64,000 bases of DNA from Paragorgia papillata (taxonomy: Eukaryota; Cnidaria; Anthozoa; Scleralcyonacea; Coralliidae). Shown here piece after piece: positions 1 through 64,000 of this stretch. A program made the translations under genes and the position numbers. The notes beneath the pieces are model-generated. The model did not search any database and was not told the origin of the DNA. It saw nothing but the letters and a program-made list of their open reading frames with translations. Within the stretch, counting starts at the first letter, position 1; each line of letters starts with the position of its first letter. The stretch spans positions 1,412,001 through 1,476,000 of the forward strand of contig JAWNZC010000100.1 of NCBI GenBank assembly GCA_035771165.1. The letters run 5' to 3'.

Positions 1-180
1 TAGTAATATGCCTTTCTTTTTTTCTTTATTTTAAGTGTACATGTATCCAGCTGGACAAAAAAATTATACATTAATAGGTTGTAAGGTACTTTAATAACTA
101 TATATACTGTATTGGTAGGTTACATTGTATCTAGTTTCTCAAAAATCAAAATATATATTTGTTTTCTCTAATTTATACAG

Positions 181-265
181 TGTGACGGAATTTAAGAAGG
201 AATTTAAGAAATATGGGCTGCAGAATGTAGATTGCAAGATTAACTCAGCAATGTTTATACTTGAG
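181..265 (+). CDS. Possible internal exon of an unidentified gene
   Basis: A pyrimidine-rich tract ending in ACAG lies immediately before 181 and a GAG|GTATTA donor follows 265. In frame 2 the 85 bases are open and read as a Lys/Glu-rich peptide starting VTEFKKEFKKYGLQNV. Only one exon is visible and the gene would start outside the window. I do not recognise the protein. The splice sites are seen; that it is an exon is inference. Confidence 0.3.
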
Positions 266-411
266 GTATTACCTTAGTTTATAGTTTGGTTAATATTAAT
301 TGACAAAAAGTATTTGAAAACTAATGTAATGTTTTTCATCTTTCCTAGTTTTGACTACATAACGTATACTTTGCATCTTCTCAAGCCTGGATTTGTAAGT
401 AAAGATTATAT

Positions 412-895
412 CAGTGGCGCAATTATGGGGGGGGGGGGGGGGGGGGGGGGGGGCTGTAACCCCTGCCCTTTTTTGTGAGACCTCTAACACTAGGGTAGGA
501 CATTAGATAAACAAATAATTTAATCGTCTGTTGTAGTACGCAATACAATAGTGGTTGTTGAGTGTTCTCGAAGAAGCATAACGAAGATATCTAATATCCC
601 AAATCAGTGCCCCAAATTTTTTTCGCAGATAAAGTTCTTTGCCTGTTTGTTTTGATAACCTGAATTTAACAAATGTCGAACTTTAGAGTGTCCGAGGCAT
701 CTTAGGAAGAAAATATCTCACGGTTGTGAAGTGGTTCAATGCTGAAGCTTCTGTCGTCTTCCAGTCAAATTGAACTCCGCTGATAGAATTAGATGAACAA
801 TACTGCCGTGTTGAAGAGGTTCAAATTGTGGTCCGAGGGAGATTTAAAAAATTCCGGGGCGGACCCCCGGACCCCCGGTAAATAATTGCCACTGT

Positions 896-936
<41 letters not shown>

Positions 937-1038
937 ACATTTCTTGCTACGGCACTGTAAATTGTTTAGAATACGGAACGACTTTGGCCTTTTTTTGCGT
1001 TCAACCCCTGCCCTCGAAATTTTCTAGTTGCGCCCCTG
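412..1038. mobile_element. Short hAT-like non-autonomous element
   Basis: The left end CAGTGGCGCAATTA and the right end (reverse complement CAGGGGCGCAACTA) form an imperfect terminal inverted repeat of about 14 bp. The CAGnGGCG start is typical of hAT ends. It contains no ORF but holds a G homopolymer (427-453) and a C homopolymer (900-936). A second hAT-style end, TTGCTACGGCACTG, finishes at 957, suggesting a nested element. I could not match an 8-bp target duplication, so the superfamily is inferred from the ends only. Confidence 0.55.
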
Positions 1039-1550
1039 TATATGCCTGATCATTTGTCTTTTCTTTTTGCAGTCGTACTATATGTGACTAAATTCATAGA
1101 AAAACGAAGTGTACAAATTCGTCGAAATGAAGATTTATAGTGGTGAAATGCTCTTTATTTTTGTAAATCTTAGTTGATAAGTATAAAAAAATAATAAAAA
1201 TAGTTACGTGATGTTTCTGTCGCGTAGTTTTTTTGGCGTAGTTACTTCTGTGCACGTTTTTATTCCAGTTTTTTCTCAGATTTTTCGGCAGCAAACCAGT
1301 TTCGGAGTATACATGGGGGAATTTTTGTACCGGCATTTTGTTTATCCACGCGTGGAATAATTAATCCACGCGAGTTTTCCACGCGATCTATCAATCTCAC
1401 GCCTGACATCACTGCTGATACAGACTGTGGTCATCATAGCTGGATCAGGGGTCGCTACATTATCTTGTTCAGACCTGATGGAATCATAATGTAACAGACC
1501 TGATATCAGTGCTGTTCGATGTTGTAACAGATCGTGCGCTTTTTGGTGTA
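1039..1550. other. Gene-free interval
   Basis: I see no convincing coding sequence. There is a small cluster of repeated CCACGCG words between about 1345 and 1386. Confidence 0.5.
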
Positions 1551-1759
1551 TATGTAACATTAGATTACCACCCCTACCCTGATATATATATAACAGGTTG
1601 TCACCGCAACCCATATATATAACATTAGGTTACCATCCCTACCCATATTATGTAACATTAGATTACAACCCTACCCATATATGTAAGATTAGGTTACCAC
1701 CCCTAACTATATTATGTAACATTAGGTTACCACCCCTACCCATATTATGCAACATTGGG
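1551..1759. repeat. Minisatellite, about 31-bp unit
   Basis: Six or so degenerate tandem copies of a unit reading roughly TATGTAACATTAGGTTACC followed by ACCCCTACCCATAT. Copies differ by substitutions and small indels. ORFs crossing it are products of the repeat. Confidence 0.8.
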
Positions 1760-2916
1760 ATCGTTGCTAGGGCAACACATGGTGACGTATTTGCAAAGGC
1801 TCAAATGCTGAGCAAGGAAAGGAGCTCACATGAACAACTCACAAGTTTCAGTCGCCGTATGTTGTATTGCAGGTACACACCTATACGACATGCATGCATA
1901 TCCATCGCTATTTCATGTGAATATGTCTCGATATATTGTGATCATTGCAATGACTATGTTAAAACCGAGTGCTGACTGGTATGTAAGCAGTGAGAATAGT
2001 CTCAACTTTCAACTGGTACTAAAGGCTTCAACTCAACTATGTTTCAGTCTACTATTGGAAACTTGTGCATTTTTACTTATTCATATTCGCCAGCTGAACG
2101 TGTAGTGTGGTTTTTAATAATTTCTTTGGTCCATGATCGATGGGAAAATTAAAGTCGCAACACACAACACCAGGTAAGTCTCGTTCATAAATTTACGTAT
2201 GATATAATTATTTGTAGGAGTTGTTTGCCTAGTTTAGTGCAAGCAAGGTTGTATTCATGGTGGTAGTGACTGTGACTAACGTCAAGCTTACTTACTTTAT
2301 GCTGTAGTTCCATGTTACAGTCGCAGTGTTTAATATTAATTGTACTTGTACTATTACAAGTACATATTATGGTATTTATTTCATTTTAAAATTACACTTT
2401 GAGCATTGAGTTTAAGAATTGTCCACATAGAAAAATGTAGAACATTACCTTTGTAAGTTTGTGCAGTCATGCTATAGATTGAGTTAATTGTTGCAAACAT
2501 AGGCATAGGAGTCCAATTATTCCGGGAGGTGTTTTTATTCAAAAAAGTTCTACATTTATAATCTTTCTTTAATCATCAAAGTTCAATGACTGCAAGTAAA
2601 GTTCAGATGTACTGTAATTTTACCAACTGATGAATGCAGATAAATAATATTTACATTTCTACTTAGTATTTACAGCATATAAAAATAAACAACAAATCTT
2701 TGTGTACATAGTATATTACATTTCATAACCATCCTTAGAGATACTGTAGATGAAAACATTTGATTATTTTCTTACACTACCAAAGTCAACAGGCAAGCTC
2801 TGCAGACTGGAATGCTAAAGTTACAAGTTGACTGAATTTTTTGTTTCATTTCAGCAGTGTACGAAAATCATTAAATGTTAATTTCATAGTATATTACACT
2901 TGTGTAGTAATATCTA
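1760..2916. other. Gene-free interval
   Basis: AT-rich sequence without a recognisable gene, RNA or element. The ORFs of up to 125 codons here show no domain or splice context that I can support. Confidence 0.45.
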
Positions 2917-3280
2917 TTACTCATCATCACAGTCAGAATCATCATCAGAAAAGTCCAGTAAAATGTGTACATCTTCATCAGTCTCACTGTTGTATGCAAT
3001 TTCAGCAAATGCCACAGCTGAAAATTCACTAGATCCCATGTGCCCTGATTCAGTCTTACTATTATGTTAATTTACTGATTGTTTCTGTACTCTAATAGTC
3101 CAATAGTATTGAACCTAACCAATACAGCATATTGTTTATCTCACAAAGTTTCTTCTTGATAAGAACATTGATTCTTCTCATTAATCTTGAGTGATCACCT
3201 GGATGCTGAGCTATATAGGTCTCCAGCTTTTCTTTTTCTCCAAAATAATGGTTAAACAACCTTTCAACCTCCAATAGCAA
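2917..3280 (-). pseudogene. KDZ-like gene, last two exons
   Basis: From 3280 the frame reads LLEVERLFNHYFGEKEKLE and on to NNMLYWLG, ending at a GTTCAA donor after 3115. An acceptor AATCAG| then opens 3044-2917, reading HMGSSEFSAVAFAEIA and an acidic tail LLDFSDDDSDCDDE before a TAA. An Asp/Glu-rich C-terminus is common in this family. Confidence 0.5.
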
Positions 3281-3376
3281 AAGCTTCTGCTCCTATCCTT
3301 GCATCATTTTAGGAAGTTGTGGAGGTCAATTGCAGTTCTTTTTAAAACAAAGGGAATATCATTGTTGGAAGGTCAC

Positions 3377-3563
3377 CTGTTGAAATGACAATAAAATTCT
3401 GACTCTGGATGCTTTGCTTGATCAAACTGCAGCTCTTGTAGTAATGTTTCCACCCAGTCTTGTAACGAGCTTAATGAGTCATTGTACTTGGTAATGGTAG
3501 CTTTCATTGCATTTGTTCTCTGAGTTATTTGCTTTGACAGTTTTACTGCTACTGCTTGACAAT
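3377..3563 (-). pseudogene. KDZ-like gene, C-terminal helical exon
   Basis: Acceptor AAATAG| and donor AACAG|GTGACC bound a 187-bp segment reading AVKLSKQITQRTNAMKATI and on to WVETLLQELQF. Just upstream (about 3725-3860) a frame-shifted segment gives TEIESWRNK then LETRRREAVTEQTHCLAVK. The RT..MK..I..YN pattern is the KDZ C-terminal region. Confidence 0.6.
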
Positions 3564-4030
3564 CTATTTAAAATGTTCAATGAAAAGAAATGGTCATTAA
3601 AATAATTACTACACTTCCAAAAAGTAGTACTAGTAACAACAACTGTAGAATGCCATTAGTAGATGGTACACGTGAAGTCAGCATAGTGTACAGTACCTGC
3701 GTATTTTTTTCTTCAAAGATATTAAAAACACTATTTTAACTGCCAAACAGTGTGTTTGTTCAGTGACTGCTTCTCTTCTCCGGGTCTCCAAAGAAAGAGC
3801 AGCAGCATTAAATTTTGTTTCTCCAACTTTCTATCTCTGTGACAGTTTTTGTCTTTTTTTCTGAACTTTCTGTACTGTAAGTTAATGACATTGTGTATTA
3901 ACATGTATAGTTTACTGTTTGTTTTCTGCACCATCTTGGGAAAGCAAGTGCCATATAGGGGCCTCGCGGAAACTCTATGCACTGTATGTTTATTAATTAG
4001 TTATTTTAATGGCTTAATAGAATGCCATAC

Positions 4031-4111
4031 CTTAGGGCATAGTGGACATGAATTTTCTTTTTCGACTTGATCACTCCAAGGCTTACCATCCTCAACATGT
4101 ACTAATGGTAG
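4031..4111 (-). pseudogene. KDZ-like gene, CPLCP exon
   Basis: An 81-bp phase-0 exon (27 codons) with acceptor TTGTTGAAG| and donor AAG|GTATGG. It ends VEKENSCPLCPK, the CPxCP motif that precedes the catalytic core in KDZ proteins. Confidence 0.6.
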
Positions 4112-4314
4112 CTTCAACAAAAATTTATTTAAAATGAAGTTAACTTCAAAACAATGAATACTGCTTAAGAGCTCAAATAAGAGGTTAATTGAATAACAGG
4201 TTACGTAATAACCTATACGCTGACTGAGGGTTCTCTCTTTGACAAGTAAAATCATCTGACCAGTGTAATAATCTTACGTGATGGCTGTTTCTGGCTGGCT
4301 CAGACAGGAATAGG

Positions 4315-4415
4315 TTAACACTTTGAGGCCTGGACCTCTCCCAGTGCTGAATAAAATCGTCTGGCGTTAGCCAGGATAAACCTTAAAGACTCGTCGTCAG
4401 GCTTCAAAGTGTTAA
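4315..4415. mobile_element. TTAA-flanked MITE, copy 1
   Basis: Begins TTAACACTTTGAGGCCT and ends with the inverted complement AGGCTTCAAAGTGTTAA. It is 101 bp with no ORF. TTAA at both ends matches the target duplication of piggyBac or Kolobok families, so it is probably a cross-mobilised miniature element of one of them. Confidence 0.65.
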
Positions 4416-4426
4416 AGAGATAGGGT

Positions 4427-4527
4427 TTAACACTTTGAGGCCTAGACCTCTCCCTATGCTGGATAAAATCGTCTGGCGTTAGCCAGAATAAACCTTAAAG
4501 ACTCGGCGTCAGGCTTCAAAGTGTTAA
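4427..4527. mobile_element. TTAA-flanked MITE, copy 2
   Basis: A second copy in the same orientation, also 101 bp and nearly identical, starts 11 bp after the first. Same TTAA ends and the same TTAACACTTTGAGGCCT terminal repeat. Confidence 0.65.
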
Positions 4528-4549
4528 ATACTATAAGAAGTTAAATTAC

Positions 4550-4590
4550 CGAAATTCATCAAATGAGTCGCTGTTCAAAGTAGAATAAAT
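4550..4590 (-). pseudogene. KDZ-like gene, short exon
   Basis: A 41-bp exon-like segment reading IYSTLNSDSFDEFR between an AAG| acceptor and a GTAATT donor. It fits between the ECQVSL exon and the CPLCP exon. Confidence 0.4.
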
Positions 4591-4710
4591 CTTCTTGAAC
4601 AGAAATGAGAAATACATGTATTATGATTCAGTGTACTGCACTCGCTATGATGCAAAATAAGGTATTGCCACAGATGTCCTGCAATCAACAATGTAAACTA
4701 CCGTACATAC

Positions 4711-4900
4711 CAATGTTGGTAATATTGTTGATTTGTTCATTATACCAAGTGCATCACAGAACTTCTATAGTGAAACCTGGCATTCCACAAGTAGAGTCTC
4801 AGCGAGTTCCATAAGTTTAAAATGGAATGCAATAGCCAGGCCATAATTTCAATTTAACCAATGTGACAGCATATTCCTCACAATTACAGAAAAGAATTGG
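4711..4900 (-). pseudogene. KDZ-like gene, middle exon with stop
   Basis: Reads CNCEEYAVTLVKLKLWPG, then after a frame change LMELAETLLVECQVSL, an in-frame TAG where Gln or Glu would be expected, and KFCDALGIMNKSTILPTL up to a GTATGT donor. The order C.C...AVTLV...ECQVSL..FC.AL is the family pattern. The frameshift and stop show decay. Confidence 0.6.
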
Positions 4901-5076
4901 TTTTTTATGTTGACGACCTGAATTTGAGAAAGTATGTTGATATCAGTAAGGACTAATGTACTGGTTTAGGTATTGCAGTTGATCTGTTGAAGGTATATGT
5001 AATTAAATTTGCTTCAACATCTCAAGAATTTCTCATTACATTTACAGTAGAACCACTCTTCTACAATGTACATATA

Positions 5077-5605
5077 TATATATTAGTAGTAGCAGCAGCA
5101 GTAGCAGTAGCAGGAGCAGTGGCAGTAGCAGTAGCAGTAGCAGTAGCAGTAGCAGTAGCAGTAGCAGTAGAAGTAGCAGTAGCAGTAGCAGTAGCAGTAG
5201 CAGTAGCAGTAGCAGTAGCAGTAGTAGAAGCAGTAGTAGCAGTAGCAGTAGCAGTAGCAGTAGCAGTAGCAGTAGCAGTAGCAGTAGCAGTAGCAGTAGC
5301 AGTAACAGTAGTAGCAGCAGCAGCAGCAGTAGCAGTAGCAGCAGTAGCAGCAGCAGCAGTAGCAGCAGCAGTAGTAGTAGTAGTCATGGTGGTGGTGGTG
5401 GTGGTGGTGGTGGTGGTGGTGGTGGTGGTGGTGGTGGTGGTGGTGGTGGTGGTGGTGGTATTAGTGGTGGTGGTGGTGGTGGTGGTGGTGGTGGTGGTGG
5501 TGGTGGTGGTGGTGGTTGGTGGGTGGTGGTGGTGGTGGTGGTGGTGGTGGTGGTGGTGGTGGTAGTAGTAGTGGTAGTAGTAGTAGTAGTAGTAGTGGTA
5601 GTTAT
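5077..5605. repeat. Compound triplet microsatellite (AGC/AGT, then GGT)
   Basis: Starts as (AGTAGC)n and changes at about 5380 to nearly pure (GGT)n with a few interruptions, then to AGT units. The ORFs across it on both strands are repeat artefacts. Confidence 0.95.
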
Positions 5606-5777
5606 ATACAGTATTATTATTACTGCTTCTATTCCTTGATACGACAATAGTTAGTGCAAGTTAAAAACGTCACTGTGATGAATTAAGTTGCACTCATGCA
5701 CTCATTCTACATAAATATTATTAACAATGAAACAACTAAAATAAGTATACACTGTATATTATTTTAAGTTCTCTTAC

Positions 5778-5886
5778 CATGTTGGTCAATGGAGATAATG
5801 TTTCTGGATTGGGCGGATGGGCAAGTTCGTTGGTGACTCATGGCAATTACCGTATGGTTTGCAAAGAATGGCAAAAAGTAACCATC
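5778..5886 (-). pseudogene. KDZ-like gene, exon 2
   Basis: Acceptor TTTTTGACAG| precedes 5886 and donor CATG|GTAAGAG follows 5778. The 109 bases read DGYFLPFFANHTVIAMSHQR and continue to a Cys-Pro-Ser and an IISIDQHG ending. An FxP...L.H.CPS pattern followed by a hydrophobic-Asp strand fits this position in KDZ proteins. Confidence 0.65.
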
Positions 5887-6061
5887 CTGTCAAAAATATA
5901 AAAATAAGCAGTCTTCTTATTATATCCACAAATATCATAATCGACATTTCTTGTGATTCATAGTCACATTAACATCTATTTTTGAGCATAATAAGGTAAT
6001 TAAGGTTTAAAGAAACGACAGTTTATACTCACTTTTAAACGTTTCTAACACGTGAAATAAT

Positions 6062-6530
6062 TTCTCCCTTCGGTAGCTTTCTTTGCGCAGTCGATGCAAT
6101 AATGCTGCTCGTGACCGCAGTCAATACATTGAACTTCAGCCACTCCGTCGCAAGCACATGTTTCCTACGAATCCTTATTCTTTAATGCGGCCATGTAATA
6201 GGGATTCGCGTGTTCTTGCCCAGCTTTCGTATCCCCTAACTCTCCAATCTGATGCTTAGGTACCGTAGAACTAGGTTCGCTTTGGTTGTTTAGATGTTCT
6301 TCAGTAAATACTGCATTTGGTCCATATTCTGATGTTGACGTTGGCCATGTGTCGTTAGCGTTCGTCGACGACGATCTCGAATTGTCAATATTCACAGTTT
6401 TGCATGGAACTTTTAAGCTTATGCTTTTGGTAGCTTTCTCCCCAGATGTAGAAACTGAACGAATGCGAACCCTACATGCTTTAAAACGTTTAGCTGGATG
6501 CGAAATTCCTGGACGAACTCTTGACGCCAT
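6062..6530 (-). pseudogene. KDZ-like gene, N-terminal exon with Cys/His cluster
   Basis: The likely start is the Met at 6530 (MASRVRPGISHPAKRF). About 120 Ser/Thr-rich residues follow, to a stop at 6165. Beyond it another frame continues with a zinc-binding pattern, ETCACDG...VQCIDCG...YCIDCAKK, and a third frame gives REKLFHVLETFK just before a GTGAGT donor. The three pieces are what the family would have in one frame, so at least two indels are inferred. Confidence 0.6.
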
Positions 6531-6559
6531 GTTGAAAGATAAATCAACATAACACACAA

Positions 6560-7166
6560 AAAAAAAAGGCCCGTACCTATTTGGTTTTGACCCAGCCTGC
6601 TTGGCGCGGGCCAGGTTGCACAGGTTGCATGCTGAGCACGCTTCGAAGCCTAGTTCTAAATTTTAGAACTCATGTTTTAAGCATTTTAGAATAAGTGAAA
6701 CTCGTGCATTAGACGTGGATGTGGATGTGAATATGGCTGAATAACAGAGAACGGGAAAGGGATATAAGGAAGCACAGGCTAGGCACAGTTAGAGTAAACC
6801 TGAATGTTGACGTGAACGTAGTCTTAGACGTTATTGTAAACGAGGAGGTAGATGGTCGTGTGGTCCTTGAACGTGTGGTCCTAGACGTGTCGTCCTGGAC
6901 GTGTGAACATGGACATAGACATGAACGTGATCACGAACCGGCATCTGGATGTGAATTTGAACCCGGTTGTAAATATACAACTTAACCTACCTTGAGCAAT
7001 AGGATACTGCATGGAGACGCTGAAAATCAGCAACGCCAAAAATTTCCAGTTCATGCTTGAGTCTTTGTAGAAATCCACAAACAGCAATGAATCTGCAAAG
7101 TCAGTTCAGAACTTCTTTCGTGCCTCGCTTGTACCTTAGAAAGATTTGGCATGAATGTTAAAGTTG
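6560..7166. other. Gene-free interval with irregular GTGGACGT-type words
   Basis: No gene seen. From about 6712 to 6960 there are many dispersed copies of GTGGATGTG, GTGAACGTG or GGTCCTAGACGTG-like words, an old degenerate tandem repeat. Confidence 0.4.
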
Positions 7167-7355
7167 TATAATAAGTATAGGTAATCATATGATAGCGAGT
7201 ACAATTAAGGATTTACACTACAAGTGATATTTGAAAATTTTGCCAAAATTGCGCGAGCCGTCATGCGAGCGCAATTTGGCAGAATTTTCAAATATCACGA
7301 GTAGTGTAAATACTTAATTGTACGAGCAAAATCATATGATTACTCATTTATTATA
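7167..7355. mobile_element. Hairpin MITE
   Basis: The whole 189 bp is a near-perfect inverted repeat with arms of about 85 bp. It runs from TATAATAAGTATAGGTAATC to its complement and centres on about 7262 (GCGCGAGCCGTCATGCGAGCGC). No coding sequence. Confidence 0.75.
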
Positions 7356-7695
7356 TGCATGACAAAATTACGACACGTACGCTTCGTACTCACTCACGGC
7401 TTTAAAAACATCTTGTTTCATTACTTGACAAGAAACATTTTCACTCTGGGTGTTCTCCGTACTCATTTCAAAATATTTACAAGGAATTTTTAGTTCATAG
7501 TGTACCACAAGTCGTTGGAAATGTGGAAACTTTCCATTGCAGAATTGGCCGCTATTTTGAATTTTATTGTTAACATCGTTCCCAGGTCCTTGGGAGCAGT
7601 ACAATTAATAAAATAATTGTACTGCAGTACAATTAATAAAATAATTGTACTCCTCTCAACCAATCAAAATGTAGTAATTTTGTCATGCATATAAT
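7349..7695. mobile_element. Inverted-repeat-bounded element adjoining the hairpin
   Basis: TTATATGCATGACAAAATTAC at the left is repeated inverted near 7668-7690. Inside is an unremarkable minus ORF (7368-7604) and two 28-bp tandem copies of GCAGTACAATTAATAAAATA plus 8 bases (7596-7651). Confidence 0.45.
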
Positions 7696-7902
7696 GAATA
7701 TAATAAATACTGTGAGGATACTCGAACCGGGACCACGTAGGAATGTCGACTAATCAAAGCGCGCCAATAGAACAAAGAAACACAACGAAGTTATAGTCGA
7801 AATTACACAGTATTTCTCTTGTTCCAGCACACAGATGATTCAGGCGATTACCCTATTCCGTCTGTTTTATTGAGTTTTCTTTTAAATTTGACTTGCGTAA
7901 AG

Positions 7903-8461
7903 CCTGGTTTCCATTTGGTCGCCACGCGGATTGGTCACAAGCGGCATAATGAAAGTACAAACAACGGGCAGGCAGGTTTTCAACTCTGGGTGACTGTCGC
8001 AAGTAGGCTTGCTCTACGTCTGCCTCTGGATTGATTCGAGTCTGGGGCTTACAGACGCGGGTTTGTTTCGATATGGGTTTGTTTCAAGATGGGTTTGTTT
8101 CCGTATGGATTTGTTTCAAGACAGGTTTGTTCATGCAGTTTCAGACGGATTTGTTTCAAGACGGGTTAACGTTTGTTTCAAGACGGGGTTTTCCCCATAA
8201 AAATCTATCTTGCCGACAAACACATCTTAAAACAAACCCGTCTCGTCGCAGCCATCTAGAAACAAACCTGTCTCGAAATAAAAAATCAATACTGATTTCA
8301 CGGTCGCCGAGATTGCGAGATCGAGATAGAACCATGCATTAAAAGAAATTTCTACAACCCTGCCGCTATAAACTGCCTTCCGCGGTCGCAGACTGTCGCA
8401 AACAAATTTCCGTAATATTTATAGTTTCCATTTGGTCGACCATTGCGACCAAATGGAAACC
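7903..8461. mobile_element. Non-autonomous element with GGTTTCCATTTGGTCGC ends
   Basis: The left end reads CCTGGTTTCCATTTGGTCGC and the right end is its complement, GCGACCAAATGGAAACC. The right end lies in a local palindrome (about 8424-8460). The interior (8055-8285) holds degenerate tandem copies of GGGTTTGTTTCAAGAC, some inverted. ORFs here are repeat products. Confidence 0.6.
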
Positions 8462-8598
8462 AAAAAAAACACATGGTTCATGGCACTGATCTGCGTCACA
8501 CCCTGAATTATTTTCAACAAACATGACGTTCAGCAATGACTTCAGCTGCCAAGATAACAATCAGTTATTGAAGCATTGTTCAGTCATCAAAATTCTAA

Positions 8599-8930
8599 CA
8601 AGTTGTATGATTCTTACGAAGTTAGATCTCTAATAAGACTATTACAACTAATAGACAATAAAAACAAGTGGAAGTCATTTTCAAAAATATAATATCAAAC
8701 ATAACGGAAACAGAAGCCATTTACTTCACATTAAATTGGTATATATTTATACATGCGGTGAGCTATTTATGCTCCTTATAAAGTTGTGCGATTCTAAGGA
8801 AATTAGAACCACAATACTATTACAACTAATAAACAATAAAAACAAGTGGGAGTAATTTTCAAAACTATAATATCAAACATTAACTACTGAAAGGCGGAAG
8901 CTTTACTTCACTTGCAGTGAGCTATTTATC
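8599..8930. repeat. Diverged tandem duplication, about 180 bp
   Basis: The segment beginning CAAGTTGTATGATTCTTACG (8599) recurs near 8780 as AAAGTTGTGCGATTCTAAGG. Both copies contain ACTATTACAACTAATA and AACAAGTGG blocks. No gene seen. Confidence 0.6.
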
Positions 8931-9026
8931 CTCTTTAAACTTTACTAGCCTGGGTATTTACATGCGGCGCAGGCTCTATATACTTTACATGTCTGATTAC
9001 TAAACTGAATCGCACTGCAAAAAAAG

Positions 9027-10250
9027 CTACTTGTAAAATATCTTGTACGAATTTTTATACACTTCAATGTTGTAGATGTCTATATGAGATTTCTTGAAAC
9101 GTTCAATGATGAATGCGGGTAGCTCCCAATCTCTCGATTCACCAAGTGGAATTTTGTTTCCAAACGCTTTCTTCAAAATCAGAAGGTCATTGTCCAACGC
9201 AGACCTGTTTATATATTTCACGGCGTTTTGCATATCACGTCGTCTTATCACATAATAAAAGCTAGTGGACGCTCTTTCACGTACACGCAAACTTGAAAGC
9301 TTCCAAATCACTTTGGGCTTTTATTTTCCTTTTTTCCATTTGTTTAATGAGATTTTTGAACTCGAGTAGTTCCCTCTTTATCTCAGGATGCTTGGAAGAT
9401 AGTTTACATGCATCAAATCCTAAGCACGGCTCGTTTGAGCATTTAGCTTTGGGATGTCCAAGTCCGTGACAATTCGAACAGATTTTTGCTCGTTTTTCAG
9501 CATAAGTTTCGCAGTTATGTATATCTTTCTGCTGTCTTGCTAATTATTCATTTACGCTCTTAATTTGAACTTGAATTGTTTGTACGTCTTGAATTAGTTA
9601 AATTTGGCTGTTACCCACATAGGATTTGGATTGACTTGGAGTAACGGTTCCCTTGTTCGAGAGGCTCTTATCGGAAGGTTGATACTCGAAGGCAGGAGCT
9701 GAAGCAGAGGAAGAAAATGTCGGAACTTGTAAATGGCTTACATACGCGGCGCTTGCCGTAGCTACCGACAAGAAATTGCTGATGGTTTAAAGTAACTGTT
9801 TGGCCATGTACACCGCCAGTGTGACCAGCCTGCGAAGCAGTGTGACCTACAAGATGAGTGGGTGGAAAAAGCTCGCCTACGTGGCTGCAAACATCTCTCG
9901 ACGTTCTCGTTAGCTTTTAGCTTTTAGGTTTTCGATTTCTGTTTCAAGTATTCTTTTTCCGCTAGGAGGAGTTTTTTGGGAGACGGAAAAAAAGTATCTA
10001 AATCATTCTTCTCGCTATATTATAACGACTTACGAGTAGTGAAACCCCGAATTTCATACTCTGGAGCCAGTCTTTCCAATTGGAGGCCGCTAGATATCGT
10101 CTTCATCCACTCAAAAACCTCAGACGACGTTGCTTCCATTTCCAGACTTCCAGTTCCAAATCTGTTTACTCCAAATTTCAAAAATATCAAAAGATCTACT
10201 TCAATGATGTGTCCGAGTTATTTGGCGCCTTCCTGTCACCGAACTCCAAG
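9027..10250 (-). pseudogene. Decayed transposon-type ORF: SAM-like segment, zinc knuckle
   Basis: On the minus strand, about 10165-9900 reads EMEATSSEVFEWMKTISSGL, then EIRGFTTRKSL, a TAA stop, and SEKNDLDTFFPSPKKLLLAE. This is the shape of a SAM-like helical domain. Further on, 9495-9330 reads a zinc-knuckle-like ICSNCHGLGHPKAKCSNEPC followed by a helical KRELLEFKNLIKQMEKR. A frame change at about 9300 then leads to RRRDMQNAVKYINRSAL and a C-terminus near 9027. Domain order suggests a nucleic-acid-binding accessory ORF of a mobile element. I cannot name the family. The stop and frameshift mark it as broken. Confidence 0.45.
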
Positions 10251-10596
10251 TCACTGAATGACGTTGCAAGGCAACAACAAATTAGAACTTAATATTTCCA
10301 CAAGCTTGTGGTGGGGCAGGGGACTGGCTTTCTTTACGAATAGCTCTGTTTATTTTTGTTAAATAGCTATGCACAGTTCGCAGGCTAAGAATGGCTAATA
10401 TTTTGGCCAATTTTTTCATAATTATTGTGATGGTTGTCATCCACCGTATACGAACACGTCGCAATGAAATATCGTTCAAAATATCTTAAACTCCGTTCAC
10501 ATGTACCCAATAAAGAAAGTATAGCTTTTTATTTCAATAATTTAAAAATAAAATATCAACAAAATAATATTATAAAACTTATTAACTTCAACACAG

Positions 10597-11600
10597 TCAA
10601 ATAATATAACCCGCAGTGTCGGAAATAGTTGGTTGAATTAGTTCGCGATATCTGTTCGCATGGTACACACAATATTCTGTTTGGTGCTCAGCAAGAGCTT
10701 GATTTAGATTCAAGAATGCCTTTATCTGCCGAAAACAAAACTCGCAAGTATTCAAATGCGGAGAGTAAGATGGCTGGAATAATAGTTGTATCCCACACTC
10801 AACAAACATATTTCTCAGCATTGGCTCAGCGAAATTCCCGTGGTGAAAGCCGCAGTTGTCAAGGACGACAGTGTCTCCTCGTTCAAGAATCACTGAGCCA
10901 TCTGCGCGGGTCGTATTTAATACTTCTTCAAAATTAATCAATAGTTCATTACCATTTGATGCATCGTTTATTACTTATACTAGTTCTACATAATCAACAC
11001 CTTGGATGGAGTGCAGTAAATTAATTGTATATGTGGCGTTCGACGCGTATCTTTGCATCTCAAAAGCTGGTTCCCCAATCCGAGAATTTCCATATCGACG
11101 GTTCATCGTAGTTTTCACCACACTATACCTTCGTCCAAAAAATGGATAGTTGCTGGATGCAATTCACTTACACGGCCAAGAAATAAATTTACGTATTCAA
11201 TATTAACTGCAGTCTGCGATTCAAGTGGTACCTGCTGGATCGTTTCCTTCGTCATAAATAAATCTTTTTGGGTCCACCTTTTTATTGAATTTACGGAAGG
11301 AAGGTTATCAGGGTGCACAACTCCGTCCAGTAAGAGTCTTTCCTTTATTTATGAACAGCAAGCACTCGGCTTACAAAGCTTTTCCATTTCTACATACTCT
11401 AGCTACAACAGCATCTATCATCTTTGGACGGCGCGGAACTACTTTGCTTTTGGGGTTCAGGACGTTACTGACAAAGTGTCTGCTGGTGTTGATCTCATTT
11501 GCGATGAAGGGTTTACTAAACCCATCGTTATTCAAGTCTAATACTCGCTCTCTAAAAAGCTGTGAATGACGACGACCGTTGTCGTATAGACCACCTTTTT
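10597..11600 (-). pseudogene. Tc1/IS630-like DDE transposase, broken
   Basis: The minus strand from about 11595 reads GGLYDNGRRHSQLFRERVLD, a paired-like helix-turn-helix N-terminus, ending at a TAA after CRNGKAL. A second frame gives SVNSIKRWTQKDLFMTKE and HFLDEGIV. A third gives KTTMNRRYGNSRIGEPAFEM, a TAA, and finally DTVVLDNCGFHHG and PSYSPHLNTCEFCFRQIK. The FLDE, DNCGFHHG and NTCEFCF motifs are the D, D and E positions of a DDE_3-type catalytic domain. Two in-frame TAA stops and at least two frameshifts make it inactive. I found no terminal inverted repeats around it. Confidence 0.85.
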
Positions 11601-11940
11601 TATTTACTCGTTACTGAATATTAGGCAAAATACGAGCCATTGTTGTATTGATTCGTTGATCTGGCGCTTTTGCGCGCCGTTAACGAGAACTGCCTCATAT
11701 CTAAATAGTTTTCACAAAAATGTTACAAATATTTGACCAAAATGTGTAGAATTGGGAAGAAAAGCGGTTTTAGATTGTACAAAATTGAGATGGAGTTGGA
11801 TAAATTTTGTCCATTCTTTCATTGTTTGATCAATGCTTTACGAATTTTCTTTGTGTTAACGCTACAATCTTATTGGACGAATTTCTTTATCCAGTCCCGG
11901 TTCGATTATCCTCACAGTAATGTAATAATAAATATAATAA

Positions 11941-11998
11941 TTATAATAATAATGGTAATGGTAATGGTAATGGTAATGGTAATAGTAATGGTAGGGTA
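11941..11998. repeat. (GGTAAT)n microsatellite
   Basis: Short TAA run followed by about seven GGTAAT units. Confidence 0.9.
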
Positions 11999-12227
11999 GA
12001 CTTTTCCAATGCATTACCCAGTCGTCAGCTAATTTCAAAAGCTAAGGATCTTAAAGACTTGTCATTTTGACACGTTTTTAACGGTTAAGATCAAGAAAGA
12101 AAGGAGTGAGGTTTGCTCAGATGATGTAACATATAATATATCATCGTTGTTATTTATCCTGTAGACAGTAATTGGGGTTACCTGTTGTACCAGCTATTCT
12201 ACATTTATCGTTCATTAAAGTGGGTTC

Positions 12228-12845
12228 AAGAAGGTTTACCAGCGAGGAAGGTTTATTAGCGAGGAATGTTTACTACTAGTGAGAAACGTTTACTAGAGAG
12301 GAAGGTTTACCAGTAAAAAAGGTTTAGTAGTGACAAATGTTTGCTAGTGAGGAAGGTTTACTAGTGTAGGAAGGTTTGCTAATGAGAATGGTTTACTAGT
12401 AAGGAAGGTTTACTAATGAGAAAGGTTTACTAGTAAGGAAGGTGTACTAATGAGAAATGTTTACTAATAAGGAATGTTTACTGGTGAGAAAGGCTCATTA
12501 CTGAGGAAGGTTTACTTTACTAGTACGGAAAGTTTAGTAGTAAGGAAGGTTTACTAGTTAGAGAAGATTATTATAAGGAAGGTTTACTAGTAAGGAAGGC
12601 TTATTACTGAGGAAGGTTTACTAGTACGGAAAGTCTAGTAGTAAGGAACGTTTACTAGTGGGGGAAGATTATTATAATATTATTATAATAAGGAAGGTTT
12701 ACTAGTAAGGAAGGCTTACTGTATATAGTGAGGAAGGTTTACCAGTAAAGAAGTTTTGTAGCGAAGAAGGTTTACTAATGAGGAACGTTTACTAGTTCAG
12801 AATACTGTACTAGTGAGGAATTAGGTTTACTAGCAACGAGATTCA
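12228..12845. repeat. Degenerate minisatellite, unit about GAGGAAGGTTTACTAGT
   Basis: More than 30 irregular copies of an 16-19 bp unit, variously GAGGAAGGTTTACTAGT, AAGGAAGGTTTACTAGT and similar. No coding potential. Confidence 0.85.
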
Positions 12846-14429
12846 AAGTGAAAACATGTTAAATACCGCATAAAACAATTTAGAGTCTGAGAAAGTTGCA
12901 ATTGATCAGGCATATTGTTGAGGAAGAAGGTATTGATTTGCAGAGAAACATATAAGCTAACGAACAAATGCGCAACACCGGGATTGCAGCGTTCAGTAGT
13001 AAGAAACCTGATGTCTGCCTTTTCGCAGCAATCGAGAATACTTATAGCAACAGCCAGCAGACAGCATTCAGTATTTAGTAGTAGTATGGCAAAGCATCGC
13101 AAAGCTTACCAAAGCAAAGCTGTTACTGTATTATCGCAAAAGTCATAACTCTCGCTGTTTGATAAATGCTGTTATAAATGATCATGGAGGAAAGTTGAAA
13201 ACCTTTCTCAACTCTTAATTTCGCTCTTTCAGTAGGCACATCAATTCGAATAGGTCCCCTTCTTAAACATTATACGAGACACGTTCTACATAATGTCTGA
13301 CGGTTAAAAACCCAACAGAACATAATTTTTACCTGTCTATATAGTTATCCCTATCTGTTGAAATCTTCTATTGTATTCCAAAACAATTATCTTGCTTTAT
13401 CTGGTAGCTTCAGCCGTCAGCATTAACCGCAAACTAAAGAAACAAAACAACAAATGCTCCTCATCGCTGTTAAAACGCCTTTCGTCATTTCTCTAATAAT
13501 CTGTTGACAGCTGGTGAGCTGAAAGCACTTGAAAGCGATGGCGTTGTCGTGAATTATATAGCGGCTTCGTAAATTTAAACAGCATGAGCATCGGCAAACT
13601 TATGCATTTGTCTTCAGCACACAGCCACAAGAATTAGATGGTTATAAACTCCCCAAAAAACGCTAATTATTATATTCATATCGAACTTTTAAAAAAATTA
13701 TGATAAACATATGGAGTATAATGTATGTCTAGTAAGGGTTATATAAATTATCAGCAAGTATTTTTGCATTTTATAATTACCAAATAGTGGTTTCTTTAAA
13801 AGCGCCGTTCTCTGTCATCATCAATCACTAGAAACACGCTTGCTTTCAGGAGTGTTTAGAAAAATCGAAAATTTAAGGCAGGACTTTACCTGAAAAACAG
13901 GCACTTTTTGTTTCGGCTATAAAAATTGCAGATTTAATATATGCCATAACAATTAATATATTTTTGGAAAGCTTATGAGCTAACGATTGTAAATATGATT
14001 AGTAAAATAACTTGAGAAAAGATTTATGCATTATGCATGTAGAACAATAATTAAAATACCCTCCCTCTGTTATTCAAATGGCAACAGGTTCCTTATTGAT
14101 ATGAATGAGGCATTTTACCAAATTTTGGCATGCTAAAACACCGGCCTCAAGTTACAGGGTAAAAACTGGGTGACTTTTCATTTCAATTTTTTTTATGAGA
14201 GTCGTATGGCAAATCGCTTCATTCAAATCAATTAACTCACTTTGAACAAACTGTCCTGAAAATTTCAGGTCAATAGCTCAAATCTTTCTCAAGATGTCGT
14301 TTCTCAAAGGTCATAATACTGCCTTTTGAGAAAAACAGCCTAAAAGTTAAGTAATAATATTGATTAATGATTACTTACAAAATCTCACGTTACTTGCATG
14401 GAAAAAGTTCGCAGTTTGGTCCTAGGAGC
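12846..14429. other. Gene-free interval
   Basis: No gene, RNA or element recognised. ORFs at 12830-13148 lack any supporting context. Confidence 0.4.
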
Positions 14430-14665
14430 CCAGGGTAGACAATTAAAAAGCCCCAGCTTCATATGTGACTCTTTCGGACTCCCGAAGGGCTTCCTCCCGT
14501 TTGCTACGTAAAAGCTTCAACCCCTGGCGGCGCTTCTTTTCCTTCGCAGTAGCTTGATCCTTTCAGCCCAGAAATAATAGAGTCACCTATTATAACAGTT
14601 CTTGTGGGTTTTACAGCCGAAGCCGCACCAGCTTCAACTTCTTCTGTATCTTTGACATTGCTTTT
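14430..14665 (-). pseudogene. Fragment of a mobile-element ORF with GDS motif
   Basis: Minus strand 14660-14560 reads VKPTRTVIIGDSIISGLKG, with a GDSI motif of SGNH-hydrolase type such as occurs in ORFs of some retroelements. After a frame change, 14560-14430 reads ATAKEKKRRQGLKLLRSKRE and finishes ESERVTYEAGAF before a TAA. The two frames look like parts of one former protein or of two abutting elements. Weakly supported. Confidence 0.35.
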
Positions 14666-15133
14666 GGAATTATTTTAAGATTTTTCTTTAGTTACCGATT
14701 TCTTATGTAGGTCATACTTTGCAGGGGCGGACGGGCAGCAGAAAAGTTCCCGGGAAATTAGATGAAAGTGGCGCCTGTCCGAGTGCAAAGCCTGAGTGTT
14801 CTAAGGGTCCCGGCCAAGGAGTGCGCGTGCTGTTCTGGCTTCTAGGAGATTTTTGACCCTCTGAAGTTATATTTCCACGATTTTGAAAGCGGCATTTTTC
14901 ATTTTAAGCACGATTTATGTATGCCCATATTTTTTTGTGACTACAACATTTAATAGACAATAATATATTATATACTACGAGTGAATTACTGTTCCAAGGC
15001 GTAAAATATCGCGCGCACGACTTTTCTATTGTACAAATTGAATAGTTTTCTACTTCGTTCCACATGGAAACTCACAAGACAAAAGAAAAAAGTCGAGTGC
15101 ACGATATTTCACGCCTGGTTGAAATCCAGCTTT

Positions 15134-15642
15134 AGGGGCTGTTCACATGGGATACAGGACGGGACAAGTAAGCGGGACGGGACGTTTTTCATCCCTGGTT
15201 TATATGAGAGTGTTTTCAGGCAGGATAATTGCGACCGGGACGTTTCACAACACAGCTAGAAAGTCGTAAAAACCACAGAATAACAGAGAAATAAATATAA
15301 TTTGACGTATTATAAAGAGCTGCTGTCCTCCTACTAGCCGTTATCACTCATTTGTATCGAATAAACAGCTTAAGCATCAAAATAAATACTCGAAACGGTA
15401 TCCGTCATATCGTCCCAGTTAGCATTAGGCAGGTATAAACAGAAGTCACGCCTAGGCGGGACAGAGCGTCAGAGCATTTATATATTATGGTTGAATTAGG
15501 AAACCGGGATTCCGGTTAGGCGGGACGGGATAAAAATGTCCCGGCAAACACATTCTTCATATAAACGAAATGAGATAAATAAAGGGAAAATATTATAGCG
15601 ATGCGATCCATTCCGTCCCGCCTTCCATGTAAACAACCTCTT
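15134..15642. mobile_element. Element with GGGCTGTTCACATGG ends
   Basis: The left end AGGGGCTGTTCACATGGG is mirrored at the right by CCATGTAAACAACCTCTT (complement AAGAGGTTGTTTACATGG). The subterminal GCGGGACGGGA motif recurs on both sides. No ORF of interest. Confidence 0.55.
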
Positions 15643-16231
15643 AAAATTAGTCTTATTAGAGTTAAACAAATGTATTGTATACCCGAAAAATTACGTATGG
15701 TTACATCTTATGAAGAGTGAGTAACAAAGAAAAGATAACACAATTACATGCAGAGTAAACAGTTTAGAAAATACAAATTGTATATCATTGTGTTTACGAC
15801 TTGTAGTATAGGAATGTTAATTGTCTTTTATGGAGGTGCCTGGAACGGAAAACCAAGGCCAGTCCTTCAGTCCCGTAGCTTCGATATTTAATTTACATAT
15901 TGTTTCTTTGGGCACTTGAACAGCTTCGGTTTCACAATTATTATTTATTGAGTTTATAGATTGATCTGAACACAAATGGGATTTCAGACGAAAAAAGTCA
16001 ACAGAATTAAATATAGAAGTGCGGGTTTGTTTTCTAGCCATTAATATATTAAAAAATTGTAAACACTGCTTTGTCGACAAATATCGAGTACGCCAAATTG
16101 CTAGCGGCCGTGTCTTGAACATACTGAAAAATATAAGAATTTTAAACTTTAGTATTATTTCATTTATGAGGTATATGCTAAAGCAATCATTCACCTCATG
16201 CAGTGTCGGTGAATAGTTGACGAATTTTAAG
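15643..16231. other. Gene-free interval
   Basis: AT-rich. The 144-codon minus ORF at 15817-16251 shows no recognisable motif; I do not call it. Confidence 0.4.
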
Positions 16232-16500
16232 ATAATTTGTATTCTTATCATGCCTTTTCAACTAAATTTAGTGATTCAAGTCAGTTTGAGATATAGGAGG
16301 AAGAAATTATACAAATTGAGCAAATGTTCACCTCAATTCTCTCTTAAAATACTGATAGTTTGTCATGCTTCATTCATGATAAACACTCGGCAGTGTGCTT
16401 CGTCAGGATATCAAAACACCTCATAGTTTGGTCATAAAACATTCAACAATCGTCTCGGTGTTTCAATATCCTGATGAAACATTCTTTGTGTTATTTACTA
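16232..16500. mobile_element. Foldback-type element, copy A (degenerate)
   Basis: Contains TCAATTCTCTCTTAAAATAC and TCGTCAGGATATC...AACACC words that recur in inverse orientation at 18045-18290. Probably a diverged copy of the same non-autonomous family. Confidence 0.45.
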
Positions 16501-17292
16501 TAAATGTTATATGGCTATTTTTGTAAGCGGTCTCGATCGTGAAATCTAGCAATTTGATTGGTTCCTGAGCGCTCTTGGGTGTGCCGTTCGTGACCGCTGG
16601 CCACTAGTTGCTGACGCCCTGAAATTTTTTTCCAACGAAATGAAAGTCATGTCAGTATAAGCAATAAGACGGATAATAATTTTAGACCTACTCATTGTTG
16701 AAATATATATCGTATATGCTGTTAGAAATTTTGTTAATTTTTGTGACTAATTCGGCGTGATCTTGCTTGCTTGTCTTGGACCTTACCTACGTCATACTCG
16801 ACAGCTATCGCCAGATATTCGGCACGATCGCCATATAGTCGAGAAGATCGCCATTGATCGCCACGTATTCGAGAAGTACTCGAGCAGTTAATTTTGTGGG
16901 AATAAACTAAAGTGAATCTCATCTTTGCATTTTGGTTGGTTTTGATTTTTGAAAAGTGTTAATTATTACTTTGCAAATCTTTTTTCTTGGAACGGTTTCT
17001 GACATTGATCAGTTTATAAAAGGTAAGGAATAGTTTCAAAACTGTGACGTTGTTTATCTTATATACTATAATTATACAAAACCTATAAATACTTGATCGG
17101 AAACAAATTTAATATCTCAAAGCCAACCTCGTACTTCGGTATTTTATAGCAGTACTAGAAATATTCAGCTTATAAAGTTCGCTAGAAGTTGGGCCTTCAA
17201 CCTTCTTTTCTCGAAGAAATTGTCAATATACGCCAAAGTATTTTATATAAATGATTTATAATAAGATTTAATTATGGTTGAATTGTGGATAC

Positions 17293-17978
17293 AATTATAG
17301 AATACCCCGCATGTGAAATGGTATATGTAGACTGGCTACGCGGCTACGTGGCTACGCGGCCGTAGCTATAGCTAGGTACAAAGGTAGTCAGGTAAGTTGC
17401 TGCTGCTTTGTTGTGAATGTATTGCTTGAATTTCAAGTTTATTTCTTCAGAAGGAAGTACTTAGGAAAATTTGGTTTGGCTAAAGCAGAGAATACGCGTC
17501 CATTTAAATTGAAATATAGTAAGGTTAGGGTTCATGGTTCCATTGTATGGGGGTGAGGTAATCCTAATTTTCCATACCACAAACTACCCCGATTTGTGAT
17601 TAGCGTTAGGGTTCATTGTATGGTCGTAAGGTAATCGCAATTTTCCATACCACAAACTTCCCCGATTTGTGATTAGGGTTAGGGTTCATGGTTCCATTGT
17701 ATGGGGGTAAGGTAATCGTAATTTTCCATACCTCAAACTTCCCTGATTTGTGATTAGGGTTACGCTTAATATTAGGATTACGATTAACATAAGGTTAAGT
17801 AATTGATTGGGAGGCTAGTCGCGTAACCGCGTAGCCACGTAGTGGCGTAGTCGCGTAGCCACGTAGCCGGGCGTGGACGCGTACGCGCGTAGGCGCGTGG
17901 CCTGGTTGCCACGTTGCCAGGAACGTAGCCACATAGCGATTGAGAGGAGCAATTTCAATTACGGGGTATTCTATAATT
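17293..17978. mobile_element. Non-autonomous element with AATTATAGAATACCCCG ends
   Basis: AATTATAGAATACCCCG at 17293 is inverted as CGGGGTATTCTATAATT ending at 17978. The subterminal regions are both rich in CGCGGCTACGTGGC-like words in opposite orientation. The centre (17519-17765) carries three tandem copies of an about 80-bp unit starting GTTAGGGTTCAT. Confidence 0.7.
17519..17765. repeat. Three tandem copies with GTTAGGGTT motif
   Basis: Unit GTTAGGGTTCATGGTTCC, then GTATGG...AATTTTCCATACC and CCCCGATTTGTGATTAG. The second copy has lost about 9 bp. It lies inside the 17293-17978 element. Confidence 0.75.
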
Positions 17979-18044
17979 ACTCCGAATTGTGTGTTGTGCT
18001 CACTGGTCAGTGACTCATGTTTATACTGCATGTACAGTACATGT

Positions 18045-18290
18045 AGTTATCATATCCAAACACCGAGACGTTTGTTGAAAACCGAGGCGAAGCCGAGGTT
18101 TTTGAACAAACTTCGAGGTGTTTGGATATCCTGACGAAACACTCCTCCCAGTGTATGATATAGCATCTCAAACAAATCAGTATTTTAAGAGAAAATCAAG
18201 ATGAAAGTTTGCTTAATTTATGTAATTTCTTGCTCCGATATCCAAACCACCGACACGGTACTGATTTCCTTTGTGTTTTCTTCATGAATT
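18045..18290. mobile_element. Foldback-type element, copy B
   Basis: An inverted repeat from ATATCCAAACACCGAGACG to CGAGGTGTTTGGATATC surrounds a short GAGGCGAAGCCGAGG centre near 18090. The adjoining sequence to 18250 matches copy A (16232-16500) in inverse orientation. Confidence 0.55.
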
Positions 18291-19000
18291 ATTAATGAGT
18301 TTGAGATGTATATATCATACACGAAATATTAATTTAAGTATATATCACAGTGCCCTGTATTTACACTATAAACATGTATATAAGAAATTTATGCTGACAA
18401 AATATGTTGACTGTTACATAGACATTACAAAACCTTGACTTGGTCGGTTTTGTTCACTTGTTTTAGGTGTTATTCAATATGTTGTATAATGAAATTAAGA
18501 AACCAAAGTTTGTGCACACCAGAGCTGCTACAGTGGTCTGACCACAGAATAGTAGATACACCAGAAGTCTGACTTTTGTGAAAGTACAAAAATATTCTAT
18601 AATCTGGTGTCTAAGTGCCACCAATTGTATATTTTGATAAATTGTTGAAAAGCTATTGTGAAGTGTTGGGAAACTTAAAGCCTTGAATATGTTGAAAGCC
18701 TTGAAATGAATAAATATATATGTTGAAACTACAATACTGAGTATTGTCGTACTGTCTTATTTAAAATACTAGCAGAATCACAAAATGTTAGTGATGTGCA
18801 TTACACTTGAATGCCACTGACAGCATATCTGGGGTGATTAATTCTTTGAAAGTTTTCACCATGAAGAATATTTATTTGGTAAGCTTTCGGCCTGAGTCAA
18901 CAGGCTGAAATGCTATAAATATTTTACATGGTATTTCCACAAAAATAATTTACATGTATATGATCTGGGATGAATTGTACAAAGCCCAGATACCTTGTCT
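18291..19000. other. Gene-free interval
   Basis: AT-rich; nothing recognised. Confidence 0.4.
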
Positions 19001-19052
19001 AATAGGCAATTCCCATTATAGCAAAGCATCATGGGAAATGTGGTAGGCTTCA

Positions 19053-19402
19053 CTACACACGTAAAAACGCGCAAGCTGCTACAGACCTGCCAGCAAGTTG
19101 TTACAGGGCTGTTGAACAGGCTGTCACCGTCATGTGTTCGCACTGGCTGTCCCAGTCTGTTAACATGTCTGTAACAGGTTGTTGACAACTTGTAACAAGG
19201 CTGATGACTCCAACAGACTGATGACAAGTTGTTCCAACAACCTGTTACCGCTCTGCACTCAACAAGTTGTTAACAGGTTGATGCTAACAAGGTTGTAGCA
19301 GCTTCTTGAATGAACAGCATTGTTACAACCTGTTAACAGCCTTGCTACAAGCCTGTTGCGAACACATCCTGTTGACAAGCTGTGAGATTTTTACGTGTGT
19401 AG
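19053..19402. mobile_element. Short-TIR element with 4-bp TTCA duplication
   Basis: Ends CTACACACGTAAAAA...TTTTTACGTGTGTAG flanked by TTCA at 19049-19052 and 19403-19406. The opposite palindrome arm (near 22705-22730) has the uninterrupted sequence with one TTCA, giving a direct empty site. Internal words such as CAACAAGTTGTTAACAGG are numerous. No ORF. Confidence 0.85.
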
Positions 19403-19456
19403 TTCACTTGCAGGCGAAATGGCCGCCGCGAAGCGAGCATTTTGCTTGTGAGAAGA

Positions 19457-19660
19457 ATGGATTCTTTTAAGCACATTTTTTGTAGCGCAGGAGAATTTCG
19501 AAAAGGGCAATGTATTTGTGGGACTATAAAGAACGTTGTGTGCCAAAGACAGCGAAATCAGAGCAGAAATGGACGAGAAAATTGCTATAGAGCTATTGAA
19601 GGAGTGAAGAATATGCGAGTAAATACGTTCCAGAAGGGAGGTTTCTCTCGACGTTTTCAG
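19457..19660 (+). CDS. Exon-like ORF in the left palindrome arm, function unknown
   Basis: The ATG at 19457 opens 68 codons beginning MDSFKHIFCSAGEFRKGQ, ending at a TTTTCAG|GTGAGTAAGC donor. The peptide has five cysteines, including a CIC pair, and many Arg/Gln/Asn. A nearly identical ORF lies in the opposite arm (22463-22666, minus). A donor at exactly the same place in both copies supports a first coding exon. I do not recognise the protein and no downstream exon is identified. Confidence 0.4.
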
Positions 19661-20138
19661 GTGAGTAAGCTTAGTGAACATAGGACAGCTCATCATTTTG
19701 CCTCACAGACATGTGTGTGTTGTTGTATCGCGATTTCGTGTTTTCTGAATTACCAAGTGTTCTGTAATGATTTTTTCGTTTGTTGAAATTGACAACTTTT
19801 GGCGACGATGTCTGTCATTCGTTCGATTAAGCATGTCCCCTCTGAAGACAATGTTTTTAAAGAGTCTTTAAATTTTTTGGCGCGGAAATAACCCGGTTTT
19901 ATCGGCAACGGCACTGGCACTTTGTAAAAACACCAAGAAGAAAGCGAAGAAAGCACTTTTGCCTGGGTTTCTACTGTTGTTTTTTATTTCTATTCTGTTT
20001 CCTTTGTTGTGGTCGGTTCATATCCTGTCAAATAAACCAGTAGGTTCTAGAACTATTGTAGGCTGTAAATATATATTCATAACTATAAATTCGTTTAAAA
20101 CGTTGAAAATTTACCGAGTTTTGTTGCTTTGTAAAACA

Positions 20139-20977
20139 CAAGGGGTGGTGCCAGGGGGGAAACACTCCCTGTTGGGGAACCATAGCCCCCCCCCCCCCAT
20201 GCCCCATCGAGGGAAACTTACCAAGTTGTCAGGGAATCTAAAAGGAAAATTGTATTTTTGTCAATTGGCAAAGAACTTTTTAACTGATTAAGCCAGACAA
20301 GTAATTACCATAGTTGACCAGGTAAGTGCCCATTTGAAGCAAGCACCCACCCCCCACCCCTGTTTAAGGAAAAAGTAACTTTCCAGGCTATTTTTAAACA
20401 TTCTCTCAGTACAACTGACCACATCTTCACAAAGGGACTGAAGATGATCTCGTTTCAGACAACTTTCCTGCATTAGACAAAGGTGACCTACCTGGAGAAC
20501 TTGGGGACATATTGTTTGACTTGGACTCAGATTCAGGCTTTGATGAACATGATCTATTATAGACTTTTATACCATATAAACACATATTTTTAAATTCATA
20601 TTTTGTAATATAGTTTTGTTTGTTTCAATATATTAATAATTAAGAGTATTAAAATGGTTTTGTTTGTTTTCATATATATATTTAGTGTTGACTTAAAACA
20701 TGTAAAATCGGTTTTTCACATAAGGCACATTTTGCTCATGTAAGCACCCACTGCTCATGTAAGATGTAAGCGCCTACCTTTAACAAAAATTTAAACATTG
20801 TGGGGGAGGGTGCCATCCTCGTTCCCAGTGACTACTTGGTACACTGGGAAACTATTCTAGACATTCAAATTTTGAATTTCAAAAATTTCAACAAAAAAAA
20901 ATTCAGATTTTCTGGAGAACATCCCCCCAGATCCCCCTACTAGCCACTGTGTCGGGGAATTCTTGGCACCACCCCTG
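20139..20977. mobile_element. hAT-like element, left arm copy
   Basis: Ends CAAGGGGTGGTGCCA and TGGCACCACCCCTG are flanked by the 8-bp duplication GTAAAACA (20131-20138 and 20978-20985), the hAT signature. It is 839 bp with no transposase. It carries about 560 bp more than its partner in the right arm. Confidence 0.75.
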
Positions 20978-21741
20978 GTAAAACAGTGACTTGGAAATTA
21001 TAATTTAAGGCGGTAGATAGTCTATAAACTCTGTACAACATCCTTTAATCAAATTTTACTCAGTGTTCTCTCCGTAGATAATATAGTTGATACTGTACAT
21101 ACAGTGTAAATCTGTAAATAGTAAATTATAAAATATATAATTACATAAAAGCATATCAATAACTCATATATATATATCTGTAAATAGGAAATAGGTTTTA
21201 GTATTAATTTATAAAATGGATAATGAACCATGTACTTCAATGGAGCAACCACAATGATCTTTCTCAGTTGGAAATTTTTTCTGTCAGTTGGAAATTGGTA
21301 AAATGAAAGTTCTAGATTTCGTTTTGTGTTGGTATCATGTACGTGTAGGAATACAGTAAGATGTTTCACCTCATTTTCTCTTCCTTTCTGAAGATGTAGT
21401 TCCTTTGGCTCCTAAAGTTGTCAATTCTTTGTCTGATTCCATTGAAGTACATGGTTCATTATCCATTTTATAAATTAATACTAAAACCTATTTCCTATTT
21501 ACAGTTATATATGAGTTATATAATTATATATTTTACAATTCACTATTTACAGATTTATATACAGTACCTACCTGAAAATGTTAATATTAATTATCAAGAT
21601 TTATAAAACTACTACTAAAATTTGTCTACAGTCTATATTATCAATGGAGAGAACACTGAGAAAAATCTGATTAAAGAATGTTGTACAGAGTTTATAGACT
21701 ATCTATAGCCTTAAATTATAATTTCCAAGTCACTGTTTTAC

Positions 21742-22017
21742 CAGGGGTGGTGCCAAGAATTCCCCGACACAGGGGCTAAGGTCCCTAACAGGGGGGGGGG
21801 GGGCTAGTAGGGGGATTTGGAGTTTTATTTCACAAAAGCATTAATTACTTGTCTGGCTTAATCAGTTAAAAAGTTCTTTGCCCATTGACAAAAATACAAT
21901 TTTCCTTCCAGATTTCCTGGCAACTTGGTAAGTTTTCCCCGATGGGGCCTGGGGGTGGGGGCTATGGTTCCCCAACAGGGGGTGTAGCACCCCTGCCTGC
22001 CTCTGGCACCACCCCTG
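21742..22017. mobile_element. hAT-like element, right arm copy
   Basis: Same ends (CAGGGGTGGTGCCA) and the same duplication in inverse form (TGTTTTAC, 21734-21741 and 22018-22025). It is 276 bp. The shared target duplication shows insertion before the arms were duplicated. Confidence 0.8.
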
Positions 22018-22462
22018 TGTTTTACAAAGCTTGTTGCCTACAACACAGCAACAAAACTCGGCAAATCTTCAACGTTTTAAACGAATTTATAGTTATGAAT
22101 GTATATTTACAGCCTACAATAGTTCTAGAACCTACTGGTTTATTTGACAGGATATGAACCGACCAAAACAAAGGAAACAGAATAGAAATCAAAAACAACA
22201 GTAGAAACCCAGGCAAAAATGCTTTCTTCTTGGTGTTTTTACAAAGTGCCAGTGCCGATAAAACCGGGTTGTTTCCGCGCCAAAAAGTTTAAAGACTCTT
22301 TAAAAACATTGTCTTCTGAGGACATGCTTAATCGAACGAATGACAGAAACAATCATTACAGAACACTTGGTAATTCAGAAAACACGAGATCGCGATAGAA
22401 CAACACACACATGTCTGTGAGGCAAAATGATGAGCTGTCCTATGTTCACTAAGCTTACTCAC

Positions 22463-22666
22463 CTGAAAACGTCGAGAGAAACCTCCCTTCTGGAACGTAT
22501 TTACTCGCATATTCTTCACTCCTTCAATAGCTCTATAGCAATTTTCTCGTCCATTTCTGCTCTGATTTCGCTGTCTTTGGCACACAACGTTCTTTATAGT
22601 CCCACAAATACATTGCCCTTTTCGAAATTCTCCTGCGCTACAAAAAATGTGCTTAAAAGAATCCAT
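22463..22666 (-). CDS. Exon-like ORF in the right palindrome arm, function unknown
   Basis: Mirror copy of the 19457-19660 ORF with the same MDSFKHIFCSAGEFRKGQ start and the same CAG|GTGAGT donor at 22463. Here the reading frame is also open upstream to 22738. Function unknown. Confidence 0.4.
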
Positions 22667-22768
22667 TCTTCTCACAAGCAAAATGCTCACTTCGCGGCAG
22701 CCATTTCGCCTGCAAGTGAAGCCTACCACATTTCCCATGATGCTTTGCTATAATGGGAATTGCCTATT

Positions 22769-23728
22769 GATAAGTTCTAGCTAAAGAACAGCACTAATCA
22801 TGCTGTGAACAATCTAATATAAAATATTATCCACTGAATAGTTATGTACCTGATAGTGTTGTTCAGTGGATAAAAGTTAAATTGGGTTGTTCAAAGCACC
22901 ACTAGAGTGGTTCTCTAGCTAGGATTTATCCACCAGATAAGCTATCCGGGCTTCGTACAAAAATCTGAATTTTACAAGTTCACTTCATGTAAAACTTGGG
23001 GGCATGTTTATGATGCTAATATATGCTGTTTTTGGAAACAGCCAGTAAAGAGCTAATATATGCAGTTTTGGAAACAGCCAGTAAAGATGTATGTATAGTA
23101 TGTGCCATGTTCAAATTACATGTAAAAAATGATGAACTATCATTTTTTTTGTGTGTCTGTGTGCTTTTCACACATTTTCATGCATTGCTTCTTAAGTCTA
23201 TATCTCTTTCTGTGCTTAACAGCGGTAGTTACATGTACGCATTGCGTACCTATTTTTAACTTTGGTCGTCAATAAAATCAGCATATCAGAAAACGCAGCT
23301 GACATGTTGCTGGAAATTTATCTCGGAATTAAACTGCGGAGAAAGATTTCGAACAATATAAAACGTTTTTTCGTTGAGTCGCCCCGAGTGAAGCCCTCTG
23401 TCTTTAATTTAAATACAACTATTATTGGTTTGTGTTTATCGCAAAATCAAAGACAACATTGTATTCTACAAGTTAATAGCCTCTACGATATCTGTTTTAT
23501 TTTTGGGGCATAAATTCTGACGAATTGAGAGCGTTTTACCGAAATGACGTTGCAAACCTTAAGGAAGACCTTAACTGATTCCTGTCCGAGGGCTTCCCCA
23601 GAGGTGAATAAGGGGCCGTCGGCAAATACATTTCGTCCCCAATCGCGGACTTGTTCCGCCATTGTGTTGACCCCCTCCCCCCCCCCCTATCATCGCGGAC
23701 AAGTGCATATCTGAAACACACGAACGAG
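22769..23728. other. Gene-free interval
   Basis: No convincing gene. Around 22800-22945 there are GTTCAGTGGATAAAAG and ATCCACCAGATAAGC words suggesting an old inverted-repeat element. Confidence 0.4.
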
Positions 23729-24666
23729 CAACCTCGTCCCCAGGGCCATTTGTGGGGGCTGTGCCAAGATGGCCGCCAAGAACAAATGGCCCTGGCACAG
23801 GCTGAGCTATCACCACATCTGATTGGTCGAGATAACATTGGATGTTTTAGGTATTCTGATTGGTGGAAACAAGGCGGGCGGCAGGCTAACACGCGGGCAT
23901 TTGTTTATAGGCTCAAATTATATTAAATAAGTGATACCAGAATTGCCGGCTGTTAAAAACAACTTCAAAATGAATGAAAATGTGAGGAAAGCTGGCGAAA
24001 CATCCGTAAAAACGTCGGAAGAATATGTAATGATGGGTCGTGTCGTCTCTGTGCCCTGGCTGCCATACAACGAAGTCCATGGGATGGCAATTCAGTGTGT
24101 TTCCTAAATCGGGCGAACGAAAGACTTGGTGAACAAAGTCAAAAAGTATTTTGGCTGCGAAAGGAAAGTACACCACAGGGCAGAATTTACGTGTTTCGCC
24201 ATTGAGAAGCAGGCTTTTTTCAAACAAGAATTCTCGACTAAACGAAGCCTAAATGTTTTTCAAAACGCTGAATTGAATCCACCGAAAACTCACGAAAACA
24301 AGGCGGCCTGGCCAGACAACGGCAATCCAGTTTCTTGCGAATTTGGTACAACGGTGAAGCAAATGATAAATACTAAGCATTTACAGATATTTATTAAAAG
24401 TGTATTTATTTTAATAATTCGACAATGTATTTGGAAATGAATGTTTTGATTGCTTTCAGTTTGGGTCAGTCAAGCCGAACTAAATATTCAGAAAAAATTG
24501 AGCCTGACTAGGCGTGATAAACTTAGTGAAGACTGGGTCCGAGTCAAAAATGAGTCAAAATATGGCTCATTTTTTGGAGATTGTGCCAAGGCCATTTGTT
24601 CCCGCCATTTTGTTTTTGGCCGCCATCTTGGCCCAGCCCCCACAAATGGTCCTGGGGACGAGGTTG
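23729..24666. mobile_element. MULE-like non-autonomous element, 9-bp duplication
   Basis: Terminal inverted repeats of about 47 bp start CAACCTCGTCCCCAGGGCCA and include GCCAAGATGGC. They are flanked on both sides by ACGAACGAG (23720-23728 and 24667-24675). A 9-bp duplication with long TIRs is the Mutator/MULE pattern. No transposase seen inside. Confidence 0.8.
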
Positions 24667-25087
24667 ACGAACGAGTATGTTGACCTTATCATCTAAATAC
24701 GGTGTACTTTTGGCAAATAGTTGAAGAACGAAATATGTTTTAGATTAGGGCAACCTTTATTGCTTTAATAGCGATTTTTGTTTTCAAAATAGTAATGAGA
24801 TGACGTCAAAGTAGTCATCATTATGACCCAATTCTTCCATTAATGGTGTGTTTGAACAACATGTTCCATATTGTATGAGTTTTTCTACAAAAATTCTCAG
24901 GTAGTTTATCTTGCCAAAAAGAGAAAGAAAGCCAAATGCCTACATAGACGTCGTCTCATTATCATACTAGAAATGCGAATCGCCAAAAAAAACATTGAAT
25001 AGCTCCAATCAAAAAAATATATTTCACTGAACAACTGTTTGCTCTATGTAGAACGTATTCAGATGATATATGCACTTAATGCACTTT
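24667..25087. other. Gene-free interval
   Basis: Nothing recognised. Confidence 0.4.
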
Positions 25088-26092
25088 AAGGGGGCGATTA
25101 CATGGCAAGAGGGCTGCCCGGTTAACCGGCATGAAAATGTCCATGTAATCGTTTTCATCTCGGCAAACTTGGCTGAAAAACTGTTGAACTCGCTTCGATA
25201 CGCGTTCGTTTGCTTGACTGTGTGAATAAATAGTGCTGAAAGGAACTGAAATAGAACATCAAAACGTTGTTCGTGTGTTTTGTGACGATAGCGAAGACTT
25301 AATAAATTAATTAGTCTTCGTGAAGACGCTTTCGTGGGTTAGCTAATCTTTTTATTAACGATGGGCTTACAAAAGATTGCATCGATATTCTTTATTCTGT
25401 GCTAATTTACCAGTTCTGGTAAGACACGAAGTCTCATTGTTTTAAATATGAACAAGCGGAACTTGTGTATTGTTGGAAAAAACCAGCCCGGGTAACCAAG
25501 ATCTCGGTCTCACCAAGCGAGATCTCGACTAGGCGGGCTGGCTTGGCTCTCATATAAACACAAGACGAAAATTAACAAGAAATAATAGCACAAGCACGAT
25601 CTATAGGCAAAGCGGGCTAGCCTGGGTACACGCGTAAAAACGCACACACAATGTTGTGCTGCACCCCGTAAACAAGTTGTTCACTTATAGTTCGAACAAC
25701 TTGTTCACGGATAAATCAACAGTCATGAACAAGTTGTTCTAACAGCACATTTCTCTAGCCAACAACGTTGTTCGCACATGATACAACATGTTGTAACAGC
25801 ATGATGAAGTAACAAGGCTGAACAACAATGTTACAACAATTGTGAACATGACTGGTGTATCAACACGTCCTTCATTTGTTTCAACATGCGTGGACAACTT
25901 CTGTTGTTTCATGAAGCTGTAAGCCTGTAACATGATGAAACAATGATGAACAATATTGTTAATTCATCAGGGTTGTTCACACATGATAATGACGTTGTTA
26001 CAGCATTGTTCAGGCAACAATGCTGTAACAACTTGTGAGATTCTTACGCGTGTACCCGGCCTGGCTCGCCTCCATATAAACACCCGCTAATA
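25088..26092. mobile_element. Composite element with GGCGATTACATGG-type ends
   Basis: The left end AAGGGGGCGATTACATGG resembles the inverted right end (complement AGCGGGTGTTTATATGG). Subterminal CGGGCTGGCTTGGCTCTC and CCTGGCTCGCCTCC words recur near the right. A separate short element (25626-26055) sits inside its right end. Confidence 0.45.
25626..26055. mobile_element. Short-TIR element related to 19053-19402
   Basis: Ends GTACACGCGTAAAAACGC and TTCTTACGCGTGTAC match the CTACACACGTAAAAACGC ends of the 19053 element. The interior is likewise full of AACAACTTGTTC/GTTGTAACA words. Flanks CTGG/CCGG may be a decayed 4-bp duplication. Confidence 0.7.
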
Positions 26093-26454
26093 CAATAACA
26101 ATTTTTTTTGACGATGGGCTTACAAAAGATTGCATCGATATTCTTTATTTATTCGTCTGAATGATAATGAGTAACGTGCTGGATTTATTGTCTATGAAAA
26201 ACTCGTTGTTTGAAATACTGCAGTGTAATTGTCCCCAAGGTAAAGTAATACAGTTAGTTCCCAGGTTTACAAGATGGCGCAGCACCAGCAACACTGCTGG
26301 GGGTAATATGGAGCAAAGACCTTTCTGGGGCTACTGCCATAAACCCAAAATCGATATTCATCTTGCTTCCAGCCATAAGAAACTTCAGCCACCGGCACAG
26401 CTCGTAAAATTTGACGCTTAAGAAAGAAATGATTTGTAAATTAGACAAGGGATT

Positions 26455-27315
26455 TCTGGTTGGTTGGTTGGTGAATCGTGGCTTGAATCGTAGTCGCATG
26501 AATCATGAATCATGAGTCGCATAAATAGTAGCTTGATTGTTAACCGCTTGGAAGTTTGCCGGGTTTGGTTAGTTGGTTGGTTGGTTGGTTGGTTGGTTGG
26601 TTGGTTGGTTGGTTGGTTGTTTGTTTGGTTGTTTGGTTGGTTGGTTGGATGATTGGTTGGTTGGATGGATGGTTGGATGGATGGATGGATGGATGGATGG
26701 TTGGTCGGTTAGATGTTTGGTTGGTTGGATGGATGGTTGGTTGGTTGGTTGGTTGGTTGGATGGATGGTTGGATGGATGGTTGGTCGGTTAGATGGTTGG
26801 TTGGTTGGTTGGTTGGTTGGTTGGTTGGTTGGTTGGATGGTTGGTTGGTTGGATGGTTGGTTGGATGGTTGGATGGTTGGTTGGTTGGATGGTTGGTTGG
26901 ATGGATGGATGGTTGGATGGTTGGTTGGTTGGATGGTTGGTCGGATGGTGGTTGGATGGTTGGTTGGTTGGTCGGTCGTTTGTTCGTTCGTTCGGCCGGT
27001 CGTTCGTTCGTTCGGTCGGTCGTTCATTCCTTCCTTGGATGGTTGGTTGTTTGGATTGTTGTTTCGATTATTGGTTGGTTGGTTGGATGGTTGGTTTGTT
27101 GGTCAGTTGCTTGGTTGGTGTGTTGGTCAGTTGGCTGATTGGTTGGATGTCGTTAGTTGGTTGGTTGGTTGGTTGGATAGATGGTTGGTTGGTGAGTGGG
27201 TTGGTCAGTTGGTTGGTTTGTCAGTTGGTTGGTTGGTGAGTGAGTTGGTCAGTTGCTTGGTTAGTGTGTTGGTTGGTTGGATGTCGTTGGTTGGTTGGTT
27301 GGATGGTTGGTTGGG
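26455..27315. repeat. TTGG/ATGG tetranucleotide array
   Basis: About 860 bp of TTGG units mixed with ATGG, TCGG and CAGT variants. Long ORFs in several frames (Trp/Leu/Val/Gly-rich on plus, Asn/Gln/Pro/Thr-rich on minus) are artefacts of the repeat. Confidence 0.95.
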
Positions 27316-28171
27316 ACGGACCCCCCCCCCAGTCGACGTTCCTGCCACACCCAGTCGGTGCATTTTTGGTCAATTCAGTCGGGTCATTTTGGGAAGAATG
27401 TTTACTCGGTTATTTCGTCAAATAGTGTATACGTTTGAAAACGTCTTGTTATTTACAAGCGCGCACGCAATCACACATTCTCATTCGCGGATCGGAAGTT
27501 CGTTGCCAAGTATCAAATTATGTTCCTAAATTCGATAATCCGATTTGAAGTTTACATTAACGGAAAACCTTCGGTCGACCAGACTTTCTTTCGGTTGTGG
27601 AATAAAAAGAGCAATTATGCCAATTATACAAATTAATGTCTTTCATTCGACTGTATTTCCGTCGAATTATGCGACAGAGTTTGTCGCACAATTTCGACTG
27701 CGTGACTGCGTCGAATTAAATTCGACACATCAAATAAAATCAGTTCAGACTTCAGACGTCGCATTTCCGTCGAATAAAATTGGTCGCATTAAATGCGAGG
27801 GATTAAATTCGACGGAATTTCGAGGTATGAAACAGACCTCAGGCGGCATGCCTTCCGAGACAAAAGGTGACAAAACACGCAACGCAACGGCAGCCGGTGT
27901 CGGAAATAACGGGGATATTTAATAATAGTTGATTAGTTTAATGCTTGAAATGACAGAGTGTGAACATCATAACATGCATCACATATAGTATAATAGTATT
28001 GTTCAATTGTTGATTAAGGGATTAGCCATTAGCCAATTAAATGTTAGTAAATGGGACTGTTCACTGTTGGGTAGATAATCAGTTGTGAATGTGTCCTTTG
28101 TGTATTGATTGTGAATGTGATTCGGGAGAGAAGAATGCGGTTAAATAAAGTAAAGCGAAAAGGGTCGACTG
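27316..28171. other. Gene-free interval with GTCGAATT words
   Basis: Between 27650 and 27825 the words GTCGAAT, GCGAC and GTCGCA recur in both orientations, typical of the interior of a short inverted-repeat element. I could not define its ends. Confidence 0.35.
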
Positions 28172-28552
28172 TTGTCTGAACGGAAGATTTTGGCAAGTTT
28201 GATAGAACAGGACGAGAGCAAGTTCAGCAACGACGCACTCTCTTCAACACCAAAGCTACTTCATTGGCTTCACGAAGATGGCATAATGAAAATCCTCCCG
28301 TGTTTCTCTGACCTGGCCAACACTTTTGGTGCAATTCCTGCCACGTTTTGCAGTGCTGAGCGATCTTTTTCCGCCCTTCGAAGAATCAAGTCGTACCTCC
28401 GGGCTTCAATGGGACGGCAGAGGCTTCTTGATATTGCCATTTTGAACATTGAGCGTGAAATTACAAATGTAATTATGAAAAATAACATAACTAATATAAT
28501 TAATGACTTTGCTAACCATTCTCATAACCGAGCTCGTTTCCTTCTTGTTTGA
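28172..28552 (+). pseudogene. hAT transposase C-terminal dimerisation fragment
   Basis: The frame contains IPATFCSAERSFSALRRIKS, then YLRASMGRQRLLDIAILNIE and a stop. ATxCSAERSFSxLRRIK...LR..M...RL..LA...I is the hAT family dimerisation domain, as in ZMYM/hAT proteins. The catalytic and zinc-finger parts are absent upstream, so this is only the last 120 or so codons, preserved without frameshift. Confidence 0.85.
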
Positions 28553-28717
28553 ACTATAAATCTAAGTACAATAATGTGGTCTGCCATGTGCATATGAATA
28601 ATAATATTGTATTCGTACTCCTTGTGGCTTGTTCTAGTTGTGTCAAAATATTAAATGTATAAATACAGTATACCTTAAGAAAGTTGAAGAATCTATCAAA
28701 AAAACTTGAATACTGCT

Positions 28718-28885
28718 CTTAGGGCGCTTTCCAATTGACAAGGTTAGACCGATCAGTTCGGCCAGAATGGACTTACTTTTGATTAGGACCAAATTTTCCA
28801 GTCTGACCATCCCAGGTCTCAAACGAATCGTGTTCCATTTAACCGGACTGACCGGTCTAACCGTGTAAATGGAAAGCCCCCTAAG
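28718..28885. mobile_element. 168-bp MITE
   Basis: Ends CTTAGGGCGCTTTCCAATTG and the complement of CCATTTACACGG..., with the right end TGGAAAGCCCCCTAAG. GGTTAGACCG and CGGTCTAACCG lie subterminally in inverse orientation. Confidence 0.7.
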
Positions 28886-29019
28886 CTAGCTTGATTTTTT
28901 AGAGTTATGAGTTTGGTGGCGGGCGCCGGGCGGGGGCAGAAGAGTTTTCGTGGTCTGGGGCCTGGGGATGACTCGGTCAAAATATGGTGGACCCCCAGGT
29001 CTTCCGGAATCGATATGCC

Positions 29020-29304
29020 CAAGTTGGTTGGTTGGTTGGTCAGTTGGTTGGTCGGTCGGTCGGTCGGTCGGTCGGTCGGTTGGTTGGTTGGTTGGTTGGT
29101 TGGTTGGTCAGTTAGTTGGTTGGTTAGTTGGTCAGTTGGTTGGTTAGTTGGTTGGTTGGTCAGTTGGTTGGTCGGTCGGTTGGTTGGTTGGTTGGTTGGT
29201 TGGTTGGTTGGTTGGTCAGTTAGTTGGTTAGTAGTTGGTTGGTTGGTTGGTTGGTTAGTTGGTTGGTTGGTTGGTTGGTCAGTTAGTTGGTTGGTTGGTT
29301 GGTT
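29020..29304. repeat. TTGG/TCGG/TCAG tetranucleotide array
   Basis: A second GGTT-type array resembling the one at 26455-27315, with regular TCAG and TCGG variants. Confidence 0.95.
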
Positions 29305-29458
29305 CGCTCAGTACCTTCATCAAAATTCTTTCCTTTGGCCAAGCATTGCCATGTTCAGTTACAATGGCCTGGGAGGCCATGCTGATGTCTTTGTCAAAGA
29401 AAGTTGTTATGGGCCAGACCTTAAAGAAAATTAGTGCAGATTAGACTACGACAATATT

Positions 29459-29985
29459 ACATCATCCTTGTGACATCATCACATGACATCATCATCATGG
29501 CATCACCATCATGACATAATTGTGATATCATCGTGATATCATCATGATATCATCATGATATCATCGTGACATCATCGTCGTGACATCATCGTCGTGACAT
29601 CATCCTTGTGACATCATCGTGACATCATGACATCATTGTGACATCATCCTTGTGACATCATCGTGACATCATCCTTGTGACATCATCATTGTGACATCAT
29701 CCTTGTGACATCATCCTCGTGACATCCTGGTGACATCATCATCGTGATATTCTTGTGACATCATCATCCTCGTGACATCATCCTCGTGACAGCATCCTTG
29801 TGACATCATCCTCGTGACATCATCAACATGACATCCTTGACATCATCATCATGACATCCTTGTGACATCATCATCGTGACATCATCATCATGACATCATC
29901 CTTGTGACATCATCATTGTGACATCATCATCGCATCATTGTGACATCATCACCATGCCATGATCATTGTGACAATATGACATCCT
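29459..29985. repeat. Minisatellite of TGACATCATC units
   Basis: Irregular tandem copies of GTGACATCATC with CCT, CAT or CGT spacers, over 500 bp. Confidence 0.9.
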
Positions 29986-30009
29986 GACATCGTTGACTTG
30001 TTATATATA

Positions 30010-31222
30010 TATATTTTTTTAAGATTTTATTAACAAAACTTGAATGGCAAATATACAAAGGTAAATTTGAAAAACTCAAGTTAACAATGATATATGAAAA
30101 TTTAAAATAAACTACAAATGTTAAAATCTACGGAGAGGCATCCCATGTCCTTATTGAATAAGGAATAAAACTATTTTGATATCGCTTAGTGCGACACTTA
30201 AAAAGAGGAAAAGTACGAGGACGTCTTAAAGAATAGATGTTCTCAGCAGGACTAGGCAACAAGTCATGGATTTTACTTTCATGGTCTAAGATTGACTAAA
30301 AGAATTTCCGACACAGAGTCTCTCTTCGTTCGAAAAGTGGATTAATTTTAAGTTCCAAAAGGCCATCTGCGTAAGAAAAGGAAGGTAAAATTATCTTGAC
30401 AGCTCTTCGTTGTACTTGTTCAAGTTGATCGCGCAATTTTAATGGGAGGGATGAGTGCCAAACCACACAGGCGTATTCAAGAACTGGGCGGATAAAACAG
30501 CAATACACCAAACAAAGATCTCTTGAAGGAACACCACTACGCAACAAAGTTCGTAAAGCGAACAAACGTTTACTCGCCTTTGAACATATATGGTCGATGT
30601 GTATAGACCACTTCAGATCGGAGGTAAAGTAAACACCAAGAAGCTTGATAACATGTTCGACATCTAGAGGACGATCGTTTAGTTCAAGAGGCATTAAGGG
30701 CAAATGACTCCTTTTGAAAGATATTTGAAACTCTTTTGTCTTTTTAACATTGAGACGCATGTTATTCACGATGGTCCACTGGTGAATGTAGTCCACCTCA
30801 GACTGAAGGGTCGAAGTAGTGCTGGGGAAAACAACCTCAAAAACGGTGCAGTCGTCAATGTATTTATACATAGGAAGGGCAGTAGAGAGATCGTTGATCA
30901 TCACCAGAAAAAAAAGAGGACCCAATTTGGTCCCCTGAGGTACCCCTGCGTGGATGGGTTTCCAACTAGATCTCCATTGGCCCAGCTTAACTCGTTGTTG
31001 TCGATGTTTCAAGAAACCAGCACACCAATTTAACAAAATTGGGGGGACATTAAGCAGACGAAGCTTTCCCATTAAGATGTTATGATCGATTCTGTCAAAA
31101 GCTTTAGAAAAGTCAATTAGACATGAACGAACAGTGAACGAAACGTTGCCGTGGGTACCTTTAGCGATAATGCAACGCTCACTACCCTTGTGGAAGTTTG
31201 AGCACTCTGGGCCCATGCGCAC
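30010..31222 (-). mobile_element. 5'-truncated LINE with reverse transcriptase (CR1/L2/Jockey-like)
   Basis: A 308-codon minus ORF (31222-30296) contains LIDFSKAFDRIDHNIL, then AGVPQGTKLGPLFFLVMIND and the catalytic YKYIDDCTVFE. These are RT domain motifs 3 to 5, followed by LLGVYFTSDLKW and RPVLEYACVVWH of the thumb/C-terminal region. The frame is broken by a stop at 30296. The next stretch, in another frame, reads YSLRRPRTFPLFKCRTKRYQ, the normal LINE C-terminus. The endonuclease and the first RT motifs are missing, so the copy is truncated at the 5' side and inactive. The clade is inferred from style only. Confidence 0.9.
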
Positions 31223-31319
31223 TTCACGCTATCTGAATGTACTTCACCGATGCTGTCCCACATGCGGTTGTCACCGACGATCGCATGTGTATAAGTAATT
31301 GATGAAAGTCATTCAGATT

Positions 31320-31371
31320 GTTCCAAGCTACACTGATGAGCTGTAGTACAGCGAAACACGTGTCTGTAGAT
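31320..31371 (+). ncRNA. Hammerhead ribozyme motif, copy 1
   Basis: Core CTGATGAG (31333-31340), stem II CTGT-AGT-ACAG closed by G-C, then CGAAAC (31352-31357), a minimal stem III around ACACGTGT, and the cleavage triplet GTC (31362-31364). TGTAG after the cleavage site pairs with CTACA before CTGATGAG as stem I. This is the type-I arrangement with tiny stem III known from metazoan retrozymes and Penelope-like elements. Confidence 0.8.
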
Positions 31372-31393
31372 ATATATATATATATATATTATT

Positions 31394-31446
31394 GTTCCAA
31401 GCTACACTGATGAGCTGTTGTACAGCGAAACACCGTGTCTGTAGAT
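31394..31446 (+). ncRNA. Hammerhead ribozyme motif, copy 2
   Basis: The same motif 74 bp downstream: CTGATGAG (31407-31414), CTGT-TGT-ACAG, CGAAAC (31426-31431), stem III ACACCGTGT and GTC (31437-31439). It differs from copy 1 in the stem II loop (A to T) and by one C in stem III. All catalytic core bases are kept. Confidence 0.8.
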
Positions 31447-31689
31447 TGAACTATATATATATATTTAATTTCACATGTGCTTCTGGTCTAACCAAGGTTT
31501 GATATGATACTCCACTAAGAAAATGAACTTACTCGAGGTAATTCTTGTTTAAAAATATCAATGCCTGATGCACCAGCAACCTTGTCTTTTGGACCACCCT
31601 GAGTTCTTTCAACAACATGGTCTTTCACATGATTCTTCCTAAAAAAATACCAAAAATCCATATTGTGATGATGATCACGATGTAGTTTC

Positions 31690-32015
31690 AATTGTGATAA
31701 TAATGATAAGGGTGAGGGTGGTGGTGGTGATGATGATGATGATGATGATGGTGGCGATAATGATGATGGTGATGATGGTGGCGATGAAAATGGTGATGAT
31801 GATGATGGTGGCGATAATGATGATGATGGTGATGATGGCGATGATGATGATGGTGGTGATGATCATGGTGATGTCATGGCGATGATGATGATGGTGATGA
31901 TGGTGGTGATGATGATGGTGATGTCATGGTGATGATGTCATCTTGATGATGGTGATGGCGATGTCACGACGATGATGATGGTGATATCGTGTTGTTGATG
32001 ATGATGATGACGATG
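31690..32015. repeat. GATGATGGT triplet array
   Basis: GAT/GGT/GGC triplets with occasional GTCAT interruptions. ORFs here are artefacts. Confidence 0.9.
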
Positions 32016-32335
32016 CCATAATGTCTCAGTGCTTACCATGTAACAGTCAATTGTGTAAAGGTCTTCAGTTTGGTATGACTTTGTCATGTAGTGCACTTGA
32101 CTCTGCCTTCACCATTGCATGGCTGACATCTGATAAAAACAAGAAAAATAATTGGCAAACACAAAGCAAGTGAAGAGCGCAAATCATGTGACATAGCACC
32201 CCACCCCATTTGAGCATGCAATAGAACTATACCGCTGGCCAGCAGGTATTCTCCCTATTAACTTTGATTAATTATAATCACATAATAAAATAAATACATG
32301 CAGTTTCAATTTAAAAATTGCAACATTAAAAACAA

Positions 32336-32680
32336 CCATCATCATTACCACCATCACCATCATCACCACCAATACCACCACCACCATCATTATCACCACC
32401 ATTACCATCACCACCATCATGACCACCATCATCATCATCAACACTACCACCATTATCACCACTACTACCATCATCAACATCACCTCCATCATCACCATTA
32501 CCACCAACATCACCAACATCACCACCACCATCATCACCATCACCACCACCATTGTCACCATCATCACCACAATTATCATCACCACCACCATTATCACTAC
32601 CACCATCACCACTACCATCCTCACCACTACCACCATCACCACTACTACCATCACCACCACCATCACTACCATCACCACTA
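32336..32680. repeat. CATCACCAC triplet array
   Basis: Same composition as the 31690 array in complementary orientation. Frames give poly-His, poly-Thr/Ile or poly-Val/Met artefacts. Confidence 0.9.
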
Positions 32681-32869
32681 ATGTAAAACTGTCACAATTT
32701 TTCCCCACAGCTCTGACCTTCCTTCACCATGACAAGATTCACATTGGTTGTCTTCATTAAACTCATTTTTATTATAGCCACAACCTTGGCATGGAGTATA
32801 TTTGGACTGAAAAAACACACAAATGATATGAGTTGTTACGTATACATGTACTGTACATTTGGTATGTTT

Positions 32870-33300
32870 GCTAGTCTCACTAGGTTAATGGTTAGAGTGT
32901 CTCACTGGTCATCAGAAGGTTACATGTTGTACACATATGTAACCTTCACTCACCATCTGAGTTCTTGTAGCTCAATGGTTAGAGTGTTTCACTGGTCATC
33001 AGAACGTTACATGTTGTACACATATGTAACCTTCACTCACCATCTCAGTTCTCGTAGCTCAAATTGGTTGGAGTGTTTAACTGGTCATTTGAAGGTTACA
33101 TGTTGTACACATATGTAACCTTCACTCACCATCTGAGTTCTTGTAGCTCAATAGTTAGAGTGTCTCACTGGTCATTAGAAGGTTACAGGTTGTACACATA
33201 TGTAACCTTCACTCACCATCTGAGTTCTTGTTAGCTCAACGGTTAGAGTGTCTCACTGGTCTTCAGAAGGTTGCAGGTTGAATCCCTGTCTCAGGACTTA
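32870..33300 (+). repeat. Tandem array of tRNA-like units (SINE head-like)
   Basis: Five units with periods 86, 89 and 88 bp. Each has an A-box-like TAGCTCAATGGTTAGAGTG (at 32968, 33054, 33143 and 33231, with a degenerate one at about 32880). The last unit has a B-box-like GGTTGAATCCC (about 33277), while the others have TTACATGTTGTACAC there instead. This looks like a tRNA-derived sequence amplified in tandem. No unit folds as a normal tRNA by eye. Confidence 0.6.
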
Positions 33301-33469
33301 GAAACATTTTCTCTGTACACGTACTGTATTTGAGCTTGACGAATGTCTACCAAAGTTGTCACTTTACCCATCCTCTGCCCAAACATGTTTTACACTGATG
33401 GAACCCTCCTCCATAACATGTACTGTATGGCATTGCTTGAGAACGAAAAATAGGTTAGTTGCATTCAGA

Positions 33470-33642
33470 AAGAGGGAAAGTGGGAGGGAGGGAGCAAGGG
33501 AAGGAGCGAGGGAGGGAGGGAAGGAAGGAGGGAGGGAGGGAAGGAGGGAGGGAGGGAAGGAAGAAAGGAGGGAAGGTGGGGGAGGGAGGAAGGAAGGAAG
33601 GAAGGAAGGAAGGAAGGAAGGCAGGCAGGCAAACAAGCAAAG
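33470..33642. repeat. GGGA/GGAA purine tract
   Basis: 170 bp of pure purine GGGAGGGA and GGAAGGAA repeats ending in GGCAGGCAGG. Confidence 0.95.
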
Positions 33643-34134
33643 CTAGCTAGTGGGTTAGATAATATAGGCAGTAAACAGGCTATATTATACCTTGACAGAT
33701 GCTGTATGTGGCACTTCAACTTGAGTATCGCCCTCAGAAAATGTTTTTGATGGTTGAACCATGACATTCCATGGGCCAGGAGCAGGGCCATTGTGCGGTC
33801 CATCAACAATTTCGCCTAAATAAAAAAAACAAAATCTCAAAAGAGGATCTTCTAGATATGTTTACTGGATATCAAAAAAACAACTGAAATTTTTTGCTCT
33901 ATTAAAGTTGTGTTGTTTGGGTTTCAGGTTAACAGCACAGGCAAACAATGTGTGAAATAATTTTATACTCCGTTTTAAAGGCAAAGAAACTGGGGGTGGG
34001 GTGTAATTCTTGGTCAAATGACGATGCACAATACTGACCTGTGTATGGCTCAACTTGCTAGGATGTTGATCGAGATTCAGTGAAGGTTGATAACTTGTAC
34101 TGTTTAATATAATGATATTTATTAGTAAGGATAG

Positions 34135-35283
34135 CCAAATCATCACAGCCATCATCATAACCATCATCATCACCACAACTACCATCACCACCATCCTTAT
34201 CACCATTACAACTACGAACACTACCACAACCATCTACCATCAACATTTCTTCACTACTATCATCACCATCACAACTACCATCATCACTATCACCACCACC
34301 ATCACCACTACCACCACCACAATTTTATCACAACTATCACCACCACCATCATCACCACCATCACCACCACTACCACCACAATTACTATCACAAATATCAC
34401 CACCACCATCATCACCACTACTACCACCACCACAATAACTATCACAACTATCACCACCACCATCATCACCACCATCACCAAAATTACCATCACAAGTAGT
34501 ATCACCACCACCACCATCATGACCATCACAATTACCATCACCTCCACCATCATCACCACCATTATCACCACCTACACAATTACCATCACAAGTATCATCA
34601 CCACCATCATCACCACCATCATTATCACCACCACAATTACCATCACAACTAACACCACCATTACCACCACCGCCATCACCACCACAACTACCACAACTCC
34701 ACCACCATCATCATCATCACAACTACCATCACAACTCCACCACCACCATCACCACTATAACTACCATCACAACTATCACCACCATCACAACCACCACAAC
34801 TACCATCACAACCACCACAACTACCATCACAACTCCACCACAACTAACACCACCACAACTACCATCACAACTACCGTCACAACTCCACCATCACCATCAT
34901 AACTACCATCACAACTATCACCACCACCACAACTACCACCACAACTACCATCACAACTATCACCACCATCACAAATATCATCACAACCACTACAACTCTA
35001 CCACCACCATCACCACCACCACAACTACCATCACAACTATCATCATCATCACCACCACCATCACCACTATGACAATTCAATTCACCACCATCCTTGTCAC
35101 CATCACTATAACCACCACCACTATCACCATCACCACCACCATAAACATCACTATCACCATGGCCATTACCTTTATCATTACAGTCACTATCATCATCATC
35201 ACTACCATCATTACCACCATCACCACCACTACAAGCACTATCATTACCACCCCTATCACTAAAATCACCATCATCAACTAACA
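34135..35283. repeat. Large CATCACCAC/ACAACTACC array
   Basis: 1.1 kb of interspersed CAC, CAT, AAC and TAC triplets, less regular than the arrays at 31.7 and 32.3 kb. Multi-frame ORFs are artefacts. Confidence 0.9.
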
Positions 35284-35289
35284 GTTGGT

Positions 35290-37696
35290 AATCTGGAATA
35301 AAATCCTTTATCGTCTATTGTTACTCACATGATAAGCACTCGAAGGCTTTATATCATGTAGCCTCGCATATAGCAACAATTTGCTGCAACAAAGTCTTGC
35401 AAAGAGTCCTTCGCTTCCTCTGCAGTGATAGAAGCAGCACTGAAATAATTATTGTAATTATTAATTCTTTGAAAGTTTTCATGGTGATAAAGTAATATAG
35501 ATAAGTTTTGACTTTGTGGGAAACACCACAGATAGCCCGAGTAATAAATATTTTACGTGGTAGGCCGAGTCTAGGTTTTATATCGTTTTTTTGGGATTTT
35601 TTTACCTTCTGTGTCACACTCTTAGCCTACTCAGCAGACATCTCAAATCAGAAAGCGCAGGCTCAAGTCAGTGCACATTTAACCATCTCGATCAAGATGA
35701 ACTGATTATAAACGATTTATATGATAAATTTATTGAATTTTAATACTGAAAAGTACTAGAAATACATATACATGTATGTATATTAATGTTAATATTAGAG
35801 ATTATGCAAGTACAGTATCTCATGACTTGTTCATCTTGCTGTAAGTTACCAAAACAGTTGCCCTGCTGTTTCTTTACAATGACACAGAGCTTCTAAACAA
35901 GTTTACTAATACAGATGAGATAAAATCAAAATGCTGTTCTTGTTTATTCAAATCAGTCACCTACCAGTTCACTGCTTGGAAAATTGATCGAAAGCTATCC
36001 TTATCTATTTTTATTACCTTTGCCAAGTAGACATTACAATTACCCAGGGCCGTAGGAAGATGTTTCAGGTTAGGGGGGCTGAGTGCCGAAGGCTTGAGAA
36101 CCCTCCTCTAGGGGGGTCCAGGGGCATGCTCCCCAGTAAATGTTTTGATTTCTAACTCTGTGAAATGCATTTTCCTGCAACTTGGGGTCAGTTTTACAAC
36201 AAAATATTATGATCATAAACAACATCATTTTAGTTTACCTTTACTTCCTTCCAGGAGAAAGAATAATTTTTATGAAAGGACATCGTATAGTGAGAAGGCC
36301 GGGAAGCGCGCAAGCTTTATATAAATTAAAGCATTGGTGATGCATAACATTTCCAATGACTGCGAAATTCTTTGGCGCTTTCGCATCAGTAAACTTTAAC
36401 TGTAAAGTTATCTTGGTTAACTTACCAACTTCAGTCTCTGTATCTTGCGAGTCTTGCCATGGAGCCAGGACAAAGAAAGATTGAATCTTCCTCTGCACCA
36501 TATGTCTGCACTAACTGGCAGCGGAAAAAACTTGTGCTTTCACGTCTAATTTTTAGGGGGGCTCAGCCCCGGCCCCTCCTTCTGGCGATTAGTGGGACGC
36601 TATGCTGAATTAGCAACATACACTGTATGTACAGGATGACTCAGTGCTGTACCAGCTGCTCTGAATGTCTGGTAATTGTGTATTTGCTTGGGTCTTCTCA
36701 AGAAGGTTCAACCTAGAGGATGGCCATCAATAACAGCATCCTTCTGCTGCCATGAGAATGACAGAATTCTTTTTTGTTCTTCTATTTTTTTGTCTTAAGT
36801 GTGTTGGGCTTGCAGTATGTAATTATGTGCTATTAAAATGTTACTAATTCGTATGCAGTGATTAAAAAACAAGAGAGTGGTATGACAAGAAGCTGATTGT
36901 AATCCAAAGCCAAATGAAAGATTTGAGCAAATTACAAGCTACCAAGAACGAGCGTAGTTTTAACCACAAAAGCACAAGAACCAGCTGCAAAGGAGAGAAG
37001 CTTTGTCCACCATATGTATTGATTTATAGAAAGTAAACAAAGATATTTATAACTCATTCACTCCGTTTTATATTGTTAAAATTGTTTGAATTAAAATGCT
37101 TGCTTGAATATTTTTCTTTTTCCCGTCTGTTTCATCACATCGATCGCGATTCATTTCATAATTTATATTCAAGTGGTGTCTGAAGCAGCATGTCACATGA
37201 TCATGGCGGCATTGTCATGACCATTTTCCAGCCAAAATTTAATATCTAACTGTTCCAGTGCACACAATCATACATCAAAAGAATCACTGCATGTTTCAAA
37301 AATAATATCTCCTTTTACCATGTCATCCGAACTATTTTCCATCCTTAAATCTCAAGATATGGCCAGTCGCAAGGTTCCAAAACAAGGCCACGGTGTTCCA
37401 AAAACATCACATGACACCCCGTTAATTTATGTTAATTATGTTAATCACATTTTAATCACTCGTGGGGGAGTTAAAAAGTGGTTAGTTAATCACCTGACTA
37501 ATCACCATTTATACAACGCAATTTTGCCGGGTGATTAACTAATCATGATTAAGAAGTTAATCACTGGTTAACTCTTAATCATGATTAAAGTTAATCACTT
37601 TTTTATACAACCGGTCCCTGGACTATATAGCGATCACGTCGAATATCTGGTGATGGCTGCACGATTATGACGAGTAAGTGAGGTCCAAGTGTAGCA
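35290..37696. other. Gene-free interval
   Basis: No gene recognised. At 36046 a hAT-like end CAGGGCCGTAGGAAG begins a segment that appears to finish near 36590 (GGGGGCTCAGCCCCGG), but the inverted end is unclear. From 37420 to 37605 there are many TTAATCA and GATTAAC words. Confidence 0.4.
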
Positions 37697-38702
37697 CAAC
37701 CTCGTACCCAGGGCCCTCTCTGCTTTCAAAATGGCGCGAGGAGAAGACCCTGGCAAAGGCTGGTCACGTGACACCAATGATTTTGAATAATTTTGATGAT
37801 GACTCACATTGTACCGGGGGGCGCGGTACATCACTGATAAACAGAGTATAGTTGGCTTGGGTATATAAAACTATTCAGCGAGCTATTTAGGCACTCAAGA
37901 ATAACCAAATCGTACAAATAACAAGACATTCTCTTAACAAGTTTATCAAATCAGTTAATGACCGTGTTTAGTAAGAAGCGTCTACACTACAACATATTGC
38001 TTTATTATGCAAGCAAGAAGTGTTTATTAATATTTCGGTTTCTCGACTTTCCGAATCTAATTTAAAAAGTTTAGAAATATACAAAGTCAAAGTGCTGATC
38101 TATATAAATGTTCGTCGATCGAAGAATCGTTGATCGTATATTTGTATTAAAGTACAAGTACAACCTCAAAGTCAACGAGGACAGCAGATTCGATTCGAAT
38201 ATGCCGTTTGAGTATAAATCGACAGATACAACAATTAAATTTCCACAAATCCAAAACGTGTGGACAAGAAACATAAATGTGCTATACTGGACGGTAAATA
38301 TACTTCCAACAATCAACAGCATTCGAATATTTTTAGTGTATGTATCAGTACCTGTATTACCGCAGAGCGGGTTTCTGTTTATCAGTTTATGATCGTTCGT
38401 CGCCTTCGGCTTCATTTCTGGCGAATGACGGCAACAAATATGAATTATCCAGCAAATGTCGTAAATTTTGAAATATATCTATTACATTTACCGCTCGAAT
38501 TTAACGTTGCCGGACTTGCAACAACCTTGACGTTTATAAGAACCGAATCAACCGCTCCCCCCAGGACGGGCGAAGCTCAAATTATCCACGTGACCAAATA
38601 CTCCAAGAATCTTGGAGTATTTTGGAATCACGTGACCAGCCTTTGCCAGGGTCTTCTCCTCGCGCCATTTTGAAAGCAGAGAGGGCCCTGGGTACGAGGT
38701 TG
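37697..38702. mobile_element. Element with perfect-looking 76-bp TIRs, related to 23729-24666
   Basis: Starts CAACCTCGTACCCAGGGCCC and ends with its inverse. The 76-bp terminal repeats (37697-37772 and 38627-38702) contain GCTTTCAAAATGGCGCGAGG. The outermost bases are nearly the same as those of the MULE-like element at 23.7 kb. Its flanks match only 6 of 9 bases when shifted by one, so a target duplication is not proven. No transposase inside. Confidence 0.75.
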
Positions 38703-38723
38703 GTGCAGAATAACCTCACCTAT

Positions 38724-38760
38724 CCTGCGTGCAGACTTCCCCCGTAAGTCTGCACGCAGG
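38724..38760. repeat. Perfect 15-bp stem hairpin
   Basis: CCTGCGTGCAGACTT, a 7-base loop CCCCCGT, then the exact complement. It is next to two tandem copies of an AATGTGAAAAGTGAAAGTAC unit (38777-38860). Confidence 0.8.
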
Positions 38761-39500
38761 CTAAACCTCACCCAATGTGAAAAGTGAAAGTACGTAGTAC
38801 GTAACCTAGCAACATACTCTAAAATGTGAAAAGTGAAAGTACGTAGTTCGTAACCTAGCAACCATTGGTTGGTTAAACAATACTTATGTACAGCGGTTTC
38901 TACTGTTTAAGTCAGGGGGGTTTAAGTCGTTTAACAGGAGCAACTATTTGATTGCAAAGAAAGTATCTTTTCCTTTCTTTTGGAGCAATGGAGGCTGATA
39001 TAAACAGTAAGTATACCAATATAAACGCTATCTAAATTTTAGTTCCGTGATGCTTTGATCAGTTTGATGCTCTGGATGCCCAATGGCGATGGTTATGTCT
39101 GTATATATTTATAGGTCTGTTCGCCTTTTATTTAAAAGGATGTATCGTAAAGTATTGGAAGCAGTGGAAACCATATACACTTATTCTTATTTATTTACGC
39201 AAAGAACAAGGAATCAGCCGAAGGTATTCAACTTTATTTTTTTGCAACTGAAATGTTTAATGTTTACTTACAATAATCTTTAATTACCCCCCTGGCCTGG
39301 TGGTAGTGGGCTGCAACCCGCCCAAAATGTAGTGTGCCTACAAAAAATATTGAATGTTCTTTTTTTTCATGTTTAATTTTTCTTGTTTATTTGACATTCC
39401 TATTTGTGTCCACTCAAAATATTGTGTCCACTCAAAATATTGTGTCACCCCAAAATACTGTTAATTTAATTCCTGGTGGCTGGTACTGCATCTGATACAG

Positions 39501-40158
39501 TGTTGTTGGTTAAAACCTATTTATTGGACATGTACTTATATCCATATAAAATACTTCGTAGTCTTTCGTGGCTAAAAAAGAAGTTTAAAGCTTTTGGACT
39601 GGAGAGAAGATGGCCAGATCCTCCTCTTGCCTTAGTTCGGCAAATCTTGCAGGTTAATAATATAAATTGAAAATTAAAATTTGACATTTAATGCAATTTA
39701 GAAAGATATCGAAATAATATAATGATGAGGGAATGTAAATGATGGAGGGGGTTGAGATAATTAAAATTGAAATAATAAAAGAACATAATGTTGAAATCAG
39801 GGAGGAGGGAGGAGAAGTAAGAAACAGGGTAAAAAGAGTTAAGCATATATTTCAAAAGTGTTTATTTTGACTTTTAAGTTTGAAATGAAGTCTTCAAACG
39901 TCTTGAAAGGTTATCGCTCAGTTTGGAAGCTACTTCGAGACAAGTACGACTTAGTTGTGCGTAGGTAGGTTATAAGGTGAATTATTAAGACGTAATTAAT
40001 TTTGGTGCACCTGGTTAAATTTTTTTTTTAATCCCAAATTAAATATATTTTGTCTCATCTAAAGGGACACTGTTATGATGTTGTGGGCAGTACTTGCACC
40101 AGATATCTGTGACATTAAGAGAAAAAAAAGGTTTGTGCACCACCCATATCGCTCAAAG
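39501..40158 (+). pseudogene. Integrase-type gene, three in-phase exons, incomplete
   Basis: Exon A (39501-39652; acceptor ATACAG|, donor CAG|GTTAAT) reads LRSLSWLKKKFKAFGLERRW then PPLALVRQILQ. Exon B (39879-39964) reads KGYRSVWKLLRDKYDLVVR. Exon C (40065-40158) reads DTVMMLWAVLAPDICDIKRK then HHPYRSKG. Phases agree across all three junctions. The GYRSxW...V.R..V...L...DP...R..RRL.RR.Y.SKG order precedes the catalytic core in a family of rve-integrase-like proteins common in animals. The core itself (WHxDGYDKL and beyond) is not found downstream, so the copy is truncated or continues by unrecognised exons. Confidence 0.55.
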
Positions 40159-40316
40159 GTATGGTAATGCCATGCATGAGCAATATAATGGTACTTGTTG
40201 CAAGTGTAATAAATAATTAGGATTAATAATTTATTTATTATGTAAAAATAATAATCATTATTTATTATAATTATTATATCATATTATATTATTAATATAA
40301 TTTATTGTTATATTAA

Positions 40317-40428
40317 TTAACACATTAACAAGCAAGGGCACACTTTATAACATTTTATTCTGGTAATGCCAGATTATTTCATTCAGCAGTGAGGTGCTAG
40401 GATGCGCCCTTGCCTGTTAATGGGTTAC
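40317..40428. mobile_element. TTAA-type MITE, family 2
   Basis: Starts TTAACACATTAACAAGCAAG and ends with the complement of TTAACCCATTAACAGGCAAG-like sequence (GCCTGTTAATGGGTTACC). The right TTAA is mutated to TTAC. Confidence 0.6.
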
Positions 40429-41577
40429 CTGTAATATTTCAATCAACTTGTTTTCTGACTGGCTAATGACATTACATTTTTTACTTGGGGTATTTAAGAA
40501 AAAGTACAACACATCCAGACCATTCACAATTAATACTTCTTTTCATCTGCCAAACTGGGGTGATGCTATTTCATGCAATATGTTTTGATGCAATATAAAT
40601 GTCAAGTCAGTTTGGCAATAGAAACAAGTACTGACCATATTAAACAAGTCAAACTGTAAAACTGTTACTGCTGGGCAGTGCAGAAGTTAATCACAAACTA
40701 TGATTTAAGTACTAAGTTAAGTAAAGTATGTTTAAAACAGTTCAAGAGTGAGATGGAAACATGTAGTTTTACATAACGTTGCTGACACTAAAGATTCCAT
40801 GCGGTCTTCATAATTGGGTAGTTATTATAATTAAATTAATTTATTAATTTAGTTAATTTTTGTAAGAATTACAATAAATATTTTAAAAAATAAATAAGTG
40901 TTTCATGCCTTAAACTTACCAAATGAATTTTGGCCACAACAGTGTTATGTCATAAAGTATATGTATATTAAATTTTCCAAATTAGCTTTACCGCCAACAA
41001 AACAATGGCTGAAAATCCCAGTCAGCAGTAATATCATAAATTCGTTCAATGAGTTATGTTTGATCTCAATTTTAAGCTGTTGTGCTATTGTTCATTTATT
41101 ACAGTGATGAATGATTTGCATCAGTGAAATTCGGTTTGAATTGCACATTTTGGGTACTGTAAATCATCTGGGTATCTTCATGACTTTATCTATATATTAG
41201 GATATTGAAGATGACATAGTGCTGCCTTATAGTTACTGTAGGATAAGAGATCATTTTTAAATTTAGTTATAGCTGTCACCATGATAACATTTTACTTACT
41301 TGTTATGGTTGTCTTTGTATTGGTTTTGGGTTTATGAATGTTACCTGTGACACATTTTGCTTATTTGTATAATTATATAATAATATATTACATTATGGCC
41401 TGAGCATGCGAGTTCGTTCATGTGCGTTTACCTTGATTATGTGTGTTTCCTCCAATCCGGGGTCCTAACTTTGCATGGCATATGGATGGATATGACAAGC
41501 TGCATAGATTTGGTCTTGATATTCATGCTTGTGTGGATGGGTATGCATGTTAGACATACATTAATTTTTGTTTGTTG
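40429..41577. other. Gene-free interval
   Basis: AT-rich; no gene or element recognised. Confidence 0.4.
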
Positions 41578-42807
41578 AAAGCACGGAGTGTAGAAAGCAC
41601 GGAGTGTAGAAATCACGGAGTGTAGAAAGCACGGAGTGTAGAAAGCACTGAGTGTAGAAAGCACGGAGTGTAGAAAGCACTGAGTGTAGAAAGCACGGAG
41701 TGTAGAACTCACGGAGTGTAGAAAGCACGGAGTGTAGAAAGCACTGAGTGTAGAAAGCACTGAGTGTAGAAAGCACGGAGTGTAGAAAGCACGGAGTGTA
41801 GAAAGCACGGAGTGTAGAAAGCACTGAGTGTAGAAAGCACTGAGTGTAGAAAGCACTGAGTGTAGAAAGCACTGAGTGTAGAAAGCACTGAGTGTAGAAA
41901 GCACTGAGTGTAGAAAGCACGGAGTGTAGAAAGCACGGAGTGTAGAAAGCACTGAGTGTAGAAAGCACGGAGTGTAGAAAGCACGGAGTGTAGAAAGCAC
42001 GGAGTGTAGAAAGCACTGAGTGTAGAAAGCACGGAGTGTAGAAAGCACTGAGTGTAGAAAGCACTGAGTGTAGAAAGCACTGAGTGTAGAAAGCACTGAG
42101 TGTAGAAAGCACTGAGTGTAGAAAGCACTGAGTGTGGAAAGCACTGAGTGTGGAAAGCACTGAGTGTAGAAAGCACGGAGTGTAGAAAGCACTGAGTGTA
42201 GAAAGCACGGAGTGTAGCAAGCACTGAGTGTAGAAAGCACTGAGTGTAGAAAGCACGGAGTGTAGAAAGCACGGAGTGTAGAAAGCACGGAGTGTAGAAA
42301 GCACTGAGTGTAGAAAGCACGGAGTGTAGAAAGCATTGAGTGTAGAAAGCACGGAGTGTAGAAAGCACGGAGTGTAGAAAGCAGGGAGTGTAGAAAGCAC
42401 GGAGTGTAGCAAGCACTGAGTGTAGAAAGCACGGAGTGTAGAAAGCACTGAGTGTAGAAAGCACTGAGTGTAGAAAGCACGGAGTGTAGAAAGCACGGAG
42501 TGTAGAAAGCACGGAGTGTAGAAAGCACTGAGTGTAGAAAGCACTGAGTGTAGAAAGCACGGAGTGTAGAAAGCACTGAGTGTAGAAAGCACTGAGTGTA
42601 GAAAGCACGGAGTGTAGAAAGCACTGAGTGTAGAAAGCACGGAGTGTAGAAAGCACGGAGTGTAGAAAGCACTGAGTGTAGAAAGCACTGAGTGTAGAAA
42701 GCACTGAGTGTAGAAAGCACTGAGTGTAGAAAGCACTGAGTGTAGAAAGCACTGAGTGTAGAAAGCACTGAGTGTAGAAAGCACTGAGTGTAGAAAGCAC
42801 TGAGTGT
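41578..42807. repeat. 16-bp minisatellite, about 77 copies
   Basis: Unit GAAAGCACKGAGTGTA, with K = G or T. Copies are almost invariant except at that one position, plus rare changes (AGCAAGC, GTGGAAA, GCATTGAG, GCAGGGAG, AACTCACGG). As 16 is not a multiple of three and the unit lacks stop codons on the minus strand, all three minus frames are open for over 360 codons; these are not genes. Confidence 0.97.
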
Positions 42808-43123
42808 TTCAATTTTACGAAAATAATACAAGAAAATTAAAAATAGTCACGGTAAAGTACGTGACAGGTCATGGCCAGGGCCAGGTCATTCAAGAGTACC
42901 CACATTGAGAAACTTCCTCAAAAATAACCGTTTTCGATTCGACTGTATCTCAGGTCGACCGCGGTCGGGTAAGTTAATTTATATATTAGCCTAAATTGCG
43001 ACGTGATTTCAAACCTCGAGCCATGTGTAATCTATTTCATTATGTGCTCATTCTGACAATTAAATGTGACTCAATAAACGTCAATTTTTTGTCACACATG
43101 CATTCGACGTTTAGGCCTCATTA
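42808..43123. other. Gene-free interval
   Basis: Nothing recognised. Confidence 0.4.
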
Positions 43124-44490
43124 ACGGAAATATTTGAGGATTTATATTAAAAATATTCGAGTTTAAATGATACAGCGAATGCTGATAGTTTTTTACTTGG
43201 GTGCCACTTCATGCCACTGTGTAGATACAAATTTGAATGTTAAATTTCGTAGTATAACCATTTTCCCTGGGCTAAAATGACGTACTTGCAACTTTTGGCT
43301 AGGGCGTTGGACAGCGCTGTGTACAATTTATGCAACATATAAAAGACACGTACAACGTAAACGAAGACGAGTAACATCGTAATGTGCCGGTAAAATACAT
43401 ATTTGGAGACAACTTTTAGATATTACGACTAATATCTAACATGCAAACTTAATAGGAATACAAATTGTAGCTACACTAATGCAATTTTTCGTGCAACTTG
43501 TCTCCCAATGGCTAAATCTGTTAAATTGCAGTTGCGTGGGCAGGGGTGTTACACTCTGCAATGTTTCTTGCAACTTGTCTCACAACTTTCGCAAAAACCA
43601 CATAGAAGACCCTGGGGACGAGCTTGAAGGTGTATTTTCATTGGTTGGTCACACGAAACATTGCGAGAAGAGTTGCAAGAGGGGTGTTACACTGTTCAAT
43701 GCTTCAAAAGATCTGTTGCAGCGTTGCCGCAATCGTTACGAAAGTAGAACTTGATTCTACTTCGTGCAACGATTGCTGCAACAAAAACGTTGCGGGACCT
43801 GATGATTGAAGGGCTTGTTACACCATGCATTTCCCGTGCAACTTGCGTCACAACAAAATTGCGAGACAAGTTGCACGAAAAATTGCAGTGTTACACCGCC
43901 TTAGTCACCGAACTGTCGAAACGTAGAGACAATCACACGACGTTTATACGCCTACAAACATTGGCGTTCCCGCCCACAACCGTTAACGATCGTTGGCAGT
44001 TACGTCAGAACTATTGAAATATATTTTGTAAAGAAACATTAATAATACCCGCAAAAAATGCCTATGAATGGTTTCAAAGCATAACTATTGACTATCTGCG
44101 CGTCCTACTTGTTTGTCAGTAATTTTCTTGCGGGAGAATGATTTAGTATAAATATATTCATTACCTTTGTTTACCAAAAGTTCTGTCAAACGTTAACGTT
44201 TGTAGGCGTGGTCGTCGTGCGAATTTTTTCACGTTTCGACACTTCGGTGACATTCGTATCATGTTTTGATATACATGAATATCGCATAAATTGTACACAG
44301 CGCTGTCCAACGCCGTAGCCAAAAGTTGCAAATGTCATTTTAGCTCAGGGAAAATAGTTATATACTACGCAATTTAACATTCACATTTGTATCTACAGTG
44401 GCAAATGGCACCCAAGTCAAAAACTATCAGCATTCGCCGTATCATTTTTAAACTCGAATATTTTTAATATAAATCCTCAAATATTTCCGT
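43124..44490. mobile_element. Element with about 220-bp TIRs
   Basis: ACGGAAATATTTGAGGATTT at 43124 returns inverted, ending at 44490. The arms extend to about 43345 and 44275 and include GTTGGACAGCGCTGTGTACA. No transposase. A smaller element is nested inside (43541-43907). Confidence 0.75.
43541..43907. mobile_element. MITE nested in the 43124 element
   Basis: Left end GGGGTGTTACACTCTGCAAT followed by TGCAACTTGTCTCACAA; the right end is the inverse TTGCGAGACAAGTTGCACG and TGCAGTGTTACACCGCC. Confidence 0.6.
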
Positions 44491-44492
44491 GA

Positions 44493-45620
<1,128 letters not shown>

Positions 45621-45629
45621 CCCTTACGA

Positions 45630-46075
45630 AAAATTCCTATAGGATCCTATAGGAATTCCTATAGGAAATTTGAATTCCTATAGGAATTCCTATAGGAATT
45701 AAATATTCCTATAGGAATTCCTATAGAAGCTAAATATTCCTATAGGAATTCCTATAGGAAATTTGAATTCCTATAGGAATTCCTATAGGAATTAAATATT
45801 CCTATAGGAATTCCTATAGAAGCTAAATATTCCTATAGGAATTCCTATAGGAAATTTAAATTCCTATAGGAACAAACTTTCCTATAGGAAGTTGAACAGG
45901 AATTCCTATAGGAATTACACAACCCTATAAGAATTCCTATAGGAATTTCACAACCCTATAGAAATTCCTGTAAGGTTGAGAAATTCCTATAGGAATTTTA
46001 TTAGGGTACACAAACAAGTTCTGAAAGGAATTCCTACTGGAAAATCAAATTCCTATAGGAATTCCTATGCTGGTC
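45630..46075. repeat. Array of TTCCTATAGGAA palindromes
   Basis: The 12-bp palindrome TTCCTATAGGAA, often fused as AATTCCTATAGGAATT, occurs about 25 times with short AAAT, GAAGCTAAA or CACAACC spacers. Isolated copies continue to about 46350. Confidence 0.9.
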
Positions 46076-46086
46076 CAGGCTCGAAT

Positions 46087-46194
46087 ATGGCAGCTAAAAT
46101 GAATAAGGACAACGACAAAGGGAAACTATTTGTTGGCGCTCTCAGCAAGGAAACGACAGTTGAATCCATAAATGTTATTTTGGAATTTCTTTAG
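46087..46194 (+). pseudogene. RRM N-terminal exon fragment
   Basis: The ATG at 46087 opens MAAKMNKDNDKGKLFVGALS then KETTVESI and a TAG shortly after. KLFVGALS-KETT-ES is the RNP2/helix-1 start of an hnRNP- or DAZAP1-like RNA recognition motif. The remainder of the RRM is not found. It may be a first exon (a possible AAT|GTTATT donor) or a pseudogene fragment. Confidence 0.55.
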
Positions 46195-46524
46195 AGCCTA
46201 CAAATTGAGGACTTTTTCCAGTTTTTTTTTACAAAACCTTGCTATAGGAATGGCATCCTTAATTTGGAAGTGAAAAATGTTTACGAAGTATTTTTAATTT
46301 CTTTAGGAATTCAATAGGAAGCAAAATTCTTATAGGAACATTCTACTGTACAGGAATTTTACATAAATGATGTAGAACGTAAAATCCACTATAAAGCACA
46401 TTTGTCCTCATAGTCATACACATGTGTATACAAATTTCTAATTAAAGTATTTCGGATGCAACATTTATGGAAAATGGTAAACTACCTGACATATGCCAAG
46501 GGATGGACAACTGAGTTTTTATAA

Positions 46525-46620
46525 TTAAACCCATAAATGACCAAGGACACACTGTATTATATTCACCTATATGTATATGTGATATGAGCCCTAATGTGCC
46601 TTTGCCCGTTAATGGGTTAA
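46525..46620. mobile_element. TTAA-type MITE, family 2, intact ends
   Basis: TTAAACCCATAAATGACCAA at the left and the complement of TTAACCCATTAACGGGCAAA at the right, with TTAA at both extremes. 96 bp, same family as 40317-40428. Confidence 0.65.
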
Positions 46621-46854
46621 GTTTTTAGGCAAAGAGGAATATATAGAGCATAAAATTGATAATACCCAATTGAGAATGTACTAGATCCTTGTTTAAAATG
46701 TATCAATTGATACTTTTATTACTCTATTCCCATGCATACATTACATAAGATAACAACATTGCCTGATTTGACAATTTGTACAGTAATTTATTGTTATTCA
46801 CTTAAAAGATTATAGATTTATTATTATACAAAATATATACACAATATTGGTAAT

Positions 46855-48681
46855 CTAATTGTCATTAATTTGGTAAGGAAGTGGGCAAAAGTACTCATTA
46901 CCTCCAAGAGTCAATGAAACACACTTTCTCTTGATATGATGAGGGTAAATTGCAATTTGCATCCCAGCCTGTTTTACTCCCACTAGGAAATGACTGGTTG
47001 TCTTAAAATCAACATCTCTAAATAATGGCCTACCACACACAGCCATTGGCTGAATTAATACTACATGAAAACACCTACAGTTACAATATTGCAACTCAAC
47101 TAAGCTACATGAGCATTCTGGCTTTATAGATAAAAGACCTATAATAACACCATATGTAAATCGGCCATGCTCAAAAGATACATTATAGTTGACATGCTTT
47201 TTGGAGCGAACACATTCTATACTAGAATACAAATGGTGATTTGCTACAAATCTAGAGTACATAAATCCAGACTGTTTGTTTACTTTCAAACCTAATAATT
47301 GTTCGATATCAAGTACCTGTGAAGCTGTAAGTTTAACAGGTCTCTCCTTGCCAAGGCCACGAATTCCATCAGAAAGGACTTCCCCACTTGAAGTAACTTT
47401 GCCATCCGTTAACTTTTTATACAAACTGGTGACCAAAGGACAAGTTTCGTCATTGATACACTTGTTAGCCAATAGAGTAATCTTTCTTCTTTGAATAAAA
47501 GATTCCACAATTTGTTTTGGGACATACTGTGTTCCATGAAACATCTGGTGCAAGACGTGATTGTTCGATTCAAAGATGAATGCAGAAGATGACCATAGTG
47601 GACCACAGTTTCTCACTGACTGGGCAAGATGAATCAATTGATGCACATTGAATGAGCAGCATTTCAAACCATATAATTCTTCCACTAGAATAACAAATTT
47701 TGTTAAACAAGCTTCAGCAGAATTTATGGTACTCTCATCAATTGAATCACCCAGAAGGCAGTAAACTCCATATACAAACAGGAAGAGGTGATTGAGGAAT
47801 GCTGGAGGTAGGATGCCATGAAGAACCACTAGGCTGTAAAAGATGAATGCCCTCCATTCTGATGCCTTCCAGTAACTTCTGTCAGTGAGAGATCTGGGTG
47901 CACGGCTGATTTCACTGGGGACATTGATGGCAAGTAATCTTTCATTGACAATTTCTTGATCCCTCTTGCTAATGTAGTAGGGTTTTTCATTTTGTTTACT
48001 GTCCATCCATAAATTAACAAACTGTCGCATGACACCTAGACAGACACAGTGCATGAAGTCCACTGCAACTCCCCTTACTGATTCAAATGAAGGAAGGATG
48101 TTAATTACAGATGGACCTTTCACTCCCTTAACAGCTTCATTTTTGTGAAGGGATTTAAGGGCATACTGCATTTGCTTTGTGGCAGTGCGCATCTTTGGAG
48201 GCCCTCTATATGGGTAATATCGAGTCGGAGGGCCACCATTGGAAATTGTTTCACCTGGAGCCTCACACCAATCGCAACCATGTTGTCCATTAAATTGTTT
48301 ACAGTTCTTTACAATGGCTCTTGCTTGTGAATCAGCAGAAAGGACCATTGCAAAAACTCTCCTTGGTTGGAGATCATGTTCAATGCTAAAACCATTCTCT
48401 TCCAGCTGTTTACACTCTTCCACAAATGGCTTTAAGAAAGTATTCATGGCAGGCTTTCTATCACCAAACCATAAGCCATTCAGCATGATATGCTTGCCTC
48501 GCAAATGTGGAGGTAGTTCATTTATCGAGCTTTGAATTGGCCAAATTGAATACCGTGATGATTCAAAAACTGGAATTCCATCGGTATTCCACGTCAAGGT
48601 CAGGTCATTGTTGGACAAGTTATGTCTTTCCACTAATTCACGGTATAACATGGCAGATGTTGTATCAGAAATGGCCCCAGT
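46855..48681 (-). pseudogene. CACTA/EnSpm-like transposase, 3' part of last exon
   Basis: A minus ORF, open from the insertion boundary at 48681 to the stop at 46855, carries the catalytic region. It contains TWNTDGIPVFESSRYSIWPI (first Asp at 48580-48582), NELPPHLRGKHIMLNGLWFG, a CDWC pair, VAVDFMHCVCLGVMRQ (second Asp at 48058-48060) and SAFIFESNNHVL (Glu at 47569-47571). The order of motifs matches CACTA/EnSpm-like (Transposase_21-type) proteins of animals. AATAAA on this strand lies about 35 bp past the stop. The ORF has no internal lesion, but is cut off from its N-terminus by the 10.75-kb insertion starting at 48686. Family by motif recall. Confidence 0.85.
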
Positions 48682-48704
48682 TGTTGGCTGTGTGCACGAT
48701 GTTG
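48682..48704 (+). repeat. Left target duplication and TIR of the nested element
   Basis: TGTT (48682-48685) followed by the terminal repeat GGCTGTGTGCACGATGTTG. It matches the right TIR at 17 of 19 bases. Confidence 0.85.
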
Positions 48705-48717
48705 ATACCCAAAGCCG

Positions 48718-48935
48718 TAACAGGCACGCTCTACCGTGCCTAACCGTGCGTAAGGCACGCTCTACCGTGCCTAGACCGTGCCTAACACTAATCAGGCACG
48801 CTGCTAATTAAGTGGACCGTGCCTAGCACCACTGTGGTCCCGGCATTGAAATGATGCGACGCACGGTCGGCTAATGAATATTATCCGGTGAACATTTGCC
48901 GACCGTGCCTACTTGGCACAGTAGGCACGGTCAGA
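48718..48935. repeat. Left subterminal ACCGTGCCTA repeats
   Basis: About ten copies of CCGTGCCTA or its inverse TAGGCACGG, plus GTGCGT variants, in both orientations, starting about 30 bp inside the left end. Such clusters are typical transposase-binding arrays. Confidence 0.8.
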
Positions 48936-50275
48936 TGTCTCAGTTGGTGACAGCAATTATCAACGCGAGTAAAATGAGTTGATGTTTTTTTAGTGCGCGT
49001 TGAAACCCTTGTACCGGATTTGATTTTATCAAATTGCGTGTCATTTGCATAGAGTGCGTCTATTTTCGTTATGCGTATTTTTTATGAGTACGACGGAATG
49101 TGAACCGAGTATTCAGTTCCAATATATGAAAGCATTAACAAAACAAAATAATACACGATTTCCTTATAAATTTAGCCCAAAGGTAGGTTTGTATATCTTT
49201 TGCATATACACCAAAGACGTAGTGTGAACGCTGCCGTATTCTTAACGAAGTCGTCGAAGACCTTGCGTTCACACAATAACCGGAATGATTTGAATCCCTA
49301 ACGCCAACCGCGTACGATATGAAACCGAAACGGAACGACTGCTTAATCAGCATCGTTGAAACATTACCTGAACGTTTTTGCCACAATTTTACGATTTTAT
49401 CTTTTCTCTCTGTGTAAAAAGTACAGAGAAAAACCATAAAATAAGGGAATAAACAACTCTTATGCGCTCAATGCCGTGAGGGCATGAAGTGATACGGGTA
49501 CAGTGTGAACAGTTTGGTACATAACGATTGCGTACGCGGGTATAGTGTGAACGCCGTCTTAGTCTTTCTTTGTTTGCATGCAGATTGTGTCTTCTCTACA
49601 GTCTTCGATTATATTCTAGATCTTTTTAACCAGTTGACATCATGCAACGCAATTATGACTGTATATATTCTTTTCAGAATGTGTTTGTGTGGCGTTCATA
49701 CTTTAATAGCGTGTCGAATTGATGAAGTTGATAATTAAATTAAAATTACTAGTTCCTTCCAATTGTCAATATTTGGCATATGTTTGAGCGTGCTGTGGAT
49801 GACGTTATTTCTTTCGTAGGCAAGGTTTGCACGCAATATTGTTTTGTACTATTGAATCTTTACGAATCTACGGAGTAACACCTTACATCTATCTGCGCAG
49901 CACTATTCTTTTCAAATACTCAAAAAGCACAACAAATCTGTTTATATTGCGGGAAAATGACTACTCTAAGACAGCAAATAGCTAGTTTACAACCCAGAAG
50001 GTACGGATTGTTTTTCTTTCCTCTGGATAATTCACTGGAGCCAGTCAAGACATCGAACATCAAAGAGGGGACAATTATTCAAGAAGGGAAGATGGTGCAA
50101 CTTTATTGGGATAAGAAAAACCCAGATCTACCTGCTAAAATTATCTTTTTAGAAGGTATGTATGTGTCCATTATGCAGCTATTTTTCTCTTTGAGGCCGA
50201 CTATTTTACTTTTGAGCCTTGAGTGGAATTTGCGTGATCAGTTTTGAAAAACAAATAAAAGGCAGTATTAACTTA

Positions 50276-50508
50276 GGGGGTGTTCATTATATAATTGAGA
50301 TTTATATTCAAATAAACCCTTCAATTATAAATCCCATAAAAAAGAACTAACTTTTTGTCCGTAATGACTTCATCCCGGTAAGCGGGACGATGTGTTCATA
50401 TGGGAAAATTTCATCCCGCTTACCGAGAGCTGCTACCATATGAACACAAGACAGACTTCGTCTCGCTTACCGGTCAGCCCGCTTACTGGGATCATATGAA
50501 CAGCCCCC
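50276..50508. mobile_element. MITE 1 in the BEN-like gene intron
   Basis: Ends GGGGGTGTTCAT and ATGAACAGCCCCC, with CATCCCGCTTACC words inside. Related by ends to 15134-15642. Confidence 0.6.
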
Positions 50509-50510
50509 AA

Positions 50511-50730
50511 AGCCCTAATCAAACGAGGACGCAAGTCATCGCAAGTTGGCAGTCAGAATTTCTGTGGCGGTCGTTTGAACACCCAAATTAACAAAATAAA
50601 GGTTCCATGAGTGTTTTAAACAAGTTTTAATTTTGTCACGGTACATGATATTTTCGGGAAACTATTCAGAGCGGCTGAGATAGCGTGACTGGCAACTTGC
50701 GATGACTTGCGTTCTCGTTTGATTAGGGCT
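50511..50730. mobile_element. MITE 2 in the BEN-like gene intron
   Basis: AGCCCTAATCAAACGAGGAC at the left and its inverse at the right (GTTCTCGTTTGATTAGGGCT), TIRs about 45 bp with few mismatches. Confidence 0.75.
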
Positions 50731-51046
50731 TAAAGGCCTAGCCACATTGTTAAACAATGTTGAAAATGTTGAAAGTACGAGTGGCCAAATGAATTCAACA
50801 TCGTTCAACATTCATGAATGACAATTAATTGAACGCGGGCTACCACAAAAGCTGGAATCGACAATATCCCGCATGGCGCATGTCTCTGTTCAACAAAGTT
50901 GAATGAAATGTGGCCAAATGCGTTCAACACCTTTCAACAACGTTCAACATCATTCAACAGGGTTGGCCAAACGCTTTCAACATGTTGAATTCAACAATGT
51001 TGAACGATGTTGAATGAAATGTTGAAAGCGTTTGGCCAGGCCTTAA
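50730..51046. mobile_element. MITE 3 in the BEN-like gene intron
   Basis: Ends TTAAAGGCCTAGCCA and TTTGGCCAGGCCTTAA. The interior has repeated GTTCAACA/TGTTGAA words. Confidence 0.65.
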
Positions 51047-51167
51047 GACCTACGTCAAACGTCGAACCGGTTCATGTGTCGAATCTAATGCAAATCACCA
51101 TAAACAAAGGATCTAGCTCATTATTACATTCGACACATAAAACGTTCGACGTTTGAACTAGGCCTTA
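51044..51167. mobile_element. MITE 4 in the BEN-like gene intron
   Basis: TAAGACCTACGTCAAACGTC at the left and inverse GACGTTTGAACTAGGCCTTA at the right; 124 bp, sharing the TTAAG junction with MITE 3. Confidence 0.65.
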
Positions 51168-51804
51168 GTCTCGCGTAGAATATTACGAATATATTAACAA
51201 AGGTATTCTAAGAATTATATATACATGCATGCATACCGAATATATATGATTGACGTTTGAAGCGAAGTTGAGACAAAATGGATTCGTAATTAGAACACAT
51301 GCATCTTACATTCTCTAGGGTGGACGGGACAGACGGCATATAGTTCTTGCAAGCACTAGCTATAAATGACATGTTTTCTATTGTCATCTACTTTATTATA
51401 GATAACTTAAATAAGCTGGAAGAGATGAGAACTGAGACTCTAAAAACAAGTCTAGGTGAGCTCATAACGGAAGATGACCGGAATTTTATTAACAATTGGA
51501 AGAAGGAAAAAGACAAAAAGTCCAGCAAACGGCCAGCTACTACGACTGATAAAGAAGCTTCAAAACCAAGTGTAAGAAGAAAGAAACGGAGAACCCATCG
51601 GCTGTTAGTCCAGGATTCACTAACTCTGCTCTACGACCTTACACCGTCCCTGAAACCAATAATCTTTCAACTGCTACGTCCTCTATCACTTCATCGTTTA
51701 TCTCTACTCAACAACCTTTAACTCTCACAACCAATAATCTTACAACTGTTCCATCCACTGCCACTTCATCCTTTATCTCTAATCTAAAACCTTTAATTCT
51801 AGAT

Positions 51805-52430
51805 CTCACAACCAATAATCTTTCAACTGATCTATCCCCAGCTGTCACTTCATCCTTCACCTCTAACCTACAAACTTCATCTGTCCCAACCACTGATAAT
51901 CTTACAACTGTTCCATCCACTGCCACTTCATCCTTTATCTCTAATCTAAAACCTTTAATTCTAGATCTCACAACCAATAATCTTTCAACTGTTCTATCCC
52001 CAGCTGTCACATCATCCTTCACCTCTAACCTACAAACTTCATCTGTCCCAACCACTGATAATCTTACAACTGTTCCATCCACTGCCACTTCATCCTTTAT
52101 CTCTAATCTAAAACCTTTAATTCTAGATCTCACAACCAATAATCTTTCAACTGTTCTATCCCCAGCTGTCACTTCATCCTTCACCTCTAACCTACAAACT
52201 TCATCTGTCCCAACCACTGATAATCTTACAACTGTTCCATCCTCTATCACTTCATCCTTTATCTCTAATCTAAAACCTTTTATTCTAGATCTCACAACCA
52301 ATAATCTTTCAACTGTTCTATCCACAGCTGTCACTTCATCCTTCACCTCTAACTTACAAACGTCAACTGCCCCAACCACTGATATTCTTTCAACTGTTCC
52401 GTCCTCTATCACTTCATCCTTTATCTCTAC
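51805..52430 (+). repeat. 162-bp in-frame repeat coding the Ser/Thr linker
   Basis: The start of the unit (CTCACAACCAATAATCTTTC) recurs at 51805, 51967, 52129 and 52291, exactly 162 bp (54 codons) apart. The peptide repeats TTNNLSTVLSPAVTSSFTSN and similar. The multiple-of-three period and absence of stops indicate selection as protein. Confidence 0.85.
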
Positions 52431-53831
52431 TCAACAACCTTTAACTCTCACAACCAATAATCTTTCACCCATCACTTCATCCTTCACCTCTAACCTACAA
52501 CCTTTAGCTGTCCCAACCACTGATAATCTTACAACTGTTCCATCCAATATAACTTCATCCTTTATCTCTAACGTAAAACCTTTAACTCTCCCAACGCCTT
52601 TAAGCGCGATAAATATCACACCACAATACTCGGACACAATTGATGTTTCTTCTTTCAGTCCCGAATCCGTCTACTCAAATACTTTTTCTATGCCCTGGGG
52701 TGGTTTTCCACTTAATTGCTCTCCTGGTTCAGCGGGTCAATCTGCAGATGCACGAGTCGTTACTCCTATGCAGCCAGATTTACATGGTTTTCCTGCAGAC
52801 GTAGATTTAATTTTTTCTGGTCCTTCAAATAGCACTGAAAACCTTTTACCAGGTCAAGCTTCATATTATTATCCGCATAATCCGAACATTAACGTACACG
52901 TTCCACCAACCATTGAACAACTGAAAGATAAGATGCTAAACATATCTCAGGAGATTGATACGGTTTTGGAAAATCAAAAGCTTATAATTTATCATCTCCG
53001 AAAGAATGGCGTTATTGACATACCATTAAATATAACAAGTACGATGCCAGTTCCAGCGGCTATTCCTATGGAACAGAATCAGCCTACACGTGTTCACCCT
53101 GTCGACTCACGGGACGCATCACAACACAATGTCGACGTAAGCGACGCACTACAAGGCAATTCATCAGAGTTTCATGGGAAGGAGCTCACAATGACAGAGC
53201 TTGAAGCTCTTAACAAAAAAAAAAAAAAAAAATACTACAGATGCCTACTTTGCCGTTTTGTTATTGAAAGAGTATACAGCACCCGAAGAGCGTATCAACT
53301 GTACTGTTCATGGAGAAGGTCCGAAATCAAAAGGGTTAAATTCGGATATTTTATCCAAAATAAAAAAAGGCTACGAGCTATTATATTCACCCGAGACATG
53401 GGGCGATGCTATAACTGCCATGAACAGTCACCTGAGAAAGTATTGTTCGACCAAGAAAAACTCAGACATAAATAAGACATAAATGTGCAAGTGATGTGTC
53501 TATTTTTCCAAAATTACCAACAGTAAAAAGAATATATTCTAGAATATATTAATGCCACTGCAAACCTTAGCATGGAATAAAAATATGTAAAGTTTATAAA
53601 TGATAAACAATTACATGAACCTTGGACCCTTACTGGTGAATAATTCATGCATTTCTCCATGCTATATGTATCGCTGGAGTGGCTATCGCCTTTGCTTAGT
53701 TTTTATGTGGAAGTAATTAGTATTACTAGTTGCAAATATTTCTCATTTGTTCGAACAGTTACGGATATATGTTTTAATGTAATTTTTTAGTGAATGTAAC
53801 CACAACTTGTCAATAAATATCATTAATTATC

Positions 53832-54010
53832 GACCTTATTCAAAAATGGCCGCCGAATTAGAATTATTTTATGTGCATATAAATTAGCCCTTATGACCTC
53901 GTTTTAAAGTAAAAATTATTTTGAATTTCACACATGAAAACGAGTTCATAAGGGCTAATTTATATGTATATAAAATAATTTTAATTCGGCGACCATTTTT
54001 AAATAAGGTC
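53832..54010. mobile_element. Palindromic MITE between the convergent genes
   Basis: GACCTTATTCAAAAATGGCC... and its inverse ...GGCGACCATTTTTAAATAAGGTC make a near-continuous hairpin of 179 bp. Confidence 0.75.
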
Positions 54011-54133
54011 TATTGTAATAAAATTATTCAACTTTAATAACAAAGAAAAGTATAACCTAAATCAGAACGAATTAAATTATCATACGCTCCATGCATGGCG
54101 TATAATAGTGTTTCTGTACAAATATTACAGCAC

Positions 54134-57100
54134 TTAAAATCCATGTAAGGACTCTAGAATATCCATGTGCAACTCTTCGATAATTTGGTAAATCTGTTGC
54201 TGGGTATCGGATTCGTTTACACGCAATTCCGGGCAAATATACCTTATTGTTGCAGCGTAAACGACAGCTTTTTTCTCCATATCTCGCTTATATTCACAAG
54301 GAGAACTCCTTCTAGCACTTCCGATAAGGAAACCATCCACGAATGATTTCTGCACCTGGTGGGTATGAAGCCCCCCAGTCATCCTTTTCCTCTGTCGTCA
54401 GTATCTCCGGCCCGTCACTAGTTACTTGAAGCAGGTAGTAATCCACTCCCCTGTCAGCAGAAGCAATAGCGACAATAGCATCTTTCGTTGCTAGGTTTTT
54501 TACTGCTTCTATATTATTTGACACGTCACTTCTGGTCACTGTTGCGCGATGATGTCCTCCTTCGTGTTCCAATTCTTGCTCTTCCCAGTCACTCACATAT
54601 TCAGAATTTTCGCATGAATCATAAAAACATTCCAAACATGCATCGCAATAACAAGACAGTTGCCTTGAACTAAGAGTGCAACCACCGTCTGTCGACAGTA
54701 TTGCATGAATTGACCTGTTTCCCTTGATCTCCTTAAAATACCTATCTCTTCGGTTGCGCAGGATGTCGTCGTCGTAGAAGAATATGCGCCGTTTCACTTT
54801 GACGTTGTCGGACTGGTATCGTGAAGGTGCAGGATCTTTCATTGTACTTTCCGCAAACTCGTACAACTCTTTCGCGTTTCGAATGACAACCTGTATATGC
54901 AAGATAGAACTTGATTTTAAACATGAAAAATATTCTGAAAATGACGCCCTGATGCAATGAATGTTGTGAAAAAGCACTTTAATTTATTAAATATATTATT
55001 ACCTGCCGTTTGATGACAGCCATGTCTGCCTTGTGTTTGAGGTTAGCCCCAGCACCATCTTGTGGTCCTTTTGCATGCGATGTTTCGAAGTAGTTACGAA
55101 TGGTAATGTACCCAAAATCTGAAGAAGATTGTGCAACGTCACCCATACAATGGCGGCTTTTGTACTGCGTCGAGCATCCGTCCGTCCATTCGTGCATGAT
55201 TTTCACGTCATACCCTATAAACCGTTATAGTGCTTGTAAGTCAAATTCGTAAAATATCACATGGAAACTATATTTCTTTTTCAGAAGTATTTATCCTGTA
55301 TGTAAACACTCGACAACTTTGCTCATGAACTGTTTAAAAGAGTTTACAAGAGCTGAGACATTTTGAAAAAGGCTAATTTTGAAAAAATTTAAAAGCACTT
55401 TACTGTCGTAGCAATAGAAGTGTTCCATAAATATTGTTGTAATTCATTTGCTCGTCCTGACCAATTCATTTTATGAAGTTCGTTGACCAACTTCCTGTTT
55501 TGAAATCTGATTGGTTTTTGACTAATAATCATATTTCCTATTGGTTGGTCAAAAAACAAGAACCAATCAAACTCGAAGCAGGCAGCTGCGCAACGAACTT
55601 CATCAAATGAATTGGTTAGGACGAGAAAATGAATTGCAACAATATTTTAGGAACACTTCTTTTGCCACGACAGTAATAAGAGATAAATATGGATTTAGAA
55701 GGATTTAGTACTGTATAAATTGTCACAGCCCTGGGTGTGGGGAATGAACCTTGATCTCCATAATGCAAATTTTAAATTATTCGCTGTAGCTTCCGCTTTG
55801 GATGTTTGAGCTGAAACAAAGAGGACTTACTTTCTCTATCAATACGAAGACTTAATCTCAGAGTCCGCACTCACTCAACTATTTCTCACTGATTTGTAAC
55901 CATTACTTTATTTTGAACGATAAGAGATATAAGAAAACTCTTCGGACTCTGAAGTCATTTATTTGTTTTGACTTGTGTGCAATTCGAGGCCAAATTTTAA
56001 TGTAATAGATTGAAAAGAGACAAAGATGTGAACTTTAAGACTTTGCTCTGATGAAAAATCACATTTTGGTGATATTACCTCAATATTACTGGATTGCGGT
56101 TGATTTTAATTATTTGGGTGCTGGGCCAAAAGTTCATAATTTAAAAAAAATGTTACAGTTACTGTAATTCATTAACTTTATTTTGTCATACCTATTTGCT
56201 TGAGATATCCATCCATGAGTTTTCTAGCGCTATGCACTGAGTGGTGGTCATGCTTACAGTCAGGAGAAATTACAAAAAGGTGTTCTGTGATAATGGATGG
56301 GTTTTCATCTGTGCTTTGTATTCCGTCTACATTCAATAGGGCATGGCGGTGAAGAATGGTTACGTGAATTGATGCTTGGACCTGGGAAAAATAAAGTGAC
56401 TGGATCTGATACTGCATGGTACACGTGTAGTTCTCCGAGTAGTCATGGACTGCTACGGTATGGCCTATGGGTAGATTCTCGACTATATCTCGAAGCTGCT
56501 GGTTTTGCCATTTAGCTCTGAAATGGTGGGAAGGATATGTCTGAAGGAGGTTTTTCAGGCAAGAAAAGATTTCACCAGGGAAGGTCAATTTATCAACCAA
56601 CTTCAGCTTCTTTTTATCCGAATTGTCAACGTTGACACCAATGACGACATACTCAAACTTTCGCCATTTTATTAATGGTGCGGCGTCAGTGGTATCCTCT
56701 TCATCCAAAACTTTAAAATCCACAATCCCACAATGTTTGCACTTTCGAAGAAGGCAATCTGTCTTGTGATAATCCTCACCTTCTTGTTTTGGGCACAACG
56801 TCTCATTTACCAAATCGGTTAAATGTTTGTAGACGATGTACTGTTCAGGCCGCTGGGAGAGTTGTCGTCTGAATTCCATGCATGATTGAAAGACCATCCT
56901 AGTTTCAACATGTATACGACAGCAACAAGTAATTCGGTCCTGGGACCTCGGTACAGCAATGTAAAAAGGTTTACAACTCTCAAAAGTACGCTGTCCCATC
57001 TTTATTTCTGGATATTTTTGTTTAAATTCCAGGTAAGCTTCGGTTTGCGTTTTTTCCAGGATTTGTTTCGGGTGGGTTACATAGGTCTTAGGTGCCAATC

Positions 57101-57988
57101 GCTTTCGGACTATGTCTCTTTTATTTGGAGTCGTCCGGGCTATTTCTGGGCTGGCCCAAAAATCGTGCGCAAGCTTCCGATGCTCTGTAGGAATGGCATC
57201 CGATCTGGTTCGTCGCTCAGTAAAACTCCAACATGATTCCTTACTTCTGAGAACTTTGGTGCGATGATTAAATGCTTTACCAACGCGTTTACGATTAATA
57301 TTAAGCATTTTCGAAACTTTGGTCTTCAAGCGTCTCTTTATAATTTCATCTCCACATAAAAAGCCAAGAGCTGTCGGGGTAGCAGCCCGAGAATCGTTCG
57401 AACGTTTACTTTTTGTGCTACTAACAGCATCATTTGCGTCACGCATCGCAGCTAAAGCAACTTCAGCTTCGTCACTTTTCTCTGCTGAAGATACGACTCC
57501 GAGACTTTCTAAACCTTTCCTCGTCGTCGGGCTTTCGATAAGCGCAGCTACCACAGCCACTTTCTTTGAGGGACTTCCGGAAGGGTTGATTTGGCTAAGT
57601 CAACTTGGCGCTTCTTAGACATTCTTGTAGGAAACGCCGATATACTGGACGCTTCATTACTGCGTTTGTCCCCATGCTTGTCTTTGTTGGATTTTTCTTG
57701 TTCCTTGTTTTCCTTGATCTGTTCTTTGCCTTTGGCCTTCGCCCTCTGCCTTTGTTTATAAAGCTTCCAGTTGTATTTCTTTGGTTTTGCACTGGTATCA
57801 CTTTCACGAACTTCCTCCAGTTCGGCGGCTTTTAATTCCTTAGCTTTCTTTCGCTTTTCACGTCGCTTACGATTGATGCTTTCTTTATTCTCCCGATAAT
57901 ATTTCAAACTCACACCGCTGATTTTTTCTTTCTTTTTCCTTTCGGCCTCCCTAAGTCTCCTTGTTTCACTGCTACTAGTTTTCCCCAT
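54134..57988 (-). pseudogene. Putative DDE-type transposase of the nested element
   Basis: Exon 1 (57988-56192) starts MGKTSSSETRRLREAERKKK, a long basic region. A frame change at about 57560-57600 leads into SPSKKVAVVAALIES, a Cys-rich segment (RITCCCRIH, CLLRKCKHCG), then VAVHDYSENYTC (Asp at 56442-56444), ITEHLFVISPDCKHDHHSV and DGYLKQIG. The splice ATAG|GTATGA to 55214 is in phase. Exon 2 (55214-55003) reads EWTDGCSTQYKSRH (Asp at 55180-55182) and NYFETSHAKGPQDGAGA (Glu at 55084-55086). Exon 3 (54890-54134) starts VVIRNAKELYEFAEST and changes frame near 54335 at a TTTCC run. D, D and E in this order with an H-K-D-G context suggest an RNase-H-like transposase. I recall similar uncharacterised invertebrate proteins but no family name. 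About 920 residues if unbroken. Confidence 0.6.
55401..55675. mobile_element. MITE in intron 1 of the putative transposase
   Basis: TACTGTCGTAGCAATAGAAG and inverse CTTCTTTTGCCACGACAGTA; arms of about 80 bp contain GTCCTGACCAATTCATTTTA. Confidence 0.75.
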
Positions 57989-58072
57989 TACCTTCACGCT
58001 ACAAATCACGCCGCAGACACAAGGACCTACAGTAGCTTTTGATATATGGAGTTTTACACCGTGCCTAAACAC

Positions 58073-58112
58073 TTGGCACGCCGTGCCTAAAGCATTAGGC
58101 ACGGCGTGCCAA
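58073..58112. promoter_or_regulatory. Perfect 18-bp palindrome of the subterminal motif
   Basis: TTGGCACGCCGTGCCTAA, loop AGCA, and the exact complement TTAGGCACGGCGTGCCAA. It lies 85 bp upstream of the probable start (57988) of the minus-strand gene. Another CCGTGCCTAA copy is next to it at 58059. Position suggests an operator or autoregulatory site, an inference. Confidence 0.6.
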
Positions 58113-58167
58113 AACTCTACGGACGACAATCGCGTGAATACAAAGTCTCTTTTTTACGGTACCATTG

Positions 58168-58169
58168 GT

Positions 58170-58202
<33 letters not shown>
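58168..58202. repeat. G homopolymer of about 34 bases
   Basis: Uninterrupted G run, a likely assembly weak point and a potential G-quadruplex. Confidence 0.9.
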
Positions 58203-58205
<3 letters not shown>

Positions 58206-58624
58206 GCGTGAATTGTGTCAAAATACATAATTGTATCCTTACTTAAAGAAAGGAGTATACGGACGCCATTAATCCCCCATTATATAAGGTACATTATACT
58301 GTTATTTGTTCATAATTAATTAGTAGTGTTGTATTACAACTGAAAAGAGTTAAAAAACCCACATGGAAATCAACGCACATTCTAAAATCTAGCTATACGT
58401 TCACGAATAGCTGTAATCCCACCTTGTAATTCTCTTTTAGAGGGGTTAGGTGAACAGGAAGATAGATAAATTTTTGGTTATGGTTTTTAAATATAAGTAT
58501 ACGCTCTACAATAAATGTCAAGTTAGCGTGCGAAAATAAAACATTTCGCTCATGTAATATCATAAACGCCTCACGCGCATATAGCTAGACAATGTATTGG
58601 CGTACCTGACGACTGATGTAAACC

Positions 58625-58835
58625 CTTACCGTGCCTAAACCGTGCCTAAACCGTGCCTAAACCGTGCCTAAACCGTGCCTAAGCCGTGCCTAATTGATGG
58701 GTTATAATACCGGACCGTGTATACAGACCTTGAGAATGCTTAAGAGGAAATTCAAACATGTCAAGACCGTGCCTAGTGGTATTTTACGCACGGTCATTGG
58801 AATGTGGAAGCGTGCGTCAGCGTGCCCAACCGTGC
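58625..58835. repeat. Right subterminal ACCGTGCCTA repeats
   Basis: Six tandem 11-bp AACCGTGCCTA units (58627-58693), then dispersed GACCGTGCCTAG, CGCACGGTC and CAACCGTGCG copies. They lie 600-800 bp inside the right end, farther in than the left cluster. Confidence 0.8.
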
Positions 58836-59418
58836 GTAAACAAGATACTAGCAAAGCAGTTTGGACAAACGTGGTTTACGATGATTTAACGCACTGTACA
58901 CTCATAGGATCGAAAATTAACTGGTTAAAAAAGAAGAACCTGTTAGCTTTGTATATTGTCATGGGTAAGAAGGCTGATTTGTACTATCTTATCTACGTAT
59001 CAAGGAACAATTATTGATTTGCGCTCCTCCACCTCTTGTGTTGGACAAATGGTTTTTGGTTGAATACATATATTTACACTCGCTAGAATGCAATGTGAAC
59101 GAAAAAATCGTTAGTTATTGAAAGTATGTTATTTTGTCATTCCCGTAAACAAAAATTCTGCCAGGAAAATATATTTCCTTAAATTTTACAAGCATGGTTT
59201 CGGTAAGCGTCGGTGATTTGTTACGCCAAAAATCACAAATTAACGAGATTATCGGTTTTTTTTTAAATTTCTGCTTCATTGCTGAAGTATTTGCAAACGT
59301 CAAGTTTGAATTAGGGACAAAACCGTTCTGTCAGATAAATTTTGAGCGGCATATAGTGTACTTAGTTGAATATTTTGGCCTACAAACGTGGAATTTGACC
59401 GTCCTCCATATTGTAAAC

Positions 59419-59441
59419 CAACACCTTGCACACAGCCTGTT
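59419..59441 (-). repeat. Right TIR and target duplication of the nested element
   Basis: Plus-strand CAACACCTTGCACACAGCC (complement GGCTGTGTGCAAGGTGTTG) followed by TGTT at 59438-59441. Confidence 0.85.
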
Positions 59442-59951
59442 CTGCATCTATTACAACTGGTTAGATACTGGTTTACATTTTCATTATGAAGTAAATCTTG
59501 GATTTGATCCTTCATTGGCAAATATAAGAAGTAATTTCCATTTTTCTCAAAGTTATCAACATTGAATCTTTCCTTACATGATTCACAATCTCCTTCTGCA
59601 ATATCTTCCCCCAAGTAAAATAGGCATGAAGGGCAGTAATAGTGGATCTGAAGAAAAGTATTTTGTATTACAATTATCAGTAAAAAGTTAACATTAAACA
59701 GGCCTTGATTCTATAAAATAACATGTATATACTACACAAACCCTGATTAGTCAATAACCATGTTTGGATCAGAGTATCTAAACACATTCAGACATAGTCA
59801 GTAACATCTTTTGCAGATTTTTGTTACTTTGCCTAATTCATTTTGTATGATAATTATGCAAAAAGTACCCAATGTCTATATCACACATTGCATAATGACT
59901 TATTGCAGAACTTTATATTTTTGTCCATATCAAGAGAACTAACAATGTTAA

Positions 59952-60243
59952 CAGCCATTCCATCATGACTCGTGTGACCAAGTCACAAAATATTATTGTT
60001 AAAAAGGTTTTTTCTGCCACTTATGATTTAGCAAGAAGCAACCTTGCTTTAGATAAGGAAGCCCTTGGGGAGATATACAAGGTGATATTATATTTAATTT
60101 GTAGTAATTATATTCAAAGCCTTCAATTATATAACTGACTTTTAAAAATGAATATCAGAGCCCAGCAAATGACTTTGAAACAAGACATAATAAAAAGAAA
60201 AAATAAGCCTTCGATTAACTGACTTTTAGTCATGTGAATCGTG
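59952..60243. repeat. Dispersed repeat, copy 1
   Basis: Shares AGCCATTCCAT, GCAAGAAGCAACCTTGCTTT and TCGATTAACTGACTTTTAGT with 63701-63908 in inverse orientation. Lies in an intron of the CACTA-like gene. Confidence 0.7.
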
Positions 60244-60653
60244 TGACAGCCACGAATGAGAAAATTTAACCTAATGGGATTCTTATTTATTTTCATGGAG
60301 ATGTATTAATTTAATTTAATCCTAACCTTTATAAGACATATAGTTATACAATATAGCAGAGCAATGGGATCAAAATTGCAATTAGTTTCAAGCAAGGAAA
60401 CCTCTATTTTGACTGTAATTGTTAGTACAGATTAATGAAATACCTGAAAATTTCCACCAGTTTCAAATGCCTTGAAGAATTTGTATTGTGTAGCTGGTAT
60501 TGAGCGAGGAAGCAAAACATCTAAGAGAAGCAGCAAATCTTTCAATGCTTCCTTTGTAAGAGTATGTCGGACCAGAAAAGTCAGGACAAGAAGCAGACAT
60601 TGCGACATGGTGACTTTTGCCCCTTCATATAAAGGCATGTCCCTTCTGTCTTC

Positions 60654-61457
60654 CTATTTGAAAAGAAATTAGTACTCAGTATCAGAAAAATACAAATTGA
60701 GTTTAATAAAAAATTAAACAAACCAAACCGAATCATGAAAAAGCAGAATCAGTGGCCGACACAGTGACAAGGTTGTGATAGTTAAAAATAGTCACAACAA
60801 TAGTACCTACCCGAGGTCATGGAAAACCATCTGCTTGAGATGCAACACAGCGCACAGTCTTATTAGTGCGATCTGCTGTTGTATCTAATAACTAATTAAT
60901 TGTGAATTATTGATGTTGGTTGCTGATTGTTGGATACCGATTGCTAATTGCTAATTAATGATAATTGTCGGATAAATTATTGGCAATTGGTGGTTGATAG
61001 TTTGTAGTTGGCAACTGGCGACTGACGATTAATACTTGATAATTAGTAAATAAGAACTAATAATTAATACTTGACAATAATTAATGGTTAATAATTAATA
61101 CTTACAAAATAATAATTAACACAACCTAAATAATTAATATGGTCTTTTCTTTTTGTTTGGGACCGCAGTAATTGGCGTTCGCTGTTGCAGCAACCCTGCC
61201 ACATTATTATATATTTTACGATGTAACTAACTTTCACTATGAGTAATTAAGTACTTTTTTTTTTCTTTTTTTTTTTAATTTTAATTAATTCCTAGTCTTG
61301 TTGAACCTTGTGGCAAAACTTAATAAATAATTAAATAAAATAAATAAATAAAAATTATTACTGCATATAAACATAATTTATATAGGCCCGAGCAGGAGCT
61401 ACTCAAAAACAAAAATTGAAAAGGTCATACATTACATTAAGCTTTTTACATACTTAC
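60654..61457. other. Intron 2 of the CACTA-like gene
   Basis: AT-rich, with TAATTAATACTTGA words between 60890 and 61140 and a T tract at 61256-61276. No gene seen. Confidence 0.5.
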
Positions 61458-61885
61458 TTCATGGTTATCATGGTTACAGGTTTCTTCTTCAGTTTCTTCA
61501 GATTCAGTTTCTTCTTCAGTTTCATCTTGATCACCGTCGTAAGTGTCGTTGTCCTCAGGCTGCTCAGCTTCAGATGTGTCATGCATGTTGTTCAAATCCA
61601 GCTGGCAGAAATCATAATAATAAATATAAATATAAATAATATCTTCGACCAGAAGCAATTCTACACATCACAAACTGTTGCGGGCGTACCCATAGTTTTT
61701 AAATAAATGTATCAAAGACTCACGTGCTCATGATATCGTAAATTGTCTGACTCTTCGACTTCAGCCTCGTTTTCATTGTCTTCAACTTCTGAAATTCGTC
61801 GTTTACGTCTGTCGTAAAAGGTAGATTTGAGAACCACAACATTTGTATCAAACTCGTATTGTTTGTATGGTCCTCTTAGAGGCAT

Positions 61886-62296
61886 GTTCTTTTGGAAATT
61901 GAACCGATTTACTATGTCATTTCCTCTGGTTTGCAACAAGTTCGCTTGTATATCATTGGCCACACACAATCAACCCAGTTTATTAAAATTAATAGACTCC
62001 ACTAGGGTACATTTTAATTGGTTGAGGTCATGGCAACGTTTGGTCAATTAACCAATCAGAAGAGACATATAACCTCAACCTCGTACCCAGGGTATTTGCT
62101 AGAGTCTCTGCACATCCGGGTTTTCCGCATGTAGCAAAGGTGTTATAAACAGCCAATCAGAGTTTAGATTCATGACATCACCTGTGACATCTTTTGGCGT
62201 TTGTTTCAATTTCACTGCAGCGTTCGTCTGGTTGCTTTGGAGCAGATTTCTCGAAATATTTTCTAGTTTTACTATCACAGACTTTTGGGAAATACA
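61886..62296. promoter_or_regulatory. Divergent intergenic region
   Basis: 411 bp between the CACTA-like transposase start (minus) and the accessory-like gene start (plus). It contains AACCTCAACCTCGTACCCAGGG, similar to the ends of the 23.7- and 37.7-kb elements. No TATA box assigned. Confidence 0.4.
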
Positions 62297-63114
62297 ATGG
62301 AATTCGCATTGTTTGTGTTTTGTGAGGACAACAGTTGTGCTGTTGGCGAATGTAAATGGATAATTGACCAAGACGAGTCCACTTTTAATGACGAAGATTG
62401 GGACCATGACAAGGAAGTTTTGGTGCGCTGGCCAAAGACGAAGGACTACAATAAATGGTCTAGCAAAAATGGGAAATTTCCAGTTGATGTTGAATGCGAA
62501 ACAAAAACATATGTCACTCGAGTTTTAAAATTCAATGGTAAGTAATACTATTAAAGAATTTGTGTCTAATTGCGTTTCACTTATTACTATAATTGGCATG
62601 GCCACGTGTATAATTTTGTGATCGCTTCCCTTGACTCATATGTTCGCTGGATAAAAGCCGTTATTAATAAGTGTACCGTCCTTGATTTAATAGATCGATA
62701 CGACGCCATTCGCGGCTTCATGTCAAGTTACCTAGATACCGGTAGCACATTAACACCAATTCGAGGAAGAGGGAAGAGAACCGCTAAAAGAACCTCCCGC
62801 TACATGGACATGAGCGAAAATGATGAGATTCCAATATCAGTAAGTTCACTGTTGTCATCGTTTGCTTTTTAATTAATCCCGCATATTGGGGTTATAAAAT
62901 TTGGCCTTGATTACCCAAAAATGTATCCTGAGTATGAAATTACTTATAATTTATTAAGTAAGTGAAAATAAATTTTGTTCTGAAACTGAGAGTTATTTAT
63001 ATTTTCTCGCTTTTTTAGGCATCAAAGAAAATGAAGACAAAGAAGCACCTAGCCAATTCATCATTATCCCAATCACATATAGAACATTTGAGGAGAAAGA
63101 TTGCAAAGGAAAAG
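62297..63114 (+). CDS. Accessory-like gene with the nested BEN-like N-terminus (partial)
   Basis: Exon 1 (62297-62537) reads MEFALFVFCEDNSCAVGECK, then VLVRWPKTKDYNKWSS and TYVTRVLKFN, donor ATG|GTAAGT, leaving one base (phase 1). Exon 2 (62694-62839; acceptor TTTAATAG|) reads DRYDAIRGFMSSYLDTGSTL and a basic GRGKRTAKRTSR. Exon 3 (63019-63114) reads ASKKMKTKKHLANSSLSQSH and LRRKIAKEK. The F.LF.F..DNS...V......VxxxW..K pattern and the phase-1 intron directly after it match the BEN-like gene at 49957. The C-terminal domain would lie beyond the window. It is divergent from the CACTA-like transposase and could be part of the same element; that is inference. Confidence 0.55.
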
Positions 63115-63145
63115 GTTAAAATGTATTTATAGTAAATGTAAAATG

Positions 63146-63174
<29 letters not shown>

Positions 63175-63176
<2 letters not shown>

Positions 63177-63314
63177 ACATCAAAATACAAGTTTGAATTA
63201 CTTCATAAGAACTTTATTCACAACAAATTTGTTTCGTATGGCACTTGCCATACGAAAGAAATTTGTTGTGAATAAAGTTCTTATGAAATAATTCAAACTT
63301 GTGTTTTGATGTTA
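63175..63314. mobile_element. Hairpin MITE with ACATCAAAATACAAG ends
   Basis: TAACATCAAAATACAAGTTT... pairs with ...TTGTGTTTTGATGTTA in arms of about 68 bp, meeting at TATGGCA-CTTGCCATA. Confidence 0.8.
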
Positions 63315-63377
63315 TACCCACTCTGCTTCGGCATTGAGCAGTCTACCCGTATGATTTTGTACTCGATACTAGTTAAC

Positions 63378-63379
63378 AC

Positions 63380-63472
<93 letters not shown>

Positions 63473-63478
63473 TATAAC
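63378..63478. repeat. (TA)n microsatellite
   Basis: About 100 bp of TA with small interruptions. A shorter TA run is at 63150-63176. Confidence 0.95.
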
Positions 63479-63700
63479 AGCCATTCCACAGAAATGGCGC
63501 ATTGTTGCAATATTAAATATTATATAATTTATATAAATATTATTTTTCAGTAGTTTCTGAGAAAAATCACCCTTATTTAAACCACATATTTAAACCGCGA
63601 ACCACATTAAATTTGCAACGTTATCTATTCAACTAAAATGATTTTGCTAAAATTTCACTGGAGAGTTTATGCTATTATGTCTAGCTATATGTCTTATAAA

Positions 63701-63908
63701 GTCACATGACTAAAAGTCAGTTAATCGAAGGCTTTATTATAATTACTACAAATTAAATATATCACCCTGTATATATATCACCCCAAGCAAGGGCTTCCTT
63801 ATCTAAAGCAAGGTTGCTTCTTGCTAAATCATAAGTGGCAAAAAACACCTTTTTAACCTTAAAATTTAAAATTTTGACTTGGTCACGCGAGTCACCATGG
63901 AATGGCTG
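63701..63908. repeat. Dispersed repeat, copy 2
   Basis: Inverse-orientation partner of 59952-60243, lacking about 70 bp of it. Confidence 0.7.
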
Positions 63909-63929
63909 ATAATATATATATTAGCGGTA

Positions 63930-64000
63930 TAAACATCAAAAATACAAGTTTGAATTACTTCATATTATGAAGTAATTCAAACTTGTATTTTGATGTTTTA
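63930..64000. mobile_element. Short copy of the ACATCAAAATACAAG hairpin
   Basis: TAAACATCAAAAATACAAGT... and its inverse meet at TTCATATTATGAA with no further stem: an internally deleted relative of 63175-63314, at the window edge. Confidence 0.75.

Follow-up and report, generated by a model that had tools for sequence, protein, structure and literature searches.

In a 64,000-nucleotide stretch of the Paragorgia papillata genome (hereafter the window), the coding sequence of a transposase gene breaks off and resumes some 10 kb away. This raises the question of what separates the two parts and how exactly its borders can be placed. A preliminary description had proposed a transposon inserted into a transposase exon, and the results presented here support that proposal. 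The locus almost certainly consists of two nested DNA transposons of autonomous type, with a Sola-like element inserted into exon 4 of the Transposase_21 (tnp2) gene of the other. Such a nested pair defines two families at once, by ends, duplication length and genes, and ranks them in time.

Borders of the insert and the restored reading frame

The inner transposon extends from 48,686 to 59,437 on the minus strand (10,752 bp), as defined by its ends, a target-site duplication and other genomic copies. It is flanked by two copies of TGTT, at 48,682–48,685 and 59,438–59,441. The left terminal inverted repeat, GGCTGTGTGCACGATGTTG (48,686–48,704, plus strand), agrees with the right repeat (59,419–59,437, minus strand) at 17 of 19 positions, short terminal inverted repeats being a Sola trait. 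The termini are of the GGCTGTGTGCA type. Subterminal repeats, CCGTGCCTA or TAGGCACGG, follow inside the ends, with six exact copies at 48,734–48,930 on the left and 10 at 58,059–58,775 on the right, the latter region including an 11-bp tandem array (58,628–58,693). The ends together with the CCGTGCCTA repeats are likely binding sites for the transposase.

Inverted 19-mer pairs lying 5 to 20 kb apart and matching at 17 or more positions numbered 959 in the window, 519 of them with equal 4-bp flanks. A low-complexity filter removed 952 pairs (518 with equal flanks), and among the seven that were left, a single pair, the ends of the inner element, had equal flanks. As a control, 20 Markov-shuffled windows yielded one to six such pairs each, none with equal flanks.

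Thirteen loci with copies of the inner element were fetched from the 618-Mb genome. Seven copies retain both ends, and each of these is flanked by its own exact 4-bp duplication, all of them different (CATC, CCCT, TAAA, TACT, TGGA, AGTA, and TTTC). All seven are internal deletions in which element positions 1327 and 9118 are joined; such large-deletion copies, about 2.8 kb long, would have spread with the same ends. One two-ended copy lies within a repeat that is present in uninterrupted form in the window (50,510–50,736), which provides an empty site for that copy. A single recognizable end was found at the other six loci; for two of these, the sequence retrieved may not have extended far enough. 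In viral_contigs, the end pattern of the inner element gave one match, which was judged to be due to chance.

When the insert is removed and one TGTT is kept, a 699-codon frame runs from stop to stop, with approximately 91 codons before the join and 608 after it, and the codons at the rejoined site read AGA ACA|ACT GGG, as given in the preliminary description. Open stretches across the join in the remaining two frames are 8 and 23 codons long. The insert plus one duplicate measures 10,756 bp, which is 1 modulo 3. Among the 120 outer-transposase homologues listed, 101 alignments cross the insertion point, and 14 of these are free of gaps within 10 residues of the join; relatives from the same genome show gaps of up to 6 close to it. 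Most homologues thus differ by a few residues in the loop at the join and could not by themselves place it exactly; the 4-bp duplication does so.

The earlier claims that a single open frame crosses 59,438/48,681, and that inverted ends and the TGTT duplication mark the borders, are therefore borne out by the 699-codon frame, the 17/19 ends and the seven genomic copies. The span proposed previously, 48,682 to 59,441, had the borders right but takes in both TGTT copies, which lie outside the element proper. The duplication, the restored frame and the identical ends of other copies confirm the borders with single-base certainty. One copy of a large coding transposon rarely allows such precision. 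Because host frame, duplication and independent copies agree, the element can be used as a type specimen.

Two other explanations of the interruption were weighed against nested transposons. The outer gene contains three introns with consensus splice sites, and its frame is intact on either side of the insert, as it would be if the interruption were an ordinary large intron within the exon. However, the borders carry inverted ends and a duplication and read GG...CC instead of GT...AG; the same ends recur elsewhere, each time with a new 4-bp duplication; and 24 of the 29 relatives fetched from the same genome align through the site with neither insert nor intron. We therefore consider an intron highly improbable. 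One of the 24 relatives has stop codons at the site, and in the remaining five matches the alignment stops short of it. Neither of the two refuting outcomes named in the preliminary description was thus observed: the relatives that reach the site show no normal intron there, and further copies of the insert terminate at the same bases, next to 4-bp duplications. By eye, an in-frame splice donor that is far from consensus can be read near the ends of the insert.

A second alternative is that assembly had fused two unrelated loci. Both inner genes contain frame breaks, in one case at an A18 tract (53,215–53,232), which suggests that the assembly may have indel errors. A misjoin would yield neither a 4-bp duplication with a restored frame nor exact ends that are found in seven further copies, and we give it just as little credence. 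Under the favored reading of two nested transposons, a Sola-like cut-and-paste transposon would have entered exon 4 of an already resident element through a 4-bp staggered cut at TGTT and would have split the coding sequence of the outer gene between two codons. The insertion probably disabled that gene. A near-identical empty copy or allele was sought in the assembly and not found, the eight DNA matches being the gene itself and seven sequences at 66 to 71% identity. The only close copy of the outer transposase found in the assembly is thus the one broken by the inner element.

Genes of the inner element

The transposase gene of the inner element, on the minus strand, is interrupted by frame breaks; its Sola-like product comprises about 860 residues. 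The first coding stretch (57,548–57,988) specifies a basic N-terminal region, with a frame break at about 57,570, and is followed by the main stretch with an HDYSENY motif (56,192–57,575), an exon with EWTDGC and SHAKGPQDGAG (55,003–55,214), and an exon with RQLSCYCDAC (54,312–54,890). The last of these ends in a frame break, after which a homologous C-terminal tail resumes at 54,307–54,137. At least 102 relatives were found among the 8,000 best candidates scored, the top one at 62% over the whole searched region. In 50 aligned relatives, D501, D596, and D637 (P0001 numbering) are at least 90% conserved, and nearby E residues are conserved as well. Searches of Pfam and NCBIfam with the inner protein gave no credible transposase-family match. 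No relatives of the transposase were confirmed among 36 pattern-matching stretches in viral_contigs or 32 in genome_contigs. The copy in the window is the sole full-length family member matched in the genome.

An accessory gene lies on the plus strand and is convergent (tail to tail) with the transposase gene. The border of its first coding exon, beginning MTTLRQQIASLQPRRYGLFFF (49,957–50,154), and the start of its middle part (51,402–53,214) are predicted from splice consensus; the middle part contains a 162-bp tandem repeat (51,654–52,589). The reading frame shifts across the A18 tract, and the C-terminal region of the protein (53,216–53,470) corresponds to a divergent BEN domain. PF10523 detected no BEN match in the accessory protein at E 1 or E 10. 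The domain was recognized by profile comparison with hhalign against six BEN translations from the same genome (probability of 89.7 over 62 columns; E value of 1.9e-6 for a single comparison). Neither this protein nor the inner transposase had a useful match among solved structures. Given the frame breaks in both genes, the inner copy is either dead or carries assembly errors.

The outer element and its BEN gene

The full outer gene comprises 850 codons in four exons on the minus strand. Exon 1 lies at 61,724–61,885, exon 2, which is predicted from splice sites only, at 61,458–61,601, and exon 3 at 60,444–60,653. Exon 4 consists of a part preceding the insertion (59,438–59,647) and a part that follows it to the stop codon (46,855–48,681), the latter matching PF02992. 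The protein scored 29.1 bits against this model (cutoff, 28.6), while its match to DUF4218 remained below the cutoff. Homologues numbered 516, and many of the 120 listed have PF02992. The Dendronephthya gigantea protein LOC114543472 is 72% identical over the searched part and 56 to 74% identical exon by exon.

The ends of the outer element were located where near-identical relatives of the gene cease to be alike. The element begins at 45,621, reaches 3,270 bp beyond the window, and measures 10,894 bp without the insert. Its CCCTTACG ends are inverted at 23 of 24 positions, with the left repeat, CCCTTACGAAAAATTCCTATAGGA, at 45,621–45,644 (plus strand) and the right one outside the window (C100:1479247–1479270). 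A left subterminal array of TCCTATAGGA palindromes (45,635–46,060) holds 19 exact copies, and 10 more are found on the right. The end sequence occurs at 465 places in the genome within two mismatches, compared with 0 for the reversed control. Duplications of 2 bp were present in 10 of 10 tested pairs of the outer family; the GA duplication flanking this copy is weak evidence on its own because it lies inside a microsatellite. The surroundings of the element are a GATA/GATG microsatellite. CACTA or CACTG ends were also sought on both sides of the gene; no pair had equal flanks, and a CACTT pair flanked by 2 bp was weak and not accepted. The earlier label "CACTA-like" therefore holds for the protein and fails for the ends.

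A BEN gene appears to lie upstream of the outer transposase gene on the opposite strand. An open frame head to head with the transposase gene (62,267–62,545, plus strand), which has no Pfam match of its own, may be its first exon, and the BEN domain itself lies beyond the window (C100:1477506–1477646). This domain scored 40.2 bits against PF10523 (cutoff, 23.2) over positions 2 to 45 of 76, the first half of the domain. Both nested elements thus appear to carry a BEN-type second gene near the transposase gene, and it is this pairing that is notable, nested transposons being ordinary in themselves.

The inner BEN-like gene and the outer BEN gene could instead be host or repeat sequences that are present by chance. 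Pfam gave no match for the inner domain, BEN matches are frequent in the genome as a whole (121), and 44 of 64 tnp2-type gene places have none within 15 kb. Against this, a BEN match lies within 15 kb at the other 20 places, compared with a mean of 0.8 and a maximum of 4 in 500 shifted controls, and in 17 of these 20 it lies on the opposite strand, upstream of the transposase gene. In the inner family, portions of the two genes fit into a 3.1-kb span at another locus (C50), which is rearranged, and relatives of the two inner genes lie, one each, on contigs of equal size (834,372). A chance association is thus unlikely. We tentatively propose, as a possibility somewhat short of probable, that BEN proteins regularly accompany transposases in animal DNA transposons of two or more unrelated superfamilies, head to head in tnp2-type and tail to tail in Sola-like elements. 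They would probably act as element-borne DNA-binding helpers or as shields from silencing, and host BEN chromatin factors may partly descend from, or have fed, such genes. DNA binding by the BEN proteins could aid or regulate transposition or act on chromatin. Among the papers listed by a literature search, none reports BEN genes in DNA transposons in its title or the start of its abstract. If the pairing holds in other animals, it suggests a testable reason for the presence of a chromatin-type DNA-binding gene in transposons and a source of host BEN genes.

Comparison with known transposons

Sola transposases are of the DDD type, and the inner element may resemble them in a candidate DDD-type pattern. 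It is like Sola, and Sola2 in particular, in its 4-bp duplications, short inverted ends, and transposase size (about 900 residues), while its duplications are not only AT-rich (TGTT, CCCT, and CATC). We call the element Sola-like, an assignment made from the general description of Sola and from duplication length. In one report, Sola2 elements have a putative 888-residue transposase, 12- to 21-bp ends and 4-bp duplications, and carry a Fanzor gene, whereas the inner element has a BEN-like gene instead (PMC3627910).

The outer element is like CACTA/EnSpm transposons in its tnp2-type Transposase_21, its subterminal repeat arrays, and its 2-bp duplications, which fall within their 2- to 3-bp range. 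It differs from them in having CCCTTACG ends instead of CACTA and an opposite-strand BEN gene upstream. BEN genes are also known from bracoviruses and chordopoxviruses (PMC4574769); here, they are transposon borne, and that of the inner element has diverged too far to be recognized by the Pfam model. Among animal DNA transposons, KolobokP composite-like elements likewise carry a gene in addition to that for the transposase, but their transposase is different, and the additional gene reportedly encodes a homing endonuclease and not a BEN protein (PMC9587614).

Borders and reading frame of the nested insertion

The preliminary description placed a transposon with base-exact borders inside a transposase exon, and these borders were borne out by the inverted ends, the TGTT found on both sides and the restored reading frame. 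The left inverted end, GGCTGTGTGCACGATGTTG, begins at 48686, while the right end stops at 59437 and matches the inverse of GGCTGTGTGCACGATGTTG at 17/19 positions. Within the window, 959 inverted pairs of 19-mers (at least 17/19 matches, spaced 5 to 20 kb) were found. A low-complexity filter removed 952 of these, 518 of which had equal 4-bp flanks, and among the seven pairs left, equal 4-bp flanks were possessed by a single pair, the ends of the inner element. In 20 shuffled windows, one to six inverted pairs were found in each, none with equal flanks. Joining the flanks without the element and one TGTT produced, as had been claimed, a single minus-strand frame; it measures 699 codons, approximately 91 + 608 around the join. 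Including three upstream exons, two located via a relative and one via splice sites, the outer gene comprises 850 codons with no stops.

An element with inner-type ends entered exon 4 of the outer gene with a 4-bp duplication, and the described insertion holds to the base. Because transposons are often nested, the insertion taken by itself is a clear example of something ordinary. Following established knowledge of cut-and-paste transposition, the inner transposase would have made a target cut staggered by four bases, which repair would then have doubled. The outer gene is probably no longer functional.

The part of the outer gene after the insertion matches Transposase_21 (PF02992; 29.1 bits versus a cut-off of 28.6), while a DUF4218 match in this part falls below the cut-off. 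Of the named relatives, the one closest to the outer protein (72%) comes from Dendronephthya gigantea, a soft coral. Among the best 120 of 516 homologues, 101 alignments extend across the join, and just 14 of these have no gap within 10 residues of it, since the loop at this site differs by a few residues. A search of the same genome (618 Mb in 473 contigs, with the window at C100:1412001-1476000) gave matches to the outer protein at no fewer than 72 places when 65 of 519 candidates were scored, and 30 loci were fetched, one being the window itself. The refuting condition named earlier, a normal intron or unrelated sequence at the join, was not seen: 24 of the 29 other loci cross the join without an intron or insert, one of them (L037) carrying stop codons at the join; the remaining five stop short of it. 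These relatives are distant, at 49 to 56% over long stretches and down to 34 to 40%, and the best, at 62%, covers a 235-residue piece only. A DNA search with the 782-base piece adjoining the join retrieved seven relatives in the genome, at only 66 to 71%. No near-identical empty copy of the outer gene was therefore found in the assembly among protein and DNA matches, and the window holds the only close copy seen.

The outer element and neighboring BEN genes

Outer-gene relatives that are 97 to 99% alike to one another terminate at GTAAGGG, and CCCTTACGAAAAATTCCTATAGGA at 45621 is the same type of end. The right end, a 23/24 inverse of the left, stops at position 1479270 of the window's contig (C100), 3,270 bases beyond the window, giving an outer element of 21,650 bp (10,894 once the insert is subtracted). 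Arrays of TCCTATAGGA lie inside each end. GA is present on both sides, within a GATA/GATG microsatellite. Long GATGGACG and GATA arrays (44548-45620) directly adjoin the left end and GATAGATG comes after the right end, which places the outer element within a microsatellite. The outer end pattern occurs 465 times in the genome at two or fewer mismatches and not once in the control. All 10 tested outer-family pairs had a 2-bp duplication, and none had a longer one. At least three of four loci around exact outer ends (L068 to L070) showed ~94% identity to 1.3 to 1.6 kb of one outer-element end. The earlier label "CACTA-like" thus held for the kind of protein only; the ends are not CACTA.

A match to the BEN domain (PF10523) lies inside the outer element at C100:1477506-1477646 and was confirmed at 40.2 bits; three further matches lie inside 2-kb outer-family pairs on contigs C297, C344, and C381. 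Genome-wide, BEN was found in at least 121 places (150 of 209 candidates scored). The 72 places reduce to 64 transposase places once eight second pieces of a gene already counted are removed; of the 64, 20 had a BEN match within 15 kb and 44 had none. In 500 sets of shifted positions, the mean was 0.8 and the maximum four places near BEN, a control that is somewhat low because contig ends were ignored. The BEN match was upstream and on the opposite strand in 17 of the 20; contigs with this arrangement beside Transposase_21 genes include C284, C23, C409, C381, and C148. The window's outer gene is outside the 20 because the insert puts its BEN domain 18.6 kb off. The inner element's subterminal repeats are putative binding sites of its transposase, and BEN proteins may bind DNA for the element that carries them. 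What raises the interest of the locus is that two families are outlined, with a pairing with BEN genes common to both. We claim only that no report of BEN genes in DNA transposons was found in the literature, at the level of titles and abstract openings. In passages of other papers, bracovirus BEN genes occur in moths and butterflies (PMC4574769), and zebrafish genes carry DUF4806, a subtype of BEN (PMC11075544); the relevant passage of PMC5704228 is a reference-list entry.

Copies and gene content of the inner element

The inner end pattern occurred 22 times in the genome and never in a reversed control. Outside the window, 14 ends form seven pairs and six are single, and all 13 loci were fetched. 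In agreement with the expectation of further copies, all seven two-ended copies share the ends, and each has an exact 4-bp duplication that differs from those of the others (CATC, CCCT, TAAA, TACT, TGGA, AGTA, and TTTC). No recognizable partner end was present in the fetched stretches of the six single-ended loci, which are perhaps too short for L017 and L018; these two break at element positions 1285 and 9119. The paired copies are 2,722 to 2,894 bp long, with element position 1327 joined to 9118. This joint was identical in six copies found by exact probe, and the seventh had the same breakpoints by BLAST. Across aligned bases, the copies match the window element at 94.9 to 96.5%. Together with the shared joint, this indicates a single internal deletion that was multiplied; the derivatives may have been mobilized by the enzyme of full-length relatives. 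A search with the element's first 600 bases returned 29 matches including itself, nine of them limited to roughly the first 59 bases and one to the first 47. Two of the nine, L096 (C467) and L097 (C390), are 98% alike over 2.2 kb but belong to a different family, sharing with the inner element only the first 59 bases of the left end (57/59).

Palindromic repeats with arms of 63 to 104 nt lie inside the inner element at 50510-50731, 53829-54013, and 55400-55676, and probably represent a further level of nesting, by small transposons. The first, which also occurs elsewhere, served as the target for copy L016, and the uninterrupted repeat at 50510-50736 represents the empty site for L016. Elsewhere in the window are a 16-bp tandem repeat (41573-42807; 77 copies, 95% matches) and, by eye, a long hairpin-like sequence adjoining TA repeats (63150-63350).

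The accessory gene, on the plus strand from 49957 to ~53480, contains 162-bp tandem repeats, and its reading frame shifts at an A18 tract. The C-terminal 90 residues of its nine homologues and the window copy gave no BEN match in Pfam, but resemble same-genome BEN domains (profile probability, 89.7; 62 columns) in a comparison in which one input row was a consensus-like blend. The inner transposase and accessory gene appear to be associated: on contig C50, pieces of the two lie rearranged within 3.1 kb, and a transposase relative (P0013) and an accessory relative (P0229) are each listed on an 834,372-base contig. None of the other eight accessory homologues shares a listed contig size with a transposase relative.

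The inner transposase and its likeness to Sola

The inner transposase occupies at least four minus-strand stretches (57988-57548, 57575-56192, 55214-55003, and 54890-54312). Because its frame breaks at ~57,570 and ~54,312, with the homologous tail continuing past the second, the present mobility of this copy appears doubtful. Among 30 matches in its own genome, the window copy alone has a full-length gene of its family; C50 carries a 47% fragment, and the rest are 25 to 34% identical, some with long open frames. Scoring 8,000 candidates gave at least 102 relatives of the inner transposase, and the top full-length relatives (~900 residues) are 60 to 62% identical to it. Four relatives (P0048, P0065, P0068, and P0082) are filed under metagenome-assembled genomes of the bacterium Sedimenticola; these are more likely host DNA in bins than bacterial genes.

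Residues D501, D596, and D637 (in the numbering of P0001), located in the motifs HDYSENY, EWTDGC, and SHAKGPQDGAG, showed conservation of at least 90% across an alignment of 50 relatives. Sola is a DDD family, and this pattern and the 4-bp duplication would fit an assignment to it. In a passage of PMC3627910, Sola2 is described as having 4-bp duplications along with a putative transposase of 888 residues; the inner element resembles it in its 4-bp duplication and in the ~900 residues of its transposase relatives.
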